64,000 nt of DNA from Paludisphaera soli (lineage in GTDB: Bacteria > Planctomycetota > Planctomycetia > Isosphaerales > Isosphaeraceae). Shown here piece after piece: positions 1 through 64,000 of this stretch (within the stretch, counting starts at the first letter, position 1; each line of letters begins with the position of its first letter). A program made the position numbers and the translations under genes. Location: contig NZ_JAALJI010000001.1 of assembly GCF_011064595.1 (NCBI RefSeq), positions 248,001 to 312,000 on the forward strand, read 5' to 3'. A model generated the notes under the pieces. That model saw only the letters and a program-made list of their open reading frames with translations, did not search any database and was not told the origin of the DNA.

Positions 1-801
1 CACTTCAATCGGGGGCTCGCGCTGGCCCGCGCCGGGCGGCCGGCCGAGGCCCGCGACGCCTACTCCCGGGCGCTCGCCATCGATCCCGACTTCATCGAGG
101 CCCGCGTCGACCGCGGGATGGTCGAGCTGGAACTCGGCGACGCGGCCGCCGCCGAGGCCGACCTGCGGCTCGGCCTCGGCCGAGGCCGTCGCGATCGCTG
201 GGTGCTGGCGGCGCTCGGCGACGCCCTCTCCCGCCAGGACAAGACGTCCGAGGCCGAACGGCTGTACGCGGACCTCCTGTCCCGCTCGCCTCGCGATGCG
301 GCGGTCCGGACGGCGCGGGGGCTCGTCCGGCTCCAGTACGATCCGAAGGGGGCGAAGGAGGATTTCGCGGCCGTCCTGGCCGACGAGCCTCGCCACGGCA
401 TGGCCCACTACGGCATGGCCCGGACGATCCGGGAGTCCGACCCGGCCGCCGCCCTGGATCACCTGGACCGGGCCTTGCAGGCCGAACCCGACCTGTTCGA
501 GGCCGTGGAGCTGCGGGCGCTGGAGCGGGCTCGCCGCGGCGATCGCGGTGCCCTCGACGACGTCGAGCGGCTGGTCGGGAGGCCCACCCCCAACCGCCTC
601 TACAACGCGGCCTGCACCCTGACGATCCTCGGGCGGGCGTCGGGCGACGAGGCCGACCTCGCGCGGGCGGTCGACCTGCTCGGCCGGGCGATCCTCGGCG
701 GATTCCCCAAAGAGGCGGCCGCCGCCGACCCGGACCTGGCGGCCCTCCGCGGGCGGAGTGACTTCGCCAAGGTCATGGATGGGTCGGCCGTCGGCCGTTG
801 A
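1..801 (+). CDS. TPR repeat protein, C-terminal part (5' end outside window)
   Basis: The reading frame is open from the first base, so the start lies outside the window and only the last 266 codons are seen. The visible part is a run of about 34-residue helical repeats with TPR spacing, for example A-x-x-A-Y-x-x-A-L-x-x-D-P near the left edge and a second unit ending in a similar A-L-Q-A-E-P-D pattern near 480. TPRs act in protein-protein contact; no catalytic domain is visible here. In related genomes such tails often follow a serine/threonine kinase domain, but that cannot be seen. The stop at 799-801 lies 18 bases before an insertion sequence, and before that insertion the gene would have been convergent with cbiO with only about 13 bases between stops. 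Confidence 0.85.
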   Translation, partial: HFNRGLALARAGRPAEARDAYSRALAIDPDFIEARVDRGMVELELGDAAAAEADLRLGLGRGRRDRWVLAALGDALSRQDKTSEAERLYADLLSRSPRDAAVRTARGLVRLQYDPKGAKEDFAAVLADEPRHGMAHYGMARTIRESDPAAALDHLDRALQAEPDLFEAVELRALERARRGDRGALDDVERLVGRPTPNRLYNAACTLTILGRASGDEADLARAVDLLGRAILGGFPKEAAAADPDLAALRGRSDFAKVMDGSAVGR

Positions 802-818
802 AATTTCGGACCCTTCAC

Positions 819-824
819 TGAGGC
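819..824. repeat. Left target-site duplication of the IS
   Basis: TGAGGC directly precedes the left inverted repeat and recurs directly after the right one at 2614-2619. A seventh base (C) also matches at 825 and 2620, so the exact length is 6 or 7 depending on where the element end is placed. Confidence 0.75.
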
Positions 825-838
825 CTGCACTTTCCGGG
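825..838 (+). repeat. Left terminal inverted repeat of the IS
   Basis: CTGCACTTTCCGGG, reading into the element. It is followed within a few bases by TGAATG, which also follows the right repeat on the other strand after six extra bases. Confidence 0.85.
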
Positions 839-850
839 TGAATGTATATG

Positions 851-2184
851 TCATGCGGCCAGGCTGAGCAGCCTTTCGGCGGTGGCCTGAATTTCTGCCT
901 CGGTAGCCCCCGGGCGTAGAGTCGCACGGATCTCCTCTCCCAGCAATTCGCGACGCCAGGCCCGCCGCTTGTCCGCGTGGCTCGGACGGCGTGACGCCTT
1001 ATCCCACGACGAGGCCGAGCGGTCTACTAACTCCTCCTCCTCCTTCCGACCCCAGGCCCATACTTCGGTCATCGTGAACGTCCATAGGCAGACGTGGAAC
1101 GCCCCGATGTTCGCCCAGAAGAACCGGACCTGCTGCTGGCCCGCCCCGACGACCTGCTTGACCTCGCGGAAGGTGATCTCCAGGCTGAACCGGTCGGCGA
1201 CCGTCCCCAGGATGTCGGCGACGCTCGCCGAGGTGTCGGTGCAGAAGATCGCCCGCCAGCCGGTCGGCTCGTCCACCAGCACCACCCGGATCACCCCGCC
1301 GGCCGGACGCCAGGTCGCCAGGAACGTCTTGTGCTTCTTGACCGTGGCGACCCCGTACAGGGTGAGCGTCTCAGTGGACCAGCCGCGCCTTTGGCCACCC
1401 CGCTTGGCCAGCTCAATCACGTCCGGGCCGTAGGTCCGGGGGCGGCCTCGCTTGCCCGCAGGCCGTGGGCCGGGGACGCTCCGCAGGGCGGCGTCCTTGC
1501 GGAGCCGGCTGACGACCGTCATGCCCAGGGCCTTCGCCGGCTTGAGGAACTCCTTGTTGGCGTAGGCGCCGTCGGCGACCACCCAGATCGGCAACCCCAG
1601 CAGGTCCAGCCACGGCTTGGCCCACCGCAGCAATTCGACGGTCAGTTGCAGCTTGGTGCGGAACGCGGGCCGATGCTTCGGATCGAGGCCCGGCAGGTCC
1701 ACCTTGCGGACGTAGAGCCGGGCCAGCAGCGGCAGGGCGACGACTCTCCACGCCGGATGGGCCACGAGCAGAGCCAGGACGACGAAGACGTGCCCGTAGA
1801 CGTAGGGCGATCCGGCCGGGCCGGGGGTCGGGTTGTGATGGACGCCGGCGCCCTGCACCTGCGGGCCATATCGCTTGGTGGGGGTGTCGTCCAGGGCGAG
1901 GGTCAGCCGCGTGGCCCCCTTGAGCAGCGGCCGGACCACCTCGGTCAGCAGGCGTCGGGCGATGCGATCGGCCCGCTTGCCGGCCGCCGCGACGGCGACG
2001 TAGCAGCGCTGGTACTGACCGCTGAGCTTGCCGGCCAGATCCATGTGGTGACAGTCCGCCGGCCCCGGGCCAGGACGGCCCCGATGAACAGGCGAGCGAG
2101 CCTCGGGGCGGAGCGGCGGTCGAGGGCGTCGGCGAGCCGGGTGAACCACTGGCACGGGGCGGGGGTCGGGTGAGAAGATGTCAT
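851..2184 (-). pseudogene. DDE transposase, frameshifted near its N-terminus
   Basis: Two minus-strand frames together make one transposase. The N-terminal part starts at ATG 2184 (M-T-S-S-H-P-T-P) and runs to R-R-T-V-T-T-W-I. The rest, from about L-A-G-K-L-S-G-Q-Y to the stop at 851, lies in another frame, and the switch falls near 2030-2045. A single-base change joins them. The C-terminal part carries plausible DDE residues: Asp in L-D-D-T-P-T-K-R-Y-G, Asp in V-V-A-D-G-A-Y-A and Glu in I-T-F-R-E-V-K. No slippery heptamer is visible at the join, so an inactivating mutation is more likely than programmed frameshifting. The group looks like the IS4/IS701-type transposases common in planctomycetes. 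Confidence 0.8.
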
Positions 2185-2284
2185 CGGGGGCCGGCTCCGC
2201 TCGGGGTGTCTGGCTGGCATGGTAACCGCCATCGTCCCGGTCGGGCCGGCCCTCGTCTATCCGATGCTCGTTGGGCTCGCCCTT

Positions 2285-2551
2285 ATGAAACCAGCTTCGC
2301 CAATGGATCGCGTGGAGGCTGCCCTCGCGGCGGTGCCGCCGAAGGGCAGCCTGCCGGAACTCGCCCGAGAGCTACGAGACGGCGGGATGTCGCAGGCAGA
2401 ACTCCTCTCACTCTTCGATGCCGCTCGCGAGCGGCACGCCTGCGACGATGATGAGACCGGCTACGACGCGATCCTGGATACGATGGACCTCATCGTAGGG
2501 TGGTGCGCCTCGTCGCAGAGACTCTATCCCGATCCAGAACAGGGGACCTGA
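2285..2551 (+). CDS. Small hypothetical protein carried inside the IS
   Basis: An ORF of about 88 codons lies between the transposase start and the right inverted repeat, on the opposite strand to the transposase. Its sequence looks like a real small soluble acidic protein, with phrases such as L-P-E-L-A-R-E-L-R-D-G-G-M-S and D-A-I-L-D-T-M-D-L-I-V-G-W-C. The start is uncertain: ATGs at 2219, 2264, 2285 and 2303 are in frame and none has a good ribosome site. I do not recognise a named family. The size, acidity and orphan context resemble immunity-type proteins, but that is only an impression. It is probably a passenger gene of the element, or a host gene captured by it. Confidence 0.5.
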   Translation: MKPASPMDRVEAALAAVPPKGSLPELARELRDGGMSQAELLSLFDAARERHACDDDETGYDAILDTMDLIVGWCASSQRLYPDPEQGT

Positions 2552-2569
2552 CCGGGCGGTACCGGTCAG
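2548..2569. terminator. Hairpin after the IS passenger ORF
   Basis: Arms CTGACCGG (2548-2555) and CCGGTCAG (2562-2569) pair perfectly over 8 bases with a 6-base loop. The left arm covers the stop codon of the passenger ORF. No T-run follows, so its role as a terminator is only likely. Confidence 0.45.
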
Positions 2570-2573
2570 GGGC

Positions 2574-3395
2574 CTATTCGTCCTTACCATTCACAAAATC
2601 CCGGAAAGTGCAGTGAGGCCGGTCGAGGCTCGAAAGGGCCAGACTGAGGGGCTTTTCCAGGCCGTGCGCCTCCAGCAGCGGGCCGTCGTCGAGGATCTCC
2701 CGCGAAGGTCCGTCGGCGACGATCCGGCCGGCGTCGAGGAGGACCGTCCGCGGGCAGATCTCCAGGACCATCTCCAGGTCGTGCGTGGCGATCAGCTTGG
2801 TCACGGGCAGGGACGCGATCAGGGCGAGGAAGCGCCGCCGGGCGCGCGGGTCGAGGTTCGCGGTCGGCTCGTCGAGGACCAGGACGGACGGCTCGCAGGC
2901 GAGGACGCCCGCCAGGCAGACGCGCTTCCGCTCGCCGAAGCTCAGGTGGTGGGGGGGCCGCTCGGCGGCGTGCTCCAGGTCGACGCGGGCCAGGCATTCG
3001 AGCGCCACGCGCCGGGCGTCGGCCTTGCCGAGGCCGAGGTTGAGCGGCCCGAAGGCGACGTCCTCGAGGACCGAGGTCGAGAAGAGCTGGTCGTCGGGAT
3101 CCTGAAATAGCAGCCCGACCTTGCGCCGGACCGCCGCGGCGTTCCGGGCGACGTCGAGCCCGTCGATCCAGACCGAGGGGTTGGAGCGGCCCCACTTCCG
3201 CCGGCCGGGGAGCAACCCGTTGAGGTGGAGGAGCAGCGTGCTCTTGCCGGCGCCGTTGGGCCCGACGAGCGCCGTCGATTCGCCGGACGCGATCGCCAGG
3301 TCTACCCCGTCGAGCGCGCGGCGGCCGTCGGGATAGTCGTAGGTCAGGCCGCCAAGGCGGACGGCCGGGGCGGGATCGGCGTCGTTCGTCGCCAC
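2574..3395 (-). CDS. cbiO: ECF-type nickel/cobalt transporter ATPase, C-terminus replaced by IS sequence
   Basis: This is the ATP-hydrolysing subunit of a nickel/cobalt energy-coupling transporter, acting on the inner face of the cytoplasmic membrane with CbiQ and CbiM. In the 273-residue product the Walker A G-P-N-G-A-G-K-S-T is at 45-53, the Q-loop F-Q-D-P-D-D-Q at 97-103, the signature L-S-F-G-E-R-K-R at 151-158, Walker B V-L-V-L-D-E-P at 171-177 and the H-loop His at 205, so the catalytic core is intact. The last 13 residues (from H-C-T-F-R-D-F) are encoded by the end of the insertion sequence. Without it the protein would end one residue after R-P, at 261 residues. The gene is 3 bases downstream of cbiQ. 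It could equally be called nikO. Confidence 0.9.
   Translation of the reverse strand: MATNDADPAPAVRLGGLTYDYPDGRRALDGVDLAIASGESTALVGPNGAGKSTLLLHLNGLLPGRRKWGRSNPSVWIDGLDVARNAAAVRRKVGLLFQDPDDQLFSTSVLEDVAFGPLNLGLGKADARRVALECLARVDLEHAAERPPHHLSFGERKRVCLAGVLACEPSVLVLDEPTANLDPRARRRFLALIASLPVTKLIATHDLEMVLEICPRTVLLDAGRIVADGPSREILDDGPLLEAHGLEKPLSLALSSLDRPHCTFRDFVNGKDE
2600..2613 (-). repeat. Right terminal inverted repeat of the IS
   Basis: CCCGGAAAGTGCAG on the plus strand, the exact complement of the left end. It lies inside the present 3' coding end of cbiO, where it encodes the new C-T-F-R residues. Confidence 0.85.
2614..2619. repeat. Right target-site duplication of the IS
   Basis: TGAGGC, matching 819-824. 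It falls within the cbiO codons for R-P just upstream of the junction. Confidence 0.75.
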
Positions 3396-3398
3396 GGG

Positions 3399-4022
3399 TT
3401 AGTCGTCCAGGGTGCGGAGTGTGCCGTCCCAGCCCCGGGCCGTCATGGCCTCGAAGACGCGTTCCTCACGCTCCAGCGCGCGGGACAGCAGGGCGGCGAT
3501 CAGCCCGGCGAGCGTGCCGAAGCTCAGGCCGGTCCGCCGGAAGCTCCTCGCGCGGCGGGCGGTGGTCATGCGGTCCAGCTCGTCCCGGAGGACGAACAGG
3601 TAGCGGTACATGAAAGCGAGCGTCGTCGCCAGCGCCGCGGGCAGGCCCAGCCGCCGCATCGCGCCCAGGAGCTTCGTCCAGGGCGTGACGTGGGCCAGGA
3701 CCATCATCATGACGATCGCCAGGCTGTTCCGCGCCAGGAGGTCCGCGACGACCAGCGCGGGGCTCAGCCCGGTCCGCTCGGCCAGGCTCCGCGACGTCAA
3801 CGCCGCCAGAAAGCCGACCACGACGGCGAAGCCCAGCCAACGCGTCAGCAGCCGCATCGGGGAGACCCCGGACGCCGCGACGATCACCGCCAGGATCGCG
3901 GCGAGGCCCCCCAGCAGCCGCCAGGAGCCCGGCCGGAGGGCGACGACGGCGACGACGAAGCCGACGGCCGCGATCAGTTTCACCCGCGCGTCGAGGCGAT
4001 GGAGCGGGCCGTCAGGCGACAT
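3399..4022 (-). CDS. cbiQ: ECF-type nickel/cobalt transporter transmembrane coupling protein
   Basis: A 207-residue membrane protein with several hydrophobic segments (about 15-30, 35-50, 62-78, 95-112, 130-150) and the CbiQ-family start P-L-H-R-L-D-A-R-V-K. Near residue 165 it has the basic stretch T-T-A-R-R-A-R-S-F, typical of the coupling helix that contacts the ATPase, and near the end M-T-A-R-G-W-D-G, like the second Ala-Arg-Gly coupling motif. It links ATP hydrolysis by CbiO to substrate movement through CbiM. The start at 4022 overlaps the end of cbiM by 11 bases and the stop is 3 bases before cbiO, so the three genes form one operon. Confidence 0.9.
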   Translation of the reverse strand: MSPDGPLHRLDARVKLIAAVGFVVAVVALRPGSWRLLGGLAAILAVIVAASGVSPMRLLTRWLGFAVVVGFLAALTSRSLAERTGLSPALVVADLLARNSLAIVMMMVLAHVTPWTKLLGAMRRLGLPAALATTLAFMYRYLFVLRDELDRMTTARRARSFRRTGLSFGTLAGLIAALLSRALEREERVFEAMTARGWDGTLRTLDD

Positions 4023-5025
4023 CGACCATCACCCCGTCCGGCCGGGAGTCGCCGGCTACGAAGACGCGCGACATCGTCCAGGCCAGTGCGAAGACCACCA
4101 GCGTCCCGACCAGGCCGGCGGCGGCGGTGGCCAGCTTCACCTCGTCGACCACGCCCAGACCGGGCGGGACCGGCGCCTGATAGTCGGCCATCGGGGCCGC
4201 CAGGATCGGCGGGGCCTCGGGCTCGGGCAGGAAGCCGAGCCTCTCGCCGACGAACTCCAGGCCGTCGGGCCGGTCCCAGGCGAACGGCGAGGCGAACACC
4301 GCGACCCCGAGCGCCACCCCAAGCCCCGCGACGATGGTCGACGCCCATCCCGGCGCGCGAGCGAAAGGCCGGTCGGCCTCGTCTCGGCCCTCCCCTTCAT
4401 GCTCGATCAACTCGGGTCGGGTCAGGAGCACGACCCGGACCACCAGGCCCGTGATCAGGGCCTCGCCGACGCCGATGGCCGCGTGGACGAGGGCCATCCA
4501 GCTCAGCACGCGGAAGAAGTCCTCCCGGCCCGCCCCCGCGGCCAGTTCGATCGTGAAGGCACCCGCGGCGAGCAGGACCGAGAACCAGGCGGCGATCATC
4601 GAGCCGATCAGGATGCCCCGACGTCCCCCCAGCGCGCGTCGGATCGGCCCGTAGATGGCGTAACCGCCCACCGCTCCGATGAGGCCCATGTTGACGAAGT
4701 TCGCCCCGAGCGCCGTCACGCCGCCGTCCTGGAAGAGCAGGCACTGGACGATCAGCACGGCGGCGATCACCACGGCGCCGGCCCAGGGGCCCAGGATCAC
4801 GGCCGACAGCACGCCGCCCAGCAGGTGCCCGGAGACCCCGGGGCCGACCGGGAAATTCACCATCTGCGCCGCGAAGACGAAGGCGGCCGACATCCCCATC
4901 AGCGAGGTCGCCCGAGGGCCGTGACGCTCCTCGACCCGGCGCAGCGCGTAGGCCAGGCCCGCCGCACCCACGGCCGTCGTCGCGATCGAGGGCCCGGGAT
5001 TGATGAGAACGTCCGGTATGTGCAT
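4012..5025 (-). CDS. cbiM: ECF-type nickel/cobalt substrate-binding membrane protein with PDGLE domain
   Basis: The product of 337 residues is a CbiM/NikM domain (about 1-205) fused to a PDGLE domain (D-R-P-D-G-L-E near 255) and a last transmembrane helix. The start at ATG 5025 is chosen because it gives the family's M-H-I N-terminus, where the amino group and His2 are known to bind the metal; an earlier ATG at 5061 would bury it. Other conserved points are V-S-G-H-L-L-G-G and a Gly-Ala-Asn-F-V-N-M-G segment. It is the first gene of the operon, behind its own promoter. A NikR-like site in that promoter favours nickel over cobalt, but the sequence alone does not settle the metal. Confidence 0.88.
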   Translation of the reverse strand: MHIPDVLINPGPSIATTAVGAAGLAYALRRVEERHGPRATSLMGMSAAFVFAAQMVNFPVGPGVSGHLLGGVLSAVILGPWAGAVVIAAVLIVQCLLFQDGGVTALGANFVNMGLIGAVGGYAIYGPIRRALGGRRGILIGSMIAAWFSVLLAAGAFTIELAAGAGREDFFRVLSWMALVHAAIGVGEALITGLVVRVVLLTRPELIEHEGEGRDEADRPFARAPGWASTIVAGLGVALGVAVFASPFAWDRPDGLEFVGERLGFLPEPEAPPILAAPMADYQAPVPPGLGVVDEVKLATAAAGLVGTLVVFALAWTMSRVFVAGDSRPDGVMVDVA

Positions 5026-5102
5026 GGCGCGTCCTGGTCCCGAACGGAAAGGCGGCTCCACGGCCCGCCCGGATGGGCTCCGGCCCGATCGCGGCCCTCG
5101 AA

Positions 5103-5132
5103 ATCATAATCGACGGTATGGCGTCCGGTCAA
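5103..5132 (-). promoter_or_regulatory. Sigma-70-like promoter of the cbiMQO operon
   Basis: On the minus strand TTGACC (5132-5127) and TATGAT (5108-5103) are separated by 18 bases, each matching the consensus in five of six positions. The start codon of cbiM follows after a leader of about 70 bases. Confidence 0.65.
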
Positions 5133-5144
5133 AACATCATACCG
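5114..5144. promoter_or_regulatory. NikR-like palindromic operator
   Basis: The inverted repeat CGGTATG - 17 bases - CATACCG is perfect over seven bases in each arm. It overlaps the -35 element and one arm lies between -35 and -10. Enterobacterial NikR binds GTATGA-N16-TCATAC, which has 18 bases between the GTATG/CATAC cores against 17 here. A metal-responsive repressor at this place would shut off uptake when the metal is plentiful. No nikR gene is in the window. Confidence 0.5.
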
Positions 5145-5167
5145 CGACCGCCGAGCCGGGGCGGGAT

Positions 5168-6415
5168 TCAGCCGCCGCCGGACCTCCCGACCGCGGCCGT
5201 CGAGGGCCGCGCGGGAATGATCGCCAGGGCGTGGCGGAAGCGGTCGCGGATCTGGGAGAGTGCGTTGTCGTAGAGCCGCCGCTCGGCCTCCTCGTTGCGG
5301 TCCTGGCTCAGCGCCAGCCGGCCGGCTAGGTAGGACGGCAGGTTCGGGACCGGGACGATCGTGCGGGCGTTCGGCTGGGTCGACCAGGACTCCCGGCCCC
5401 GGTCCACGAGCGTCAGACGAGCCTCGATGCGCGCGAGGCGGTTCTGGGTGCCGAGATACGTCCCCTCGTATCGCTCGCGGATCGTGTAGACGAAGCGATA
5501 CGGCGCGGCCGACCAGAGGTCGCTCCAGCGGCTCGTCTTCGGCGGGGGGAGGTAGCCCTTCGCCCGGAGGGCTTCGACGGCCTGGGGACGGAACGTCTGG
5601 TCGTAGCCGGCGGGCGTCCCGACGACGTATTCCCCCGGCGCGGACTCGACCACCACGCCCGAGCGGCCGACGAGCGCCGCAACGATGTCGCGGAGGCGGG
5701 CCTGGGCCGCTTCCTGATCGGGCGGCGGCAGGTGGATCGCCAGATCGGCGCCCTCGCCGCAGAGGACGAACGCCGCATTCGGGTCGGGTTCCTTGGCGGC
5801 GCGGCGGGCGGCCTCATCGACCCACGCGTTCAGGACTTCGAGGAACCGCGACTCGACCTCCTTGCGGATCGGGGCGAGGTCGCGATCCGCGCCGACGCGG
5901 GCCACGAGATTCAACCACCCCCCGACGGGTTTCGTCGCGTCGGCCTCGGATTCCAGCTTGCGGAGCACCTCGCCGACGTCCCGGCGCGCCAGGTCCCGAC
6001 GCCGTTCCCGGACGGACTTGGCATCGTCCAGGGGCTCGCCGATCGCGGGGGCGACCTCAAGCGCCGAGTCGAGGTCGATCAGGGCCAGGTCGAGCCGGCC
6101 CTCCGCCTCGTGGGCCTTCGAGGATTCGATGAGGCGATCGATCGCTCGCACCCGCGCCGCCCGCTCGCCGCGCACGAGGAGCTGGACGCCGGCCGTGCCG
6201 ACGACGCCCATGAGGGCCAGGGCGAGGGTCCACCAGGCCCAGGGCACCCACCGCGGCCGGGTGAAACGGGTGCGTTTCCATCCCCCGTCGACGCGGGGGA
6301 GGAACGGGACCTCGAGCAGCCGGTTGCAGAATCCGCAGCGGACCTGCCGCCCGGGCCCGAGGCGTCGCACCTTGACGGTCTGGCCGCACTCGGGACAGGC
6401 GAACTCGCCGTCCAT
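5168..6415 (-). CDS. Zinc-ribbon, single-pass membrane protein of unknown function
   Basis: A 415-residue protein with an N-terminal zinc ribbon (C-P-E-C at 7-10 and C-G-F-C at 27-30), one transmembrane helix at about 58-80, and a long mostly helical soluble region. The part just after the helix (A-E-G-R-L-D-L-A-L-I-D-L-D-S-A-L) looks like a short TPR-like helix pair. The ribbon would face the cytoplasm and the rest the outside if positive-inside applies. Zinc-ribbon plus helix plus large extracytoplasmic domain is a frequent planctomycete design, but I do not recognise the C-terminal domain. It ends about 140 bases before cbiM and is probably transcribed separately. Confidence 0.75.
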   Translation of the reverse strand: MDGEFACPECGQTVKVRRLGPGRQVRCGFCNRLLEVPFLPRVDGGWKRTRFTRPRWVPWAWWTLALALMGVVGTAGVQLLVRGERAARVRAIDRLIESSKAHEAEGRLDLALIDLDSALEVAPAIGEPLDDAKSVRERRRDLARRDVGEVLRKLESEADATKPVGGWLNLVARVGADRDLAPIRKEVESRFLEVLNAWVDEAARRAAKEPDPNAAFVLCGEGADLAIHLPPPDQEAAQARLRDIVAALVGRSGVVVESAPGEYVVGTPAGYDQTFRPQAVEALRAKGYLPPPKTSRWSDLWSAAPYRFVYTIRERYEGTYLGTQNRLARIEARLTLVDRGRESWSTQPNARTIVPVPNLPSYLAGRLALSQDRNEEAERRLYDNALSQIRDRFRHALAIIPARPSTAAVGRSGGG

Positions 6416-6495
6416 GTCGGGGGAGTCTCTCCGGGTTGGGCGGGACGTCCGAGGCTCGGCGTCCCATTGTACACCAACCCGCGGCGAGGGGGGAA

Positions 6496-7281
6496 TCAGA
6501 TGGCGGGCTGGCCGGTGCAGCGGGTCATGAGCCAGTTGTCGACGTCGGCGAGCATGTCCTGATCCAGGCGGTGGTTGCAGGGGTATGACTGGAAGGCGAC
6601 CCGCAGGCCGGCGGCGCGGAGCGTGGAGACCTCGCGGCGGGCGCGAGACAGGGGCACGCGGGCGTTCCAGGCGCCATGGACCACCAGGACCGGGAAGTCG
6701 CGACAGGCGTCGAACCGGGCAAGGGGCCGGAAATCCCCGGGGAGCCAGCCGTTGATCGCCACGACCCCGGCGAACCGGTCCGGGAAGCTCAGGCCAAGTC
6801 GGTAGGCCGCCGCCGCCCCTTCCCCGCAGCCGACCAGGAAGATCCGCTCGGAATGAACGTGGAGCTTGCTCCGGGTCTCGCGGATGCTGGCGAAGAGGCC
6901 TTCTTCGAGCCGCGTGATCGGGTCCAACTCGGGCTCGAACATCGCCCGACGGAATCGCTCGGCCTCGCCCAGGTCCGGGCCGCGCCGGAAGCAGGAACGC
7001 TCGGGGACCTCGAAATCGCCGCCCCAGGAATAGCCGACCAGCCGCTCCCGCTTCATGACGGGGACGGGACCGCGAAGGCCGAGGCCGACATAGTTCCGAC
7101 GGCTCAGGGCGGGCATGGCCCGGATGAGCTGATCCTCGTCGCCACCCTTGCCGTGGAGCAGGACCAGGAGCGGGTAGGCATAGTTGGGCTCATACTGGCG
7201 CGGCACGAAGCGAGCGTCGGCGAGCGTCGCCGTCCGCGCCGCGGTCGAGGAGCCTTGTGCGTCTGTCCGGTCCTGGGCCAT
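6496..7281 (-). CDS. Alpha/beta-hydrolase esterase-fold protein lacking its catalytic serine and aspartate
   Basis: The fold is that of the phospholipase/carboxylesterase group: L-L-H-G-K-G-G at 42-48, the nucleophile-elbow region V-G-C-G-E-G at 150-155, V-V-H-G-A-W-N near 200-206 and a C-terminal N-H at 236-237. In active relatives the elbow is G-x-S-x-G; here the Ser position is Gly. The usual acid Asp is Asn206, while His237 remains. The 261-residue product is therefore probably not a normal serine esterase and may bind a ligand or partner, or use other residues. The start at 7281 is preferred over in-frame codons up to 7431 because a GAGGA lies 8 bases upstream and the extra residues look non-coding. 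Confidence 0.75.
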   Translation of the reverse strand: MAQDRTDAQGSSTAARTATLADARFVPRQYEPNYAYPLLVLLHGKGGDEDQLIRAMPALSRRNYVGLGLRGPVPVMKRERLVGYSWGGDFEVPERSCFRRGPDLGEAERFRRAMFEPELDPITRLEEGLFASIRETRSKLHVHSERIFLVGCGEGAAAAYRLGLSFPDRFAGVVAINGWLPGDFRPLARFDACRDFPVLVVHGAWNARVPLSRARREVSTLRAAGLRVAFQSYPCNHRLDQDMLADVDNWLMTRCTGQPAI

Positions 7282-7399
7282 CGTAAGATCCTCAGTGAGC
7301 AAGACTTCAGGAGAAGTCGACCGATGCCGACCCTGGGCGGAGACCGGACGCCGGGCCTGACAAACCCTTCCTACGATGAAGGAAGGATCAGACGAGGCA

Positions 7400-7428
7400 A
7401 GCATACTCGCGATCTTACCGCTCTTCAA
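7400..7428 (-). promoter_or_regulatory. Possible promoter of the esterase-fold gene
   Basis: On the minus strand TTGAAG (7428-7423) and TATGCT (7405-7400) are separated by 17 bases in a locally AT-richer stretch. The gene starts about 110 bases downstream. Apart from this the gene-free interval 7282-7594 shows nothing I can name. Confidence 0.4.
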
Positions 7429-7594
7429 CAAACCGCCTAGCTATTTTCCATTTTGTCTCAAGTTTCCCGGAATGCGATCCGAGCGACCGCCGAATCCATG
7501 GAATCTGCCAGGGTTGTGTCGATTGACGCTCGTCCGGAACCTGCGGGAATTGGGCAAGACCCGGCGATCGGGGTGCGGCTTCGGGTCGCCCGGA

Positions 7595-9166
7595 TCAGAA
7601 GAGGTCGTCGAAGAACGTGCCGATGGACTTGGGGAAGATCCCCAGCGCCCGGTCGCTGCTGACCTTCGGCGGCGGCCGACGGAACAGCTTGCGGGTCGGC
7701 GCGGCCTGGCCGTTCTGGGTGTTCGCGGCGGCCTGGGCGAGCTTCTGGGCCTTCTGGTATTTGGCGAGGCTCGGGCGATTCACCGTGAGCAGCACTTCCG
7801 GATCCGGCGTGTTGGGGACGAAGGACGTCCCGCTGGCACCTAGAAGACGGAGCGAAACCGGGGCCGAAGTCGCCGTATTGTTGTTCTTGAACGTCTCGTT
7901 CATCGCGTTCTCGGGGTCGGCGATCGCGACGATCTTGGCGGTCCCCATCCCGTCGAGGAGGATCCCCGAGGGGAGTCGGCTGGGGAGCGAGACGGTCTGG
8001 GTGATCGGCTGGAGATACCCCGGCGCGAGGCCCGGGATCACGGCGTCGCCGAGGAAGATCGTCCGGGTCGTGTTGCCGCTGGGGCCCACCAGGAGGAAGC
8101 GCACGCGGAACGGCCCGGGGTCGATCGTCCCCATGTTCTGCACGCTCGTGCTGACGTCGAAGCTCCCCCCCCACACCAGGTCGCCGCTCGACGGCGAGAC
8201 GGTCCCCACGGCGAGGTCGGGGAGCGTCTCGTGCACCGGGGCGGCGGACTCGCCGGCCGGCGGGTAGATGTGGATCGACGCCTGGTCCACGCCGATGCCG
8301 CCGATCGCGAAGTGCGGGCCGACCGGGTTCGTGAGGAAGTCGCCGTCGGGCAGGATCGTCAGAGTGAAGTCGGTGGCGCCGGCCAGCAGCACCGGCGGAA
8401 GCGGCGGGAGCGTGAAGGTCCGCTCGGCGTTCACCGTCTGCCAGGGCTGGATCGCCGGCACGGTGATGCTGCCGATGGTGACGTCGGAGCCGGTCCCCTG
8501 GAGGAGCCCGGCGGGCGTCAGGATCACCTGGGCCCGGGTCGCCGGGGCGGCCCCGTAGGAACGGTTGGTGATCTGCGTGGTCACCGAGAGCGACTTGCCC
8601 CAGATCGCCGACGTCGGGTAGGTCCCCACGGAAGTCGCGATGAGCTGGGCCGGCTGCGTGGGGGCGATCGAGACGACCGCCTGGTCGTAGCCGGGGCCGA
8701 CGCCGGCGTTGTTCCGCTCGTTGGCCTCGGCCACCTTCCGCTGGGAATCCACCTTGAGGCCCAGGTTCAGCAGACCCGAGGAGCCCATGCCCGGGACCGG
8801 GTTGGACGGCAGCTTGATGGTCGTAGTGAACGGGACGGACTGGCCGGCGGCGAGGCCTTCGGGGACCGTGACCTCTCCCAGGTAAACCGAGTAGCGGCCG
8901 ATCGTCGACCGGCTGCCGGCGTAGATGGCGACGTTGAAGGACCCGGTCGCGTCGGCGTCCCCCTGGTTGGTGATCTGGCCGGTGGCGGTCACGGTCTCGC
9001 CCCAGTCGGCGTTCTGGACCGCCACGAAGGAGGAACCGACGAGGTCGGGCATGCCATGCCCGGCGGCCGACAGGACTTCCCGCTTCTCGAGGGAGTCGAA
9101 TCGCAGGATCATCGGCCCGCGCCCCCAGGCGCGTCGACGTCCCTCGGATCGTCGCTTGTCGGACAT
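7595..9166 (-). CDS. Surface or secreted protein with LEPR-type N-terminus and three CARDB-like repeats
   Basis: A 523-residue protein. Residues 23-33 (F-D-S-L-E-K-R-E-V-L-S) match the planctomycete LEPR-XLL type of N-terminal signal. Then come three roughly 150-residue repeats, each opening with a D-L-x-V/A-type strand and containing W-G-x-S/T and a Q-x-x-N-x-G turn, as in CARDB adhesion-like domains. A basic, proline-rich C-terminus follows. The start at 9166 is supported by GGAGGAGGA just upstream; the frame stays open for another 1.1 kb but that part runs through the DedA gene on the other strand. It probably acts outside the cell in adhesion or as a structural protein. Confidence 0.8.
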   Translation of the reverse strand: MSDKRRSEGRRRAWGRGPMILRFDSLEKREVLSAAGHGMPDLVGSSFVAVQNADWGETVTATGQITNQGDADATGSFNVAIYAGSRSTIGRYSVYLGEVTVPEGLAAGQSVPFTTTIKLPSNPVPGMGSSGLLNLGLKVDSQRKVAEANERNNAGVGPGYDQAVVSIAPTQPAQLIATSVGTYPTSAIWGKSLSVTTQITNRSYGAAPATRAQVILTPAGLLQGTGSDVTIGSITVPAIQPWQTVNAERTFTLPPLPPVLLAGATDFTLTILPDGDFLTNPVGPHFAIGGIGVDQASIHIYPPAGESAAPVHETLPDLAVGTVSPSSGDLVWGGSFDVSTSVQNMGTIDPGPFRVRFLLVGPSGNTTRTIFLGDAVIPGLAPGYLQPITQTVSLPSRLPSGILLDGMGTAKIVAIADPENAMNETFKNNNTATSAPVSLRLLGASGTSFVPNTPDPEVLLTVNRPSLAKYQKAQKLAQAAANTQNGQAAPTRKLFRRPPPKVSSDRALGIFPKSIGTFFDDLF

Positions 9167-9517
9167 GCTCGTCCTCCTCCTTGAGAACCTCGGCGGGACC
9201 GCGGCCCGAACGGGCGGGCGGCCCCCCTCGCCGTCGGCCGGCCTCCCGATCGACGAAGAAGGGGGGGAGGCGGCTCGGCTGTCTGATGATCGAAACCCAT
9301 CCTGGGCCGTGGGCAAAATACCCCCGGCCGCGATCTCGGTCAAGGCGGTTCGGCCCACCTCGGCGGGGTCTCGCCGTGGCCGCCCCGGGCCGGATCGCGG
9401 GCGCGCGCCCCGTCGGGTCGGGCCTCGACGCACCGGCCGCGTTGTGATACCAAAGGGTTGGACGCGAGCCCGCGCTCGCGCCGGGGCGGATCGCGTCGAC
9501 GGAGTCAGGAGCCGGGG
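9167..9517. other. Gene-free divergent interval
   Basis: This stretch separates the CARDB-like gene from the DedA gene and must hold both promoters. It is very GC-rich; I see no clear promoter, repeat or RNA. Confidence 0.5.
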
Positions 9518-10366
9518 TTGACGGAGCAGCTGATCGGACAACTCGGGTACATCGGGATCGCGCTGACCCTGGTGGCGGGCGGCTTCCTGCCCATCCCGGA
9601 GGAGGCCCCGGTCCTGCTGGCGGCGATCCTGTCGCGCAACGGCAAGATGTCGGGCCCGATCGCGTTCTCGGCCTGCATGCTCGGCGTGCTCCTGGGCGAC
9701 TTCCTGGTCTACATCGTGGGATACCGGTTCGGCGAGCGGGTCCTCAGCCTCCGCCTGACGCGCCGACTGCTGACCAAGCCCCGCGAGGCGCAGATCAAGG
9801 GCTACTTCCACCGCCACGGATTCAAGATCCTGATCCTGGGCCGGTTCGCGGTCGGCTTCCGGACGGCCGCGTACCTGACCGCGGGAATCCTCAAGCTCCC
9901 CCCGCTCAAGCTGCTGCTGACGGACCTCGTCGCCGCCCTGCTCAGCACCAGCCTGATGTTCGGGCTCGGCTATCTTTTCGCCCACCAGATCGAGAAGGGG
10001 CTGCACGAGGCCCAGCAGTGGCTGGCGATCGCCATCGCGGTCGGCGTCGCCGGCCTCCTGATGTACCGCCATTACAAAGGACACCAGCGGGCCGGGCTCC
10101 CCGTCGGTCCCCCCGTGCTGGTGGCCGAGGACGACCTGCCCATCCCCCCCGACGACCTCGAAGTCCAGCCGGACGCCGCCACCCCGGTCCCGACGGCGAC
10201 CGAGCCCGCGCCGCCGCCCTCCCCGACCGTGGCTGCCCCTAGCCCGACCGCGACGAGCGAGGCGGCCCATCCCGGGCCGTCCACCTTCCCGGCCTCGACG
10301 GAGGCCGCGCGATCCCCGCTGGCCGCACCTCGCGAGAGCGAGTCGCCCCCGCTTTCCCGCGCCTGA
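9518..10366 (+). CDS. DedA family membrane protein with proline-rich tail
   Basis: A DedA/SNARE-associated membrane protein of about 282 residues. Hydrophobic segments and the conserved G-R-F-A-V-G-F-R-T-A-A-Y-L-T-A-G stretch (about residue 108-123) identify the family, whose members include lipid flippases that help membrane homeostasis. The N-terminal re-entrant region has the usual P-I-P-E-E in place of P-G-E. The last 80 residues are a low-complexity Pro/Ala/Thr tail not found in standard DedA proteins. TTG 9518 is chosen over ATG 9458 because AGGAG lies 8 bases upstream and family members begin close to T-E-Q-L-I. Confidence 0.85.
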   Translation: MTEQLIGQLGYIGIALTLVAGGFLPIPEEAPVLLAAILSRNGKMSGPIAFSACMLGVLLGDFLVYIVGYRFGERVLSLRLTRRLLTKPREAQIKGYFHRHGFKILILGRFAVGFRTAAYLTAGILKLPPLKLLLTDLVAALLSTSLMFGLGYLFAHQIEKGLHEAQQWLAIAIAVGVAGLLMYRHYKGHQRAGLPVGPPVLVAEDDLPIPPDDLEVQPDAATPVPTATEPAPPPSPTVAAPSPTATSEAAHPGPSTFPASTEAARSPLAAPRESESPPLSRA

Positions 10367-10400
10367 CGCGGGGAGTGGAAGCGAGGCCTCGGCCCTCGGC

Positions 10401-10733
10401 TCACCCGCTGAGACGCCACATGACGCAGACGACCGGGCCCGGCGCGTCGAAGAAGGCCCGATCCATCCAGTTCAGCGGCGCGTAAAGGATCGCCAGCAAT
10501 TGTTGGCGTGTGAGGTCCTCGGAATCGGCGGCCTCCCTGAATGGGACGTAAAGGAAGCCGGGCAGGCCGAACTCGCGGGCCTCCTGCATCCCTCGCCGCG
10601 AGAGGCGGTGGTAGGTACCCGTGTACGCCATCGGCAGGGAGCCGAGGGCCACCCAGACCATCACGGACCGCACGGTGGCTCGCAGACGAATGCTCCGAGG
10701 AGGCGGTCCTGAGGGCGGGGCGTGGTCCTTCAT
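10401..10733 (-). CDS. Small membrane-anchored protein of unknown function
   Basis: A 110-residue protein with one hydrophobic segment at about 20-40 followed by a soluble part containing Y-H-R-L-S-R-R-G-M-Q-E-A-R-E-F-G and P-L-N-W-M-D. The composition and codon use fit a real gene. I do not recognise a family. GAGGA lies about 10 bases before the ATG. It converges on the DedA gene, with about 35 bases between the stops. Confidence 0.6.
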   Translation of the reverse strand: MKDHAPPSGPPPRSIRLRATVRSVMVWVALGSLPMAYTGTYHRLSRRGMQEAREFGLPGFLYVPFREAADSEDLTRQQLLAILYAPLNWMDRAFFDAPGPVVCVMWRLSG

Positions 10734-10860
10734 GAGTCTGCATCCTCGGTCGTCGGATGGCGGGGTGATGTGGGCGAGAGTCCGCCGGTCGCCCAGGACA
10801 GGTTCGGGGCGAGCCGGGGGCCGTGACGCCGAAAGCCGGCCGTACGCGCGTCATCTGACG

Positions 10861-10882
10861 AAAAAGGCCCCCGGCAAGGGCC
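10861..10882 (-). terminator. Rho-independent terminator on the minus strand
   Basis: Read on the minus strand, AGGCCC - 7-base loop region - GGGCCT is followed by a run of T. No protein gene lies directly upstream on that strand, so it may end a small RNA coming from the 10885-11060 region. Confidence 0.6.
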
Positions 10883-11060
10883 TGGAGCCGCATCGATTCG
10901 GCCTCGGAGCCTCTTCGATTCGCTTCGGCGCACCCCAAAAATCCCCCGGATTGCGGGCGTTGGCTGGATGCTTAAAGTCGTGTTGACCGACTTGAGCCTT
11001 CCTGATAGTTTCCCCCTTCGTCTCAGCCCGATGATATCCAACAACGTCGGCGGGACTGCG
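10883..11060 (-). ncRNA. Candidate small RNA ending at the orphan terminator
   Basis: The only support is the good minus-strand terminator and the lack of a convincing gene between it and the PEP-CTERM gene. The 5' end is not defined and I see no match to tmRNA, 6S, SRP or RNase P RNA. A 72-codon ORF overlaps the region but its product does not look like a protein. Confidence 0.25.
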
Positions 11061-11250
11061 GTCTGCCATTGAGTAGAGGGGAGTCGCGGCGGGGATCGCC
11101 GGTTCGATTCCTCCCGACCCGCTTCGACCCGACAGCGGCGCGCGGGTACCGCCCGGAGACGTTCTCCGGTCGGCGAGTTATGGATCGACTCGCACGGGGC
11201 CGTCCGTGTTGCGACGGACGGCCCGGATCAACCCTGGAAGATCGACTCGA

Positions 11251-12042
11251 ATGAACAAGATTTCGCTTGCTCTCGCCCTCGGGGCCGGGCTCCTGCTCAG
11301 CGCGGCCGGCTCGGACGCCAAGGCCGCCCCGATCGTCCAGCAGCTGGACGCCCCCGAGATCTCGGCTTCCGACTTCAACAGCCTGTTCAAGCCCATCGCC
11401 GAGGCCCCGCCGATCACGGCGGAGTACCGGTTCATCAACACGCCCCTGACGGGCGTCGTGCAGTCTCAGGTCCTCGAAGGGACCGGGGCGTACGCCGGCC
11501 TCTACGCCTACGCCTACCAGTTCGGCGTCAAGGACGTGAAGGATGAGAGCGGCGAGCCCAGCTCCGTCAACAGCGCCTCGCTGCAGTTCAACTCCACGCC
11601 GACCCGGGCCGACCTGCTCGGCACCGGCGGCCCCGGCAGCGCCGTCTTCGTCGTGAAGGACGGCACGGTCGGCGGCCTGAGCACGCCCGTCGCCGCCGCC
11701 AACATGGCCGGCATCCAGATCCCCAGCTCGGTGGCCTGGCTCCCCGGCGAGAAGACCGGCGCCCTGACCTTCCAGTACCTGGACGCCAACAAGGCCAGCG
11801 ACCCGCTCGGCGCCGGCGCCACCAGCGGCACGATCGTCGTGCTGACCACCGAGAAGTGGACCAACAAGCTGGTCAGCCTCCAGAACGCCAACCCCCAGAT
11901 CGTCTACCCCTCGGCCTACGCCTCCGAGGGCGGCCCGATCCAGGAGGTCCCGGTCCCCGAGCCGTCGACCGTCCTCGCCTGGGCCGGCATCATCGCCGCC
12001 GCCGGGATCGTCCAGCGCCGCCGCAACCGCCGCGACGCCTGA
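11251..12042 (+). CDS. Exported PEP-CTERM protein
   Basis: The 263-residue product has an N-terminal signal peptide (M-N-K-I-S-L-A-L then a hydrophobic stretch ending near A-K-A-A) and a C-terminal sorting signal: V-P-E-P-S, a hydrophobic helix and an Arg-rich end. In the PEP-CTERM/exosortase system this tail is recognised and processed at the membrane. The central part is rich in Ala, Gly, Ser and Thr with no named domain. The ATG at 11251 is preferred to a GTG at 11206 because it starts a proper signal peptide. No exosortase gene is in the window. A strong terminator follows. Confidence 0.85.
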   Translation: MNKISLALALGAGLLLSAAGSDAKAAPIVQQLDAPEISASDFNSLFKPIAEAPPITAEYRFINTPLTGVVQSQVLEGTGAYAGLYAYAYQFGVKDVKDESGEPSSVNSASLQFNSTPTRADLLGTGGPGSAVFVVKDGTVGGLSTPVAAANMAGIQIPSSVAWLPGEKTGALTFQYLDANKASDPLGAGATSGTIVVLTTEKWTNKLVSLQNANPQIVYPSAYASEGGPIQEVPVPEPSTVLAWAGIIAAAGIVQRRRNRRDA

Positions 12043-12079
12043 CGCCCCCCGTCGCGACCGCGACCCGCTAATCGCCAGG

Positions 12080-12113
12080 AAGCCCCTCGCCGTCACCGAC
12101 GTGCGAGGGGCTT
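12080..12113 (+). terminator. Terminator of the PEP-CTERM gene
   Basis: AAGCCCCTCGC (12080-12090) and GCGAGGGGCTT (12103-12113) form a perfect 11-base stem with a 12-base loop, 38 bases after the stop. Confidence 0.75.
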
Positions 12114-12183
12114 CGGCGTTTCGAACCGTGATGCGACCGCTCAACTCGCCCCCTTGATTCCTTCGCGGCCCGCAGTGCTTCGT

Positions 12184-12226
12184 CTGGCACGGGGAGGGGG
12201 TCGGATGCGAGGATGTCCTCGCGGGC
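12184..12226 (-). mobile_element. Relic of the start of an IS transposase like the one at 851-2184
   Basis: About 37 of 43 bases match the start region of the transposase at 2149-2191. In the matching frame it reads T-S-S-H-P-T-P-S-P-C-Q against T-S-S-H-P-T-P-A-P-C-Q in the intact copy, with the ATG changed to AGG. Similarity stops abruptly on both sides, as expected for a deleted copy. Confidence 0.6.
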
Positions 12227-12301
12227 TCCGGTTTCGGTCAGGACCTCGGGCCGACAACGGCCCGGTCCGGGCGGCCGGGTGTTACGATCGCGGGGGCGAC
12301 C

Positions 12302-12703
12302 TTGTACGGCTATCACCTCTGGATCGTCTTGAGCGAGTCGACCGAGGAATCGGACTGCGGCTCTCTCGAGCGAAAGGCGGGCGAACTCCGGAGCCTCATC
12401 GGCGAGCGGCTGACCTGCAAGCCAAATGCGGAGGGGAGCGTCCAGGCCGTCAACCTCTCACTGGTATTCCAGTGCTCGGGGAGCGCGAACCACCGTGGCG
12501 AGGAGCATGATTCGCTGCTCCACGTGCTTCGTCACATCGCGACCGAGTTGCCCGGCAGTCATGGGCTCGTCTACTGGTACGACGACGAGGAACCGGGGCG
12601 GGATCGATTCGACGGGTATCGGGCGATCGTCGTCGCCCGGGGCCGACTCCAGGACCGGTTCGACCCGTTCCTCTCGCCGATCACCCCCCACGTCGAGGAT
12701 TGA
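12302..12703 (+). CDS. Imm7-type immunity protein, no toxin nearby
   Basis: A 133-residue protein that fits the Imm7 family of polymorphic-toxin immunity proteins: it begins Y-G-Y-H-L-W-I-V-L, has G-L-V-Y-W-Y-D-D-E-E-P-G at about 90-101, then V-V-A-R-G-R-L and ends D-P-F-L-S-P-I-T-P-H-V-E-D. Such proteins neutralise a cognate nuclease toxin in the cytoplasm. The start is TTG 12302, which gives the family's N-terminus and follows a G-rich stretch. No toxin gene is adjacent; next to it on the left is the IS relic. It may be an orphan defence against toxins of neighbours. Confidence 0.75.
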   Translation: MYGYHLWIVLSESTEESDCGSLERKAGELRSLIGERLTCKPNAEGSVQAVNLSLVFQCSGSANHRGEEHDSLLHVLRHIATELPGSHGLVYWYDDEEPGRDRFDGYRAIVVARGRLQDRFDPFLSPITPHVED

Positions 12704-12844
12704 GCCTGGCCGGGCGAAACGAAGAATGAGTCCTGAAACGGGACCGGCGGTTCCATGAGATCGAGAGACCGGCATCATCCTGATCAACCGGCGGCACTGG
12801 GAGGAGTTCGACGAGAACCTCATGTGTCGACCAGTCCCCATGAC

Positions 12845-14137
12845 ATGAACTTCCCCCCGATTGCCAAGGTAAGACAGAACTTCAACCATCCTGAGGTGGA
12901 CGACCCGGCCGCCGCCGCGGCCCGCGTCGTGATCGGCAGCGGGATCGTCGCTCGGGTCCCGGCGGGTGGGAGGGTCGCGGTCACCGTCGGCAGCCGGGGG
13001 ATCGCCGACCTCGTCCCGATCGTCCGGGCGGTCATCGAGGCGTTGCGGTCGCTGGGCTTCCGGCCGTTCGTCGTCGCGGCCATGGGGAGCCACGGGGGCG
13101 GGACCGCCGAGGGCCAGCGCGGACTGCTGGCGGAACTCGGCGTGACCGAGGCGAGCGTCGGTTGTCCCGTCCGCTGCGAGATGGACACGGTCGTCCTGGG
13201 GACCAACGCGTTCGGCCTGCCGATCCACTTCGACCGCAACGCGTTCGACGCCCATGGGATCGTCGTGCTCAACCGCATCAAGCCCCACACGTCGTTCACG
13301 GGGGACTACGAGAGCGGCCTGTTGAAGATGCTGGCCATCGGCCTGGGCAAGCGTCAGGGGGCGGCGCAGGTCCACAAGCTGGGGCTGCCCGGGCTCGTCA
13401 AGCTGCTGCCCGAGGTCGGGGCCTTCCTCCTGCAAAGGACACCGGTCGCGCTCGGCCTGGCGATTGTCGAGAACGCCGACGACCGCCCCGCGCGGATCGT
13501 CGCGGTCGAGCCGGAGGAGATCCTGGCCGTCGAGCCGACGTTGCTCGCCGAGGCCCGCTCGCTCATGCCCGGCCTCCCGTTCGCCGAGCTGGACGTCCTG
13601 ATCGTCGGCGAGCTGGGCAAGAACTATAGCGGCACCGGCATGGACCCGAACGTGATCGGCCGGCTCCGCGTCGAGACGACGCGCGACCACCCCGCGCCCG
13701 TCATCACCCGGCTGGCGGTGCTCGACGTCTCCGAGGAATCCCGAGGCAACGCACTCGGGGTCGGCTTTGCGGACCTGACCACGGAACGCCTCGTGCGGGC
13801 GATCGACCCCACGCCGATCTGGGTCAACAGCTTCACCAGCAACTTCCTCGCCCGCGCCCGCGTCCCCCTGGCGATGCCGACGGACCGCGAGGTCGTCTCC
13901 GCCTGCCTCGACACCTGCTGGCGGATCGACCCGGCCGAGGCGCGGATGGCCCTGATCCCCAACACCTTGGAGTTGACGACGCTCTGGGTCACCCGACCAC
14001 TCGCCGCTGAGGTCGAAGCCCACCCCAGCCTGGACTTCGAGACCGACTTCCTGCCGATCCCGTTCGACGACCGGGGCGGCCTCGATCAGCGAGCGTTGTT
14101 CCCGGAGAGCCTCCGAGGCCGCCGAGCACCTCGGTGA
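12845..14137 (+). CDS. LarA-like nickel-pincer-dependent isomerase family protein
   Basis: The 430-residue product matches the lactate-racemase-domain family (DUF2088): V-G-S-R-G-I-A-D near 60, the long conserved A-M-G-S-H-G-G-G-T-A-E-G-Q-R near 82, L-N-R-I-K-P-H-T-S-F near 140, and G-K-N-Y-S-G-T-G-M-D near 258. LarA enzymes use a nickel-pincer nucleotide cofactor to racemise or epimerise hydroxy acids; the substrate of this branch is unknown to me. The start is uncertain: ATG 12845 or GTG 12824, neither with a clear ribosome site. No larB, larC or larE is in the window. Confidence 0.75.
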   Translation: MNFPPIAKVRQNFNHPEVDDPAAAAARVVIGSGIVARVPAGGRVAVTVGSRGIADLVPIVRAVIEALRSLGFRPFVVAAMGSHGGGTAEGQRGLLAELGVTEASVGCPVRCEMDTVVLGTNAFGLPIHFDRNAFDAHGIVVLNRIKPHTSFTGDYESGLLKMLAIGLGKRQGAAQVHKLGLPGLVKLLPEVGAFLLQRTPVALGLAIVENADDRPARIVAVEPEEILAVEPTLLAEARSLMPGLPFAELDVLIVGELGKNYSGTGMDPNVIGRLRVETTRDHPAPVITRLAVLDVSEESRGNALGVGFADLTTERLVRAIDPTPIWVNSFTSNFLARARVPLAMPTDREVVSACLDTCWRIDPAEARMALIPNTLELTTLWVTRPLAAEVEAHPSLDFETDFLPIPFDDRGGLDQRALFPESLRGRRAPR

Positions 14138-14430
14138 TTCCGTCGAAATCGCGCGTCCGCCATCCCGAAGCGGCGATCGCGGACCATCCTCTCGTTGAGC
14201 CCTCGTGCGCGCTGACCGTTCGCGTCGGCGGATTCGGGCGGGCCTTCGGGGAGGCGCGATGCGTCGACTCACGCCGATCTTCGCCGATTCCCGGGTGGGA
14301 AAACGCGCCGAACGAAGCCAATTCGGGAAGCCGGGGTATGAGCTTAAGAGATTCCGCGAAAAAGGTTTGCGTCGATTGGGTTCGTTCTCGGGCGTGCGCG
14401 AACGAACCCAATCTCCGCCGGCCGTGGGCG
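14138..14430. other. Interval between convergent genes holding repeat copy A
   Basis: Apart from the repeat at 14305-14413 I see no gene or signal here. Confidence 0.5.
14305..14413 (+). repeat. Dispersed repeat, copy A (about 109 bases)
   Basis: Begins GCGCCGAACGAAGCCAATT and ends GCGCGAACGAACCCAATC. The right part forms a perfect 13-base inverted repeat (GATTGGGTTCGTT at 14374-14386 with AACGAACCCAATC at 14401-14413). A second copy is at 60356-60456. Confidence 0.7.
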
Positions 14431-15822
14431 TCAGCCGGTGACCTTCATCGCCTTGGGGTCCCAGCCGATGAGCTTGCTCTCATAAAGGCTGGTGTTGCAC
14501 AGCAGGGCCGGGGCGGCGGCGCGGTAGCCGAAGACGGCGTCCTCGTAGACCGGCTCGCCCTGGCGGACGGAGGTGAAGAACTTGACGAAGTGGTCGAAGC
14601 GGGGGTCGTAGCCCGCCGGCGGCTTGAAGGTCTGGGCGCCGTCGTAGGCCGACTTCTTGCGGTCCTTCTTCGGCTCGGCGGCCAGCTTGGCGGCGATCGC
14701 GTCCTGCTGGGCCTGGGAGAAGGTCTGCACGGAGTTGTAGCCCTTCAGCTCCTGCTCGGGAGTCGGCCAGGTGATGCCGGTCCGCTCCAGCTTGAGAGAG
14801 GCCAGGTCGGTGGAGATGACCCCCTCGTCGCCCACGAACCGGAACAAGGTGGCGTCGCCGCCGCCGTCCTCGAAGTCGCACTGGAGCGAGACGGTGAAGG
14901 CGGGATGGGCCTCCACGGCCGGGTAGTCGAGCAGGCTGAGGATGACGTCGTAGACGTCGCGGCCGTCGTCCCAGTAGCGGAGGCCGCCCATCGCGGCGAC
15001 CTTGTTCGGGCCGATCGAGTCGGTGGCGCGGTGGATGGCGGTCAGCAGGTGGACGAACAGGTCGCCGGCCACGGCCGTGCCGTAGTCCTGGTAATTCCGC
15101 CAGCGGAAGAAGCGGGTGGCGTCGAACGGCCGCTTGGGGGCCTGGCCGAGGAAGCGGTCCCAGTCGACCGTCTCGGGCGAGGCGTCGAGCGGCAGGGTGT
15201 ACTGCCAGGCGCCGAGCGACGAGTTGCGGTTGTAGCGGGCCTCGACCACGTTCAGCTTGCCGATCGCGCCGGCGGCGATCATCTCGTGGAGCTTCTCGAA
15301 GACGACCGAGCTGGCGAACTGGCTGCCGACCTGGAAGACGGCCTTGGTCTCCCGCTGGACCTTGATGACGTCCGGCCCCTCGGCCAGCGTCTGGACCATC
15401 GGCTTCTCGCAGTAGACGGCCTTGCCCGCCTTCATGGCGTCGACCGACATCTTGGCGTGCCAGTGGTCGGGGACGCACAGCAGGACCGCGTCGACGTCTT
15501 TGCGATCGAGGATCTCGCGGTAGTCGACGCAGGTGGCGACGTGGTCGCCGTACTTCTCCTTGACCCGCGTCCGGCGGCCCTCGTAGAGGTCGGCCGCGGC
15601 GACCAGCTCGACGCCGGGGGCCTTCAGGGCGCAGTCGGTGTCGATGAAGCCGATGATCCCCATGCCGATCGTCGCGATCCGCACCTTGTCGTTCGGCCCG
15701 GCCCCGGCGAGGGCCTCGGCCGCCGCCTCGGCCTCGGGGCTTCGGGAAAGGATCGTGACGGCCGAGGCCGCCGTCGCCGTCTTCAGGAACCCCCGGCGCG
15801 TGTTTTCATCGCGAGGTCGCAT
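14431..15822 (-). CDS. Tat-exported Gfo/Idh/MocA family oxidoreductase
   Basis: The 463-residue product starts with a twin-arginine signal (T-R-R-G-F-L-K-T followed by a hydrophobic stretch), so it is folded with cofactor before export. A Rossmann fold follows with I-G-M-G-I-I-G near 52, then D-A-V-L-L-C-V-P-D-H-W-H-A and C-E-K-P-M, the family's conserved E-K-P. The C-terminal domain matches the Gfo/Idh/MocA alpha/beta domain. These enzymes oxidise or reduce sugars and related alcohols with NAD(P). ATG 15822 is preferred since GGAG lies 7 bases before it; the next ATG at 15825 is also possible. It is divergent from the GH15 gene. Confidence 0.88.
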   Translation of the reverse strand: MRPRDENTRRGFLKTATAASAVTILSRSPEAEAAAEALAGAGPNDKVRIATIGMGIIGFIDTDCALKAPGVELVAAADLYEGRRTRVKEKYGDHVATCVDYREILDRKDVDAVLLCVPDHWHAKMSVDAMKAGKAVYCEKPMVQTLAEGPDVIKVQRETKAVFQVGSQFASSVVFEKLHEMIAAGAIGKLNVVEARYNRNSSLGAWQYTLPLDASPETVDWDRFLGQAPKRPFDATRFFRWRNYQDYGTAVAGDLFVHLLTAIHRATDSIGPNKVAAMGGLRYWDDGRDVYDVILSLLDYPAVEAHPAFTVSLQCDFEDGGGDATLFRFVGDEGVISTDLASLKLERTGITWPTPEQELKGYNSVQTFSQAQQDAIAAKLAAEPKKDRKKSAYDGAQTFKPPAGYDPRFDHFVKFFTSVRQGEPVYEDAVFGYRAAAPALLCNTSLYESKLIGWDPKAMKVTG

Positions 15823-16052
15823 CATCAATCTCCAGTTCGTCGATTCTCCGGCGGGGCGTCTCATCAGCGAATCCCGCCGTATCCAGCTTAACGACCCCCG
15901 CGTCCGGAAGCGACTCCCCGGCGGTTCGAGGCCGTCCGCGACCGGGTTCTGCCGCGCCGTCGGCCCGGTTGCGATGGCTCGGCCCGAGATGTGCTCCCAG
16001 GGAGGCCCATTTTGTTCCCGCTCCCTCGCAACGTACCCATCCGGAAATCCCC

Positions 16053-17846
16053 ATGGCCAAGCTGATCGAAGACTACGCGCTCATCGGCGACTGCCGCACC
16101 GCGGCGCTCGTGGCGAAGGACGGCTCGCTCGACTGGCTCTGCCTCCCGCGGTTCGATTCCCCCGCCGCGTTCGCCGCCATCCTGGGGACGCCCGACCACG
16201 GCCGCTGGCTGCTCGCGCCCGTGGCCGAGCCGAAGCGGATCACCCGCTCCTACCGGGGGGACACCCTGATCCTGGAGACGCTGTACGAGACCGAGGACGG
16301 TGAGGCCGTCGTCGTCGACTGCATGTCGATGCTGGACGATGCGGCCGACGTGCTGCGCATGGTCGAGGGCCGTCGCGGCGCGGTCCGATTCCGCACCGAG
16401 TTCCGCCCCCGGTTCGACTACGGCAGCGCGACCCCGTGGGTCCGTTCGGAGGACGGGCGCGGCGTGATCGCCGTCTGCGGCCCGGAGACCCTGCACCTGT
16501 CGGGCCCCGCCCCCGTCGCCATCGAGGACTGGACGGCCCGCGCGGAGTTCGAGGTGCACGAGGGGATGAAGGTCCCCTTCGTCCTGACATGGCACCCGTC
16601 CCACCTGGCGATCAAGGATCCGGTCGATCCCGTCGCGGCGATCGAGGCGACCGCCCGCTGGTGGGAGGAGTGGGCGGGCCGTTGCCAGTACCGCGGCGCG
16701 TATCGCCAGGCCGTCATCCGCTCGCTGATCACGCTCAAGGCCCTGACTTACCAGCCGACCGGCGGGATCGTCGCCGCCCCCACCACGTCGCTCCCCGAGA
16801 CGATCGGCGGGATCCGGAACTGGGACTACCGCTACTGCTGGCTCCGCGACGCGACCTTCACCCTGACCGCCCTGCTCCAGAGCGGCTATCGCGACGAGGC
16901 CGACGCCTGGCGGCAGTGGCTGCTCCGCGCCGTCGCCGGCAAGGGTGAGGAAGTGCACATCATGTACGGCTTGGCCGGCGAGCGTCGGCTGCCCGAGACC
17001 GAACTCCCCTGGCTCCCCGGCTACGAGGATTCCCGGCCCGTCCGCATCGGCAACGGCGCCTACGACCAGTTCCAGCTCGACGTCTACGGCGAGGCGATGG
17101 CCTGTTTGCACCTGGCCCGCCACTACGGCATGTCGGCGGAGGCCGACGACTGGCGGATCGAGCGCGAACTGCTGGCCCGGCTGGAACAGGTCTGGCGCGA
17201 GCCGGACGAGGGCATCTGGGAGGTCCGGGGCGAGAGCCGCCACTTCACCCACTCGAAGCTGATGGCCTGGGTCGGATTCGACCGGGCCGTGAAGGACGTG
17301 GAGCGATTCGGCCTCGCCGGCCACGTCGACCGCTGGCGGGAGCTTCGCGACAAGCTCCACGCCGAGATCTGCGACCGGTCGTTCAACAAGCGCCGCAACG
17401 CCTTCACGCAGTCGTACGACTCGGAAGACCTCGACGCCAGCGTCCTGGTCATGATGGAGGTCGGCTTCCTCCCGCCCGACGACCCGCGCCTGGTGGGGAC
17501 CGTCGCTGCGATCGAGAAGGAGCTGATGCACGGCGGCTTCGTCGACCGCTACCGGACCGAGTCGGGGGTCGACGGCCTGGAGGGGACCGAAGGGGCCTTC
17601 CTCCTTTGCACGTTCTGGCTGGCCGACAACTACGCCCTGATGGGGCGCCTCGACGATGCGAAGCGAATCTTCGAGGGCGTCCTGGCCGTGTGCAACGACG
17701 TCGGCCTGCTCGCCGAGGAGTACGACGTGAAGGCCCGACGCCAGCTCGGGAACTTTCCCCAGGCTTTCTCGCACCTCGGCCTGGTCAACACCGCCTGGCA
17801 TCTCCACCGGGCGGGGCGCGAAGGCGCGTCGCGGCCCCTGGACTGA
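16053..17846 (+). CDS. Glycoside hydrolase family 15 protein (glucoamylase or trehalase type)
   Basis: A 597-residue protein with the two-part GH15 layout: an N-terminal beta domain (I-E-D-Y-A-L-I-G-D-C-R-T-A-A-L, D-W-L-C-L-P-R-F-D-S-P) and an (alpha/alpha)6 barrel with G-G-I-R-N-W-D-Y-R-Y-C-W-L-R-D. The likely general acid is the Glu of D-E-G-I-W-E near residue 390 and the general base the Glu of G-T-E-G-A-F near 515. There is no signal peptide, so it probably acts in the cytoplasm on alpha-glucans, maltose-type or trehalose substrates. The start gives the family's M-A-K-L-I-E-D-Y. Confidence 0.88.
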   Translation: MAKLIEDYALIGDCRTAALVAKDGSLDWLCLPRFDSPAAFAAILGTPDHGRWLLAPVAEPKRITRSYRGDTLILETLYETEDGEAVVVDCMSMLDDAADVLRMVEGRRGAVRFRTEFRPRFDYGSATPWVRSEDGRGVIAVCGPETLHLSGPAPVAIEDWTARAEFEVHEGMKVPFVLTWHPSHLAIKDPVDPVAAIEATARWWEEWAGRCQYRGAYRQAVIRSLITLKALTYQPTGGIVAAPTTSLPETIGGIRNWDYRYCWLRDATFTLTALLQSGYRDEADAWRQWLLRAVAGKGEEVHIMYGLAGERRLPETELPWLPGYEDSRPVRIGNGAYDQFQLDVYGEAMACLHLARHYGMSAEADDWRIERELLARLEQVWREPDEGIWEVRGESRHFTHSKLMAWVGFDRAVKDVERFGLAGHVDRWRELRDKLHAEICDRSFNKRRNAFTQSYDSEDLDASVLVMMEVGFLPPDDPRLVGTVAAIEKELMHGGFVDRYRTESGVDGLEGTEGAFLLCTFWLADNYALMGRLDDAKRIFEGVLAVCNDVGLLAEEYDVKARRQLGNFPQAFSHLGLVNTAWHLHRAGREGASRPLD

Positions 17847-17877
17847 ACCGACCGACTGCTCCGCTGGGAGGACCCCG

Positions 17878-19353
17878 ATGAAACCGTCCGCGATCTTCCT
17901 CGGCTGCCTCCTCGCGGCCCTCACTCTCGTCGTCCCCCGCCTGACGGCACAGGAGGGTCCGCAGGCCGCCGAGGCCGTCGCTCCTCCCGAGGACCTCCGA
18001 TTCGCCTGGCGGCGTTCCGAGCTGAACGTCGGCGGCGTCTTCCCGCACATGGCGATCAAGGCGCCCGGGACCGGGAGCCGGACCGAGACCGGCGTGGGGG
18101 CCCTCATCCCCTGGGCCGACCGGCTATGGGCGGTCGGTTACGTCGCCCACATCGCCGGCTCCGGGCTGGGCCTTTTCGAGATCCGCGAGGACATGGCGTT
18201 CCGGCTGCATCCCGAGTCCGTCACCGGGACCTTCGCGAATCGGATGATCCACTGGGGCACGAACCAGGCGATCCTCGGCCCCCACCTGATCGACGAGCAC
18301 GGGAACGTCCGGACCATCAAGGAGCTGGCCAAGCACCGGCTCACCGCCACGGCCAGGCACCTGACCGACCCGGAGAACAAGGTCTACTTCCTGACGACGG
18401 AGGGCCTCCTCTTCGAGACCGACCTAAACACGCTGCAGTCCCGACAGCTCTTCGACCTCATCAAGGAGCTGGGGATCGACGGCTACAAGCACTTCAAGGG
18501 CGCCCACACGGCCCACGGGCGGCTCGTGGTCGCGAACAACTCGTACGACGAGAAGGAGTTCCTGGGAGACCGCGAGGCCGGCCGGCTCGCCGAGTGGGAC
18601 GGCGAGAAGTGGACGATCCTGGAGAAGAACCCGTTCGTCGAGGTGGCGGGCCGCTACTCTCCCGACGACCCGCTGTACGCGCTCGGGTGGGACAAGCGGT
18701 CGGCGATCCTCCGCGTGCTCGACCGCGGAGGATGGTCGCGGTATCGGCTCCCCAAGTCGAGCCAGACCTTCGACCACCAGTGGTGCACGGAATGGATGCG
18801 CATCCGCGAGGCTTCCACCGAACGCTACCTGATGGACGCGTTCGGCCTCTTCTACGACATGCCCTGGAAGCACTACGGCGGCAAGCTCTGGGGCGTCCGG
18901 CCGATCGCCGCGCACCTGCGGGTGGTCCCCGACTTCGTCCACTGGAACGGGCTGTTCGTGCTGGCGAGCGATCAGACGGACAACGGCGTCGGCCAGCCGC
19001 AGTCCGGGCTCTGGTTCGGCAGCATCGACGACCTCTGGAAGATGGGCAAGCCCACCGGCTGGGGGGGCCCCTGGTGGAACGATCCCGTCGAGGACGGCGC
19101 GGTGTCCGACCCCTACCTGATGACGGGCTTCGACAAGAAGGTCCTCCACCTGTCGCACGACTCGCCGCATCCGGTGACGTACACCGTCGACGTCGACTTC
19201 CTGGGCGACGGCTCGTGGAACACTTACCGGTCGATCACGGTCCCCCCGAAGGGGTACGACTTCCACGTCTTCCCCGACGGCTACTCGGCCCACTGGGTCC
19301 GGGTGACGGTCGACAGGGCCTGCACGACCTCCGTCCACTTCACCTACAACTGA
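17878..19353 (+). CDS. Secreted protein of unknown function, probably beta-rich
   Basis: A 491-residue protein with a signal peptide (M-K-P-S-A-I-F-L then hydrophobic, ending near T-A-Q). The mature part has many short W- and G-containing strands such as A-V-G-Y-V-A-H-I-A and W-D-G-E-K-W-T-I-L, which suggests a propeller, but no repeat is regular enough to count blades. I do not recognise a family. GGAGGA lies 5 bases before ATG. It follows the GH15 gene by 31 bases and could be co-transcribed, and its stop is 2 bases from the stop of the SGNH gene opposite. Confidence 0.7.
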   Translation: MKPSAIFLGCLLAALTLVVPRLTAQEGPQAAEAVAPPEDLRFAWRRSELNVGGVFPHMAIKAPGTGSRTETGVGALIPWADRLWAVGYVAHIAGSGLGLFEIREDMAFRLHPESVTGTFANRMIHWGTNQAILGPHLIDEHGNVRTIKELAKHRLTATARHLTDPENKVYFLTTEGLLFETDLNTLQSRQLFDLIKELGIDGYKHFKGAHTAHGRLVVANNSYDEKEFLGDREAGRLAEWDGEKWTILEKNPFVEVAGRYSPDDPLYALGWDKRSAILRVLDRGGWSRYRLPKSSQTFDHQWCTEWMRIREASTERYLMDAFGLFYDMPWKHYGGKLWGVRPIAAHLRVVPDFVHWNGLFVLASDQTDNGVGQPQSGLWFGSIDDLWKMGKPTGWGGPWWNDPVEDGAVSDPYLMTGFDKKVLHLSHDSPHPVTYTVDVDFLGDGSWNTYRSITVPPKGYDFHVFPDGYSAHWVRVTVDRACTTSVHFTYN

Positions 19354-19355
19354 CC

Positions 19356-20750
19356 TCAGGGCTTCGGGGCGGCCGCCGGATCGTCGAGGATCGCGCGGGC
19401 GACGGCCTCGGCCAGGATCTCAAGGCCCGCCTGGTTGTAGTGGCAGCAGTCGTCGATGTAGAGCGACTCGGGATGGTCGCGGAAGATCGCGGTCAGGTCG
19501 TGGAAGGCCACGCCGCGCTCGCGAAGCCCGCGACCCTCCCGCAGGAGGAGCGGGTAGCCGGCCTGCACGCCCTTCCGGTACGGGTGCTCCGCGTTGAAGG
19601 CCAGGCTCCTCTCGGCGGGGTCCATCGGCTTGGAGTCGGCGACGTACTGGTTCGGCTGGAGGAAGTGGTAGTAGCGGGTCCCAGTCTGGCGGCAGAGGGC
19701 GTCGATGGCCCGGGAGCTGTTCGACCAGATCGAGGCCAGGTGCTCGAACAGCTCGTCGCGGCCGGCGAACTCGCGCGCGGGTCCGGTGGCGACGTACGGC
19801 CCGCCCCGATTTTGCAGCTCCTGGTGGCCCTTGACGATCGAGTACGACGCCCATTCCAGGCGGCGGTCCTGGAGCTTCCAGACGAGGTTGGCGAGGATCG
19901 ACCACTGGAACGGCGGCGAGGAGGCCCACCGGGCCCAGGCGTTCCGCCGCTCCTCCAGTCCGTTCAGCTCGGCCCGCGCCGAGCCGCTGGCCGGGTCGTT
20001 GCCGCCGACGCGCGCGTGCCAGCTTCGGGGAAAGGCCGGGAAGACGTGGTGCCCGGAGTTCTCCAGTTCGTGGAGTGCCACCTCGTTGAAGCCGTCGATG
20101 TTCAGGACGACGTCGAACTCGGCCCCGAGGGCCGTCAGATACGCCAGGGTGGTCAGCTGCTGCGGCTGCTTGTAGCCGCCGAGGGCGGCGTTGACGAACA
20201 CGAACTGCTTGTCGGCGTACTCGGGGGAGCGGCGTAGGGCCTCCTCCAGCCGATGCACGCCGTTGACCCCGAAGTACGAGGCGACCGAGCCGCCGAAGAT
20301 CCCGACGATCAGCTTCCCGGGCCCGCGTTTGTGGATCGGGTCCTTGTCGTCGACGTAGCCGAAGTTCGAGACCGGCATCGTGCGGCCGTCGCTCTCGCGG
20401 ACGATCCCGCTGTCGGGCCGGGGGTCGCGGACGTAGCCGACGTAAGGGTGGACCTGCGAGGAGATCGCCCCGCCGATTCCCGGGGGCCGGTTGGCCCGCT
20501 CCCGACGCTCGTCCTGCAGGGCCGTCCAGGAGAAGGGCTGGCCGGTCGCCAGCCGGAACAGCGGCCAGGCCGCCAGCTCGCACGAGGCCCACGCCAGGCC
20601 CAGCAGGATCGCGGCGAATGCGAACTTCTTGCGGCGCGCCAGGCGACGGGGCCTCGCCGGGCCCGTCGCCGTGTCGGCCGAAACGGGGCCGTCGCGTCGC
20701 GTCCGCGGCTTCGCGCCTTGCCCGATCATCGACGCCTGCGATTCTTCCAT
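19356..20750 (-). CDS. Membrane-anchored SGNH/GDSL-type hydrolase
   Basis: The 464-residue product has a basic cytoplasmic N-terminus, one transmembrane helix at about 42-64 and an extracytoplasmic SGNH domain. The catalytic block I is G-I-F-G-G-S near 150-155 and the C-terminal D-D-C-C-H-Y-N-Q-A-G block supplies the Asp/His pair; L-N-I-D-G-F-N-E between them carries a likely Asn/Gly-region match. SGNH enzymes of this kind cleave or transfer ester groups such as acetyls on polysaccharides. ATG 20750 is preferred because GGAGGAG sits 8 bases upstream; an earlier ATG at 20819 lacks one. Substrate unknown. Confidence 0.75.
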   Translation of the reverse strand: MEESQASMIGQGAKPRTRRDGPVSADTATGPARPRRLARRKKFAFAAILLGLAWASCELAAWPLFRLATGQPFSWTALQDERRERANRPPGIGGAISSQVHPYVGYVRDPRPDSGIVRESDGRTMPVSNFGYVDDKDPIHKRGPGKLIVGIFGGSVASYFGVNGVHRLEEALRRSPEYADKQFVFVNAALGGYKQPQQLTTLAYLTALGAEFDVVLNIDGFNEVALHELENSGHHVFPAFPRSWHARVGGNDPASGSARAELNGLEERRNAWARWASSPPFQWSILANLVWKLQDRRLEWASYSIVKGHQELQNRGGPYVATGPAREFAGRDELFEHLASIWSNSSRAIDALCRQTGTRYYHFLQPNQYVADSKPMDPAERSLAFNAEHPYRKGVQAGYPLLLREGRGLRERGVAFHDLTAIFRDHPESLYIDDCCHYNQAGLEILAEAVARAILDDPAAAPKP

Positions 20751-20915
20751 GGCCACGGCTCCTCCGTCACTCTTCGACAGACCGGGCCGCACCATAGCCG
20801 TTAACCTCTTTTCAGGCAACTTGGCTTGGCGGTCGAGGACTCGCCTCCTGGACTCCGCCTCGCCGGGGTGTTATACAGGCGTTGAACATCCGCCGACGCC
20901 GCTGGAGGACCCATG

Positions 20916-22259
20916 ATGGATGCGAACGGACCCGAGCCCGATCCCCCCCTCGCCTGGACTCGACGCGCCGCGATGGGCGCGATGGCCGTCGGCGCCGTCG
21001 GCGTCGCCCGGGCGCGGGCCGAGGCGGCCCAGCCGGCGGCCGAGGCAGTCCCGAAGCCCCGGCCGAGGATCGCGGCGGTCGCCACCTGCTACTACAAGAC
21101 CTCGCACGGCCAGGGGATCATCGACCGCTTCATGGACGGCTACGGCTGGGGCGGGAAGCATCACCGGCCGGCGATCGACGTCGTCTCGCTCTACGTCGAC
21201 CAGCGGCCCAAGGGGGACCTCACCGACGAACGGGTCGCTCGCCATCCGGGCCTGGAGGTCTACCCGACGATCGCCGAGGCGCTCACCCGGGGCGGCCCGA
21301 CGCTCGACGTCGACGGCGTGGTCCTGATCGGCGAGCACGGCGACTACCTCCGCGATGATCGCGGCCGGATGCACTACCCCCGCTACGAGTTCTTCAAGCA
21401 GGTCGCCGACGTCTTCCGGAAGTCGGGCCGGTCGGTCCCGGTCTTCAACGACAAGCACCTGTCCTGGAACTGGGAGTGGGCGAAGGAGATGGTCGCGACC
21501 TCGCGCGAGCTGAACTTCCCGTTCCTGGCCGGCTCGTCCCTGCCGGTCACCTGGCGGATCCCCGAGTACGAGACGCCGACCGACGCCCCGATCGAGGAGG
21601 CCGTCTGCGTCGGGTACGGCGGGGTGGACAGCTACGACTTCCACGGCCTGGAATCGCTTCAGTGCTTCGTCGAGCGCCGCCGCGGCGGCGAGACCGGCGT
21701 CAGGGCCGTCGAGGTCCTGCGCGGGGCCGACGTCTGGAAGGCGCTCGACCCGGCCCAGGGGGGCTCGGCGCGGACGAAGGCCCTCTTCGACGCCTGCCTC
21801 TGCCGGAGCTTCCGGCTGACCTCGCCGATGGAGGGCTACGGCAACGCCTTCCCGACGCTCGAACAGGCGTCGAAGATCGCGGCCGATCCCCTGCTCTATC
21901 GCCTGCACTACAACGACGGCCTGGTGGGCAGCCTGTTCATGATGTCGGGCCTGGTGGCCGACTTCACGGTGGCCCTGAAGCTGGCGGCCGACCCGGCGAT
22001 CCACTCGACGCAGCTCTACCTCTGCGGGATCTCGCCGAATCAGACCCTGCCGAACTTCTTCAGCCCGCTGGCGAACCACATCGAGGCCATGTTCCTGACC
22101 GGCAAGGCGCCCTATCCCGTCGAGCGGACGCTGCTGACCTCGGGCGTCCTCTGCACGGCGGTCGACCTGCTGGCCGAGAAGCGTCGCCTGGCCGAGACCC
22201 CGGACCTGGCGGCGATCACCTATCAGGCGCCCGTCGAATCGCAGTACATGAGGAGCTGA
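20916..22259 (+). CDS. Tat-exported protein of an uncharacterised family, paralogue 1
   Basis: A 447-residue protein with a twin-arginine signal (T-R-R-A-A-M-G then Ala/Val-rich). The mature part contains D-V-V-S-L-Y-V-D-Q, V-Y-P-T-I-A-E-A-L, V-L-I-G-E-H-G, Y-P-R-Y-E-F-F-K-Q, V-F-N-D-K-H-L-S and F-L-A-G-S-S-L-P-V-T-W-R, all shared with the next gene. The start of the mature part and the strand-loop pattern V-D-G-V-V-L-I-G-E-H-G suggest a Rossmann-like fold. I do not know its activity. ATG 20916 fits the ribosome site (GGAGGA, 6 bases) better than ATG 20913. It lies 10 bases before its paralogue. Confidence 0.75.
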   Translation: MDANGPEPDPPLAWTRRAAMGAMAVGAVGVARARAEAAQPAAEAVPKPRPRIAAVATCYYKTSHGQGIIDRFMDGYGWGGKHHRPAIDVVSLYVDQRPKGDLTDERVARHPGLEVYPTIAEALTRGGPTLDVDGVVLIGEHGDYLRDDRGRMHYPRYEFFKQVADVFRKSGRSVPVFNDKHLSWNWEWAKEMVATSRELNFPFLAGSSLPVTWRIPEYETPTDAPIEEAVCVGYGGVDSYDFHGLESLQCFVERRRGGETGVRAVEVLRGADVWKALDPAQGGSARTKALFDACLCRSFRLTSPMEGYGNAFPTLEQASKIAADPLLYRLHYNDGLVGSLFMMSGLVADFTVALKLAADPAIHSTQLYLCGISPNQTLPNFFSPLANHIEAMFLTGKAPYPVERTLLTSGVLCTAVDLLAEKRRLAETPDLAAITYQAPVESQYMRS

Positions 22260-22268
22260 GCCCGAGCC

Positions 22269-23495
22269 ATGCGAAGCCGCAAGCCGATCGACGACGCTCC
22301 GCAATCGCCCCCCGCCGGACGCAAGCGGCTGGCGATCGTCACGACCGTCTGGAAATACCTGTCGCACGCCCAGCACATGGGCGACCGCTTCCTCGTCGGC
22401 TACCCCATGGACGGGGCCTGGAAGAAGCCGGCGATCGACGTCGTCTCGCTCTACGTCGACCAGAAGCCCGAGGACGACCAGAGCGCCGAGCGGGCCGCGA
22501 CCTTCGGGTTCAAGGTCTACCCGACCATCGCCGAGGCCCTCCGCCAGGGGGGCGAGAAGCTGGCCGTCGACGCCGTTCTGATCATCGGCGAGCACGGCGA
22601 ATACCCGCGCAACGAGAAGGGGCAGGTCCTCTACCCCCGCTACGAGTTCTTCAAGCAGGCGGCCGACGTCTTCGAGGCCGACGGCCGCGCGGTGCCCGTC
22701 TTCAACGACAAGCACCTGTCGTACAGCTTCACCAAGGCGAAGGCCATGGTCGACGCCTCGAAGCGGCTGAACTTCCCGTTCCTGGCCGGCTCGTCGCTGC
22801 CGGTGACCTGGCGGCTCCCCTCGGTCGATCTGCCCCTCGGCGCGGTCGTCGAGGACGCCGTCATGGTCGGGGTCGGCGGTTCCGACCCGATGGACTACCA
22901 CGCCCTGGAGGCCATGCAGAGCGTGCTGGAGCGTCGTCGCGGCGGCGAGACGGGCGTCCGTCGCGTGCAGATGGTCGTGGGCGACGCCGTCTGGAAGGCG
23001 GCCGACGACGGCCGCTGGTCGCGCGAGCTGCTGGGCGCGGCGCTGTCCCGGTCGGACTCGCTCCAGGGCCTGTCGGTCCAGGACGGCCGCCCCCAGGCCC
23101 TCGCCGAAGGGGACGAGATCGCGCGCATCGCCCAGGATCCCGCCGCGTACCTCATCGAGTACGTCGACGGCACGCGCGCCACGCTCCTGATGCTCAACGG
23201 CGTGCTGGCCGACTACAACCTGGCCGTGAAGGTCCAGGGCCGGCCCGATCCGCTCTCCATGCAGTTCCTGCTGCCCCCCACCCCCAACGTCGCCTACTCG
23301 GCCCAGCTGATGGACAAGGTCGTCCGCATGATCGAGACGGGCCGGGCCGCGTACCCGGTCGAGCGGACGATGCTCGTCTGCGGTATGCTGGAGAGCTGCC
23401 TCGATTCCCGGATGAACGGCCAGACGCCGCTCGAAACGCCCCACCTGGCCGTCCGGTACGAATCGCCCCGCGAATCCCTGTTCGCGCGGACCTGA
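22269..23495 (+). CDS. Uncharacterised family protein, paralogue 2, without signal peptide
   Basis: A 408-residue protein that repeats all the conserved blocks of the gene before it (S-L-Y-V-D-Q, Y-P-T-I-A-E-A-L, I-G-E-H-G-E-Y, Y-P-R-Y-E-F-F-K-Q, F-N-D-K-H-L-S, F-L-A-G-S-S-L-P-V-T-W-R) over nearly its whole length. It lacks the Tat signal and begins with a short basic, proline-containing stretch, so it probably stays in the cytoplasm. The gap to paralogue 1 is 9 bases, so the two are co-transcribed and came from a tandem duplication. Function unknown. Confidence 0.75.
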   Translation: MRSRKPIDDAPQSPPAGRKRLAIVTTVWKYLSHAQHMGDRFLVGYPMDGAWKKPAIDVVSLYVDQKPEDDQSAERAATFGFKVYPTIAEALRQGGEKLAVDAVLIIGEHGEYPRNEKGQVLYPRYEFFKQAADVFEADGRAVPVFNDKHLSYSFTKAKAMVDASKRLNFPFLAGSSLPVTWRLPSVDLPLGAVVEDAVMVGVGGSDPMDYHALEAMQSVLERRRGGETGVRRVQMVVGDAVWKAADDGRWSRELLGAALSRSDSLQGLSVQDGRPQALAEGDEIARIAQDPAAYLIEYVDGTRATLLMLNGVLADYNLAVKVQGRPDPLSMQFLLPPTPNVAYSAQLMDKVVRMIETGRAAYPVERTMLVCGMLESCLDSRMNGQTPLETPHLAVRYESPRESLFART

Positions 23496-23616
23496 ACCTC
23501 GGTCGTCCCCGCGTCCCGCCGGACGAAGGGGACGACCGCGAACCCCGATCGGGATGAGCATCCTTCATCGACGGATGAAGGTCGATCGCTCGTTCCGCGC
23601 CCAGGAGGAACCCGCC

Positions 23617-24987
23617 TTGTCTCTCTTCACCTCGCTCCTGCTCGCCGCCCTGATCGCCGCCGACGAACCTCGGACGCTGGCCCGCGCCGAGGGGTACGTC
23701 GGCTGCTGGTACTCGATCGGCGCGACGAAGGATGAATACAAGTTCAAGTACAGCGGCGGCCTGGCAACCTACCCGCAGCAGCAGTCGCCGATAGCGATCT
23801 ACGACGCGCCCTCGAACAGGACGTTCTTCGTCTACGGCGGGGCCGACCCGGCGCGGAAGTCGATCCTGCACATGGTCTCGTACTACGACCACGCCACGGG
23901 GACCGTCCCCCGGCCGGCGATCCTGCTGGACAAGAAGACGGGCGACGCGCACGACAACCCGTGCCTCGCGATCGACGCCGAGGGCTATCTCTGGATCTTC
24001 TCGAACGCCCACGGCACGGCCAGGCCGTCCTTCATCCACCGAAGCGTCGCCCCGCGCTCGATCGACGCGTTCGAGAAGGTCGTCGAGACCAACTTCTCTT
24101 ACGGGCATCCCTGGTACGTCCCCGGCCGCGGCTTCCTGTTCCCGCACACCAAGTACAAGTCCGGCCGCGGGCTCCGCTTCGCCACCAGCCCCGACGGCCG
24201 CGAATGGGCCGAGCCGACGCCGATCGCCCACATCGACCAGGGCGATTACCAGGTGACCTGGGCCCGCGAAGGGACCGTCGCGACGGTCTTCGATTTCCAC
24301 CCCAAGCCGCTTGGCCTCGACGCCCGGACGAACATTTACTATCTCCAGACCCGCGACTTCGGCGCGTCCTGGACCCGCGCCGACGGCCGGCCGGTCCCCC
24401 TGCCCCTCACCGAGCCCGACAACCCGGCGCTCGTCCGCGACTACCAGGCCGAAGGGAAGCTCGTCTACCTCAAGGACCTGAACTTCGACGCCGAGGGGAG
24501 GCCGGTCGTCCTCTACCTCACGAGCAAGGGGCACCTCCCCGGCCCCGAGCAAGGCCCCCACGAGTGGCACACGGCCCGGTGGGACGGCCGCGAGTGGGTC
24601 GTCCGTCCGTTCACCACGTCCGACCACAACTACGACCACGGCTCGCTCTCCATCGAGCCGGACGGGCTCTGGCGGGTCATCGCCCCGACCGAGCCCGGCC
24701 CGCAGCCGTTTGGCACCGGCGGCGACATGGTGATGTGGACCAGCGCCGATCAGGGCGCGAGTTGGACGCGCGTGAAGCAGCTCACCGCCGACCCGGTCCG
24801 CAACCACACCTACGCCAGGCGGCCCCTGAACGCCCATCCCGATTTTTATGCGATCTGGGCCGACGGGGACGCCCGGGAACGGTCCGAGTCGAGCGTGTAC
24901 TTCACCGACCGCCTCGGCGCCAGGGTCCGCCGCCTGCCGATCCAGATGACGGCGGAGCACCAGGCGCCCGAGGAGGTCGCGTGGTGA
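23617..24987 (+). CDS. Secreted BNR_4-like beta-propeller protein
   Basis: The 456-residue product has a signal peptide (L-S-L-F-T-S-L-L-L-A-A-L-I-A-A-D) and a sialidase-like propeller: Asp-box-like turns such as S-P-D-G-R-E-W, T-R-D-F-G-A-S-W and S-A-D-Q-G-A-S-W recur at intervals. This fits the BNR_4 (PF15892) group seen in carbohydrate-active clusters; it may bind or cleave glycans, but no catalytic residue set can be assigned. TTG 23617 is chosen because AGGAGGA lies 7 bases upstream and it gives a signal peptide at once. The stop is 1 base from the stop of the permease opposite. Confidence 0.75.
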   Translation: MSLFTSLLLAALIAADEPRTLARAEGYVGCWYSIGATKDEYKFKYSGGLATYPQQQSPIAIYDAPSNRTFFVYGGADPARKSILHMVSYYDHATGTVPRPAILLDKKTGDAHDNPCLAIDAEGYLWIFSNAHGTARPSFIHRSVAPRSIDAFEKVVETNFSYGHPWYVPGRGFLFPHTKYKSGRGLRFATSPDGREWAEPTPIAHIDQGDYQVTWAREGTVATVFDFHPKPLGLDARTNIYYLQTRDFGASWTRADGRPVPLPLTEPDNPALVRDYQAEGKLVYLKDLNFDAEGRPVVLYLTSKGHLPGPEQGPHEWHTARWDGREWVVRPFTTSDHNYDHGSLSIEPDGLWRVIAPTEPGPQPFGTGGDMVMWTSADQGASWTRVKQLTADPVRNHTYARRPLNAHPDFYAIWADGDARERSESSVYFTDRLGARVRRLPIQMTAEHQAPEEVAW

Positions 24988-24988
24988 G

Positions 24989-26419
24989 TCAGGCCGCCCT
25001 GGCCGGTCGCGGCGCCAGGTAGTAGACCGGGATCCCGACGAGCATGCTGACCAGCGAGATCGTCGAGACCACCGGCGAGCTGATGAACGCCGCGACCAGC
25101 AGGGTCCCCGTCAGCCCCAGATAGATGGCCGGCGTGACCGGGTAGCCCGGCGTCCGGAACGGCCTCGGGAGGTCCGGTCGTTTCACCCGCAGGACGAAGA
25201 TCGCGCTCATCGCCAGCAGCGAGAAGAGCGACAGGCCGACGCTCGCATAGACGAACAGGCTCTCGAACGTGCCCGTCCACAGGAGCACCAGCGTGGCGGC
25301 AATCTGGAAGAGGGTCGCCACGGCCGGCGTCTGCGTCCGCTGGGTCAGCCGGGCGGCCATCGACGGGAACTGCCCGGCCTTCGCCATCGCGAAAATCACG
25401 CGCGGGCCGAGCAGCATATAAACGCTCAGCGACGAGAGCATCATGAGCCCGACCGCCACGCTGAGCGGGTTCGACCATTTCTCGCCGAAGAGCCGACGGG
25501 TCGCGATCTCGGCGATCGGCGCCACCGCGTCGAGCCCCTGCGTGTTCGCCGGGTCGGCCACGATCGCCTGCACGTCGGCCGCCGACAGGGCGAGCGCGTA
25601 GACGACGTTGACCGCCAGGTACAGGACCGTGACGATCGCCGTGCCGATCAGGATCGCCCGGGGCAGGACCTTCTGCGGCTCGCGGATCTCCCCCGCGAGA
25701 TACGAGGCACCGTTCCAGCCGGTGTACGCGTAGTAGATGAACACCATCGAGAAGAGCATCGTCTTCGCCAGGCCGGCGTCGATCGGCTTGGCGTCGGCCA
25801 GGTTCGCTGTGTTCGGCCAGCCGACCGCCAGCCCGCCCACGATCAGGACCAGCAGTACGGCCACCTTCAGCCCGGTGATCCAGCCCTGGACGAGCGAGGT
25901 CCGCCGCCGCCCCGAGACGTGGATCGCCGCGAAGATCAGGATCGCCACCGTGGCCAGCCCGCGCTCGGCCAGCATGGCGTCCTGCCCCGTGAGCCGCAGC
26001 GGCGCGAGCATGTACTTCGCCGAGCCATAGGCCGCCGTCGCGCTCGGTCCCGAGAATCCCATCAGGAACGACACCCAGCCCGACAGGAAGGCCGCCAGCG
26101 GCCCATAGGCCTCGAACAGGAAGACGTAGTCCCCGCCCGTCTTGGGAAGGGCCGCCGACAGCTCGGCCAGCGTCAACGCGCCGCAGATCGCGATCACGCC
26201 CCCCAGGACCCAGAGCGCCAGCATCAGCTGGTTGCTGCCCACCAGCGCCATGGTGTATCCGGAGGTCGACAGCACCCCCGTGCCCACCATGCTGGCGACC
26301 ACCACGAACACCGCCATCCAGACGCCGAATTCGGCGGGCATCTTGGCCTCGGAGGCCGCGGAATCGGAAAAGTCGTCGGCGCCGGACAGGTCTTCAGGAT
26401 CGGGCATCGCGATTCCCAT
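24989..26419 (-). CDS. APC superfamily amino acid permease
   Basis: A 476-residue integral membrane protein with about 12 predicted helices. The APC signature is in helix 1 (V-G-T-G-V-L-S-T-S-G), with the usual K-T-G-G-D-Y-V-F-L near helix 3 and a P-R-A-I-L-I-G segment before helix 7. It would exchange or import amino acids across the cytoplasmic membrane; the substrate cannot be read. An in-frame ATG at 26407 is an alternative start. The gene stands alone, tail to tail with the BNR_4-like gene. Confidence 0.85.
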   Translation of the reverse strand: MGIAMPDPEDLSGADDFSDSAASEAKMPAEFGVWMAVFVVVASMVGTGVLSTSGYTMALVGSNQLMLALWVLGGVIAICGALTLAELSAALPKTGGDYVFLFEAYGPLAAFLSGWVSFLMGFSGPSATAAYGSAKYMLAPLRLTGQDAMLAERGLATVAILIFAAIHVSGRRRTSLVQGWITGLKVAVLLVLIVGGLAVGWPNTANLADAKPIDAGLAKTMLFSMVFIYYAYTGWNGASYLAGEIREPQKVLPRAILIGTAIVTVLYLAVNVVYALALSAADVQAIVADPANTQGLDAVAPIAEIATRRLFGEKWSNPLSVAVGLMMLSSLSVYMLLGPRVIFAMAKAGQFPSMAARLTQRTQTPAVATLFQIAATLVLLWTGTFESLFVYASVGLSLFSLLAMSAIFVLRVKRPDLPRPFRTPGYPVTPAIYLGLTGTLLVAAFISSPVVSTISLVSMLVGIPVYYLAPRPARAA

Positions 26420-26575
26420 AAAAGTTCACTGCTCCAGGGGTATCCTAGAAATAGGAGGGAGAAGCAGATTGGTGGACACTTGAACCCTAGTGAGGGTTGG
26501 GATACAATTCAGGCGGCGAGGGAAACGCCATCGGCGTCACGAACGACGAACCGCAAAACCGGGAGGAGGCGTTCG

Positions 26576-26980
26576 ATGAGTGAACTCGGTGCGTTGAAGC
26601 GAGCTTCCACCGCCTTGCGACGTCGGGGGGGAGTCCAGCGTCGGTTGAACATGCCGGCGGCCGAGGGCGTCACTCTAACAGTTCCTACCCCCCCCGCGGA
26701 GGGACCGCCCGAGGTCCGATTCCGTCGGCCGCGCAAGGCCGCGCCCGCCCTGCGGCCCGAGCCGGCCGACCGGACGCCGCCCCCGCCGGTCTTCCACCCC
26801 CTGGCCTATCGCAGCGTTGTCGCCGCGTGGACCCTCGAGGCCCGCGAGCGGTGGGGCTTGCGCTCAAACGAACTGGAAGACGCGGGCCTGTCCTGGCGGG
26901 ACGCGGAGACCCAGGCGTTCGTCGAGGTTTGGAATCACCTGCGTCGCGAGAGCGGCTTCGCCGATCCCGATCGATCCTGA
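26576..26980 (+). CDS. Small hypothetical protein
   Basis: A 134-residue protein. The first half is basic and proline-rich with no clear fold; the second (W-T-L-E-A-R-E-R-W to W-N-H-L-R-R-E-S-G-F) is helical and looks conserved in style. GGGAGGAGG lies 6-8 bases before ATG 26576, which supports the start. I do not recognise a family. It is divergent from the permease and convergent with the methyltransferase gene. Confidence 0.65.
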   Translation: MSELGALKRASTALRRRGGVQRRLNMPAAEGVTLTVPTPPAEGPPEVRFRRPRKAAPALRPEPADRTPPPPVFHPLAYRSVVAAWTLEARERWGLRSNELEDAGLSWRDAETQAFVEVWNHLRRESGFADPDRS

Positions 26981-27024
26981 AGGGCCGGGCGGGCCCTCCC
27001 CCCGTCCCCGACCCGGCTTCCCGG

Positions 27025-27795
27025 TCACGGCGTGGTCGCAGGGGCTTTCTCGTCGATCTTGCGGAAGCGTGCGAAGAAGTTCTCCGACAGCTCGGGACGC
27101 GGCGCCTTGGCGTCCACGGCGAATCCGGCCGCTTCGATCTCCTTGGTGAACTCGGCCTGGCCGGCGCGGACGTGCTTGAGCACGAACTCGCTGCTCTTCC
27201 CCTCCACGCGGTCGAACTCGATGAGGATGAGCGTCCCGCCGGGGCGGAGCGCCCGGTGGATCGAGGCCAGCATCTTCTCATGGTCCTCGAAGTGGTGGTA
27301 GACGTCGCTCAGGAAGACGAGGTCGACGGACCCGGCCGCGAGATTGGTCGCGTCCTGCGACCCCTGGACGGTCTTCACCTGGGACTGCTCGCGCTTCTTC
27401 GATTCCTCGGCGATGTGGTCGAGGAACTCCTTCGAGATGTCGACGGCGAAGACCCGGCCCTCGCGCCCCACCTTCTCCGCGAACAGCCGCGTGAACAGGC
27501 CCGAGCCCGCACCGACGTCGGCGACGGCCATCCCCGGCTTCAGGTGGAGCGACGCGACGATGGCGTCGCGCTTCGCGAAGACTTCGCGGTCGTGCGACTC
27601 GAACCGTTCGATGAAGCCCTTGGCGTTCCCGCGCTTCTGGAACTGCTCATTGATCTTGGGATCGACCTTGGCCTTCGGCGCCTCCTCCTTGGCGGGGGCG
27701 TCCTGGGCCCTCCCGACCACGCCCATCGACGCCAGGCCGATCAGGGCGGCGACGGCCGCTCGTCGAAATCCGTCCGCTGTCCGAAGCGTTTCCAT
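27025..27795 (-). CDS. Class I SAM methyltransferase with signal peptide
   Basis: The 256-residue product has a class I methyltransferase core: V-A-D-V-G-A-G-S-G-L-F-T (motif I) near 88-99, A-V-D-I-S near 118, D-L-V-F-L-S-D-V-Y-H-H-F near 158, and a late G-G-T-L-I-L-I-E-F. Before it is a signal-peptide-like N-terminus (F-R-R-A-A-V-A-A-L-I-G-L-A-S-M-G) ending near R-A-Q-D. Exporting an enzyme that needs S-adenosylmethionine is odd, since that cofactor is cytoplasmic; the N-terminus may instead be a membrane anchor. ATG 27795 gives the signal; 52 further in-frame codons upstream overlap the divergent promoter region. Confidence 0.75.
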   Translation of the reverse strand: METLRTADGFRRAAVAALIGLASMGVVGRAQDAPAKEEAPKAKVDPKINEQFQKRGNAKGFIERFESHDREVFAKRDAIVASLHLKPGMAVADVGAGSGLFTRLFAEKVGREGRVFAVDISKEFLDHIAEESKKREQSQVKTVQGSQDATNLAAGSVDLVFLSDVYHHFEDHEKMLASIHRALRPGGTLILIEFDRVEGKSSEFVLKHVRAGQAEFTKEIEAAGFAVDAKAPRPELSENFFARFRKIDEKAPATTP

Positions 27796-27937
27796 GCGAG
27801 GCCTCTCGGTCGGAAGGGGGTAGACCCTGGCAACTCGACTTCCACTAAATACCAGGGGATGGTTCTGATACAAGAGGCTCGCCCGCCGCCGACTTCTCGC
27901 CGGGGCCGGGGAGCGGGCCCATCCCCGGAATCGTCCG

Positions 27938-28702
27938 ATGCCGCAGACCAACCGATCGTGGTCGCCTCCGCTCCTGCTGGATTACGACGAGGTCGCCGCG
28001 CGGCTCGCCCGCCAGCCGGTCGAGCGGGAAGTCCACGTCTACCGCGTCGACCTGGCCGCCGGAGGGGCCGGCGACGCCTTCCGAGACGCGCCCGAGTGGG
28101 AGTGGCTCTCGGCCGACGAACGGGCACGCGCGGAGCGACTGGTCCGCCCTCGCGACGGCCGCCGCTTCGTCCGCTGCCGGGGGGCGCTGCGGACCATCCT
28201 GGGCGGCCTGATGGGCGTCCCCGCTCCGGCCTTGAGGTTCCGGGTCGGCCCCGGCGGCAAGCCGACCCTGCCGGGGCCGGGCGGCGACGGGCCCCCGCCC
28301 TGGCGGTTCAACGTCAGCCACTCGGGAGAGATGGCGCTGATCGCCGTCTCGCGGGCGAGCGAGCTGGGGGTGGATGTGGAACAGACCCGTCCGATCCAGC
28401 AGGCCGAGCGGATCGTACAGTCCTACTTCACCGCCGACGAGGTCGCCGAGTTCCTCAGGTACGACGAGGAGGGCAGGGCCGCCGCGTTCATCCGGGGATG
28501 GACCCGCAAGGAAGCCGTCGTGAAGGCGCAGGGGGTGGGCCTGGCCGGGCTGGCGACCGAGTTCGAGACCCTGTTCGGCTCCGCCCCCCCCGCCGAGGCC
28601 TTCCGGCCCTGCTCGCCCTGGCCGATCGTCCAGGGCTGGACGCTGTGGGAAGTCGCCCCGGCCCCGGGATACGTCGCCACGCTGGCCGTCGCGGCGGATT
28701 GA
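27938..28702 (+). CDS. Sfp-type 4'-phosphopantetheinyl transferase
   Basis: The 254-residue product is a two-domain Sfp/AcpS-superfamily enzyme that moves phosphopantetheine from CoA to a serine of carrier proteins. Key motifs: F-N-V-S-H-S-G at 124-130, G-V-D-V-E at 144-148 (metal-binding Asp/Glu) and W-T-R-K-E-A-V-V-K-A-Q-G at 188-199. All are intact. Sfp-type enzymes serve polyketide, peptide or fatty-acid carrier proteins, but no such gene is in the window. The gene is divergent from the methyltransferase gene over about 140 bases. Confidence 0.9.
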   Translation: MPQTNRSWSPPLLLDYDEVAARLARQPVEREVHVYRVDLAAGGAGDAFRDAPEWEWLSADERARAERLVRPRDGRRFVRCRGALRTILGGLMGVPAPALRFRVGPGGKPTLPGPGGDGPPPWRFNVSHSGEMALIAVSRASELGVDVEQTRPIQQAERIVQSYFTADEVAEFLRYDEEGRAAAFIRGWTRKEAVVKAQGVGLAGLATEFETLFGSAPPAEAFRPCSPWPIVQGWTLWEVAPAPGYVATLAVAAD

Positions 28703-28820
28703 TCGAGCGGCGTCGGGTTTCGGCGATTGTCGCGTTGCCGGGCCGGGCCTTCGGGCCGTAAAATGGCGGTCGCGTTGCGGCGGCATCTCATCTCCGAGCC
28801 GACGAAAGCGACGACCTCGC

Positions 28821-29696
28821 ATGGGCCTGATCGGTTTCGCGCTGTGCGTCCTGGCGGCCTACGGGCTGATCCGCGTCCTGGCCAAATTCGCGGCGTGGGC
28901 GACCGGCTCGCGCTACCGCGCCTTACGACGCCTCGCCGGCCGTCACGGCGGCCGCTACGAGACTCGCGGCCTGGCCGACTCGCCGATCGTCAGCTTCCCC
29001 CACGGCGAGGACCTCGTCCGCGTGGGCCTCGCCCCGGCCTCGGCCCGCCGCCCGGGGGTGACGAGCACGCGAGTCGTGGTGCGGTTCCGGCGCGGGATCC
29101 CGTTCCGCCTGGACCTGATCCCCCTGGTCTCCCGGCGGCCCCGCCCGCAGACGAAAGGGACCCAGCCGATCCTGCTGGGCGACCGCGAGTTCGACGGCGC
29201 CTTCGCCGTCCAGGCGAACGACCCGGACATGGCCCGGGACTTCCTGTCGCCCGCCACGCGCTGGTCGCTCGAAGGGCTGCAGCGCCTGGTCCCCCCCGGC
29301 GGGCTCGCGCTGGCCGTCAGCCCGGAACGCCTGCTGATCCAGCTCGACCGCGACCTGAGCGACGAGGCCGACTCCCTGTTCGCCGCCGTTTCCGAGACGT
29401 TGACGATCCATCAGGCGCTTCGCGAGGGGGTACGGAAACGCGTCAGCGAGGGCGTCACGCTGATCGAGGGGGACGGGCTGCCGGACGCCGTCGAGGGCCC
29501 GCCCGTCTGCAAGGTCTGCGGCGAACTCGCCGACGCCGGCGCGATCGTCGTCTGCGTGAAGTGCGGCGCCCCGCACCATCGCGATTGCTGGGAGTTCGTC
29601 GGCTGGTGCTCGATCTACGGGTGCGGCGGCAAGATCGGCCGTCCGCACGCCCCGTCCGCCCTGGGGGCGACCGGATCCCTCCCCCCCCGGATCTGA
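28821..29696 (+). CDS. Membrane-anchored prokaryotic RING-finger family 1 protein
   Basis: A 291-residue protein with an N-terminal helix (residues about 2-18), a central alpha/beta region, and a C-terminal treble-clef/RING-like zinc site: C-K-V-C-G at about 229, C-V-K-C-G-A-P-H-H near 244 and C-W-E-F-V-G-W-C-S-I-Y-G-C-G-G-K after it. This matches Prok-RING family 1. In bacteria these domains occur in ubiquitin-like or AMPylation-type neighbourhoods, but none is adjacent here. The central part has no family name I can give. Confidence 0.75.
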   Translation: MGLIGFALCVLAAYGLIRVLAKFAAWATGSRYRALRRLAGRHGGRYETRGLADSPIVSFPHGEDLVRVGLAPASARRPGVTSTRVVVRFRRGIPFRLDLIPLVSRRPRPQTKGTQPILLGDREFDGAFAVQANDPDMARDFLSPATRWSLEGLQRLVPPGGLALAVSPERLLIQLDRDLSDEADSLFAAVSETLTIHQALREGVRKRVSEGVTLIEGDGLPDAVEGPPVCKVCGELADAGAIVVCVKCGAPHHRDCWEFVGWCSIYGCGGKIGRPHAPSALGATGSLPPRI

Positions 29697-29852
29697 GAAA
29701 CTCCCGACCGCCCCGGCGGTTTCGGCGTACTGATCCCTGGAGGCCTTGCGCCGATTCGAGCCCTCCCGCCGGGGCGCGATTGTGGTAAACTGGGACGGCG
29801 GAAATCCGGCGTGTCGCCGGGACGCCGGCCGAGACGTCGAGGGTTCGCCCGT

Positions 29853-30161
29853 ATGCCGAAGTTCGTGAAGATGGCCGTCCGCGAGGAGCTGCCCGTTGGC
29901 GCTTCCAAGGAAGTCGAGTTCGAAGGGCGGGTCTACGCCCTGTTCAACGTCGAGGGCCGGATCGCCGCCATCGACGGCATCTGCCCCCACCAGGGGGGCC
30001 CGCTGGCCGACGGCCCGCTCGAAGGCTGCATGGTGGCCTGTCCCTGGCATGGATGGGAATTCGACGTCCAGACGGGCAAGACCCCGCTGGGGCCGAAGAT
30101 CAAGATCGACGTCTTCGAGGTCAAGGTCGAAGGCGAGGACGTCCTGGTGCTCGTGCCTTGA
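29853..30161 (+). CDS. Rieske [2Fe-2S] ferredoxin-like protein
   Basis: A 102-residue single-domain Rieske protein. The cluster ligands are C44-P-H46 (C-P-H-Q-G-G) and C63-P-W-H66 (C-P-W-H-G-W), in the usual spacing of the small NirD/ferredoxin-like group, so electron transfer to a redox partner is likely. No oxygenase or nitrite reductase gene is next to it. ATG 29853 gives the family start (M-P-K-F-V-K); an upstream GTG-type start at 29811 would add a basic stretch with no match. Confidence 0.88.
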   Translation: MPKFVKMAVREELPVGASKEVEFEGRVYALFNVEGRIAAIDGICPHQGGPLADGPLEGCMVACPWHGWEFDVQTGKTPLGPKIKIDVFEVKVEGEDVLVLVP

Positions 30162-30234
30162 CCCGCCGGACCGGCCCGGCTCATGCCTCGCCGGCCCAAC
30201 TCTTCGACGACCTGGAACCCCGCGACTTCGGCCG

Positions 30235-31221
30235 GTGATTCACCTTCGACCCTTTCGCAATCCCGACCCGCCGGCCCTGGTGAAGCTCTGGAACGCCGCC
30301 GTTCCCGAGTCCGCGGCGGCGCGCCCCCTCTGCGTCCACGAGTTGGACGATCACGCCTTCAATCCAGTCATGTTCGACCCCGAGGGCCTGATCATCGCCG
30401 AGCGCGACGGCCGAGCCGTCGGCTTCGTGCACGCCGGATTCGGGCCCGACGAGAGCGATCCCGCCATCCCATTCCGGCTCGACCGGGACCTGGGCGTCAT
30501 CGCGATGCTGGCGGTCGAGCCGGGCGACGGCGAGGCGAGCGTGGCCGAGGCCCTCGTCGTGGAGGCGGAGCGTTACCTCCGTCGCAAGGGGGCCAAGGTC
30601 GTGTACGGGGGCGGTCGATACCCCCTCAACCCCTTCTACTGGGGCCTCTACGGCGGCAGCGAGGCCGCGGGCGTGCCGTCGAGCCACAGCCAGTTCTCCT
30701 CCGCGCTCAGCTCGCTCGGCTACGAGCCGATCGGCACGGCCGTCCACCTCCACTTCGACCTGAGCCGGCCCGACCCTCGCGACCCCCGCGCTACGATCCT
30801 CCGGCGGCAACTCGACGTCGAGTACGACGAGGATCGACTCCCCGGATCGTGGTGGGAGAGCCTCGCGCTCGGGGATTTTCATCCGATCTGCGTCGGCCTC
30901 CGCACCCGGCCCGACGGCGACGAGGTCGCCCGGGCCCGCACCTGGGACATGAGCTGGTTCGGCCGCGACGAGGGCCGGACGCGCCTCGGCGTCTTCGGCG
31001 TCGAGGTCGCCGCGGAGCAGCGCCGCAAGGGATACGCCCGCTTCCTGCTCGGCGAGGTCGTCCGCGAGGCCCGCGAGCGTGGGTTCCGGATCGTCGAGGT
31101 CCAGACCCTCGCCGACAACGACCAGGCGCTCTCCTTGTACCAGGCGCTCGACTTCGAGCCCGTCGAGCAATCCACGGTCTTCCGGCTTCCCGCGCCGTTC
31201 CCCGACCGCTCCCGTCCCTGA
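30235..31221 (+). CDS. Tandem-GNAT acetyltransferase
   Basis: A 328-residue protein with two GNAT-like halves. The first starts I-H-L-R-P-F-R-N-P-D-P-P and contains a C-terminal beta-bulge region; the second, complete one has V-E-V-A-A-E-Q-R-R-K-G-Y-A-R at about 262-275, the acetyl-CoA-binding Q/R-x-x-G-x-A/G motif. Such proteins acetylate amino groups; the substrate is unknown. The start is taken as GTG 30235, where the homology-like region begins; this is the least certain point. It lies 16 bases before the next gene. Confidence 0.7.
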   Translation: MIHLRPFRNPDPPALVKLWNAAVPESAAARPLCVHELDDHAFNPVMFDPEGLIIAERDGRAVGFVHAGFGPDESDPAIPFRLDRDLGVIAMLAVEPGDGEASVAEALVVEAERYLRRKGAKVVYGGGRYPLNPFYWGLYGGSEAAGVPSSHSQFSSALSSLGYEPIGTAVHLHFDLSRPDPRDPRATILRRQLDVEYDEDRLPGSWWESLALGDFHPICVGLRTRPDGDEVARARTWDMSWFGRDEGRTRLGVFGVEVAAEQRRKGYARFLLGEVVREARERGFRIVEVQTLADNDQALSLYQALDFEPVEQSTVFRLPAPFPDRSRP

Positions 31222-31237
31222 TCCGAGGACGCCCGCG

Positions 31238-31642
31238 ATGACCATGGACGAGGCGAGCCGCCTGGCCTCTTTCGCGCTCGTGGTCCTGATCTGGATGGTC
31301 CAGCTCATCGTCTATCCGGGATTTGCGGCGATCGCTCCCGAAGGGTTCGTCGCCTGGCATTCCCGCTACACCCGCGCGATCACCTGGATCGTCGGCCCCC
31401 TGATGCTCGGCCAGGCCGCCTTGCTGGGATGGCTCGTTTACGACCGACCGAATCTCCCTCGGACGCTCGCGGCGGTCGCCGTCGCCGTGGCGTGGATCGC
31501 CACGATCACTCTCGCGATCCCCGGCCACGACGCCCTCCAGGCCGGCGGGCGCGACGTCGCCGTGATCCGCCGGCTGGTCGCGACCAACTGGGTCCGCACG
31601 GTCGCCTGGACGGCGGCGTTCCTGCTCCTCGTCCTCGCCTGA
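31238..31642 (+). CDS. Small four-helix membrane protein
   Basis: A 134-residue protein with four hydrophobic segments (about 9-30, 47-68, 75-95, 112-133). It has a short charged loop with P-G-H-D-A-L-Q-A-G-G. GAGGA lies 8 bases before the ATG. I do not recognise the family; the shape is that of small DUF-type membrane proteins. Its 16-base gap suggests it is co-transcribed with the acetyltransferase. Confidence 0.7.
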   Translation: MTMDEASRLASFALVVLIWMVQLIVYPGFAAIAPEGFVAWHSRYTRAITWIVGPLMLGQAALLGWLVYDRPNLPRTLAAVAVAVAWIATITLAIPGHDALQAGGRDVAVIRRLVATNWVRTVAWTAAFLLLVLA

Positions 31643-31678
31643 CCGCAGGATTCGCCCGGGTCGGCCTCCGTGATGGGT

Positions 31679-32656
31679 TCAAGGGGTCGACGGGCCGCGC
31701 AGGGCGTCGACTGCGGCCTCGGCGATCCGCCTGGCGGCCTCCTGCAGCCCGGCGGCGGACTCGGCCGGAGGGACGGCGCCCGGATCATCCTGGGCGAGCA
31801 TCACGACGTAGACGATCGGCGGGCCGTCGGGACGTTCGTACCAGCCGGTGGAGACGCGCGTGATCGGCGAGCTGTCGAGCGCGCCGTCCTTGAAACGGCG
31901 ACGGCCTCGGCCCGGGTCGTCGGAGACCTCGACGGCCGTCCGGCAGGCCTCGACCGTGGCGGCGTCGAGGCCCGGAATCTCGCGCGAGGCGAGCCGGCGG
32001 AGCACCGCGGCAAGGCCCTCTGCGCTGGACTCGTTGTCGCCCCGGACCTTGCGGTCGGTCAGCATGTAGCGGCGGACCACGATCGGCGCGAACGCCGGGT
32101 CTCGCGAATGGATCAGCCGGGTGGTCTCGTCGGGGCCGCCGAGCAGCGCGATCGCCGCGTTCGAGGCCGCGTTGTAGACCAGGTTCGTCGCCCCCTCGGA
32201 GCCCAGCATCACCCGGCCGATCCGTCGAACGCTCGCGCCCGAGAGCCCGGCTCGGATCTCGTCGCGCCCTTTCGCATCGAAGTGGGCGACGGCCGGATGG
32301 TCGTCCTTCAGGATGGCATCAAGGCCGGGGGCGGGCGCGTCGAGGCCGTCGGGGAATTTCGCGAACAGCTCGATCATGATCGCCGTCTTGATCGCGCTGG
32401 CGGTCGGCAGCACCATGTCGGCCTGCCTGCGGAGGCTTCGAGCCTCCGCCCCCGCCTGCGGGACCTGAAAGACGTCGATCCCGTAGCGGACGCCCGGGGC
32501 GAGCCCTTCGACCACGCGGTCGAACGTCGGCGGAGCGGTCGCGGTGCGAGGCTCCTCGGCGTGGATCGCGGGGAGAGCGGCGATCAACAAGCCCCAGAAG
32601 GCCCGGCGCAGCGGTCTGTGGACGCCTCGCGGCGAGTTCGGCATGAGCACCAACAC
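31679..32656 (-). CDS. Class A beta-lactamase-like serine hydrolase, exported
   Basis: The 325-residue product has a signal peptide and a penicillin-binding/beta-lactamase fold. The nucleophile motif S-A-I-K is at 87-90 (V-L-P-T-A-S-A-I-K-T-A), and K-D-G near 255 replaces the usual K-T-G. The SDN-loop region reads A-S-N. The usual E166 region is not clear, so it may be a D,D-peptidase- or esterase-like enzyme rather than a resistance beta-lactamase. GTG 32656 is chosen because GGAGGGG lies 8 bases upstream; ATG 32644 and 32728 are alternatives. Confidence 0.75.
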   Translation of the reverse strand: MLVLMPNSPRGVHRPLRRAFWGLLIAALPAIHAEEPRTATAPPTFDRVVEGLAPGVRYGIDVFQVPQAGAEARSLRRQADMVLPTASAIKTAIMIELFAKFPDGLDAPAPGLDAILKDDHPAVAHFDAKGRDEIRAGLSGASVRRIGRVMLGSEGATNLVYNAASNAAIALLGGPDETTRLIHSRDPAFAPIVVRRYMLTDRKVRGDNESSAEGLAAVLRRLASREIPGLDAATVEACRTAVEVSDDPGRGRRRFKDGALDSSPITRVSTGWYERPDGPPIVYVVMLAQDDPGAVPPAESAAGLQEAARRIAEAAVDALRGPSTP

Positions 32657-32967
32657 CGGTCGATCCCCTCCAACCCTTGGGCCTGAATCGCGGGGCGGCC
32701 TTCCCCCGGCGCCGCCATCATCGAACAAGGCTCGACCAGCCGCAACCCCCGACGCAGTCCAGATGTCCCACGGTTTCGGCCCGCTTCGCCAGGACGACGG
32801 CCTCGCGGCTTTCTGGGTCGATTCGCGCGGCGGAACTTGAGGGAATCGTTATAATCCGGAAAATCGGCCGGCTCGTCGTCTCGGCCGAACGACCGAGGAG
32901 GAGGCCCGACCGGATGGAGCCCCCGGGCTTCGGTCGGTCCCTCGCCTGAGAGTACGGAGAGCCCTTG

Positions 32968-34050
32968 ATGCGCAGGATCGTCTTCGCCAGCCTGGCCGTC
33001 GCCGCGACGGTCGTCGGATGGAGCCTCGCGGCCGCACCGGCCGTCGCTCAGAACGCCCCCGCCCAGCCGAACGCCGGCGCGCCGCCGATGGTCGCCAATC
33101 CCGCCGAGGTCGTCGCCACCGTCGACTACAACGGGGCGACCGAGAAGATCACCAAGGGCGAGGTCTTCAACGTCATCACCCGCTACCCGATCCCGGCCAC
33201 CGAGGATCGCGAGCTGGTCTACCGCGACGCCGTCGAGACGCTGGTCAACACGAAGCTCGTCACCCAGTTCCTCAACCGCCAGCGGATCGCGATCAAGCCC
33301 GAGCAGGTCCAGGAGGAGATCGGCAAGCTCGAGCAGGGGCTCAAGGCCGAGGGCAAAGACCTGGCTTCCTCGCTGCTGGAGAACGGCTTCTCGCTCGACG
33401 AGATCAAGAAGGAGATCGAGGACCGCCTGCGCTGGATCGAGTACGTCAAGGCGAAGGCGACCGACGCCGAGCTGAAGAAGTACCTCGCCGCCAACAACGA
33501 CCTGTTCAGCGGCACCCAGGTCCGGGCCAGCCACATCCTGCTGAAGACCGAGCCCAACGCCAAGCCCGAGGAGAAGGCCAAGGTCAAGCAGCAGCTGCTG
33601 GCGGTCAAGAAGGAGATCGACGGCGGCAAGCTGACCTTCGCCCAGGCCGCCGACAAGTACTCGCAGGACCCGGCCAACGAGGGGGGGGCCGGCGGCGACC
33701 TCGACTACTTCAACCTCAACAGCGGCTTCATCCCCGAGTTCACCGACGTCGCCTTCAAGCTCAAGACCGGCTCCGTCTCCGAGCCCGTCGAGACCCCCTA
33801 CGGCTACCACCTGATCCAGGTGACCGATCGCAAGGAAGGCAAGCCCGTCGACTTCGAGCAGAACAAGCCCTACATCACCTCGGGCTACGCCGCGGAGCTG
33901 CAGCGCGGCCTGCTGACCGAGGCCCGCAAGACGGCCAAGATCGAGGTCAAGCCCATGCCCAAGGACCTCTTCCCGCCGATCCCCGCCCAGCCTCCGGCCG
34001 GCGCCCCGGCGGCCGCCCCGAAGGCGGCCCCCAAGGCCAAGGCCGAGTAA
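32968..34050 (+). CDS. Exported PpiC/SurA-type peptidyl-prolyl isomerase
   Basis: The 360-residue product has a signal peptide ending near V-A-Q-N, an N-terminal SurA-like helical region (about 45-165) and one parvulin domain (about 186-285) with R-A-S-H-I-L-L-K at its start and P-Y-G-Y-H-L-I-Q-V near its end, both family hallmarks. A Pro/Ala-rich tail follows. It should aid folding of exported proteins in the periplasm. ATG 32968 has GGAG 7 bases upstream; a TTG at 32965 is less likely. A strong hairpin follows the stop. Confidence 0.88.
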   Translation: MRRIVFASLAVAATVVGWSLAAAPAVAQNAPAQPNAGAPPMVANPAEVVATVDYNGATEKITKGEVFNVITRYPIPATEDRELVYRDAVETLVNTKLVTQFLNRQRIAIKPEQVQEEIGKLEQGLKAEGKDLASSLLENGFSLDEIKKEIEDRLRWIEYVKAKATDAELKKYLAANNDLFSGTQVRASHILLKTEPNAKPEEKAKVKQQLLAVKKEIDGGKLTFAQAADKYSQDPANEGGAGGDLDYFNLNSGFIPEFTDVAFKLKTGSVSEPVETPYGYHLIQVTDRKEGKPVDFEQNKPYITSGYAAELQRGLLTEARKTAKIEVKPMPKDLFPPIPAQPPAGAPAAAPKAAPKAKAE

Positions 34051-34088
34051 ACCCCCCGTCGCCGCCCTGCCACCCAAGCGACGCGATC

Positions 34089-34125
34089 CGAGCGGCCCCT
34101 TCCCCACGCGGGACGGGGCCGCTCG
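34089..34125. terminator. Bidirectional terminator between the PpiC and epimerase genes
   Basis: CGAGCGGCCCC (34089-34099) pairs with GGGGCCGCTCG (34115-34125) over 11 bases with a 15-base loop, between two convergent genes. Confidence 0.7.
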
Positions 34126-34129
34126 ACGT

Positions 34130-35104
34130 TCAGCCCAGGTCCGAGAGATCCAGCCTCCCCTCGCGGTGGAGGGTCGCGAAGCGTTCGTACGTCTCGGCGA
34201 TCCCCCGCCGCAACGACGTGCGTGGGATCGGGCCGAGTGCGGCCTGGAGCCGGGAGTCGTCCAGGCTGGGGGCGATCGGCAGCTGCTTGTCGCCGTGGCT
34301 CACGAGCGGGCCGGCGGCCGGCACCACCTGGACCAGCGTCTCGACGAACGCCTCGATGGGCTCCACCGCGCCCCGGAGGTTGAACGCCTCGGCCCCTTCG
34401 AACGGGGCCTCCAGCCCCCGGATGAACGTGTCGGCGACGTCGCCGACGTATTGCAGGTCCTGGTAGCCGCCGTAGCTGATCCGGTACGGCCGGCCGACCG
34501 CGACCGACTTGATGGCCTTGGTCGGCTCGCTGGTCATGCCGAAGTCCCGGCCGACGCCGTAGACCGTCCACGGCCGCAGGCCGACGCTGACGACCCCGCG
34601 ATCCAGCCAGTAGACCCGGGCGTTCAGCTCGTTGCAGACCTTGAACGCGCCGTAGTGGGTCAGGGGAGCCAGGCGGATCCGATCCGCCAGCGGCCCGTTC
34701 GAGCCCTCCTCGGGGGGGCCGTGGACCGCCGCCGAGCTGGCGTAGACCACGCGGGCGACCTGCTCGCGGAGGTCGGCGGCGGCCTCGAAGACCGCCAGGG
34801 TGCCGATCACGTTGACCATCGCCCCCCGGATCGGGTCGGCCCGGCAGGTGGGCGCCTGGAGCCCGGCGAGGTGGAGGATGTGGGTCGCCTCGGTCGACTC
34901 GACGGCCTGGCGCACGGCCGCGCGGTCGGCGACGTCGCCGGCCAGGAATCGGACCTTCGCCCTCCCCTCGGCGTCGAGGATCAGGTCGAGCCGGTGGGGA
35001 TCCTCGACGAGGTCATAGATCCAGACCTCATGCCCCGCCTCGACCAGCCGCTTGGCCGCCCAGGAACCGATGCAGCCGTAGCCGCCCGTCATCAAGACCT
35101 TCAA
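34130..35104 (-). CDS. NAD-dependent sugar epimerase/dehydratase (extended SDR)
   Basis: The 324-residue product is an extended short-chain dehydrogenase: the NAD motif G-G-Y-G-C-I-G is at 7-13, a Ser/Tyr/Lys catalytic set with Y-x-x-x-K as Y151-G-A-F-K155 and A-S-S-A-A at 122-126. Members act on nucleotide sugars, often UDP-sugars for cell-surface polysaccharides. TTG 35104 is taken as start because AGGAG lies 8 bases upstream and the family begins right at K-V-L-M-T-G-G; the open frame before it is proline- and arginine-rich. Confidence 0.85.
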   Translation of the reverse strand: MKVLMTGGYGCIGSWAAKRLVEAGHEVWIYDLVEDPHRLDLILDAEGRAKVRFLAGDVADRAAVRQAVESTEATHILHLAGLQAPTCRADPIRGAMVNVIGTLAVFEAAADLREQVARVVYASSAAVHGPPEEGSNGPLADRIRLAPLTHYGAFKVCNELNARVYWLDRGVVSVGLRPWTVYGVGRDFGMTSEPTKAIKSVAVGRPYRISYGGYQDLQYVGDVADTFIRGLEAPFEGAEAFNLRGAVEPIEAFVETLVQVVPAAGPLVSHGDKQLPIAPSLDDSRLQAALGPIPRTSLRRGIAETYERFATLHREGRLDLSDLG

Positions 35105-35449
35105 TCCGCTCGCTCCTTTCGGCGTCGTCCCGGGCCAGGCGCGAGCCCCGGCTCGCGGGACCTGGCCACGAGGCACCATCGGGCGTTGTACGGCATCGAC
35201 GAGGCCGCGCCAAGCTCCTGGACGCCCGGCCGGGCGGGGAAAAGCGGGAACCGATCGAGGATGCGGGGTTGACATCTGGACGATCGGCGCATAATCGTTT
35301 AGTTTGCCTTGTGACGACCGGTCGGACGGCCGTGGGGGCCGCATCCGGGGTCGTTCGGAGCCGGCCGCCCGCCCGTCCGAAACGGGAGGGCCTGCGTCGG
35401 CCCCCGCGCCGCGAGGCGATCTCTGTCATCCGTCCCCGAGGAGGACGTC
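35105..35449. other. Divergent leader region of the epimerase and infC genes
   Basis: It holds the infC promoter near 35269 and a leader of about 150 bases before infC. No further gene is seen. Confidence 0.5.
35269..35297 (+). promoter_or_regulatory. Probable promoter of the infC operon
   Basis: A perfect TTGACA at 35269-35274 is followed after 15 bases by CATAAT, or after 17 by TAATCG. Transcription from here would leave a leader of about 145 bases before infC. Confidence 0.55.
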
Positions 35450-35962
35450 ATCGGACCGATCGAGCGAGGACTGAGGGTCAACGAGCAGATCCGCATCTCC
35501 CCCGTGCGGGTCATCAACGCGGAAGGCGCCATGCTGGGCGTCATGCCGACGAACAAGGCGCTCGAGGCCGCGCGCGAGGTGGGGATGGACCTGGTCGAGG
35601 TCGCCCCCAACGAGCGGCCGCCGGTGTGCAAGATCATCGACTACGGCAAGTTCAAGTACACCCAGAAGAAACGCCTGACGAAGCAGAAGCAGCACCAGGT
35701 CCAGATCAAGGAGATCCGGGTCCGCCCCAAGACCGGGGACCACGACATCGAGGTCAAGGTCAAGCGGGCCCGCGAGTTCCTGGAAGCCAAGGACAAGGTG
35801 CTGGTCAACGTGCTCTTCCGGGGTCGCGAGCTGGCGCACATCGACGAGGGCCGGCGCGTGATGGACGAGGTCCTGCACGCCCTCGAAGAGGTCGGCAAGC
35901 TGGAGAAGACCCCCTCGATGGAAGGCCGGAGGATGACCGCCATCCTGGCCCCCCGGGCGTAA
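35450..35962 (+). CDS. infC: Translation initiation factor IF-3, apparently starting at AUC
   Basis: IF-3 binds the 30S subunit, stops early 50S joining and rejects poor start codons. The 170-residue product has the N-domain start [15 protein letters not shown] and, in the C-domain, [10 protein letters not shown] and [12 protein letters not shown], both typical. No ATG, GTG or TTG fits upstream of R-V-N-E; a GTG at 35504 would cut off half the N-domain. AGGAGG at 35439-35444 is 5 bases before ATC 35450, which gives the expected short lead. E. coli infC uses AUU in the same way for self-control. It heads the group infC-rpmI-rplT-pheS. Confidence 0.85.
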
Positions 35963-36254
35963 CCCCGGGGACCGTCTCGATCGCCGACCCGCCCGTCGCG
36001 GATTTCGTACGCGTGCCGGGCGGGCCCGGCTGGACGACGGCGGCGGCCTTCTGTTACGATGGGCCGCTTGCCCGCCGTCGGAACCCGATCGGCGTCCCCC
36101 CGGCGCCGGCCCTGGGCCCCCAACGCCTCCCCCAGCCGGGGCGGGACGACCCGATCCGACCCCCGACGCGGGGCGACTCCGCGGCGGCGTGGCGTCCCCG
36201 GCGACCACCGGCCGGGCGACGACCGAAACATACTGGTGACAGGACGGTAGCGCA

Positions 36255-36557
36255 ATGCCCAAGTTGAAGACCCACAAGGGTATGAAGAAGCGGTTCAAGG
36301 TGTCGGCCACCGGCAAGGTCTCGCACAAGCGCTGCGGGTCCTCGCACTTGAACAGCCACAAGAGCGGGAAGAAGATCCGCCGGCTCCGCAAGAAGAGCTG
36401 GCTGGGCGTCTCGGCCGAGGCCAGCCGCGTCCGCAAGGCCCTCCGCCGTCGCATCTCGACCAACCCGCAGGCCGTCGAGGCCGCCCGCCTGGCCGCCTTG
36501 GCCGCGGAGAACGGCCTCGAGGCCGAAGGCGCCGCGGCCGCCCCCGTGGCCGAGTGA
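36255..36557 (+). CDS. rpmI: Ribosomal protein L35, with extended C-terminus
   Basis: The first 65 residues are a standard L35 (M-P-K-L-K-T-H-K-G-M-K-K-R-F, then H-L-N-S-H-K-S-G-K-K-I-R-R-L-R). The last 35 residues are an Ala/Glu-rich acidic tail, which makes the protein 100 residues against the usual 65 or so. It belongs to the large subunit. The gap from infC is about 290 bases and I see no gene or clear RNA in it. Confidence 0.9.
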   Translation: MPKLKTHKGMKKRFKVSATGKVSHKRCGSSHLNSHKSGKKIRRLRKKSWLGVSAEASRVRKALRRRISTNPQAVEAARLAALAAENGLEAEGAAAAPVAE

Positions 36558-36668
36558 CCTGAGCGTCCCGTCCGAGCAGAACCGACCCAGCGACCGCTCC
36601 CGAGCGATTTCCCGAGTCCTTTCAGCGGGCGCCGGATCCCGTCGCGCCCCTCAGCGAGATTTTGAATC

Positions 36669-37067
36669 ATGCGTGCAAGAAAAGGTGCGGCCCGGCGTCA
36701 GGCCAAGAACCGGCTGTTCAAGGCCGTCAAGGGATTCGTCGGCGGCCGCGGGCGGCTGCTGAAGTCGGCCAAGGAGACCCTCCTCCGCGCCGGCATGTTC
36801 TCGTTCCGGGACCGCCGGGCCAAGAAGCGCGACTTCCGCAAGCTCTGGATCATCCGCCTCAGCGCCGCCGCCGAGATGCGCGGCCTGAAGTACAGCCGCC
36901 TGATCCACGGCCTGAAGCTGGCGAACATCAGCCTCGACCGCAAGAGCCTCTCCGAGCTGGCCATCTTCGACTCCGAGACCTTCGACGCCATCGTCGCCAA
37001 GGTCCGCGCCGAGCTGGACAAGCACGAGGCCCAGGTCAAGGCCCGTCAGCAGGCCAAGACCGCCTGA
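36669..37067 (+). CDS. rplT: Ribosomal protein L20
   Basis: The 132-residue product matches L20 throughout: M-R-A-R-K-G-A-A-R-R-Q at the start, F-S-F-R-D-R-R-A-K-K-R-D-F-R-K-L-W-I at 45-62, and L-S-E-L-A near 94. L20 is needed for early assembly of the 50S subunit and in other bacteria represses its own operon by binding leader RNA; I cannot show such a site here. It sits 12 bases before pheS. Confidence 0.93.
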   Translation: MRARKGAARRQAKNRLFKAVKGFVGGRGRLLKSAKETLLRAGMFSFRDRRAKKRDFRKLWIIRLSAAAEMRGLKYSRLIHGLKLANISLDRKSLSELAIFDSETFDAIVAKVRAELDKHEAQVKARQQAKTA

Positions 37068-37078
37068 ATCGAGCTGCG

Positions 37079-38086
37079 ATGAGCCCCACGGAATCGCTGG
37101 AACCCGCCCTCCTGGAGCTGGACAGGCTCCAGGAGCAGGGCGTTCGCGCGTTCGGGTCGGCCGGGTCTCCCGACGACGTCGAGGCGGCGCGCATCGAGTA
37201 TCTCGGCCAGAAGCAGGGCCGAGTCAAGGCCGCCCAGGAGCGGCTGAAGACGCTCGCGCCCGACGTCAAGAAGGAATACGGCCGCCGGTTCAACGGCGTG
37301 AAGCAGGCCCTCGAGGCGGCGCTCGACGCCGCACGGGCCCGCGTCGAGCGTCGCGCGGTCGCCGCCGGCGGCGTGGACGTCACCCTGGCGGGGGTCGCAC
37401 CCCGGCTCGGCCACCGTCACCCGCTCTCGCAGACGGCCGACGAGCTGATCGACATCTTCGGCCGGTTCGGCTTCGCCGTCGCCCGCGGCCCGGAAGTCGA
37501 GGACGTCCGCCACAACTTCGACGCCCTCAACATCCCCCCGGTCCACCCGGCGCGCGACCCCCTGGACAACTTCTACCTGTCCGAAGGGACGATGCTGCGC
37601 AGCCAGACCAGCACCATCCAGATCCGCGTGATGGAGTCGCAGCCGCCCCCGGTGCGGGTCGTCGCCATCGGCCGGGTCTACCGGCCCGACACGGTGGATG
37701 CGACCCACTCGTTCATGTTCCACCAGATCGAAGGCCTGATGGTCGACGAGGGGGTCACCATGGGGGACCTCAAGACGATCCTCCGGCTCTTCGCCAAGAG
37801 CTACCTGGGCGAGGACGTGCAGATCCGCTTCCGACCCTCGTTCTTCCCGTTCACGGAACCGAGCGTCGAGGTCGATATGCTCTGGCACGGCGGCCGGCGA
37901 TGGGTTGAAATGGGTGGGGCGGGCATGGTCGACCCCAACGTCTTCAAGGCCGTCGGCTACGACCCCGAACGGGTGACCGGCTTCGCCTTCGGCCTGGGCA
38001 TCGAACGTCTCTGCATGCGGCGGCACGGCATCGACGACATCCGCCTCCTCTACCAGAACGACGTCCGCTTCCTCGACCAGTTCTGA
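37079..38086 (+). CDS. pheS: Phenylalanyl-tRNA synthetase alpha subunit
   Basis: The 335-residue product is the catalytic subunit that charges tRNA-Phe together with PheT in the cytoplasm. An N-terminal coiled-coil region (about 1-100) leads to the class II core with G-R-V-Y-R-P-D near 200, motif 2-like F-H-Q-I-E-G near 220, F-R-P-S-F-F-P-F-T-E-P-S near 255 and motif 3 F-G-L-G-I-E-R-L near 305. ATG 37079 is 11 bases after rplT. The beta subunit gene is not next to it: two other genes lie between. Confidence 0.92.
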   Translation: MSPTESLEPALLELDRLQEQGVRAFGSAGSPDDVEAARIEYLGQKQGRVKAAQERLKTLAPDVKKEYGRRFNGVKQALEAALDAARARVERRAVAAGGVDVTLAGVAPRLGHRHPLSQTADELIDIFGRFGFAVARGPEVEDVRHNFDALNIPPVHPARDPLDNFYLSEGTMLRSQTSTIQIRVMESQPPPVRVVAIGRVYRPDTVDATHSFMFHQIEGLMVDEGVTMGDLKTILRLFAKSYLGEDVQIRFRPSFFPFTEPSVEVDMLWHGGRRWVEMGGAGMVDPNVFKAVGYDPERVTGFAFGLGIERLCMRRHGIDDIRLLYQNDVRFLDQF

Positions 38087-38159
38087 GCGCCCGGCGCCCG
38101 GCCCGAAGCAGCGTCGGGTCCCTTCGCAAGGCATACCGAACGAGCAAGGGGCCTCTCCG

Positions 38160-38396
38160 ATGAACGACGTCAAAGACACGCTGATCGTGACCGCCGGGGC
38201 GACCTCGCACGGCGTCTGCGTCCATCACCACGACTTCCCCGAGGTCCGCGCCGAGGGCCAGAATCCCAAGGAGGCCGCGAGACTGCTCGCGAACCGCCTG
38301 GCCGCCGCGATGGACACCGCGCTGACCGAGTGGCGGCGCCAGTCGCTGACGAAGGCGATCACGGACGTCACCGAATACGTCAAGCAGGAAGGCTGA
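38160..38396 (+). CDS. Small hypothetical protein, possibly HicB-like
   Basis: A 78-residue protein lying between pheS and the permease gene. It starts with a strand-like segment and contains V-C-V-H-H-H-D-F-P-E-V-R-A-E-G-Q-N, similar in style to the HicB antitoxin beta-strand and G-x-x-x-x-E-A pattern, but no HicA partner is present. The rest is helical. I cannot name a function. Confidence 0.5.
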   Translation: MNDVKDTLIVTAGATSHGVCVHHHDFPEVRAEGQNPKEAARLLANRLAAAMDTALTEWRRQSLTKAITDVTEYVKQEG

Positions 38397-38407
38397 GCGT
38401 CGACTCC

Positions 38408-39979
38408 ATGACGACCGAGGAGCCCGAACCCGCGAAGCCCGCCCGAGCCAGGCGGGCCCCGGCCCTGGTCCGGGACCTCGGCGTGCTCGACGCCGCCATG
38501 CTCGTCATGGGCTCGATGATCGGCTCGGGCGTGTTCATCACTTCCGCCGAGTCGGCCCGCCTCGTCGGGGCCCCCGGCTGGCTCCTCGCCGCCTGGGCCC
38601 TCGCCGGCCTGATGACCGTCGCCGGCGCGATCTCCTCGGCCGAGCTTGCGGCGATGATGCCCAAGGCCGGCGGTCAGTATTACTACCTGCGCACCGCGTA
38701 CGGCCCGGTCGTCGGCTTCCTGTTCGGCTGGTCGTTGTTCCTGGTCGTCCAGACCGGGACCATCGCCGCCGTCGCCGTGGCGTTCGCCAAGTTCCTGGGC
38801 GTCTTCATCCCGTCGGTCTCCGCCGAGAACGCGCTCCCCGCGCTCCGCCTCGGCCGCTACGCCCTGCGCTTCTCCAGCCAGCAAGCCGTGGCCGCGATGG
38901 TGATCCTGGTCCTGACGGTCGCCAACACCCGGGGATTGAAGCTCGGGAAGCTCATCCAGAACTCGTTCACCTTCGCCAAGACCGCCGCGCTCGTCGGCCT
39001 GATCCTGGTCGGCATCCTGCTCGGCGCGAGCGGGAAGGCCGCGGCCTGGACCTCGTCGTGGTGGGACCCCTGGGCGAACGGCTGGACGCCGGCCGCGCAC
39101 TACGTCGAGCCCCTGCCGTTCGACGGCTTCGGCGCGGTCGTCCTGCTCCTGGGCCTGGCGATGATCGGCCCCTTGTTCTCCTCGACCGCCTGGAACAACG
39201 TGACCTTCGTCGGCGAGGAGGCCCGCGATCCCGGCAAGACGCTCCCCCGGGCGCTCTTCCTCGGCACGTCGGTCGTAATCGTCCTCTACATCCTGGCGAA
39301 CGTGGCCTACCTCGTCTCGCTCAGCTTTCCGGAGATCCAGGGGGCCCCGCAGGATCGCGTGGGGACGGCGGCGATGGAGGCGGCGGTCGGGCCGAGCGGC
39401 CGCTATCTCATGGCCGCGGCGATCCTGGTCTCCACCTTCGGCTGCGTCAACGGCCTGATCCTGGCGGGCGCCCGGGTCTTCTACGCGATGGCCCGCGACC
39501 GCCTGTTCTTCCAGGCGGCCGCCCGCACCAACGCCAACCACGTCCCGGCCGTGGCCCTGTACGCCCAGGGGATCTGGGCCTGCCTGCTGACGCTGCCGGC
39601 GACCGTGACGCCCCACCCCGTCAGCGGCGAGCCCGTCTATGGCAACCTCTACAGCGAGTTGCTGGAATACATCATCCCGGTGGACCTGACGTTCTGCCTC
39701 GTCATGGTCGCCGCCGTGATCGTCCTGAGGAGGAAGGCCGGGTTCCTGAACCGGCCGTACCGGACGTGGGCCTATCCGCTGCCGCCGGTCGTCTACATCG
39801 CCCTGGCGACCTTGCTGGTGGCCGACTTCCTCTACCTGAAGCCCCTGACCTCTGGCGTCGGTTTCCTGATCGTGATGGCGGGACTGCCGGCCTACTACCT
39901 GTGGGACCGAGCCCGGTCGTCGAGCGCGACGACGAAATCCCCGACGCCCCCGTCGAGCCCCGAGCCCGCGAGCGAATAG
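38408..39979 (+). CDS. APC superfamily amino acid permease (LAT-like)
   Basis: A 523-residue membrane protein with about 12 helices. Helix 1 has the APC motif G-S-M-I-G-S-G-V-F-I-T near 35-45, followed by P-K-A-G-G-Q-Y-Y-Y-L-R near 87-97 and, further on, W-N-N-V-T-F-V-G-E-E. These fit the L-type amino acid transporter branch. It differs clearly from the permease at 24989. It lies 11 bases after the small gene before it and 4 bases before pheT, so it seems part of the same transcript. Confidence 0.85.
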   Translation: MTTEEPEPAKPARARRAPALVRDLGVLDAAMLVMGSMIGSGVFITSAESARLVGAPGWLLAAWALAGLMTVAGAISSAELAAMMPKAGGQYYYLRTAYGPVVGFLFGWSLFLVVQTGTIAAVAVAFAKFLGVFIPSVSAENALPALRLGRYALRFSSQQAVAAMVILVLTVANTRGLKLGKLIQNSFTFAKTAALVGLILVGILLGASGKAAAWTSSWWDPWANGWTPAAHYVEPLPFDGFGAVVLLLGLAMIGPLFSSTAWNNVTFVGEEARDPGKTLPRALFLGTSVVIVLYILANVAYLVSLSFPEIQGAPQDRVGTAAMEAAVGPSGRYLMAAAILVSTFGCVNGLILAGARVFYAMARDRLFFQAAARTNANHVPAVALYAQGIWACLLTLPATVTPHPVSGEPVYGNLYSELLEYIIPVDLTFCLVMVAAVIVLRRKAGFLNRPYRTWAYPLPPVVYIALATLLVADFLYLKPLTSGVGFLIVMAGLPAYYLWDRARSSSATTKSPTPPSSPEPASE

Positions 39980-39983
39980 CCCG

Positions 39984-42005
39984 ATGATCGTCAGCTGGAA
40001 CCAGCTCACCGAGTACGTCCGCCTCGACATGCCCGTGGAGGCCCTCGCCGAACGCCTGGCCCTGACCGGGCTGAACCACGAGTCCACCGACGACGTCGGG
40101 GGCGACCTGGCGATCGACCTGGAGGTCACCAGCAACCGCTCGGACTGCCTGGGCCACCTGGGCGTGGCGCGCGAGATCTCGGTCCTCTTCCAAAAGCCGC
40201 TCCGCATCCCGGCCGCCGCCCCGAGGACCTCGGGCGAGCCCGTCGAGAGGCTCGCCGGTGTCGGGGTCGAGGCGGCCGACCTCTGCCCGAGGTTCACGGC
40301 CCGCGTGATGACGGGCGTGAAGGTCGGCGAGAGCCCCTGGTGGATGAGGCGTCGGCTGGAGACGCTGGGCGTCCGGCCGGTCAGCAACATCGTCGACGTG
40401 ACCAACTACGTCATGTTCGAGTGCGGCCAGCCGCTCCACGCCTACGACCTCGACAAGCTGGAAGGGCGCCGGCTGGTCGTCCGCCAGGCACGTCCCGGCG
40501 AGAAGCTGAAGGCGATCAACGGCAAGGACTACGCCCTCGAGCCCGACATGCTCGTCATCGCCGACGCCTCGCGGCCGGTCGGCCTGGCCGGCGTGATGGG
40601 GGGGCTGGAGACCGAGATCGGGCCGGGGACCACGAACATCCTGATCGAGGCCGCCCGGTTCGACGCGATGTCGGTCCGGAAGACCTCGCGGGCCCTGGGC
40701 CTGTTCAGCCCGTCGAGCTTCCGCTTCGAGCGGCCCCTCGACCCCGAGATCGCCGACTGGGCGAGCCGCCGCTGCGCCGAGCTGATCCTGGACCTCTGCC
40801 CGGGGAGCGTGCTCCATCCGGGGGTGATCGACGTCGCCCGCCCCTCGCCCGAGCGGGAGCCGATCATCCTGCGGCTCGCGCAGATCCCCCGCGTCCTGGG
40901 CATCTCGGTCGACGCCGTGGAGGTCCGCCGGATCCTGGACGCCCTGGGCCTGCGGGTGATCGAGGAGACGGTGGGGGCCATCCGCGCCGTCCCCCCGTCC
41001 TGGCGGGCCGACCTGGAACGCGAGATCGACCTCATCGAGGAGGTCGCGCGGATCCACGGCTATGAGAAGATCGTCGAAAACCGGCCGATCCCGGTCACGA
41101 GCGCTCCGCGCGGGGCTCGCGAACGGGTGGAGACGGCGATTCGCGACACCTTGACGGCCCTGGGCATGGACGAGGCCGTCACGTTCAGCCTGGTCGACGA
41201 CTCGCTCGCCGCCCCGGTCGACGGCGAGGGCGCGGACGCCGCGCCGCTGCGGGTCTCCCACTCCAGCCGGAAGCGGGAGAACGCCCTGCGGCGGAGCCTG
41301 ATCCCGAGCCTGCTGGCCGTCCGCCGCCACAACGAGGCGCACGGCGTCGCCGATGCCCGGGTGTTCGAGATCGCCGACGTCTACCTGCCCCGAGACGGGG
41401 GCGGGACGCCCCACCAGCCGCCGCGGCTGGCGATCGTCGCCGGCCTGGACTTCCGGGGGCTCAAGGGGGTGGTCGAGACGCTCCTGAAACGGCTGCTCAT
41501 CGCGGAGCCGCTCGCGGCCGAGGCGGCCTCGCTGCCGCTGTTCGCCGAGGGACGCTCGGCCGTCCTCTCGGTGGGCGACGCCCGGCTGGGGTGGATCGGC
41601 GAGGTCGACGCGGCGAAGGTCCAGGAGTTCGACCTCCGCTCGGCCTGCTCGGCCGTGGAGCTGGAGCTGGGCGTCCTGCTCGATCGCGCCCGGACCGTCG
41701 CCGCGTATCGTCCGCTCCCCTCGTTCCCGGCCGTGGTCCGCGACCTCTCGCTGGTCCTCGACGACGCGGTCTCCTGGGCCGAGCTGGCGGCCGTCGTCCG
41801 CGAGTCCGCTGGGGCGTCGTTCCGGCATGTCGACTACCTGGACACGTTCCGCGGCGGCAACGTGGCCGACGGCCGGCAGAGCGTCCACTTCGGGCTCACC
41901 TTCCGCCGCGACGATCGCACCCTGACCGGCGAGGAGGTCGAGCTGGCGGTGAAGGACGTCGTCGACGCCTGCTCCCGCAAGCTCGGGGCCGCCCTCAGGG
42001 CCTGA
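39984..42005 (+). CDS. pheT: Phenylalanyl-tRNA synthetase beta subunit, short form without the B2 tRNA-binding domain
   Basis: The 673-residue product pairs with PheS. Domain B1 starts the protein, and residues 30-54 go straight from G-L-N-H-E-S-T to L-E-V-T-S-N-R-S-D, where most bacterial PheT proteins of about 800 residues have an OB-fold B2 domain. The B3/B4 editing region, the B5 DNA-binding-like domain, the catalytic-like core and the C-terminal anticodon-binding ferredoxin-fold domain (about 580-673) are present. The frame is continuous and the start has a normal M-I-V-S-W. The loss therefore looks like a natural short form. Confidence 0.88.
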   Translation: MIVSWNQLTEYVRLDMPVEALAERLALTGLNHESTDDVGGDLAIDLEVTSNRSDCLGHLGVAREISVLFQKPLRIPAAAPRTSGEPVERLAGVGVEAADLCPRFTARVMTGVKVGESPWWMRRRLETLGVRPVSNIVDVTNYVMFECGQPLHAYDLDKLEGRRLVVRQARPGEKLKAINGKDYALEPDMLVIADASRPVGLAGVMGGLETEIGPGTTNILIEAARFDAMSVRKTSRALGLFSPSSFRFERPLDPEIADWASRRCAELILDLCPGSVLHPGVIDVARPSPEREPIILRLAQIPRVLGISVDAVEVRRILDALGLRVIEETVGAIRAVPPSWRADLEREIDLIEEVARIHGYEKIVENRPIPVTSAPRGARERVETAIRDTLTALGMDEAVTFSLVDDSLAAPVDGEGADAAPLRVSHSSRKRENALRRSLIPSLLAVRRHNEAHGVADARVFEIADVYLPRDGGGTPHQPPRLAIVAGLDFRGLKGVVETLLKRLLIAEPLAAEAASLPLFAEGRSAVLSVGDARLGWIGEVDAAKVQEFDLRSACSAVELELGVLLDRARTVAAYRPLPSFPAVVRDLSLVLDDAVSWAELAAVVRESAGASFRHVDYLDTFRGGNVADGRQSVHFGLTFRRDDRTLTGEEVELAVKDVVDACSRKLGAALRA

Positions 42006-42123
42006 CAAACGGCCGGGCACGCGATTCGCGGGAGAAGTTCGGCGAGCTTCGTCACTCAGGGCGTCCCGATTCTCCTTGAGAGGAAGAGCGGCGACGACCC
42101 CCAACCGCAGACGCGGGAGCCCC

Positions 42124-43728
42124 ATGGCGGCCGTACGAGAGACCCTCAGCCGATTGCGGATGGACCTGGCGACGCTCCTCCGGGAGTGGCGCGCCGGGGT
42201 CCTCGTGCTCCTCTTCTTCGGGCCCTTCGGGGTTTATATCGTCCTGGGGTCGCTCTGGCTCTGGGAGCACGGCTGGATCATCCCCGGCGTCCTCGCCTGG
42301 ATCGCGGCCGGCGGCGCTTTCGCGATCCTGGCGGCGCGATGGACGACCAGCACGCGGACCGTCCTGCCCCCCCTCGACTGGGACGCCCCAAGGACCTTCT
42401 CGCCCCAGGATCGCGCGGCCTGGTCCATCATCGAGCAGGAGGCCCAGGCGTCCGAGGCCCTGTCGATGGACGCCCTGATCGACGGCGATCGGTACATCGA
42501 GACCGGCCGCACCCTGATGGCGCGACTCGCGACGCACTACCACCCGGACTCCGCGCACCCGCTCGACGAGGTGCCCCTCGTCGAACTGCTGAGCGCGCTT
42601 GAGCTGGCGGCCGAGGACCTCGCCAAGCTGACCCGCCAGATCCCCGGCGGCGACCTGATCACGATCTCGCACTGGCGGCGGGCCCAGCAGCTGAGCAACT
42701 ACATCTCGAAGGCCAACGACCTGTACGCCCTGGTCTCGCCGTTCCTCAACCCCCTGAGCGGCCTGACGCGGATCGGCACCCGCGAGCTGATCGTGAAGCC
42801 GGCGTGGAAGAACATGCAGCAGAACCTCCTGCGCTGGTTCTTCCAGGCGTACGTCAACCGGATGGGCGTGCACCTGATCGAGCTGTTCAGCGGCCGACTG
42901 GCCATCGGCGTGGACGAGTACCGGAGGCTCACCCGCCGCCGGCCTATGTCGTCGCTCAAGACCGACCCCGACGAGCCCCTGTCGATCGCGGTCGTCGGTG
43001 CCCGCGAGTCCGGCAAGTCGCGGCTCATCCGGGCGGCGCAGGAGGTCTTCCAGGGGGACGACCGGCCGATCCGGGCCCGGCTCGAAGGGATGGGCCTGGA
43101 CGGATCGCTGGTCGACCGCCTGAAGCTGGTCAAGTACGTGGAGGTCGCGGGATACACGACGAAGGGGACGACCGAGCGCGAGTCGCGGTCGGATCGCCAG
43201 TCGCGCGAGGCGGCGGTGGCGGCGTCGGTGGACGTGGACATGATGATCCTGGTCATCAACGGCCTGAAGAGCCTGCAGCCGGCCGACGTGGCCTTCGCGA
43301 AGGCCTGGGACGCCTACTTCCTCCAGCACCCCAGCCGCGAGGCCCCGCCGACCCTGGTGGTGGTGACGGGGGTCGACCGCGTCGAACTCGGACCCTCGTG
43401 GCAGCCGCCCTACGACTGGACCGCCGGTCAGGGCGTCCGCGAGACCGCCGTGCGCAGCCTCTTCGATTCGCTCCGGGCCGCCCTGCCGCCGACGTTCGTC
43501 GAGTTCGTGGCCGCCGGCCTGCCCGACGAATCCCCGTTCGGGATCATCGAGCACGTCCTACCCTCCCTGGCCGCGCAACTCCACCGCGCCGAGCGGACCG
43601 CCCTGCTCCGCCGCCTGCAGGCCGCCGCGAATCGTTCCAAGCTGGGCCGGGTCGCGAGCCAGCTCGGCACTCAGGGGCGGAACGTCTGGACGCACCTCAA
43701 GAACCGGCGCAAGGCCTCGAAGTCGTAG
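42124..43728 (+). CDS. Membrane-anchored GTPase-like protein with weak G3 motif
   Basis: A 534-residue protein with two transmembrane helices (about 24-44 and 52-72), a long helical region and a P-loop NTPase domain. The P-loop G-A-R-E-S-G-K-S is at 292-299 and a G4-like V-V-T-G-V-D-R near 415. The G3 region reads Y-V-E-V-A-G-Y where most GTPases have D-x-P-G, so GTP hydrolysis is uncertain. It recalls YcjX/dynamin-like or DUF-type GTPases at the membrane, but the match is loose. The upstream pheT gene ends about 120 bases before. Confidence 0.7.
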   Translation: MAAVRETLSRLRMDLATLLREWRAGVLVLLFFGPFGVYIVLGSLWLWEHGWIIPGVLAWIAAGGAFAILAARWTTSTRTVLPPLDWDAPRTFSPQDRAAWSIIEQEAQASEALSMDALIDGDRYIETGRTLMARLATHYHPDSAHPLDEVPLVELLSALELAAEDLAKLTRQIPGGDLITISHWRRAQQLSNYISKANDLYALVSPFLNPLSGLTRIGTRELIVKPAWKNMQQNLLRWFFQAYVNRMGVHLIELFSGRLAIGVDEYRRLTRRRPMSSLKTDPDEPLSIAVVGARESGKSRLIRAAQEVFQGDDRPIRARLEGMGLDGSLVDRLKLVKYVEVAGYTTKGTTERESRSDRQSREAAVAASVDVDMMILVINGLKSLQPADVAFAKAWDAYFLQHPSREAPPTLVVVTGVDRVELGPSWQPPYDWTAGQGVRETAVRSLFDSLRAALPPTFVEFVAAGLPDESPFGIIEHVLPSLAAQLHRAERTALLRRLQAAANRSKLGRVASQLGTQGRNVWTHLKNRRKASKS

Positions 43729-43794
43729 GCGAGTGCCGAGCGGGCCCTACCTCCGGCCGCGATCCGAGTCCCCAGGCGGGAGGCCGACCACGCC

Positions 43795-44055
43795 ATGTCC
43801 GCATTCCAATGTCCCTGTCGCGATCACTTCACCCTGGACGAGCGAGGGTTCTACGAGATCTGCCCCATCTGTTTCTGGGAGGACTCGGGGCAGGATCTGG
43901 ACCGGATGGACGAGAGTTCCGGGAACAACTCCGGTCTGACGCTTCGCCAGGCGTGAGAGAACTTCCGACGCCTGGGCGCGTGCGAGCCCACGATGTTGCG
44001 GAACGTCTGTTCGATCGAGCAGAGGGCCGCTTTCCGGCACGAACCCAAGGCTTGA
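43795..44055 (+). pseudogene. CPCC-family cysteine-rich protein gene broken by an in-frame stop
   Basis: The frame reads F-Q-C-P-C-R then F-T-L-D-E-R-G-F-Y-E-I-C-P-I-C-F-W-E-D, as in the CPCC zinc-binding family, and continues L-T-L-R-Q-A then TGA at 43954-43956. Reading on in the same frame gives E-N-F-R-R-L-G-A-C-E-P, the usual family continuation after R-Q-A-R, up to a stop at 44053-44055. The TGA fits one CGA-to-TGA change. The first motif is also C-P-C-R instead of C-P-C-C. The gene is therefore likely inactive or makes only a 53-residue fragment. Confidence 0.75.
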
Positions 44056-44107
44056 CGGCCCCCCCGAGGCCGAGGAGAGGCCGCACGACGCACGCCAGGG
44101 GCGTGAG

Positions 44108-45280
44108 TTAGAACGGAGTGGCCCCTGCTGCGGGGGGCGATGCGGGCCGGCGCGGGGGCCGGGCCGCTGGCGGGTTCGTCGCGGCCGCCGGCGAAGTCGC
44201 TCGCGGTGCGGGCGAGGTGGGCGCGACCGAGGCCGCCCGGCCCGGCTGGTCGGGATCCGGGGGGGACCCCTCGACCTTCCCCGAGGCGCCGAAGCGGACG
44301 AAGGTCCCCGTCAGCAGCGGCACCGAGGACGAGACGATGAGCGCGTCGCTCGCCCGGAAACCGCCGGAGACCTGCACGCGTTCGGGCCCGACGGGACCCA
44401 GCACCTTCACGCGCACGTCGACGACGTGCTCGGCTCGGATGACCTGCAGGGTCGCATCCGGCGAGCCGGCTTCGGGGGACTTCACGGCCACGCGGGGGAC
44501 CACGGCCACCGGCGAGGTCGGCAGGCTGGCGCTCCGGACGCGGAGGCCGGGCTCCAGCTCCCCCTTGGGATTCGGCAGGTGGACCCAGGCGGCGGCGAAG
44601 GGGGCCGCCAGCTCGCGGAGGGGGCGGTATTCCTCGTCCGTCGGCAGCGGGATGATCGAATGGACCTTGGCGGACGCCTCGTCCTGCTCGATGGAGACCG
44701 CCGCTTCGCCCCCCGGCTTGGCCTCGCGGCGGTCCACCGGCGCGAGCGCCTTCAGGATCGTCACGTCGGCCAGCTCGGCGATCACGGTCCCCTTGAGGAC
44801 GTACTGGCCCGAGGAGACGGGCGTCGCCGTGATCCGGCCGGCGAACGGCGCCCGCAGGGTCATCCGGTTCAGCTCCAGCCGGGCGAGTTCGACGCGGGCC
44901 TCCGCGGCCTCGACCTGGGACTGCTTCACGGCCGGCGAGGCGCTCGGCGCATCAGGCGTCGCCTGCTTCTCGCGCAGCTCGGCCTCGGCGATCTTGAGTC
45001 GGGCGGCGGCCTCGCCGCGGTCCATTTCGGCGACCTGCTGCGTCTCCCGGACCGTGGTGCCCAGGGCGGCCTCCAGGCTGCGCAGGACCCCGTCCGCCGG
45101 GGCGACGATCGAGACCTTGCGGATCGGCTCCAGGGTCGAGATCACGTGGAACCGCTCCGGGGCCGTGAGCAGGATCGGCTCGGCGTCGATCGTGGCCGAG
45201 GTCGGCAGGCTCTGGCCCTGGGCCTCGACCGCCAGGCCGATCAGGGCGACGGGGGCGAGCCTCTTGAGGAGGTGGTTCAT
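44108..45280 (-). CDS. Exported HlyD/RND-type efflux adaptor, orphan
   Basis: A 390-residue protein with a signal peptide and the layout of periplasmic adaptor proteins: a biotinyl-lipoyl half (V-S-I-V-A-P-A-D-G-V-L) near 55-65, a coiled-coil region with V-E-A-A-E-A-R-V-E-L-A-R-L-E-L (about 123-137), a second lipoyl half (L-R-A-P-F-A-G-R-I-T-A-T) near 141-152, and a beta-barrel. The tail from about 330 is Pro/Ala-rich. No transporter or outer-membrane gene lies beside it. ATG 45280 gives the signal peptide. Confidence 0.75.
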   Translation of the reverse strand: MNHLLKRLAPVALIGLAVEAQGQSLPTSATIDAEPILLTAPERFHVISTLEPIRKVSIVAPADGVLRSLEAALGTTVRETQQVAEMDRGEAAARLKIAEAELREKQATPDAPSASPAVKQSQVEAAEARVELARLELNRMTLRAPFAGRITATPVSSGQYVLKGTVIAELADVTILKALAPVDRREAKPGGEAAVSIEQDEASAKVHSIIPLPTDEEYRPLRELAAPFAAAWVHLPNPKGELEPGLRVRSASLPTSPVAVVPRVAVKSPEAGSPDATLQVIRAEHVVDVRVKVLGPVGPERVQVSGGFRASDALIVSSSVPLLTGTFVRFGASGKVEGSPPDPDQPGRAASVAPTSPAPRATSPAAATNPPAARPPRRPASPPAAGATPF

Positions 45281-45487
45281 CGGGGGGCCTCGCACGGCGA
45301 CGTAGGGAGATAGGTCGGCGATTCGGACATTGTACGGCAGCCGGTCGGCTGCTGACCACGTCCGACTCTACGACGGCTCGCGGGCCTATCATTCGCCGCC
45401 GACGCGCAGTACGATCGGCGACGGGGGTCCGTCGACCCTCTCCCCCTCCGGTGCGATCCCATCCAAGTCCAGGCGAGGCGAACAGCG

Positions 45488-46846
45488 ATGACGAGCGAGA
45501 ACATCTCGAGGCGAGGATTCGTGGGGACGGCGGGCGTCGCCGTCGGGGCGGCTTCGGCCTTCGCGGCCCCGGCCATCGGACGGGCCTCGGCCGCCAGCGA
45601 GCGGAAGCGGCTGGGGATCATCGGCGCGGGGAGCCGGGGCAATCAGCTCCTGGATACGTTCCTGGAGCAGGCCGACGTCGACCTGGTGGCCGTCGCCGAC
45701 GTCGACGACCGCCACGCCAACGAGACCGCCGACCGCATCAAGGAGGTCAAGAAGGGCGAGCGCCCCGACGCCGGCCGCGATTACCGTGCGATGCTGGACC
45801 GCAAGGACCTCGACGCCGTCATCATCGCCACCCCCGACCACTGGCACGCCCTGCCGACGATCCACGCCGTGATGGCCGGCAAGGACGTGTACGTCGAGAA
45901 GCCGGTTGCGCACAACGTGGCCGAAGGCCGGGCGATGATCGAGGCCGGAAAGAAGACCGGCAAGATCATCGCCGTGGGGACCCAGCAGCGGTCGTCGAAC
46001 CACTTCCGCAAGGCCGTCGAGGTCGTCCAATCCGGGAAGCTCGGCAAGGTCTTCTGGGTCCAGACCTGGAACTTCGAGAACATCAGCCCGGTCGGCATGG
46101 GCCGCACCCCCGACGCCGAGACCCCGCCCTACGTCGACTACGACAAGTGGCTCGGCCCCGCGCCCGAGCGGCCGTTCAACCTCAACCGCTTCCACCTCCT
46201 CTTCCGCTGGTACTTCGACTACGCCGGCGGCATGATGAGCGACTGGGGCGTCCACCTGAACGACATCGTCCTGTGGGCGCTGAACGCGCGGGCCCCGCAC
46301 AGCGTCTACGCTACCGGCGGGGTGCGGACCACCGACGACGACCGCGACACCCCCGACACGCTCCAGGTCGTCTACGAGTTCCCCGAGACCACCCTGACGT
46401 ACTCGATGCGCAAGGGGAACGGCTACAAGTTCAACGGCCACGACTACGGCATCCTCTTCTGCGGCACGGAGGGGAGCCTGATGCTCGACCGCTCGGGTTT
46501 CGAGGTGATCCCCGATCAGGTGAGCCTGCCCTACGGCATCAAGCTGGTGCACGGCCCCCGCGAGACCCGCAAGATCACCCTGGAGGGCTCGAAGGAGAAG
46601 GGGGACGACGGCCAGCCGTCGCACGTCCGAAACTTCCTCGACTGCCTGGCCTCGCGCGAGAAGCCGACGAGCGACATCGAGATCGCCCACCAGTCGACGA
46701 ACACCTGCCACCTGGGGAACATCGCCTACAAGCTCGGCCGCAAGCTGAACTGGGACGCCGAGGCCGAGCACTTCAAGAACGACCCCGAGGCCGACGCCCT
46801 GCTCGCCCGCGAGGCCCGCAAGGGATACGAACTGCCGGCCGTCTGA
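45488..46846 (+). CDS. Tat-exported Gfo/Idh/MocA family oxidoreductase
   Basis: The 452-residue product has a twin-arginine signal (S-R-R-G-F-V-G-T then Ala-rich), a Rossmann motif G-I-I-G-A-G-S-R-G near 41-49, D-A-V-I-I-A-T-P-D-H-W-H-A near 112 and V-E-K-P-V-A near 138, with the conserved E-K-P. The C-terminal domain has the family's D-W-G-V-H segment. It is a paralogue of the enzyme at 14431 but clearly distinct. Substrate is likely a sugar or cyclitol. It is divergent from the adaptor gene over about 207 bases; no clear promoter is seen. Confidence 0.88.
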   Translation: MTSENISRRGFVGTAGVAVGAASAFAAPAIGRASAASERKRLGIIGAGSRGNQLLDTFLEQADVDLVAVADVDDRHANETADRIKEVKKGERPDAGRDYRAMLDRKDLDAVIIATPDHWHALPTIHAVMAGKDVYVEKPVAHNVAEGRAMIEAGKKTGKIIAVGTQQRSSNHFRKAVEVVQSGKLGKVFWVQTWNFENISPVGMGRTPDAETPPYVDYDKWLGPAPERPFNLNRFHLLFRWYFDYAGGMMSDWGVHLNDIVLWALNARAPHSVYATGGVRTTDDDRDTPDTLQVVYEFPETTLTYSMRKGNGYKFNGHDYGILFCGTEGSLMLDRSGFEVIPDQVSLPYGIKLVHGPRETRKITLEGSKEKGDDGQPSHVRNFLDCLASREKPTSDIEIAHQSTNTCHLGNIAYKLGRKLNWDAEAEHFKNDPEADALLAREARKGYELPAV

Positions 46847-46943
46847 CGCCCCCGTCGGACGCCTTCACCTTCGCGACGCCGGCCGAAGCGAGCCCTCCTC
46901 CTCGGCCGGCGTCCCGCCTCCGCCTCGATTCGGGACGAAGCCC

Positions 46944-47189
46944 ATGCCGCGCCACACCGGCCAGCTCCTCCGCATCCTCGGGCTCCTGATGGAGATGTTC
47001 GGCCTCTCGTCGGTCGCCCTCGCTTCGCGAGACGGTTCGGGCCACTGGCTCGGCCTGACGACGGAACAGGTCTGGTCCGTCGTGATCGTCGGCTTCGTCT
47101 TCTGGCTGACGGGGACGATCCTGAACTTCCAGATCGCCATGCAGCGCCGGCAGACGCAGGGGAAGGACAGCGAGGACAATCTCCGGTAG
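46944..47189 (+). CDS. Small two-helix membrane protein
   Basis: An 81-residue protein with hydrophobic segments at about 10-27 and 44-66 and a short basic, polar C-terminus. No family recognised. It lies 97 bases after the oxidoreductase gene. Confidence 0.65.
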   Translation: MPRHTGQLLRILGLLMEMFGLSSVALASRDGSGHWLGLTTEQVWSVVIVGFVFWLTGTILNFQIAMQRRQTQGKDSEDNLR

Positions 47190-47250
47190 GGCGAAGAAGT
47201 CAGGGAGACCTCGCACCTCCCTCCGTCCGAGTGGAGGAGGTTCGGCTCAG

Positions 47251-47583
47251 TTAGAAGCTGGGCTCCCAGTAGTCCGTCGCGCAGACTAGGCCTTCTTTCA
47301 TAGCGATCCAGACGACCCGCGCTGTCGACCGATCCTCCCACCGGAAGAATCGATCTCCGATGACGACCGGGCCGCCTGGTGGCCTTGGGAGCCATCCCTC
47401 CCTCGTTTCCTCCCATCCCGTGCCGAGGATGTCCTCGACCTCGGCCAGCGTCATGCCGATGTCGATCTTGTCATGATTGCACCCGGAGATGATCCCCCTT
47501 CGGCACTCGGCCGCGAGCAGCACGGCGACGATCACGACGGCGCCGAGGGCGATCGAAGCGCAGCCGATGCCCAGGCGTTTCAT
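47251..47583 (-). CDS. Small exported protein with BamE/SmpA-like region
   Basis: A 110-residue protein with an N-terminal hydrophobic signal or anchor (about 5-26) and then I-D-I-G-M-T-L-A-E-V-E-D-I-L-G, the start pattern of the BamE/SmpA-like fold, in which G-M-T-x-x-E-V precedes a helix. A role in outer-membrane biogenesis would be a guess. It lies 4 bases after the end of the TPR gene at 47588 and may be the last gene of that unit. Confidence 0.65.
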   Translation of the reverse strand: MKRLGIGCASIALGAVVIVAVLLAAECRRGIISGCNHDKIDIGMTLAEVEDILGTGWEETREGWLPRPPGGPVVIGDRFFRWEDRSTARVVWIAMKEGLVCATDYWEPSF

Positions 47584-47587
47584 GGGA

Positions 47588-48649
47588 TCACCCCTGGGGC
47601 TGCTTGGCCCAGACGCTGTTCGGGTAGTCTTGCTTGAGCCGCTGGGCGTACTCGTCGGCGCGGGGGAGTTGGCCCATCTTGCGGAAGATCTGCTCGATGC
47701 GGCGGAGGGCGCGGGGGTGCTCCTCCTTGTCCTTGCCGTAGAGCAGGTCGACGTGGAGGTACGCCAGGAGGGCGTCCTTGGGCCTGGCGGCGGCGGAGAG
47801 GCTGTCGCCGAGGGTGTTGTAGGCCCTGGACTGGACGGCCGCGTCGTCGGCGTCGGCGGCGGCGATCACCTGGCGGACGAGCGACTCGGCCTCGTCGGAT
47901 TTGCTGGCGGCGATGAGGGTCTCGGCCTTCACCAGCTTCAGCTCGACCTGCCGGGGCGAGCCGTCGGTCGCGGCGGCGATCAGCCGGTCGAGGTCGGCCC
48001 CAGCGGATGCGGGATCGCCCGACTTGAGGAGAAGCCGGGCCTTGAGCACGGCCGCCTTCTCCGCGCCGGGGGCGAGCTTGGCCAGCTCGGCGATGTTCGC
48101 CTCGGCCCCCTTGAGGTCCTGGGCGTGGAGCTGGAGCCTCGCCAGCGTCTCTCGCGCCGGGACGACGTGGCGGCCTTTCGGGTGCGCCTGGAGGAAGGCG
48201 GCAAGGGTCGCGAGGGCTTCCTTCGCGCGGTCGGGCTCGGTCAGGGCCAGGTCGGCCAGGGTCGCGGCCTCGCGGAACTGGGCGGCCTCGACGACGAACG
48301 GCTTGCCGGCGGCCTCGGTCGCCGCTTTCTTGAACTGGGCGAGGGCTTCCGCCGCGCGGCCGGCGGCGGCGTTCGTCTCGCCGAGCTGCATCGACGCCGG
48401 CTGGCCCTGGTACTCGATCGAGTCGATCTGGTCGGTCGGCACGTTGATCGTCGAGTTCCCGAGCGAGACGACGACCTGCTCCGGCGACTCGGCCGTGACC
48501 AGCCCCCGCACCGCGCCCCCCTGCCCCTGCTTGAAGGTCGTGCCGGGGATCAGGTTGACGACGTCGGCGCTCGCGTCCGCCGCGCCAAGGATCAGGCCGA
48601 GGGCCGCGAGGCTGAGCCGAACGCTTCGTACCGGTACCAGAGGCGACAT
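47588..48649 (-). CDS. Exported TPR protein, second gene of a TPR pair
   Basis: A 353-residue protein with a signal peptide (ending near A-S-A-D), a short beta domain (about 30-90, V-R-G-L-V-T-A-E-S-P-E-Q-V-V-V-S-L) and then about seven TPR-like helix pairs. ATG 48649 is chosen because GGGAGG lies 8 bases upstream. It begins 17 bases after the end of the 923-residue TPR gene, so the two are coupled. Function unknown; probably scaffolding in the periplasm. Confidence 0.75.
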   Translation of the reverse strand: MSPLVPVRSVRLSLAALGLILGAADASADVVNLIPGTTFKQGQGGAVRGLVTAESPEQVVVSLGNSTINVPTDQIDSIEYQGQPASMQLGETNAAAGRAAEALAQFKKAATEAAGKPFVVEAAQFREAATLADLALTEPDRAKEALATLAAFLQAHPKGRHVVPARETLARLQLHAQDLKGAEANIAELAKLAPGAEKAAVLKARLLLKSGDPASAGADLDRLIAAATDGSPRQVELKLVKAETLIAASKSDEAESLVRQVIAAADADDAAVQSRAYNTLGDSLSAAARPKDALLAYLHVDLLYGKDKEEHPRALRRIEQIFRKMGQLPRADEYAQRLKQDYPNSVWAKQPQG

Positions 48650-48666
48650 GCGGCGGCCCTCCCGGG

Positions 48667-51438
48667 TCACTTCAAGGTGGCGAGCAGGTCTTCATACTTT
48701 TGCTTCATCGCCGGGCCGCCGACACCGGGGTTCAGCCGGATGATCGCGGTCAGCGTCTGGCGGGCCTTGGCGGTCTGCTTCTGCTTCGCGTAGGCGACCG
48801 CGGCGCGGTACCAGGCGTCGAAGTACGACTCGGGCCTCGGCCGCGACCGGCCGAGCTTCTGGGCCACGTCCTGCCAGTGGGCGCCCGCGGCGTTCCAGCT
48901 CCCCTGCCCGGCCTCGGCCTGGGCGTCGAGCAGCTCGCCCTTCTCGACCAGCGGGTCGAGGTAGCGCTTGTAGGTCGCGTCGGCCAGCAGCTCGTCGACG
49001 ACCGAGGCGGCCTGGTCGAACTTCTTCTGGATGCGCAGGGCGTTCGCAAGCTTCACCTTGGCCCGCAGCAGCCGCTCGGTCGCGCCTTGCTGCTTTTTGA
49101 AGTCGGCGTCCGCTTCCGATTCGTCGATGAGGCCGCGAAGGACCCCCTCGGCCTCGGCACCGGCGTCGAGCGAGAGCAGGCCCTCGGCGGCCCATCGAAG
49201 GGACTCGAAGGTCTGGCCGTTCTTGCTCTGGGCCAGGGCCATGAGGAAGGTGCGGAACGACTCCTTCATCTTGGCGAGCTTCTGGGGCTGATTCGCCTTC
49301 CGGAGTTCGTCGAGTTCGCCCTCCAGGAGTCGGCCGAGCTTGTAGTAGAGCTGCGCCCGGTTCGCCCCGTCGCCGCTCTCCTCAACGGCCCGCATCGACG
49401 CGATGGCCGGCTCGACCTGCCCCGCGTTGATCTGGGCGAGCAGGTACGATTCCATCAGACGGCCGTACGCCGGCCCGGACTTCGAGCCCTGAGCCTCGAC
49501 GATCGGCCGAAGCGCGGCGAGCGCCTCGTCGACCTTGCCGGACTCCGTCAGCGCCGAGCCGAGGTCGGCGGCGTTGCCGAGGTAGCCGGCGTCGCCCTCG
49601 GGGACCCCGGCCGCCTTGCGGTCGTCGAGGGCCTGGCGGAGGATCGCGACGGCCTGGGCGGCCTCGGCGTCCGCCTCGGCCTTTTTCTCGTCGCCGCCCC
49701 GGGCCAGCGACCGGCTCTTGGCCCAGTGGGCGCCGCCGAGCCGGGTCCGGGCTTCCAGCCGGCGGGGCGAACGCTCGCGGACGCCGTCGAAGTCGGCGAT
49801 CGCGCGGTCGTATTCGCCCCGGCCCTGGTGGATCTGGCCGAGCATGATGCGGGCGTCGTCGGCCTCCTCGCGATCGGGCCAGGTCGCGGCGGTGTACTCG
49901 GCCAGCTCGACGTAGCGGTCGAGGTCCCCCGCGCGGTCCACGTGGGGCGGGGTGTTGTACTGGTCGAGGATCGCCTGCATCGCCAGCGACGAGGAGGCCG
50001 GGGCGAACTCCCAGCGCGGGCGGCGGCGGGCCAGATGCCCGGCCAGCACTTCCGCCTCGGGGAGCTGCTTGTTCATGTAGCAGGCGTAGGCGAGGTTGTA
50101 CCGGGCCAGGTCGATCCGCTCGCCGTTCCGGCGCGGGTCGGCCTTGGCGCCGGCGGCGCGGAGGAGGGCGATGGCGCGGTCCCACTCGCGCGAGGCGAGC
50201 GCCTCCTCCCCCTGGTTCAGGGCCTCGTCGAAGCTCAGGCGGGCGATCTCGCGGGCCTCGACGGCGACGTTGGGCTTGTACTTCTTCAGGAGCGCCAGCG
50301 CGTCGGTCTTGTAGCGGGTCGGGGTGCGGACGACCTGGGACAGGGCCTCGACGATCTTCTTGGCGGCCGGGTCGCGCTCGGCCTTGGGGGTCTCGGGCGT
50401 GATCTGGGCGTCCAGGCTGCGGGCCAGCTCGTAGTAGACGCCGACCCCTTCCATCGAGCGTCTTTCGTCGCGGCGATCGTAGGTCTGCAGCCACTTCACG
50501 GCCTCGTCCGCGGCCAGCGGGAACTGCTTACGCTTGGTCAGCGCGACGATGTAGAAGTAGTGGACGTTCCGCTTCAGGTCGCGGAGCGCGGGGTTGGGCT
50601 GGTCGAGGACCTGGTGGTAGATGCCGATGGCCTCGCCGATCTTGCCCTGCTCCTCGAAGCACTTGGCCTGGAACATCTGGGCCGCGATGCCCGCCAGCTC
50701 GGTGCGATTGCTCTTGTAGAGGGCGTCGAACCGGGCGATGGCCTGGTCGAGGATCTCCGCCCGCTCCTTGGAGTCGGGCGGGTGGGATTGGGCCAGCTCA
50801 TACAGGGCGATCCCCTGCTTGAGCGAGGCGTCGAGCATGGCGTTGCGGACCCGATTCCGCTCCTCGATCCGCGGGTCTCCGTTGGGGAGGTAGCCGGCCT
50901 TGGTCTTGTAAGAGGCCTCCAGCCGCTCGGCGGCGCGGGCGTAGGCGTCGGCCGCCTGCTGGTAGGTTGCGCGCGATTCGTCGAGCTTGGCGGCCTTCCG
51001 CTCGGCGTCCTGGGAGTCCTCGCCGACGAGCCGGGCGAGGTGCCCGCGCTCGAAGAGGCTGCGGGCGATCTCGACGAGCGCCTCCAGCGTGGTCGCGTCC
51101 TCGGGCCGGTCCTTGATGAAGGCTTCGAGCCGGCCCGCCGCGCGGTCGAGCAGCTCGCGACGCCGGGCCAGGTCGGTGGTGCGCGAGGCCTCGTCGATCA
51201 GGGCCCGGCCCTCGTGATAATCGAGCTGGCCCTTGAGCGGCTCGCCGATGCCGGGGTCGGACCGGAGCCGCTCGATGTAATCCGAGGCCAGGTCGAAATA
51301 CCCGCGCTCGCGGAGCTGGAGCAGGAAGGCCTCGGCCTTGCGGGGGTCCTCCCCGGCGCGGAGGTCGATCTCCCCAAGGAGGGCGACGCCGAGGCAGGCG
51401 ATGATGGGGCCGACGAATCCGCGGCTGGGACGTGGCAC
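48667..51438 (-). CDS. Large exported TPR protein
   Basis: A 923-residue protein with a signal peptide (hydrophobic at about 10-22) and TPR-like repeats along nearly the whole length, such as A-R-Y-N-L-A-Y-A-C-Y-M-N-K-Q-L-P-E-A near 455 and G-E-Y-D-R-A-I-A-D-F-D near 550. No enzymatic domain is seen. Such large TPR proteins in planctomycetes are probably periplasmic scaffolds. It is the first gene of the unit with the 353-residue TPR protein. The minus strand start at 51438 has a plausible M-P-R-P-S-R. Confidence 0.8.
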   Translation of the reverse strand: MPRPSRGFVGPIIACLGVALLGEIDLRAGEDPRKAEAFLLQLRERGYFDLASDYIERLRSDPGIGEPLKGQLDYHEGRALIDEASRTTDLARRRELLDRAAGRLEAFIKDRPEDATTLEALVEIARSLFERGHLARLVGEDSQDAERKAAKLDESRATYQQAADAYARAAERLEASYKTKAGYLPNGDPRIEERNRVRNAMLDASLKQGIALYELAQSHPPDSKERAEILDQAIARFDALYKSNRTELAGIAAQMFQAKCFEEQGKIGEAIGIYHQVLDQPNPALRDLKRNVHYFYIVALTKRKQFPLAADEAVKWLQTYDRRDERRSMEGVGVYYELARSLDAQITPETPKAERDPAAKKIVEALSQVVRTPTRYKTDALALLKKYKPNVAVEAREIARLSFDEALNQGEEALASREWDRAIALLRAAGAKADPRRNGERIDLARYNLAYACYMNKQLPEAEVLAGHLARRRPRWEFAPASSSLAMQAILDQYNTPPHVDRAGDLDRYVELAEYTAATWPDREEADDARIMLGQIHQGRGEYDRAIADFDGVRERSPRRLEARTRLGGAHWAKSRSLARGGDEKKAEADAEAAQAVAILRQALDDRKAAGVPEGDAGYLGNAADLGSALTESGKVDEALAALRPIVEAQGSKSGPAYGRLMESYLLAQINAGQVEPAIASMRAVEESGDGANRAQLYYKLGRLLEGELDELRKANQPQKLAKMKESFRTFLMALAQSKNGQTFESLRWAAEGLLSLDAGAEAEGVLRGLIDESEADADFKKQQGATERLLRAKVKLANALRIQKKFDQAASVVDELLADATYKRYLDPLVEKGELLDAQAEAGQGSWNAAGAHWQDVAQKLGRSRPRPESYFDAWYRAAVAYAKQKQTAKARQTLTAIIRLNPGVGGPAMKQKYEDLLATLK

Positions 51439-51545
51439 GGCGGTCTCCCCACAGCGTCGGAGAAAGGTCTTCGAGGGGCCGATCGCGCCCCGAAGACCAC
51501 TCTAGGACGCGGCCGTTTGCCGAGTCAAGCGGCCCGCGTACGACG

Positions 51546-51995
51546 TCAGGACTTGGACTTCAGATAGGCTTCCACCTTGGCCTGGAGCGGCGGGTCCAGG
51601 ACGATTCCCTCCTCGCGGCCCCGTGCGACGGCCTCCTCGGGATTCCAGCCGTGGGCCCTCGCCTGCTGGATCAGCACGATCGCCGCCGCCCGCCCGCCCT
51701 TGCGGCAGTGGACCAGCACCTTGCCCCTGGACGCCTCGCGGTCGATGAAGTCGCACGCCTCGGACACGCCGGGATCGGCCAGCGGCGGGCCGCCGACGCC
51801 GTGATGGTGGTAGGCCAGGCCCAGGGCCGCCGCCTCGCGCCCTTCCTGCTCCACGTCCATCGGCTGCTCCGGCTCGCCGTCGTTCCGCAGGTTGACCACG
51901 GCGACGTAGCCCGCCTCGCGCAACCGAGAGAGGTCCTGCTCGTCCGGCTGGTCGGCGATGGTGATCCGATCCGTGATCGGCCTTTCCAGATTCAT
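51546..51995 (-). CDS. DUF442-type phosphatase-like protein
   Basis: The 149-residue product matches the beta-lactamase-hydrolase-like phosphatase domain (DUF442): I-A-D-Q-P near 15, V-V-N-L-R-N-D-G-E near 33-41 and the active-site loop V-H-C-R-K-G-G-R-A near 94-102, with Cys and Arg in place. It may act as a Cys-dependent phosphatase, or its relatives in sulfide metabolism; no such genes lie beside it. It is divergent from the TetR gene. Confidence 0.8.
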   Translation of the reverse strand: MNLERPITDRITIADQPDEQDLSRLREAGYVAVVNLRNDGEPEQPMDVEQEGREAAALGLAYHHHGVGGPPLADPGVSEACDFIDREASRGKVLVHCRKGGRAAAIVLIQQARAHGWNPEEAVARGREEGIVLDPPLQAKVEAYLKSKS

Positions 51996-52137
51996 GGCGA
52001 AGGTCCTCGGAGGGGCGACGGTGTCGGAGAGGTCGCCGGGTTCTCGACTGAATCGGGGCCCCGACGCTCACGGGCCTGTTCCAGCCCCCAATTGTAGCCA
52101 CGCCTTGCGATGAAGGGAGTCGCGCGGGCTCTTCGGA

Positions 52138-52166
52138 TTGACGGGATTGGGTCGGCCCGGCATAAT
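52138..52166 (+). promoter_or_regulatory. Sigma-70-like promoter of the TetR-RND operon
   Basis: TTGACG (52138-52143) and CATAAT (52161-52166) are separated by 17 bases, each matching consensus in five of six positions. The operator overlaps the end of the -10. Confidence 0.65.
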
Positions 52167-52182
52167 ACCTACCGGTCGGTAT
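52165..52182. promoter_or_regulatory. TetR-type operator
   Basis: ATACCTACC-GGTCGGTAT is an 18-base palindrome with eight of nine pairs matched. It begins at the -10 of the promoter and lies 44 bases before the TetR start, the classic place for self-repression. Confidence 0.65.
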
Positions 52183-52225
52183 ACGTCCGCAGCCGAGGGA
52201 TCGTGATCAGGAACGAGGTGGCCGG

Positions 52226-52849
52226 TTGACATCGCCCGGGAAGTCCGAGGAGAGCGAGGTGGCGAGGCAGCTGGCGCGGGCGGCCGCGCGGCTGTTCGCG
52301 CGTCGCGGCTTCGAGGCGACGTCGACGCGGGAGATCGTCGAGGAGGCGGGGGTCGCCAAGCCGACGCTCTACTACCACTTCGGGAGCAAGGAGGGGCTGG
52401 CGAGGGCGCTCCTCGTGGAGCCCCTGGAGGAGCTGTCGCGGAAGCTGGAGAGGATCGTCGAGACGGCGGGCGACCCCGTCGTCGCGCTCGAGGGGATCAT
52501 GGCGGCCCACTTCGCGTTCTGCCGCGAGGACCCCGACCGCTCCCGATTCTTCCTCGCCGTGGCCTTCGGCCCCCCGGAGGCGGAGGTCGCCCTCCTGACG
52601 GAGTGCCGCAAGGGCGCCCTGGAGAAGTGGACCGAGGCGGCCTTCGGGCGCTGCGTCGAGTCCGGGGTGCTGGCGGCGGAGGATCGCGAGACGTTCGCGA
52701 CCATGTACCGCGGCCTGCTGTTCATGTCGGTCATCGAGCATCTCTATCACGACAAACCGCTGGGGGAGGACCGCGCGCGCGTGCTCGTCGCGGGACTCCT
52801 CCGGGGCTTCGAGGGGGCCCGCCGGAGCGGCCCGGATCATCCCCGATGA
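52226..52849 (+). CDS. TetR family transcriptional regulator
   Basis: A 207-residue protein with the TetR DNA-binding domain: A-A-R-L-F-A-R-R-G-F-E-A-T-S-T near 20-34, and the recognition helix V-A-K-P-T-L-Y-Y-H-F near 43-52. The rest is a helical ligand domain. Start is TTG 52226 with GAGGTG upstream. It ends in an ATGA overlap with the adaptor gene, so it is the first gene of an efflux operon it most likely represses through the palindrome at 52165. The inducer is unknown. Confidence 0.88.
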   Translation: MTSPGKSEESEVARQLARAAARLFARRGFEATSTREIVEEAGVAKPTLYYHFGSKEGLARALLVEPLEELSRKLERIVETAGDPVVALEGIMAAHFAFCREDPDRSRFFLAVAFGPPEAEVALLTECRKGALEKWTEAAFGRCVESGVLAAEDRETFATMYRGLLFMSVIEHLYHDKPLGEDRARVLVAGLLRGFEGARRSGPDHPR

Positions 52850-54192
52850 GAAACCGCGTCTTCCTTTCGATCCTGGGGTTGGGCTGCCTGGCCGTCGGCC
52901 AGGCGGGATGCGCCCGGCGGCCCGAGACGGCCGAGGTCAAGGCCGTCGAGCCCATGCCGGTCTACGTCACCGTCGCGCCGATCGAGCGGCGGGCCGTGGA
53001 GCGGACGGTCGAGGCCGTCGGCTCGCTGCGGGGCTGGGAGCAGGTGACGCTGGGGACCAAGCGGTCCGGGAGGGTGCTGAGGGTCCTCCACGACATCGGC
53101 GATCGGGTCCGCCCCGGCGAGCCGCTCGTCGAGCTCGACCCGGTGGACGCCAAGCTCTCGTACAACGCCGCCGAGTCGCGGTACCTGGCCGAGCTGGTCA
53201 AGCTCGGCATCAGCTCCGAGACGGCCGAGGAGTTCATCCGCCGCTACGGCATCAGCGAGACCCTGGTCAGCGGGCCCCAGACCGATGAGGTCATCGACAA
53301 AGTCCCCGGCGTCGTCCAGTACCGCGTGGCGATGGAGCGGTCGGCCCAGAACCTGGCCCGCCAGCGCAACCTCAGCCGCAAGGGGGCGGGCACGACCCAG
53401 GAGCTGGAGGACCAGGAGAGCGACTACCGCACGACGGTCGCCGCGTACGACAACGCCAAGTCGACCGCCCGGAACGTCGTGGCGCTGGCCCTCGCGAATC
53501 GGGTCGCCCGGGACCAGGCGGAGCAGATGCTCGCCGACCTCACCATCCTCGCGCCTCGCCCCCAGCGGCCGCCGACCGCCGAGGAGGGCGAGATCCTCTA
53601 CGCGATCACGACGCGCTCCGTCTCCGAGGGGCAGATGGTCCGCGAGGGGGATCCGGTCTTCGACCTCGTCGTCGAGGACCCGCTGCGGCTCTGGGCGAAC
53701 GTCCCCGAGCGCTTCAGCGGCAGGGTCCGCGAAGGTCAGCCCGTCCGGATCTCGGTCGCCTCGCACCCGGATCGGACCTTCGAGGGGAAAGTGTCGCGGG
53801 TGAACCCCTCGGTCGACCCCGTCAGCCGGACGTTCCAGGTGGAGGCCCTCGCCCGCAACGAGGAACGCCTGCTGCGGCCCGGCGGCTTCGCCAAGGCGGT
53901 GATCGTGACCGACTCGGCGTCCGACGCGATCGTGGTCCCCATCGAGTCGATCGTCCAGTATGCGGGCGTGACCAAGCTGTTCGTGGTCGAGGGCGATAAG
54001 GTCCGCGCCGTCGACGACCTGGCGCTCGGCAAGGAAGGTCCGGGCTGGGTCGAGGTCTCCAGCACCTCGATGCCCGCCTCGGGGAGCGTCGTCACGACCG
54101 GCCATTCGAAGCTCGCCGGCGGCTCCCGGATCGTCGTCCGGGAGGCCGAGGCCGCCGAGCCCGAGGGCGCGAAGCCCGCCGCCGCGGAGTAG
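52846..54192 (+). CDS. RND efflux pump adaptor lipoprotein
   Basis: A 448-residue protein with a lipoprotein signal (hydrophobic, ending Q-A-G-C at about 20-23), so it is anchored in the inner membrane. The adaptor core has lipoyl halves (V-T-L-G-T-K-R-S-G-R-V near 65 and the second near 235), a long alpha-hairpin (about 95-225) and beta-barrel with F-E-G-K-V-S-R-V-N-P-S-V-D near 305. It connects the RND pump to an outer-membrane channel; no TolC gene is in the window. The start overlaps the TetR stop by 4 bases. Confidence 0.88.
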   Translation: MRNRVFLSILGLGCLAVGQAGCARRPETAEVKAVEPMPVYVTVAPIERRAVERTVEAVGSLRGWEQVTLGTKRSGRVLRVLHDIGDRVRPGEPLVELDPVDAKLSYNAAESRYLAELVKLGISSETAEEFIRRYGISETLVSGPQTDEVIDKVPGVVQYRVAMERSAQNLARQRNLSRKGAGTTQELEDQESDYRTTVAAYDNAKSTARNVVALALANRVARDQAEQMLADLTILAPRPQRPPTAEEGEILYAITTRSVSEGQMVREGDPVFDLVVEDPLRLWANVPERFSGRVREGQPVRISVASHPDRTFEGKVSRVNPSVDPVSRTFQVEALARNEERLLRPGGFAKAVIVTDSASDAIVVPIESIVQYAGVTKLFVVEGDKVRAVDDLALGKEGPGWVEVSSTSMPASGSVVTTGHSKLAGGSRIVVREAEAAEPEGAKPAAAE

Positions 54193-54256
54193 GGAACCCA
54201 GCCGGTCCGCGGTCGAAGCGCGGGCCTCCCACGGCCTTTCCACCGGGAACGCACTC

Positions 54257-57200
54257 ATGTCCCTGTCCGACGTTTGCATCAACCGACCCGTCTTCACCTG
54301 GGTCCTCGTGCTCGTGCCCCTCGTCCTGGGGGCGGTCTCGTACACCGAGATCGGGGTCGACCTGTTCCCGGACGTGGACTTCCCCGTCTGCACGGTGACG
54401 ACCGTGCTGCAAGGGGCGAGCGTCGAGGAGATGGAGTCGACCGTCACCAAGCCGATCGAGGACATCATCAACACCGTCTCCGGGATCGACGAGCTGCGCT
54501 CGACGACCCAGGAGGGCGTCTCGATCGTCGTCGTGCAGTTCAAGCTCTCGAAGAACGGCGACGTGGGGACTCAGGAGGTCCGCGACAAGGTCAACACGAT
54601 CCTGGCCGACCTCCCCGTGGGGACCGACCCGCCGATCATCGACAAGTTCGACACCGGCTCCACGCCCGTCGTCACGATCGCCGTCTCCGGCCGCCGCGAC
54701 TTCCGCGAGGTGACCGAGCTGGCCCGCAAGAAGATCAAAGAGCGGCTGGAGACGGTGCCCGGCGTGGGGTCCATCAGCCTGGTGGGCGGCCGCACCCGCG
54801 CCATGAACGTGGTCGTCGACACCGACCGTCTCGCCGGCTACAACCTCTCCGTGGAGGACGTCCGCCAGGCCCTCCTGCGGCAGAACCTGGAGGTCCCGGG
54901 CGGCCGGATCGACCAGGGCCCTCGCGAGCTGGTCCTGCGGACGCTCGGCCGGCTGAAGACCCGGCGCGAGTTCGACGACCTGATCGTCGCCAACCGCAAC
55001 GGCTATCCGATCCGCGTGCGCGACGTCGGCCGCGCCGAGGATTCGATCGAGGAGCCCCGCTCGCTCGCCCGCCTCGACGGCGACGGCGCGGTGAGCCTGG
55101 TGGTGCAGAAGCAGTCCGGCGTCAACACGGTCCAGCTCGTCCACGACCTGAAGGAGCGGCTGGAGTCGATCAAGCCGACCCTGCCGGACGACATCGCCCT
55201 GGAGATCATCCGCGACCAGTCGCGGTTCATCGAGAAATCGATCGAGGAGGTGAAATTCCACCTCCTGCTCGCCGCGGTCCTGGTCTCCGCGACGATCCTG
55301 CTGTTCATCCGGGACTGGCGGACGACGCTGATCGCGACGCTCGCCATCCCGACCTCGATCATCCCCACGTTCCTGTTCATGCGATACATGGGCTTCACGC
55401 TCAACAACATCACGATGCTGGCCCTGATCCTGGCGATCGGCATCGTGATCGACGACGCGGTGGTCGTCCACGAGAACATCTTCCGCCACATGGAGGAGGA
55501 CGGCCTCGACGCCATGACGGCCTCGCGCAAGGGGACGCGCGAGATCGCGTTGGCGGTCACGGCGACGAGCCTCTCCTTGATCGTCATCTTCCTGCCGATC
55601 GCCTTCATGGGGGGGATCGTCGGCCGCTTCTTCTCCAGCTTCGGCGGCACCGTGGCGTTCGCCGTGGCGATGAGCCTGTTCGTCTCGTTCACCCTCACGC
55701 CGATGCTCTGCAGCCGGTTCCTCAAGCTGGAGCCGGCCGAGGAGGGGCACGAGGCCAAGTCCAAGTCGGGAGTCTTCTGGCGGGTGGTCGACGGCGGCTA
55801 CGGCGCGATGCTCCGCGGGGCGCTCCGCTTCAAGATCATCGTGGTGATCCTGGCGTTGCTGACGATCGTCTCGACGGTGCCGATCGGCAGGGCGGTGGGC
55901 TTCTCGCTCATCCCCCGCGACGACCAGAGCGAGTACGAACTGAGCGTGACCACGCCCGAGGGCTACAGCCTGGAGCGGACGTCGCAGCTCATGGAGGAGC
56001 TGGAGGCCCGGGTCCGCAAGCTCAAGGGGACGCTCCACGTCTTCACGTCCATCGGCTCGACCGGCGGGGCTCGGGCCGTGAAGGGCGCCGGCGACGTCAC
56101 CCGGGCGACCATCTACGTCCGGATGACGGAGCTGGAGGATCGCGACTACACGCAGTTCGAGGTCCAGAAGCAGGCCCGCGAGTTCCTGGCCGACTATCCC
56201 GACCTCCGCGCCAGCGTCAACGACGTGTCGGCCTTCCAGGGGGGGAGCCGGCCGCAGACCTTCCAGATCAACCTGGGCGGGCCGGACCTCGACCAGCTGT
56301 CGGATTACGCCGACCGGCTGATCGCCGGGCTGAGGGCGGACGGCCGCATCCTCGACCTCGACACGACGCTGTCGCTCCGGAAGCCCGAGGTCCAGGTGGT
56401 GGTCGACCGCGAGGCCGCCAGCGACCTGGGCGTCAACGTCGGCACGATCGCCGACGGCCTCCGCGTCCTGGTCGGCGGCCTACCCGTCACCCGTTTCCGC
56501 GACGGCGAGGAGCAGTACGACGTCTGGCTCCGGGCCGACGCCGCCCTCCGCCGCTCGATCGAGGACGTGTATCAGCTCACCCTCCCCTCGCCCACGGCCG
56601 GGCTGGTCAAGCTCTCCAGCCTCGCCACCCTCGTCGACGAGCGCGGGCCCTCGGTCATCGAGCGGCTGAACCGCGAGCGGATCGTGACCGTCCTGGGCAA
56701 CCCGGAGGGGATCGCGCTCGGCGACGCCGTCACGCTGGCCGAGGGGATCATCGCCAAGATGGAGATGGCCCCCGGCTATTCGTACGTCCTCTCGGGCCAG
56801 GCCAAGACCCTCGGCGAGACGATGTACTACTTCGCGATCGCCTTCGGGCTCTCGATCATGTTCATGTACCTGATCCTGGCCGCCCAGTTCGAGAGCTGGA
56901 TCCAGCCGATCTCGATCCTCATGGCCCTGCCCGTGACGGTGCCGTTCGGCATCCTCTCGCTGTACCTGTTCCGGACGCCGCTGGACCTCTACGCCCTCTT
57001 CGGGCTGTTCATGCTGGTGGGCATCGTCAAGAAGAACGGGATCCTCCAGGTCGACGCCACGAACCAGCTCCGCGCCGGCGGGGCCTCGCGGTACGACGCG
57101 ATCCTGGAGGCCAACCACACCCGGCTGCGGCCCATCCTGATGACGACGGTCATGCTCGTCGCGGCGATGGTCCCGATGGCCCTCGGCCAGGGCCCCGGGG

Positions 57201-57418
57201 CCGGGGCCCGGGCGAGCATGGCCAAGGTCATCATCGGCGGCCAGATGCTCTCGCTGATCCTGGCCTTGCTGGTCACGCCGGTCTTCTACTCGCTGCTCGA
57301 TTCGATGGTCAACTTTTCCCGGAGGCTCGGCATCCGCTTCTCCGTCGAGCCCTCCCCGGCCTCTCCCCCCGCCAAGCCCAAGCCGGAGTCCGCCTGGGAG
57401 ACCGCGGCCCGCGTCTGA
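54257..57418 (+). CDS. RND efflux pump of the HAE1 type
   Basis: The 1053-residue product has the full RND form: 12 helices, two large periplasmic loops and an internal repeat. The proton-relay pair is in A-I-G-I-V-I-D-D-A-V-V-V near 393-404. F-M-G-G-I-V-G-R-F-F follows near 455. It should export drugs or other hydrophobic compounds using the proton gradient. The length and start (M-S-L-S-D-V-C-I-N-R-P) are standard. It is 64 bases after the adaptor and ends the operon before a strong terminator. Confidence 0.92.
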   Translation: MSLSDVCINRPVFTWVLVLVPLVLGAVSYTEIGVDLFPDVDFPVCTVTTVLQGASVEEMESTVTKPIEDIINTVSGIDELRSTTQEGVSIVVVQFKLSKNGDVGTQEVRDKVNTILADLPVGTDPPIIDKFDTGSTPVVTIAVSGRRDFREVTELARKKIKERLETVPGVGSISLVGGRTRAMNVVVDTDRLAGYNLSVEDVRQALLRQNLEVPGGRIDQGPRELVLRTLGRLKTRREFDDLIVANRNGYPIRVRDVGRAEDSIEEPRSLARLDGDGAVSLVVQKQSGVNTVQLVHDLKERLESIKPTLPDDIALEIIRDQSRFIEKSIEEVKFHLLLAAVLVSATILLFIRDWRTTLIATLAIPTSIIPTFLFMRYMGFTLNNITMLALILAIGIVIDDAVVVHENIFRHMEEDGLDAMTASRKGTREIALAVTATSLSLIVIFLPIAFMGGIVGRFFSSFGGTVAFAVAMSLFVSFTLTPMLCSRFLKLEPAEEGHEAKSKSGVFWRVVDGGYGAMLRGALRFKIIVVILALLTIVSTVPIGRAVGFSLIPRDDQSEYELSVTTPEGYSLERTSQLMEELEARVRKLKGTLHVFTSIGSTGGARAVKGAGDVTRATIYVRMTELEDRDYTQFEVQKQAREFLADYPDLRASVNDVSAFQGGSRPQTFQINLGGPDLDQLSDYADRLIAGLRADGRILDLDTTLSLRKPEVQVVVDREAASDLGVNVGTIADGLRVLVGGLPVTRFRDGEEQYDVWLRADAALRRSIEDVYQLTLPSPTAGLVKLSSLATLVDERGPSVIERLNRERIVTVLGNPEGIALGDAVTLAEGIIAKMEMAPGYSYVLSGQAKTLGETMYYFAIAFGLSIMFMYLILAAQFESWIQPISILMALPVTVPFGILSLYLFRTPLDLYALFGLFMLVGIVKKNGILQVDATNQLRAGGASRYDAILEANHTRLRPILMTTVMLVAAMVPMALGQGPGAGARASMAKVIIGGQMLSLILALLVTPVFYSLLDSMVNFSRRLGIRFSVEPSPASPPAKPKPESAWETAARV

Positions 57419-57460
57419 ACCGAGGCCGGGCCGCGGCGAGAAGTTCGCCTTCGAAACGCA

Positions 57461-57502
57461 AGCCGCCGCCTCGATCACGCGGGATCGAGGCGGCGGCTTT
57501 TT
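57461..57502 (+). terminator. Terminator of the RND operon
   Basis: AGCCGCCGCCTCGATC (57461-57476) pairs perfectly over 16 bases with GATCGAGGCGGCGGCT (57483-57498), with a 6-base loop, and is followed by TTTT. Confidence 0.85.
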
Positions 57503-57538
57503 GATCTTCCGGCACGCGTCTCGGGCGGGCCCGAGGCG

Positions 57539-57823
57539 TCAGTTCGCCTCGACGAGCGGTGTTACCAGGGCCAACCGGTTGACCAGGTTGGCCGCGTCGG
57601 CGGCGCGTCTCGGGTCGGAGTATTTCGCCAGGGGGGCGGACGTCGACTCGTCCGTGTAAACGCCGACGACCGTGAACAGACCGTTGCACGCCTTGGTCTC
57701 GGCTCGGAGGAAAAGCCCCGAGCGGATCAGCGAGACAAGGTTGTGCTGCCAGAGCTGGGTTTCGGCCAACTTCGCGGTCATGGCGTTCCTCGATTCGTAT
57801 TTGGAATAGTCGACCTCTGTCAT
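57539..57823 (-). CDS. Small hypothetical protein
   Basis: A 94-residue soluble protein with no signal peptide. It has Y-S-K-Y-E-S-R-N-A-M-T-A-K-L-A at the start and a central strand-like F-T-V-V-G-V-Y-T-D. Codon use fits a real gene and it converges on the RND terminator. I do not recognise a family. Confidence 0.55.
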   Translation of the reverse strand: MTEVDYSKYESRNAMTAKLAETQLWQHNLVSLIRSGLFLRAETKACNGLFTVVGVYTDESTSAPLAKYSDPRRAADAANLVNRLALVTPLVEAN

Positions 57824-58583
57824 GACGCAGCCGCCAGGCGTCTACCGATTCTCCCATTCGCCGAGCTTCAGGCTTCATATCATCGAGATGTTGGAAGCGA
57901 AAGTCCGGAACGCGACGATCGACGGCTTACTTTCCTCTCCTCTTTCGAGACCCTTTATCAACTAGACGTTACCGGGACCGATTGTGTTCGCGATGGAACG
58001 TGAAAGGCTCACGGTCCGCAGGAGCTTCTCTCCTAGTCAAATGTAACTCACTTCGGCCCCGAGCCAAGATCACCCGCCTCGATTCTTCAGAAATCGCGAA
58101 GGTGATGATCCAAGGCAGAGCAAAACCAGGGCCGAAACCATCGCGACTTTCCGCGCGTGGCTCGGCAAGGCCCTTCTATCCGATTCGACCCCCCTCCCCC
58201 CGACTCCGGCCGCCGCCTCACGACCGCGCCGACGCAGCCGGAATCGCACGCGAGACGACGACTTACGCGCATCCCGCTAGCCCCGTCGAGAACTCGGAGG
58301 CCCACCACGCCCCGCGACGTCGGAAGGTCGGTGCCGGGTTCCTTGCGGGGGCGTGGCGACCCCCCTGGAAGGATCCCCGTCCGAAATTCTCGCGAGTCGT
58401 CGGCGAGCCTGCTTCGTTTCTGCACTCTCCGCGGGCAAATTCTGCCTGGTTTCTCGACGGGACGGCCAGAGGCCCGAAGCCAGGACTTTCGACGGCCGTT
58501 TTGATCTCGCCGGGAAGGCCGGAGCCGGGTAAGACGGGGCTCGGCTTCCGATCGCCACGTCCCCGCGGAGAGCGACGACGCTC
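57824..58583. other. Gene-free interval of 760 bases with lower GC
   Basis: The left part (about 57850-58100) is clearly poorer in GC than its surroundings. Open frames here give Arg/Pro/Ser-rich products that look non-coding. I see no tRNA, repeat or clear promoter. It may hold the promoter of the glycosyltransferase gene or an undetected RNA. Confidence 0.5.
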
Positions 58584-60206
58584 ATGACGCCCCATCACGC
58601 CACGCTCCTGCTCATCGCGACCTCCGCGCTCCTCCGGCTGGCCGCCGGCCTGCTCCTGGGACTGGGGAACGACGAAGCCTATCACTTCCTCTACGCCATG
58701 CACCCGGCTGCGAGCTACTTCGACCACCCGCCGATGGTCGCCTGGGTGGAGATGCTCGGCCTCTACTCGGTGGGTGATCGATTCTCGACCCTGGCCTTGC
58801 GTGTTGGATTCGTCGCCCTCTTCGCGGGTTCGACCTGGCTCATGGCCCGGATCGCCGGGCGATGGTACGGGGGCTGGGCGGGCTTCTTCGCGGCCCTCGC
58901 CCTGAACCTCACGGGATACTACGGGCTGGCGGTGGGGACCTTCGCGCTGCCCGACGGCCCCCTGCTCTTCTTCTGGCTGTTGACCTTCGACCGCCTGGAT
59001 CTCGCGATCGAGGAACCCGGCAAGAAACGCCTGTGGGTCGGGGTCGGCCTGGCCTGGGGCCTGGCGATGTTGAGCAAGTATCACGCAGTCTTCCTGCCGG
59101 CGGGGACGGTCCTCTATTTGCTCGTCCGTCCGAACCGTCGCCGCCTGCTGGCGACGCCGGGGCCGTATCTGGCGGTCGCGCTCGGGCTCCTGATCTTCAG
59201 CCCGGTGATCGCCTGGAACGCCGCCAACGGCTGGGCCTCCTTCGCCTTTCAGGGGGGGAGGGCGATGGGCGCCCCGACGTTCCGGCCCGACTACCTGCTG
59301 GGCGCCATCGCCGCGCAGGCGGCCTACCTGTTCCCCTGGATCTGGGCGCCTTTGCTCGTCGTCGGCTGGAGACTCGCGGCCGGCTGGAAGGATCGTCACG
59401 AGCGCGAGCGGCTGGCGCTTTGCCTGTGCGTCGCGCCCCTGGCGATGTTCACGGCCGTCGCCTGTTTCCGCCCCGTCCTGCCCCACTGGGGTCTGGTCGG
59501 CCTGCTCCCGCTCTTCCCGTCGCTCGGCCGGGAGATCGCGAATCGCGCGCAGACGCAGCCGCCCCGGACGCGTCGGCGGTTGGCGTTCGCGGCGAGCTTC
59601 TCGATCCTGATGCTGGCGACGACGATGTCGCAGTATCACTTCGGCTGGCTCCAACGCGGTCCGGACGGCGGCCTCGGCATCCTCACGGCGAAGACCGACC
59701 CGACGGCCGAACTCTACGGCTGGGATCAGGTTGCAGACCGCCTCGACCGGCTCGGCCTGCTCGACGACCCCCGCACGTTCCTCTTCACCCGCAACTGGTA
59801 CCAGAGCGCCCAGATCGCGCACGCCACGGCCATGCGGCGGCCCGTCGTCTGCTACAACCTGGAAGACGCGCGGGGTTTCGCGTTCTGGAGCCAGCCCGGC
59901 GACTGGGTCGGCCGCGACGGGGTCATGGTGATGATCAACGACGACTACACCCCGTTCAGCTTCTACGAACGCTGGTTCCGGAGCTGCGAGCCGCTGGACG
60001 ACTTCCCGGTGCTCCGAGGCGGCAAGCCGGTACGGCGCGTCCGCATCTTCCGCCTGAACGAGCAGCTCGCGGCGCTCCCCTTCGGCTACACCGCCGATCA
60101 GGTCCAGGAACGCGCCAGGCTCCGCAGCCAACTCCAGGGGCACGCCGCCCACTACTCGCCGCCGCCCGAGATCGGGGCCAATCCCCGGGCCACCCGCCGC
60201 GATTGA
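58584..60206 (+). CDS. ArnT/PMT-like membrane glycosyltransferase
   Basis: A 540-residue protein with about 10 hydrophobic segments in the first 350 residues and a soluble end. The first loop has G-N-D-E-A-Y-H near 28-34, with the D-E pair characteristic of GT39/GT83-like dolichyl- or polyprenyl-phosphate sugar transferases, and Y-F-D-H-P-P-M near 45-51. It probably moves a sugar from a lipid carrier to a surface acceptor outside the membrane. The acceptor is unknown. It stands alone. Confidence 0.8.
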   Translation: MTPHHATLLLIATSALLRLAAGLLLGLGNDEAYHFLYAMHPAASYFDHPPMVAWVEMLGLYSVGDRFSTLALRVGFVALFAGSTWLMARIAGRWYGGWAGFFAALALNLTGYYGLAVGTFALPDGPLLFFWLLTFDRLDLAIEEPGKKRLWVGVGLAWGLAMLSKYHAVFLPAGTVLYLLVRPNRRRLLATPGPYLAVALGLLIFSPVIAWNAANGWASFAFQGGRAMGAPTFRPDYLLGAIAAQAAYLFPWIWAPLLVVGWRLAAGWKDRHERERLALCLCVAPLAMFTAVACFRPVLPHWGLVGLLPLFPSLGREIANRAQTQPPRTRRRLAFAASFSILMLATTMSQYHFGWLQRGPDGGLGILTAKTDPTAELYGWDQVADRLDRLGLLDDPRTFLFTRNWYQSAQIAHATAMRRPVVCYNLEDARGFAFWSQPGDWVGRDGVMVMINDDYTPFSFYERWFRSCEPLDDFPVLRGGKPVRRVRIFRLNEQLAALPFGYTADQVQERARLRSQLQGHAAHYSPPPEIGANPRATRRD

Positions 60207-60651
60207 GCGGATGGAGTCCGTCTCGAATTCTCGCCGACCCATCTCGCGAACCGGGTGCATCATCACATTGGGGTGACGCTACGCGCCGAACCCGCCCGGA
60301 CGAAGCTCCGGACGAGGCCGAGCGGCCGAACCACGCGACGGAAACCCGGCGATGCGCGCCGAACGAACCCAATTAGCCACTGTGTTGCAATGCCTTGACT
60401 GGAAACGACTTGTGCGTCGCATTGAGCCCGATTTCCGCGCGCGAACGAACCCAATCGAAGCCGATCCAGGGGCCGCCGGGGGGCACGGAGGGGGGCCGCT
60501 CCTCAGGCCCCTGGCGATCCCCCAGGTCGTCGGCGAGCCTGGCGGGGCGGTCGGGGATTCCGTATGCTCGGGGATTCGGCGATCGTCACGCCGGTCTCGG
60601 TCTGTTGATGGCGAGGTGGCTCGGAATCCCGGATGAACCGGAGGCGAACCC
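60207..60651. other. Interval between the glycosyltransferase and hslV genes, with repeat copy B
   Basis: Besides the repeat at 60356-60456 I see no gene. The hslV promoter should be here but is not clear. Confidence 0.5.
60356..60456 (+). repeat. Dispersed repeat, copy B (about 101 bases)
   Basis: Begins GCGCCGAACGAACCCAATT and ends GCGCGAACGAACCCAATC, like copy A at 14305-14413. The middle is less similar, and the inverted repeat in the right part is imperfect here. Confidence 0.7.
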
Positions 60652-61200
60652 TTGAAGTGGCATGCGACGACGATCCTCTCGGTCCGCAAGGGGGGGAAGG
60701 TCGCCATCGGCGGCGACGGCCAGGTGACGCTGGGGACGCAGGTCATGAAGGCCGACGCGGTGAAGATCCGCAAGCTGCTGGACGGCCGGGTGATCGTCGG
60801 CTTCGCCGGCTCGGCGGCCGACGGCTTCGCCCTCCTGGAGCGGTTCGAGGGGAAGCTCAAGGACCATCCGGACAACGTCCCCCGCGCCGCGATCGAGCTG
60901 GCCAAGCTCTGGCGGACCGACCGGATGCTCCGCCGCCTGGAGGCGGTGCTCCTCGTCGTCGACTCGCGCCACAGCCTGATGGTGAGCGGCTCCGGCGACG
61001 TGATCCAGCCCAGCGACGGCCTCCTCGCCACCGGTTCCGGCGGCGGCTACGCCCTCGCCGCCGCGCGGGCGCTCGTGGCCCACACCGAACTGTCCGCGGC
61101 CGAGATCGTCCGCGAGTCGCTGACCATCGCCGGCGGGATCGACATCTACACGAATTCGCACCTGACGGTGGAGGAACTCCCGTGCCTGAGCACGAGCTGA
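60652..61200 (+). CDS. hslV: HslV, proteasome-like peptidase of the HslUV protease
   Basis: The 182-residue product is a threonine peptidase that forms the double hexamer core of HslUV in the cytoplasm. It reads M-K-W-H-A then T-T-I-L-S-V, so a 5-residue propeptide would be removed to free the catalytic Thr6. G-D-G-Q-V-T-L-G near 21-28 and G-S-G-G-G-Y-A near 123-129 match the family. TTG 60652 is chosen because GGAGGC lies 7-8 bases upstream and it gives the expected short propeptide. hslU overlaps its end. Confidence 0.9.
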
Positions 61201-62558
61201 CGCCCCGGCGGATCGTCGCCGAGCTGGATCGCGACATCGTCGGCCAGGCCGACGCCAAGCGCGCCGTCGCGATCGCCCTGCGCAACCGCTGGCGCCGCCG
61301 CCAGCTCGACGACGAGCTTCGCCGCCAGGTCACGCCCAAGAACATCCTGCTGATCGGCCCGACCGGCGTCGGCAAGACCGAGATCGCCCGCCGGCTCGCC
61401 AGCCTCGTCGGCGCGCCGTTCGTGAAGGCCGAGGCGACCAAGTACACCGAGGTCGGCTACTACGGCCGGGACGTCGAGAGCCTGATCCGCGACCTGGTCG
61501 ACGCCGCCATCGTCCTGGTCCGCAACGTCGAGCGCAAGCGGGTCCAGGAGCAGGCCGAGGCCCGCGTGGAGGACCGCCTGCTCGACCTCATGCTCCCCGC
61601 GCCGGCTCCGACTTCAAGCTCGCCCTGGGACCCCACGCCCGTCCCCGGCGCGTCCGACGAGGCCGCCGAGCGCCGGGCCCGCTCGCGAGAGAAGCTCCGC
61701 GCCCGGCTCGCCGCCGGCGAGTTGGAGGACCGCGAGGTCGAGGTCACCGTCCCCGGCCGAGCCGCTGCCCCTGTGTCGATCCTCGGGGCGGGCAACCTCG
61801 AACAGATGGAGATGGACCTCCAGGGGATGTTCGAGAAGCTCATCCCCAAGTCCTCGCAGACGCGTCGGACGACCGTGAGCGACGCCCGTCCGATCCTGCT
61901 CCAGCAGGAGGTCGACGCCCTGATCGACCCCGAGAAGATCAACCAGGCGGCCGTCGAGCTGGCCCAGGAGTCGGGCATCGTCTTCATCGACGAGATCGAC
62001 AAGGTCGCCACCGACGAGGGGGGCTCGCGCGGGCCCGACGTCTCCCGCCAGGGGGTCCAGCGCGACCTGCTGCCGATCGTCGAGGGGACGACGGTGAACA
62101 CCAAACACGGCCCGGTGAAGACCGATCACGTCCTCTTCATCGCCGCCGGGGCCTTCCACCGCAGCAAGCCGTCCGACCTGATGCCCGAGCTGCAAGGCCG
62201 GTTCCCGATCCGGGTCGAGATGCACGACCTCGCCCGCGACGACTTCGCCCGGATCTTGCGTGAGCCGCGGGCCTCGCTACTCCGCCAGTATGAGGCACTC
62301 CTCGGCGCCGAGGGGGTCGTGCTGGAGTTCGCCGACGATGCGATCGAGGCCATGGCCGACCTGGCCTTCCAGGTAAACCGATCGACCCAGAATATCGGCG
62401 CCCGCCGCCTCCACACGATCCTCGAACGGGTCCTGGAGGACGTCAGCTTCGAGGCCCCGGATCGGGCCGGCGAGAAGATCGTCGTCGACGCCGACCTCGT
62501 CCGCAAACGCCTGGAAGACGTCGCCAGGGACGAGGACCTGAGCCGCTACATCCTCTGA
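61182..62558 (+). CDS. hslU: HslU, AAA+ unfoldase of the HslUV protease
   Basis: The 458-residue product unfolds substrates for HslV with ATP. It has [11 protein letters not shown] near 6-16, Walker [10 protein letters not shown] at 59-67, the I-domain (about 110-240), Walker B with I-V-F-I-D-E-I-D near 262-269 and the C-terminal R-Y-I-L end that docks into HslV. GTG 61182 is in a different frame from hslV and overlaps its last 19 bases; GGAGGAA precedes it within hslV. Translation of the two is probably coupled. Confidence 0.92.
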
Positions 62559-62592
62559 CAGGCGGCCTTGGATCTCGGGCATGGAACCGAAC

Positions 62593-62623
62593 AAGCCCGA
62601 CGGCTGCCGCCGCCGTCGGGCTT
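62593..62623. terminator. Bidirectional terminator after hslU
   Basis: AAGCCCGACGGC (62593-62604) and GCCGTCGGGCTT (62612-62623) form a perfect 12-base stem with a 7-base loop between convergent genes. Confidence 0.8.
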
Positions 62624-62632
62624 CGGGCCGCA

Positions 62633-63085
62633 TCAGGACTTCTTGATGGGCTTACCCTTGGGATTGACCAGCTTCGGCTCGTGCGAGACCTTGCGCTCGG
62701 CGAGGTTCTTGAGGTCTTCGGCGTTGGGCTCCTGCGCGTCTCGCAAGGCGTAGGCGGATTCCTGGGCGGCGTCCCAGTCGCCCGCCCTGGCCTTATCGAT
62801 GACCTCCCGGAACGCAGCGTATTCGGCGTCGGAGCACTTGCCCTCGGCCCGCCGCTTCTCGATCTTCGCGACGTTCTCGTCGAGCCACTTGGCCTCGCGG
62901 GTGGAGACGGCGGTCGCCAGCGAGACGATCAGCTCGCGGTTCTCACCGGAGACCTGGGTCCCCCGGCTGCAGCCGGGGGCCGAGGCGAGGAGGAAGGCCG
63001 CGAGCAACAGGGCCGCGACGACGGTCGCGCCGAGGTGCATGGGCCGGCGCGAGGACGCGGTCGGCCCGGTCGATGGATTCGGCAT
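62633..63085 (-). CDS. Small lipoprotein of unknown function
   Basis: A 150-residue protein with a lipoprotein signal: a basic start, a hydrophobic stretch (about 19-35) and A-S-A-P-G-C as lipobox near 34-39. The mature part is helical and charged (E-N-R-E-L-I-V-S-L-A-T-A-V-S) with no named domain. It sits 16 bases after the DUF1559 gene and is likely transcribed with it, a frequent pairing in planctomycetes. Confidence 0.7.
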   Translation of the reverse strand: MPNPSTGPTASSRRPMHLGATVVAALLLAAFLLASAPGCSRGTQVSGENRELIVSLATAVSTREAKWLDENVAKIEKRRAEGKCSDAEYAAFREVIDKARAGDWDAAQESAYALRDAQEPNAEDLKNLAERKVSHEPKLVNPKGKPIKKS

Positions 63086-63101
63086 GGCGTTCGTCCCCCC
63101 G

Positions 63102-64000
63102 TCAGAACTGGTCGGAACTGATGATCTCGCCCCCGGCGCGGGTGGCGAGGGCCGGCCAGACGACCTGGCTGATGTTGGAGCTGGCGAAGCGGACGCTGCC
63201 GTCCCCCATCAGCACGTTGCAGCCGCCGGGGTGGTCGGCGAACATCCCGCAGATCTTGGCCAGCCGCGAGTTGGGGGGGTGGATCAGGGGGGGGGCCTCC
63301 CCGATGTTGGGGCCGCTGTGCAGGAGCACCTGGGTCGGGGCGACGTCGCACGAGGAGAACGCGAACTTGGTGGTGGGGCAGCCGATCGCGCCAGGCACGA
63401 CGCCGACCCAGGTCTTGTCGCTCAGGGTCGCGGAGTGCTCGCCGACGAAGATCGTGTTCGAGAGCCCGTCGGTGACGCTGGCGACGCGGATCCGGCCGTT
63501 GCGGGCGAAGACCCCGTCGGAGAGCGTGGACCAGTCGTCGACCGGGAAAGCCCAGGGCTCCTGACGGCCGGTGCAGGCGCCGTAGTGCGATCGGCTGAAC
63601 GTCGCCATCGTGGCGCCGGTCTCGCTCTTCACGTCGAAGACCCGCGAGGATTCGGGGACCGACGGGCAGAGGTAGGTCGCCACCGAGGGCCGGGCCCCGG
63701 TCGAGTTCGCGAGGTTCCAGCAGGGCAGGTCCACGTTGCAAGCGGCGTACAGGGTGGACTGCTCCATGTACGGCAGGAGCAAGGTCCCCCAGGCCCATCC
63801 CGGGCCCGCGTCGCGCGTGTCGGCGTCGGGTGCGCCCATCGCGGCGTTGCCGCCGAGCAGGGTCAGATAGCCGGGCGGGAACTGTCCCTGGGCGTCGTGA
63901 TAGTTGTGCATCGCCAGCCCCATCTGCTTCAGGTTGTTGGTGCACTGGGCGCGGCGGGCGGCCTCGCGGGCCGATTGCACGGCCGGCAGCAGCAGGGCGA
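63102..64000 (-). CDS. DUF1559 prepilin-like protein, 5' end outside window
   Basis: The frame is still open at the right edge, so the N-terminal methylation signal is not seen, but the first visible residues L-L-L-P-A-V-Q-S-A-R-E-A-A-R-R are those that follow it in DUF1559 proteins. Other hallmarks are C-T-N-N-L-K-Q-M-G-L-A, V-T-D-G-L-S-N-T-I-F-V-G-E and D-H-P-G-G-C-N-V-L-M-G-D-G-S-V-R-F near the end. The family is very large in planctomycetes and resembles type II secretion pseudopilins; its role is not firmly known. Confidence 0.92.
   Translation of the reverse strand, partial: ALLLPAVQSAREAARRAQCTNNLKQMGLAMHNYHDAQGQFPPGYLTLLGGNAAMGAPDADTRDAGPGWAWGTLLLPYMEQSTLYAACNVDLPCWNLANSTGARPSVATYLCPSVPESSRVFDVKSETGATMATFSRSHYGACTGRQEPWAFPVDDWSTLSDGVFARNGRIRVASVTDGLSNTIFVGEHSATLSDKTWVGVVPGAIGCPTTKFAFSSCDVAPTQVLLHSGPNIGEAPPLIHPPNSRLAKICGMFADHPGGCNVLMGDGSVRFASSNISQVVWPALATRAGGEIISSDQF

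Follow-up and report, generated by a model that had tools for sequence, protein, structure and literature searches.

Enzymes of the Gfo/Idh/MocA type, among them GenD2, myo-inositol dehydrogenase and glucose-fructose oxidoreductase, have as family features a K-D-H catalytic set and the EKP motif, and the structures dealt with in the source cited here are homodimers or homotetramers (PMC5969746). In the inositol dehydrogenase described in that source the residues concerned are D191 and H195, which means that the acid stands 4 residues before the His (PMC5969746). In enzymes that work with NAD, SAM or FAD, the acid at the end of strand 2 is described as the residue that binds the adenosine ribose (PMC4777477). 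A second type of system that is relevant to the present case is hitchhiker export by the Tat route, which is established for HybO/HybC (hydrogenase-2) and for PaoABC (PMC10924467, PMC4273604).

The gene pair analyzed here, A and B, can be set beside both. The two proteins resemble the Gfo/Idh/MocA enzymes in their predicted two-domain fold, over 285-287 aligned residues, and in the possession of the EKP-type Lys and of an invariant His in what appears to be a like place. They differ from these enzymes in four respects that concern the protein itself (PF01408 is unmatched, GxGxxG is absent, DKH stands for EKP and an insertion follows strand 4), and in one that concerns its organization, namely the constant pairing of two paralogous, putative subunits. 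As in HybO/HybC and PaoABC, co-encoded partners share one Tat signal; in the case of A-B, however, the partners are mutual paralogues and the bearer of the signal appears to have switched several times (4, according to a quick tree).

The A-B gene pair

The window, that is, the whole stretch of 64,000 nucleotides of Paludisphaera soli DNA that was analyzed, contains two open frames on the + strand that are separated by 9 nt. Their products are 47% identical (BLASTP, 409 columns, E 1e-121) and have in common the blocks SLYVDQ, IGEHG, YPRYEFFKQ and FLAGSSLPVTWR; they are thus the adjacent paralogues with common blocks that an earlier note on this DNA had described. The N-terminus of A, MMDANGPEPDPPLAWTRRAAMGAMAVGAVGVARARAEA, is a Tat-type signal and B has no signal, in agreement with the assignment of the signal, in the same note, to the first gene only. 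The features of the pair are listed below, with the basis of the assignment in brackets.

20913..22259, + strand: gene A (P0001, 448 aa), predicted Gfo/Idh/MocA fold without the NAD fingerprint
20958..20966, + strand: TRR of the twin-arginine signal of A (sequence; classified Tat)
21066..21107, + strand: first strand and loop of A, RIAAVATCYYKTSH, at the place of the glycine-rich dinucleotide loop (model, with strand 52-57 and helix from 65; column counts)
21333..21341, + strand: conserved E-H-G of A, after the fourth strand (conservation)
21450..21458, + strand: D-K-H of A, counterpart of the EKP motif (hhalign, column counts)
21627..21653, + strand: D..D.H..E of A, acids and invariant His at the predicted start of a C-domain helix (model, column counts)
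22269..23495, + strand: gene B (P0002, 408 aa), same predicted fold as A, signal peptide absent
22326..22367, + strand: RLAIVTTVWKYLSH of B, at the place of the glycine-rich loop (model, column counts)
22590..22598, + strand: conserved E-H-G of B (column counts)
22707..22715, + strand: D-K-H of B (hhalign, column counts)
22884..22910, + strand: D..D.H..E of B (model, column counts)

A third copy of the family, 43% identical to A, is present in the same genome (G000:C46:131739-133025). A scan for sigma-70 promoters and terminators found none.

Searches by sequence

Neither A nor B gave any match against Pfam and NCBIfam at E up to 1, be it to PF01408 or to a C-terminal Gfo Pfam model, and no Gfo family occurred among the families that 67 scanned members of the family matched at E up to 1. 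The window genome itself has 47 PF01408 matches over the cut-off, and A, B and the third copy are not among these. Searched singly against PDB sequences, A and B returned rows at chance level only (best E 0.54 and 0.36, respectively), while a profile of the 67 members returned none. The family was unmatched in the phage records searched; the plasmid search yielded one match, of 32% identity, on an Arthrobacter plasmid, where it is annotated as conserved hypothetical. In the open-licence literature, the matches listed in a search contained nothing relevant on a Gfo/Idh/MocA branch devoid of the NAD motif or on the A/B family in Poribacteria. A/B has a known fold and is a family undescribed in Pfam and NCBIfam, and the claim that it is poorly described is correct to that extent. 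A clear match to a described enzyme family, which the earlier note held would speak against its proposal, was found in the fold and not in the sequence.

Predicted fold of A and B

AlphaFold models were built from sequences of the window and of related loci. Foldseek and VIA-align assigned to the models of both A (pLDDT 90.4, pTM 0.85) and B (pLDDT 92.7, pTM 0.91) the two-domain Gfo/Idh/MocA fold, which consists of an N-terminal Rossmann domain and a C-terminal open beta-sheet domain. The best VIA-align match is in each case GenD2, with 6nor_C for B (Z 26.1, rmsd 3.6, 285 aligned, 16% identity) and 6nor for A (Z 24.8, rmsd 3.6, 287 aligned, 15% identity). All 50 best VIA-align matches listed per model are titled Gfo/Idh/MocA-type enzymes or are unnamed oxidoreductases, and the glucose-fructose oxidoreductase structures 1h6d and 1rye are among the structural neighbours.

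Profiles were also compared with hhalign, whose E-values are each valid for one comparison. The A/B family aligned with the 29 Gfo proteins of the window genome over 283 columns with a probability of 91 (E 1.1e-6), and over 280 columns with a probability of 87 (E 4e-6) when the same comparison was made A-first; against a set of 11 Gfo proteins the probability was 72 (E 3.3e-5, 108 columns). This full-length similarity of profiles to Gfo proteins, which is of moderate strength, provides independent support for the fold. My view is that the A/B family is derived from the Gfo/Idh/MocA fold.

The dinucleotide site and the fixed residues

Residues were counted over 218 rows of the family (79 of type A, 78 of type B and 61 others), at least one sequence being present twice (L083 = L145). 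The reference for the glycine positions was a Gfo protein of the window genome, L115 (RVGIVGLGFMGRMH), which was aligned gap-free with the family; its three glycines correspond to B positions 25, 27 and 30, and its H corresponds to H33 of B. At these three GxGxxG positions, Gly is wholly missing in 212 of the 218 rows and occurs once in the remaining 6, and the third position is often occupied by a bulky residue (Tyr in 88/218, Lys in 80/218). The 29 Gfo proteins from the window genome show all three fingerprint Gly in 20 cases, two in 7 and one in 2. The first strand reads RIA/RLA.. in the models, the first helix starts at the His of S-H, and this helix is followed by a beta-hairpin in both. 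In subfamily A the hairpin reads GYGW..HH, which is GxGxxG-like, whereas B has GYPxxG instead. The local hhalign alignment of the family with Gfo starts at the GYGW..HH hairpin, and some G.G..[GA] string, not in all cases GYGW..HH, is found within the first 120 residues of 66/218 rows. The GYGWxG string was considered as a displaced NAD loop and rejected, as the segment is a hairpin after the first helix in both models and B is without the string.

In the hhalign alignment DKH replaces EKP, a motif that is itself absent from the family, and the EKP-type Lys (K148, in the B numbering used hereafter) is kept in 216/218 rows. H211 is invariant (218/218) and is preceded by acids 5 and 2 residues ahead, a spacing that differs from that of D191/H195 in the inositol dehydrogenase; D/E206 is found in 217/218 rows, and position 214 is E in 216/218 and D in 2. 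Given their position where a C-domain helix begins in the models, H211 and the acids may stand for the Asp and His of the dehydrogenases, a match that is one of place since hhalign leaves the H211 stretch unaligned. Residues that are near-invariant and new with respect to Gfo are H33, Q65, E108 and H109 (216 each), D147 (217) and H149 (212 of 218). A conserved segment, EHG.Y..N...Q..YPR, follows strand 4, and the Gfo rows are without it in the hhalign alignments. The acid at the end of strand 2, D/E64, is kept in 209/218 rows and aligned by hhalign with the Gfo acid; its conservation argues for a nucleotide ligand. The conserved sites are located at the ends of strands 1, 2, 4 and 5, which corresponds to the dinucleotide-binding place of a Rossmann domain, and the topology of the models suggests that they meet in space.

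The strong conservation reported in the earlier note is borne out by the near-invariance of the fixed residues over the 218 rows. That note had taken it to suggest an enzyme with a cofactor. The enzymatic look of the proteins stands, but the cofactor cannot be taken for granted, since the fold is of the NAD(P)-enzyme type while the NAD(P) fingerprint is gone.

Age, spread and pairing

A contig search with A confirmed 366 of 378 stretches. The best 80 of the 366 loci, a sample drawn by similarity to A, belong to Acidobacteriota (42), Poribacteria (25), Latescibacterota (7), Gemmatimonadota (5) and a planctomycete (1), and a B-type frame is found downstream of A on the same strand in all 80. The family occurs in 78/84 genomes of Poribacteria, in 34/392 of Planctomycetota, the phylum of the window, and in 17/396 of Acidobacteriota; in one acidobacterial order, it occurs in 126/257 genomes (E 1e-80). 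The Poribacteria and the acidobacterial and planctomycete groups concerned are poorly cultured. Among 150 matches taken from those listed for Poribacteria, 71 are B copies of at least 62% identity; in 70 of these A precedes B in the same orientation at a distance of up to 6 kb, the distance being within 200 nt in 56, and the lone exception starts about 1.1 kb into its contig.

A tree of 99 rows sets off the 19 rows labelled A, and likewise the 19 labelled B, as one side of a branch with a support of 100, and ungrouped rows are placed inside as well. Judged from these sequences, A-B is an old two-gene cassette and a recent tandem duplication is excluded, because A and B form separate clades and their order is constant in the best 80 loci. 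In Planctomycetota, many relatives occur as solitary genes, and the fold therefore does not need the pair.

Distribution of the Tat signal between A and B

A Tat signal was called, in the strict reading, from a start codon, RR and a hydrophobic stretch. The 42 acidobacterial pairs among the best 80 loci bear the signal on A only (30) or on B only (12), none having it on both genes or on neither. The closest relative of the window pair, L001, has it on A only. Elsewhere in the best 80, neither gene was called in 24 pairs of Poribacteria, 6 of Latescibacterota and 4 of Gemmatimonadota, and there was one call in each phylum, on B in L023 and on A in L073 and L029, respectively. These three calls were judged false, the stretch being read from an upstream start with another start present at the mature end, as in relatives; Poribacteria, Latescibacterota and Gemmatimonadota are consequently judged to have no accepted signal on either gene. 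A looser reading used earlier additionally called both genes of L046, B of L026 and A of L061.

A second sample was made up of 92 further acidobacterial loci, for which the listed copies of the order were fetched in part and of which 7 stretches are without a pair. The 85 further pairs had the signal on A only in 45 cases, on B only in 30, on both genes in 2 and on neither in 0, and 8 were unreadable on one side. Pairs new to the count number 47: 17 with the signal on A only, 20 on B only, 2 on both, and the 8 unreadable ones, which were dropped (in one of them, L204, B is without a signal and the start of A is unreadable). Pooling gives 81 readable acidobacterial pairs, with A only in 47, B only in 32, both in 2 and neither in 0. 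A partner with a Tat signal and a co-encoded partner without one are therefore found in 79/81 acidobacterial pairs, as they are in the window pair, and the one-signal pattern has a Fisher p of 1.5e-20, relatedness being ignored. When the mature proteins of the pairs were joined and a quick tree was built, the carrier switched between A and B 4 times, and branches with good support require that the B-only label changed 3 times; the first set of acidobacterial pairs gave 3 carrier changes. One signal per pair is no strict rule, since two acidobacterial pairs (L230, L243) and one planctomycete pair (L164) carry two.

Among the planctomycete pairs that are readable on both sides, the window pair, L001 and L165 have the signal on A only, L164 on both genes, and L163 and L168 on neither; L169, L174 and L175 are unreadable on one side. 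Counted as 57 single rows, some of which are pair members, planctomycete proteins are Tat in 36 cases, non-Tat in 14 and unreadable in 7, and many planctomycete members look exported. The view, expressed in the earlier note, that the two copies reside in different locations is not supported by the relatives, which bear the Tat signal on A or on B and rarely on both, with neither gene bearing it in 0/81 readable acidobacterial pairs.

Neighbouring genes

The neighbours of the pair in the window for which a Pfam match was obtained are the following.

14434-15864, - strand: Gfo/Idh/MocA (PF01408, E 1.2e-17)
15969-17846, + strand: GH15 (PF00723, E 6.8e-91)
23554..24987, + strand: BNR_4 protein, 58 nt after B (PF15892, E 1e-18)

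The Gfo/Idh/MocA, GH15 and BNR_4 genes named in the earlier note were thus recovered; the SGNH gene was not, the frame at 19356-20819 (- strand) matching PF16822 at no better than E 0.035, under the cut-off of that model. The BNR_4 gene is possibly co-transcribed with A-B. In L001, an SGNH-like gene, A, B, BNR_4 and a permease follow each other in order as in the window. In the other loci examined, different genes adjoin the pair and vary by lineage, and no stable operon partner beyond A-B was found. The carbohydrate setting that had been proposed for the pair consequently holds in that the neighbours are real, but among the loci examined this context is kept in L001 only. Neighbours are largely lineage-bound elsewhere: Poribacteria have MBL-fold, glyoxalase-fold, PhyH and sulfatase genes, Acidobacteriota have M19 or M20 peptidases, and Latescibacterota have an aldo-keto reductase. 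DUF1501 was matched by 7/65 planctomycete neighbours scanned (65 of 74 listed) and is given little weight, because the genes are on mixed strands and planctomycetes are rich in DUF1501 genes.

Of the neighbours that recur in different clades and phyla, the clearest is a PF02633-type gene of the creatininase family, a family that includes the 3-dehydro-scyllo-inosose hydrolase IolN, MftE and creatininase. It is linked in 12/120 A/B loci, on the same strand in 11 of them, and is directly adjacent in 5/40 planctomycete loci. Creatininases were counted in 13 genomes chosen partly for holding a linked copy. The adjacent gene is the sole creatininase match of the genome in G344 and G274, and the linked copy is one of 2, 2, 3, 2 and 11 matches in G291, G356, G307, G395 and G397, respectively; in 6 of the 13 genomes, that of the window included, the creatininases are unlinked to the family. 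Eight linked creatininase-like proteins fell below the cut-off of every NCBIfam equivalog that they matched, scoring 53 to 82 bits with the IolN model against a cut-off of 245, and an open-licence literature search on IolN and creatininase gave nothing useful among the matches listed. IolN opens diketo-inositol and is found next to Gfo-type dehydrogenases; a cyclitol or keto-sugar route is therefore no more than a lead.

Discussion

The explanation that I favour, with about even confidence, is that A and B are subunits of one heteromeric enzyme of the Gfo/Idh/MocA fold that is co-exported via a single Tat signal and carries out proton-transfer chemistry. The computations show the fold, the loss of the fingerprint, the kept residues, the old and constant pairing and the one-signal pattern; that A and B join and are exported together, what the His does, the chemistry and the substrate are what I infer, along the following lines. 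A and B would fold and join in the cytoplasm, and the complex would here be exported through the Tat system by means of the signal of A, with B as the hitchhiker. Each subunit would keep the acid-base residues of the substrate side, that is, the Lys of DKH and the invariant His and acids of a C-domain helix, while the classical NAD(P) site would have been rebuilt through loss of the loop glycines, the hairpin after the first helix and the insertion after strand 4. The reaction would be a proton transfer of the isomerase, epimerase or lyase type that involves no freely exchanging NAD(P), and the substrate would be polyhydroxylated or keto-sugar/cyclitol-like. More tentatively, A/B might represent a heteromeric class whose NAD(P) site has become a new site for catalysis or for a metal, a class that would be NAD(P)-free and, in many lineages, extracytoplasmic and whose Tat signal would migrate between subunits. 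H33, E108-H109 and D147-K148-H149 of B, together with their A counterparts, come from those ends of strands at which a dinucleotide would be located.

The distribution of the signal helps to distinguish co-export from the possibility that A and B are separate enzymes, A being periplasmic and B cytoplasmic, as the window pair, with its signal on A only, could suggest. In other lineages, however, it is B that has the signal and A that is without it, Poribacteria have no accepted signal on either gene, and the genes remain adjacent in an unchanged order, so that separate enzymes are improbable. With different tasks for the two proteins on the two sides of the membrane, each swap would require both tasks to change place, whereas in one complex a single signal on either subunit is enough. 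Hitchhiker export of an A-B heteromer predicts the one-signal pattern, and joint export as one complex accounts for the data better than residence in two compartments does, since the signal is on A or on B, seldom on both and never on neither in the 81 pairs.

As regards the chemistry, A and B could, somewhat less probably, still be NAD(P)-dependent oxidoreductases in which the strand-2 acid and a new loop, T.[YW]...SH, where the first helix begins, bind the dinucleotide tightly; Zymomonas glucose-fructose oxidoreductase, which is Tat-exported with its cofactor inside, would be the model for such proteins. The retention of the strand-2 acid in 209/218 rows, in alignment with the Gfo acid, and of the Lys of the catalytic set is consistent with this, as is the fact that the best structural neighbours are NAD(P) enzymes, 1h6d and 1rye included. 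What speaks against it is that all three glycines are replaced in 212/218 rows, often by bulky residues, that the NAD-binding Pfam model is matched by 0/67 scanned members even at E 1, and that the conserved insertion and the hairpin adjoin the pocket. Loss of the cofactor fingerprint is also typical of pseudoenzymes, and A and B might accordingly be non-catalytic binding or sensing proteins that arose from the Gfo/Idh/MocA fold. This is very unlikely, given that catalytic-type K, H, D/E and E are near-invariant in A, in B and in relatives with a single copy, and that most of the neighbours tested are enzymes of metabolism, for example creatininase-like amidohydrolases.

A/B may be a case in which a Rossmann dehydrogenase fold has lost its dinucleotide site and retained catalytic residues. 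Hitchhiker export would have in the swapping of a Tat signal between paralogous subunits its natural experiment, from which a prediction follows that can be tested from sequence alone. The family is without a Pfam or NCBIfam model, and it is widespread in Poribacteria and in one acidobacterial order, and present in Planctomycetota.

Genes around the pair

Upstream of the adjacent paralogues A and B, the window carries a gene (12755-14137, + strand) whose product weakly matches PF09861, the N-terminal domain of lactate racemase (E 8.9e-6; score 25.5 bits, cut-off 23.3). A GH15 protein with a trehalase-like N-terminal domain is encoded at 15969-17846 (+ strand; PF00723 at E 6.8e-91, plus PF19291), and is overlapped by a long frame on the opposite strand (15888-18107) that is without a Pfam match. 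In Poribacteria loci (L012, L049 and others), genes of the sulfatase, metallo-beta-lactamase-fold, glyoxalase-fold and PhyH dioxygenase types recur as a block upstream of A, ahead of the A-B pair.

Relatives of the pair

A family member (32% identity) lies at 10001-11272 of L188 (AP014720.1), on a plasmid of Arthrobacter sp. Hiyo8 that is typed as conjugative. Its annotation reads conserved hypothetical protein, and the annotated frame takes in upstream sequence as well. In two planctomycete loci the second copy of the pair is divergent:

L175 1277-2461 (-), divergent second copy, planctomycete
L174 2830-3966 (-), divergent second copy, planctomycete

The copy in L175 shares 27% identity with A and 33% with B, and the divergence shows as a long branch in the family tree. 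The second subunit in the L174 and L175 pairs may be in decay or in the course of taking on another role.
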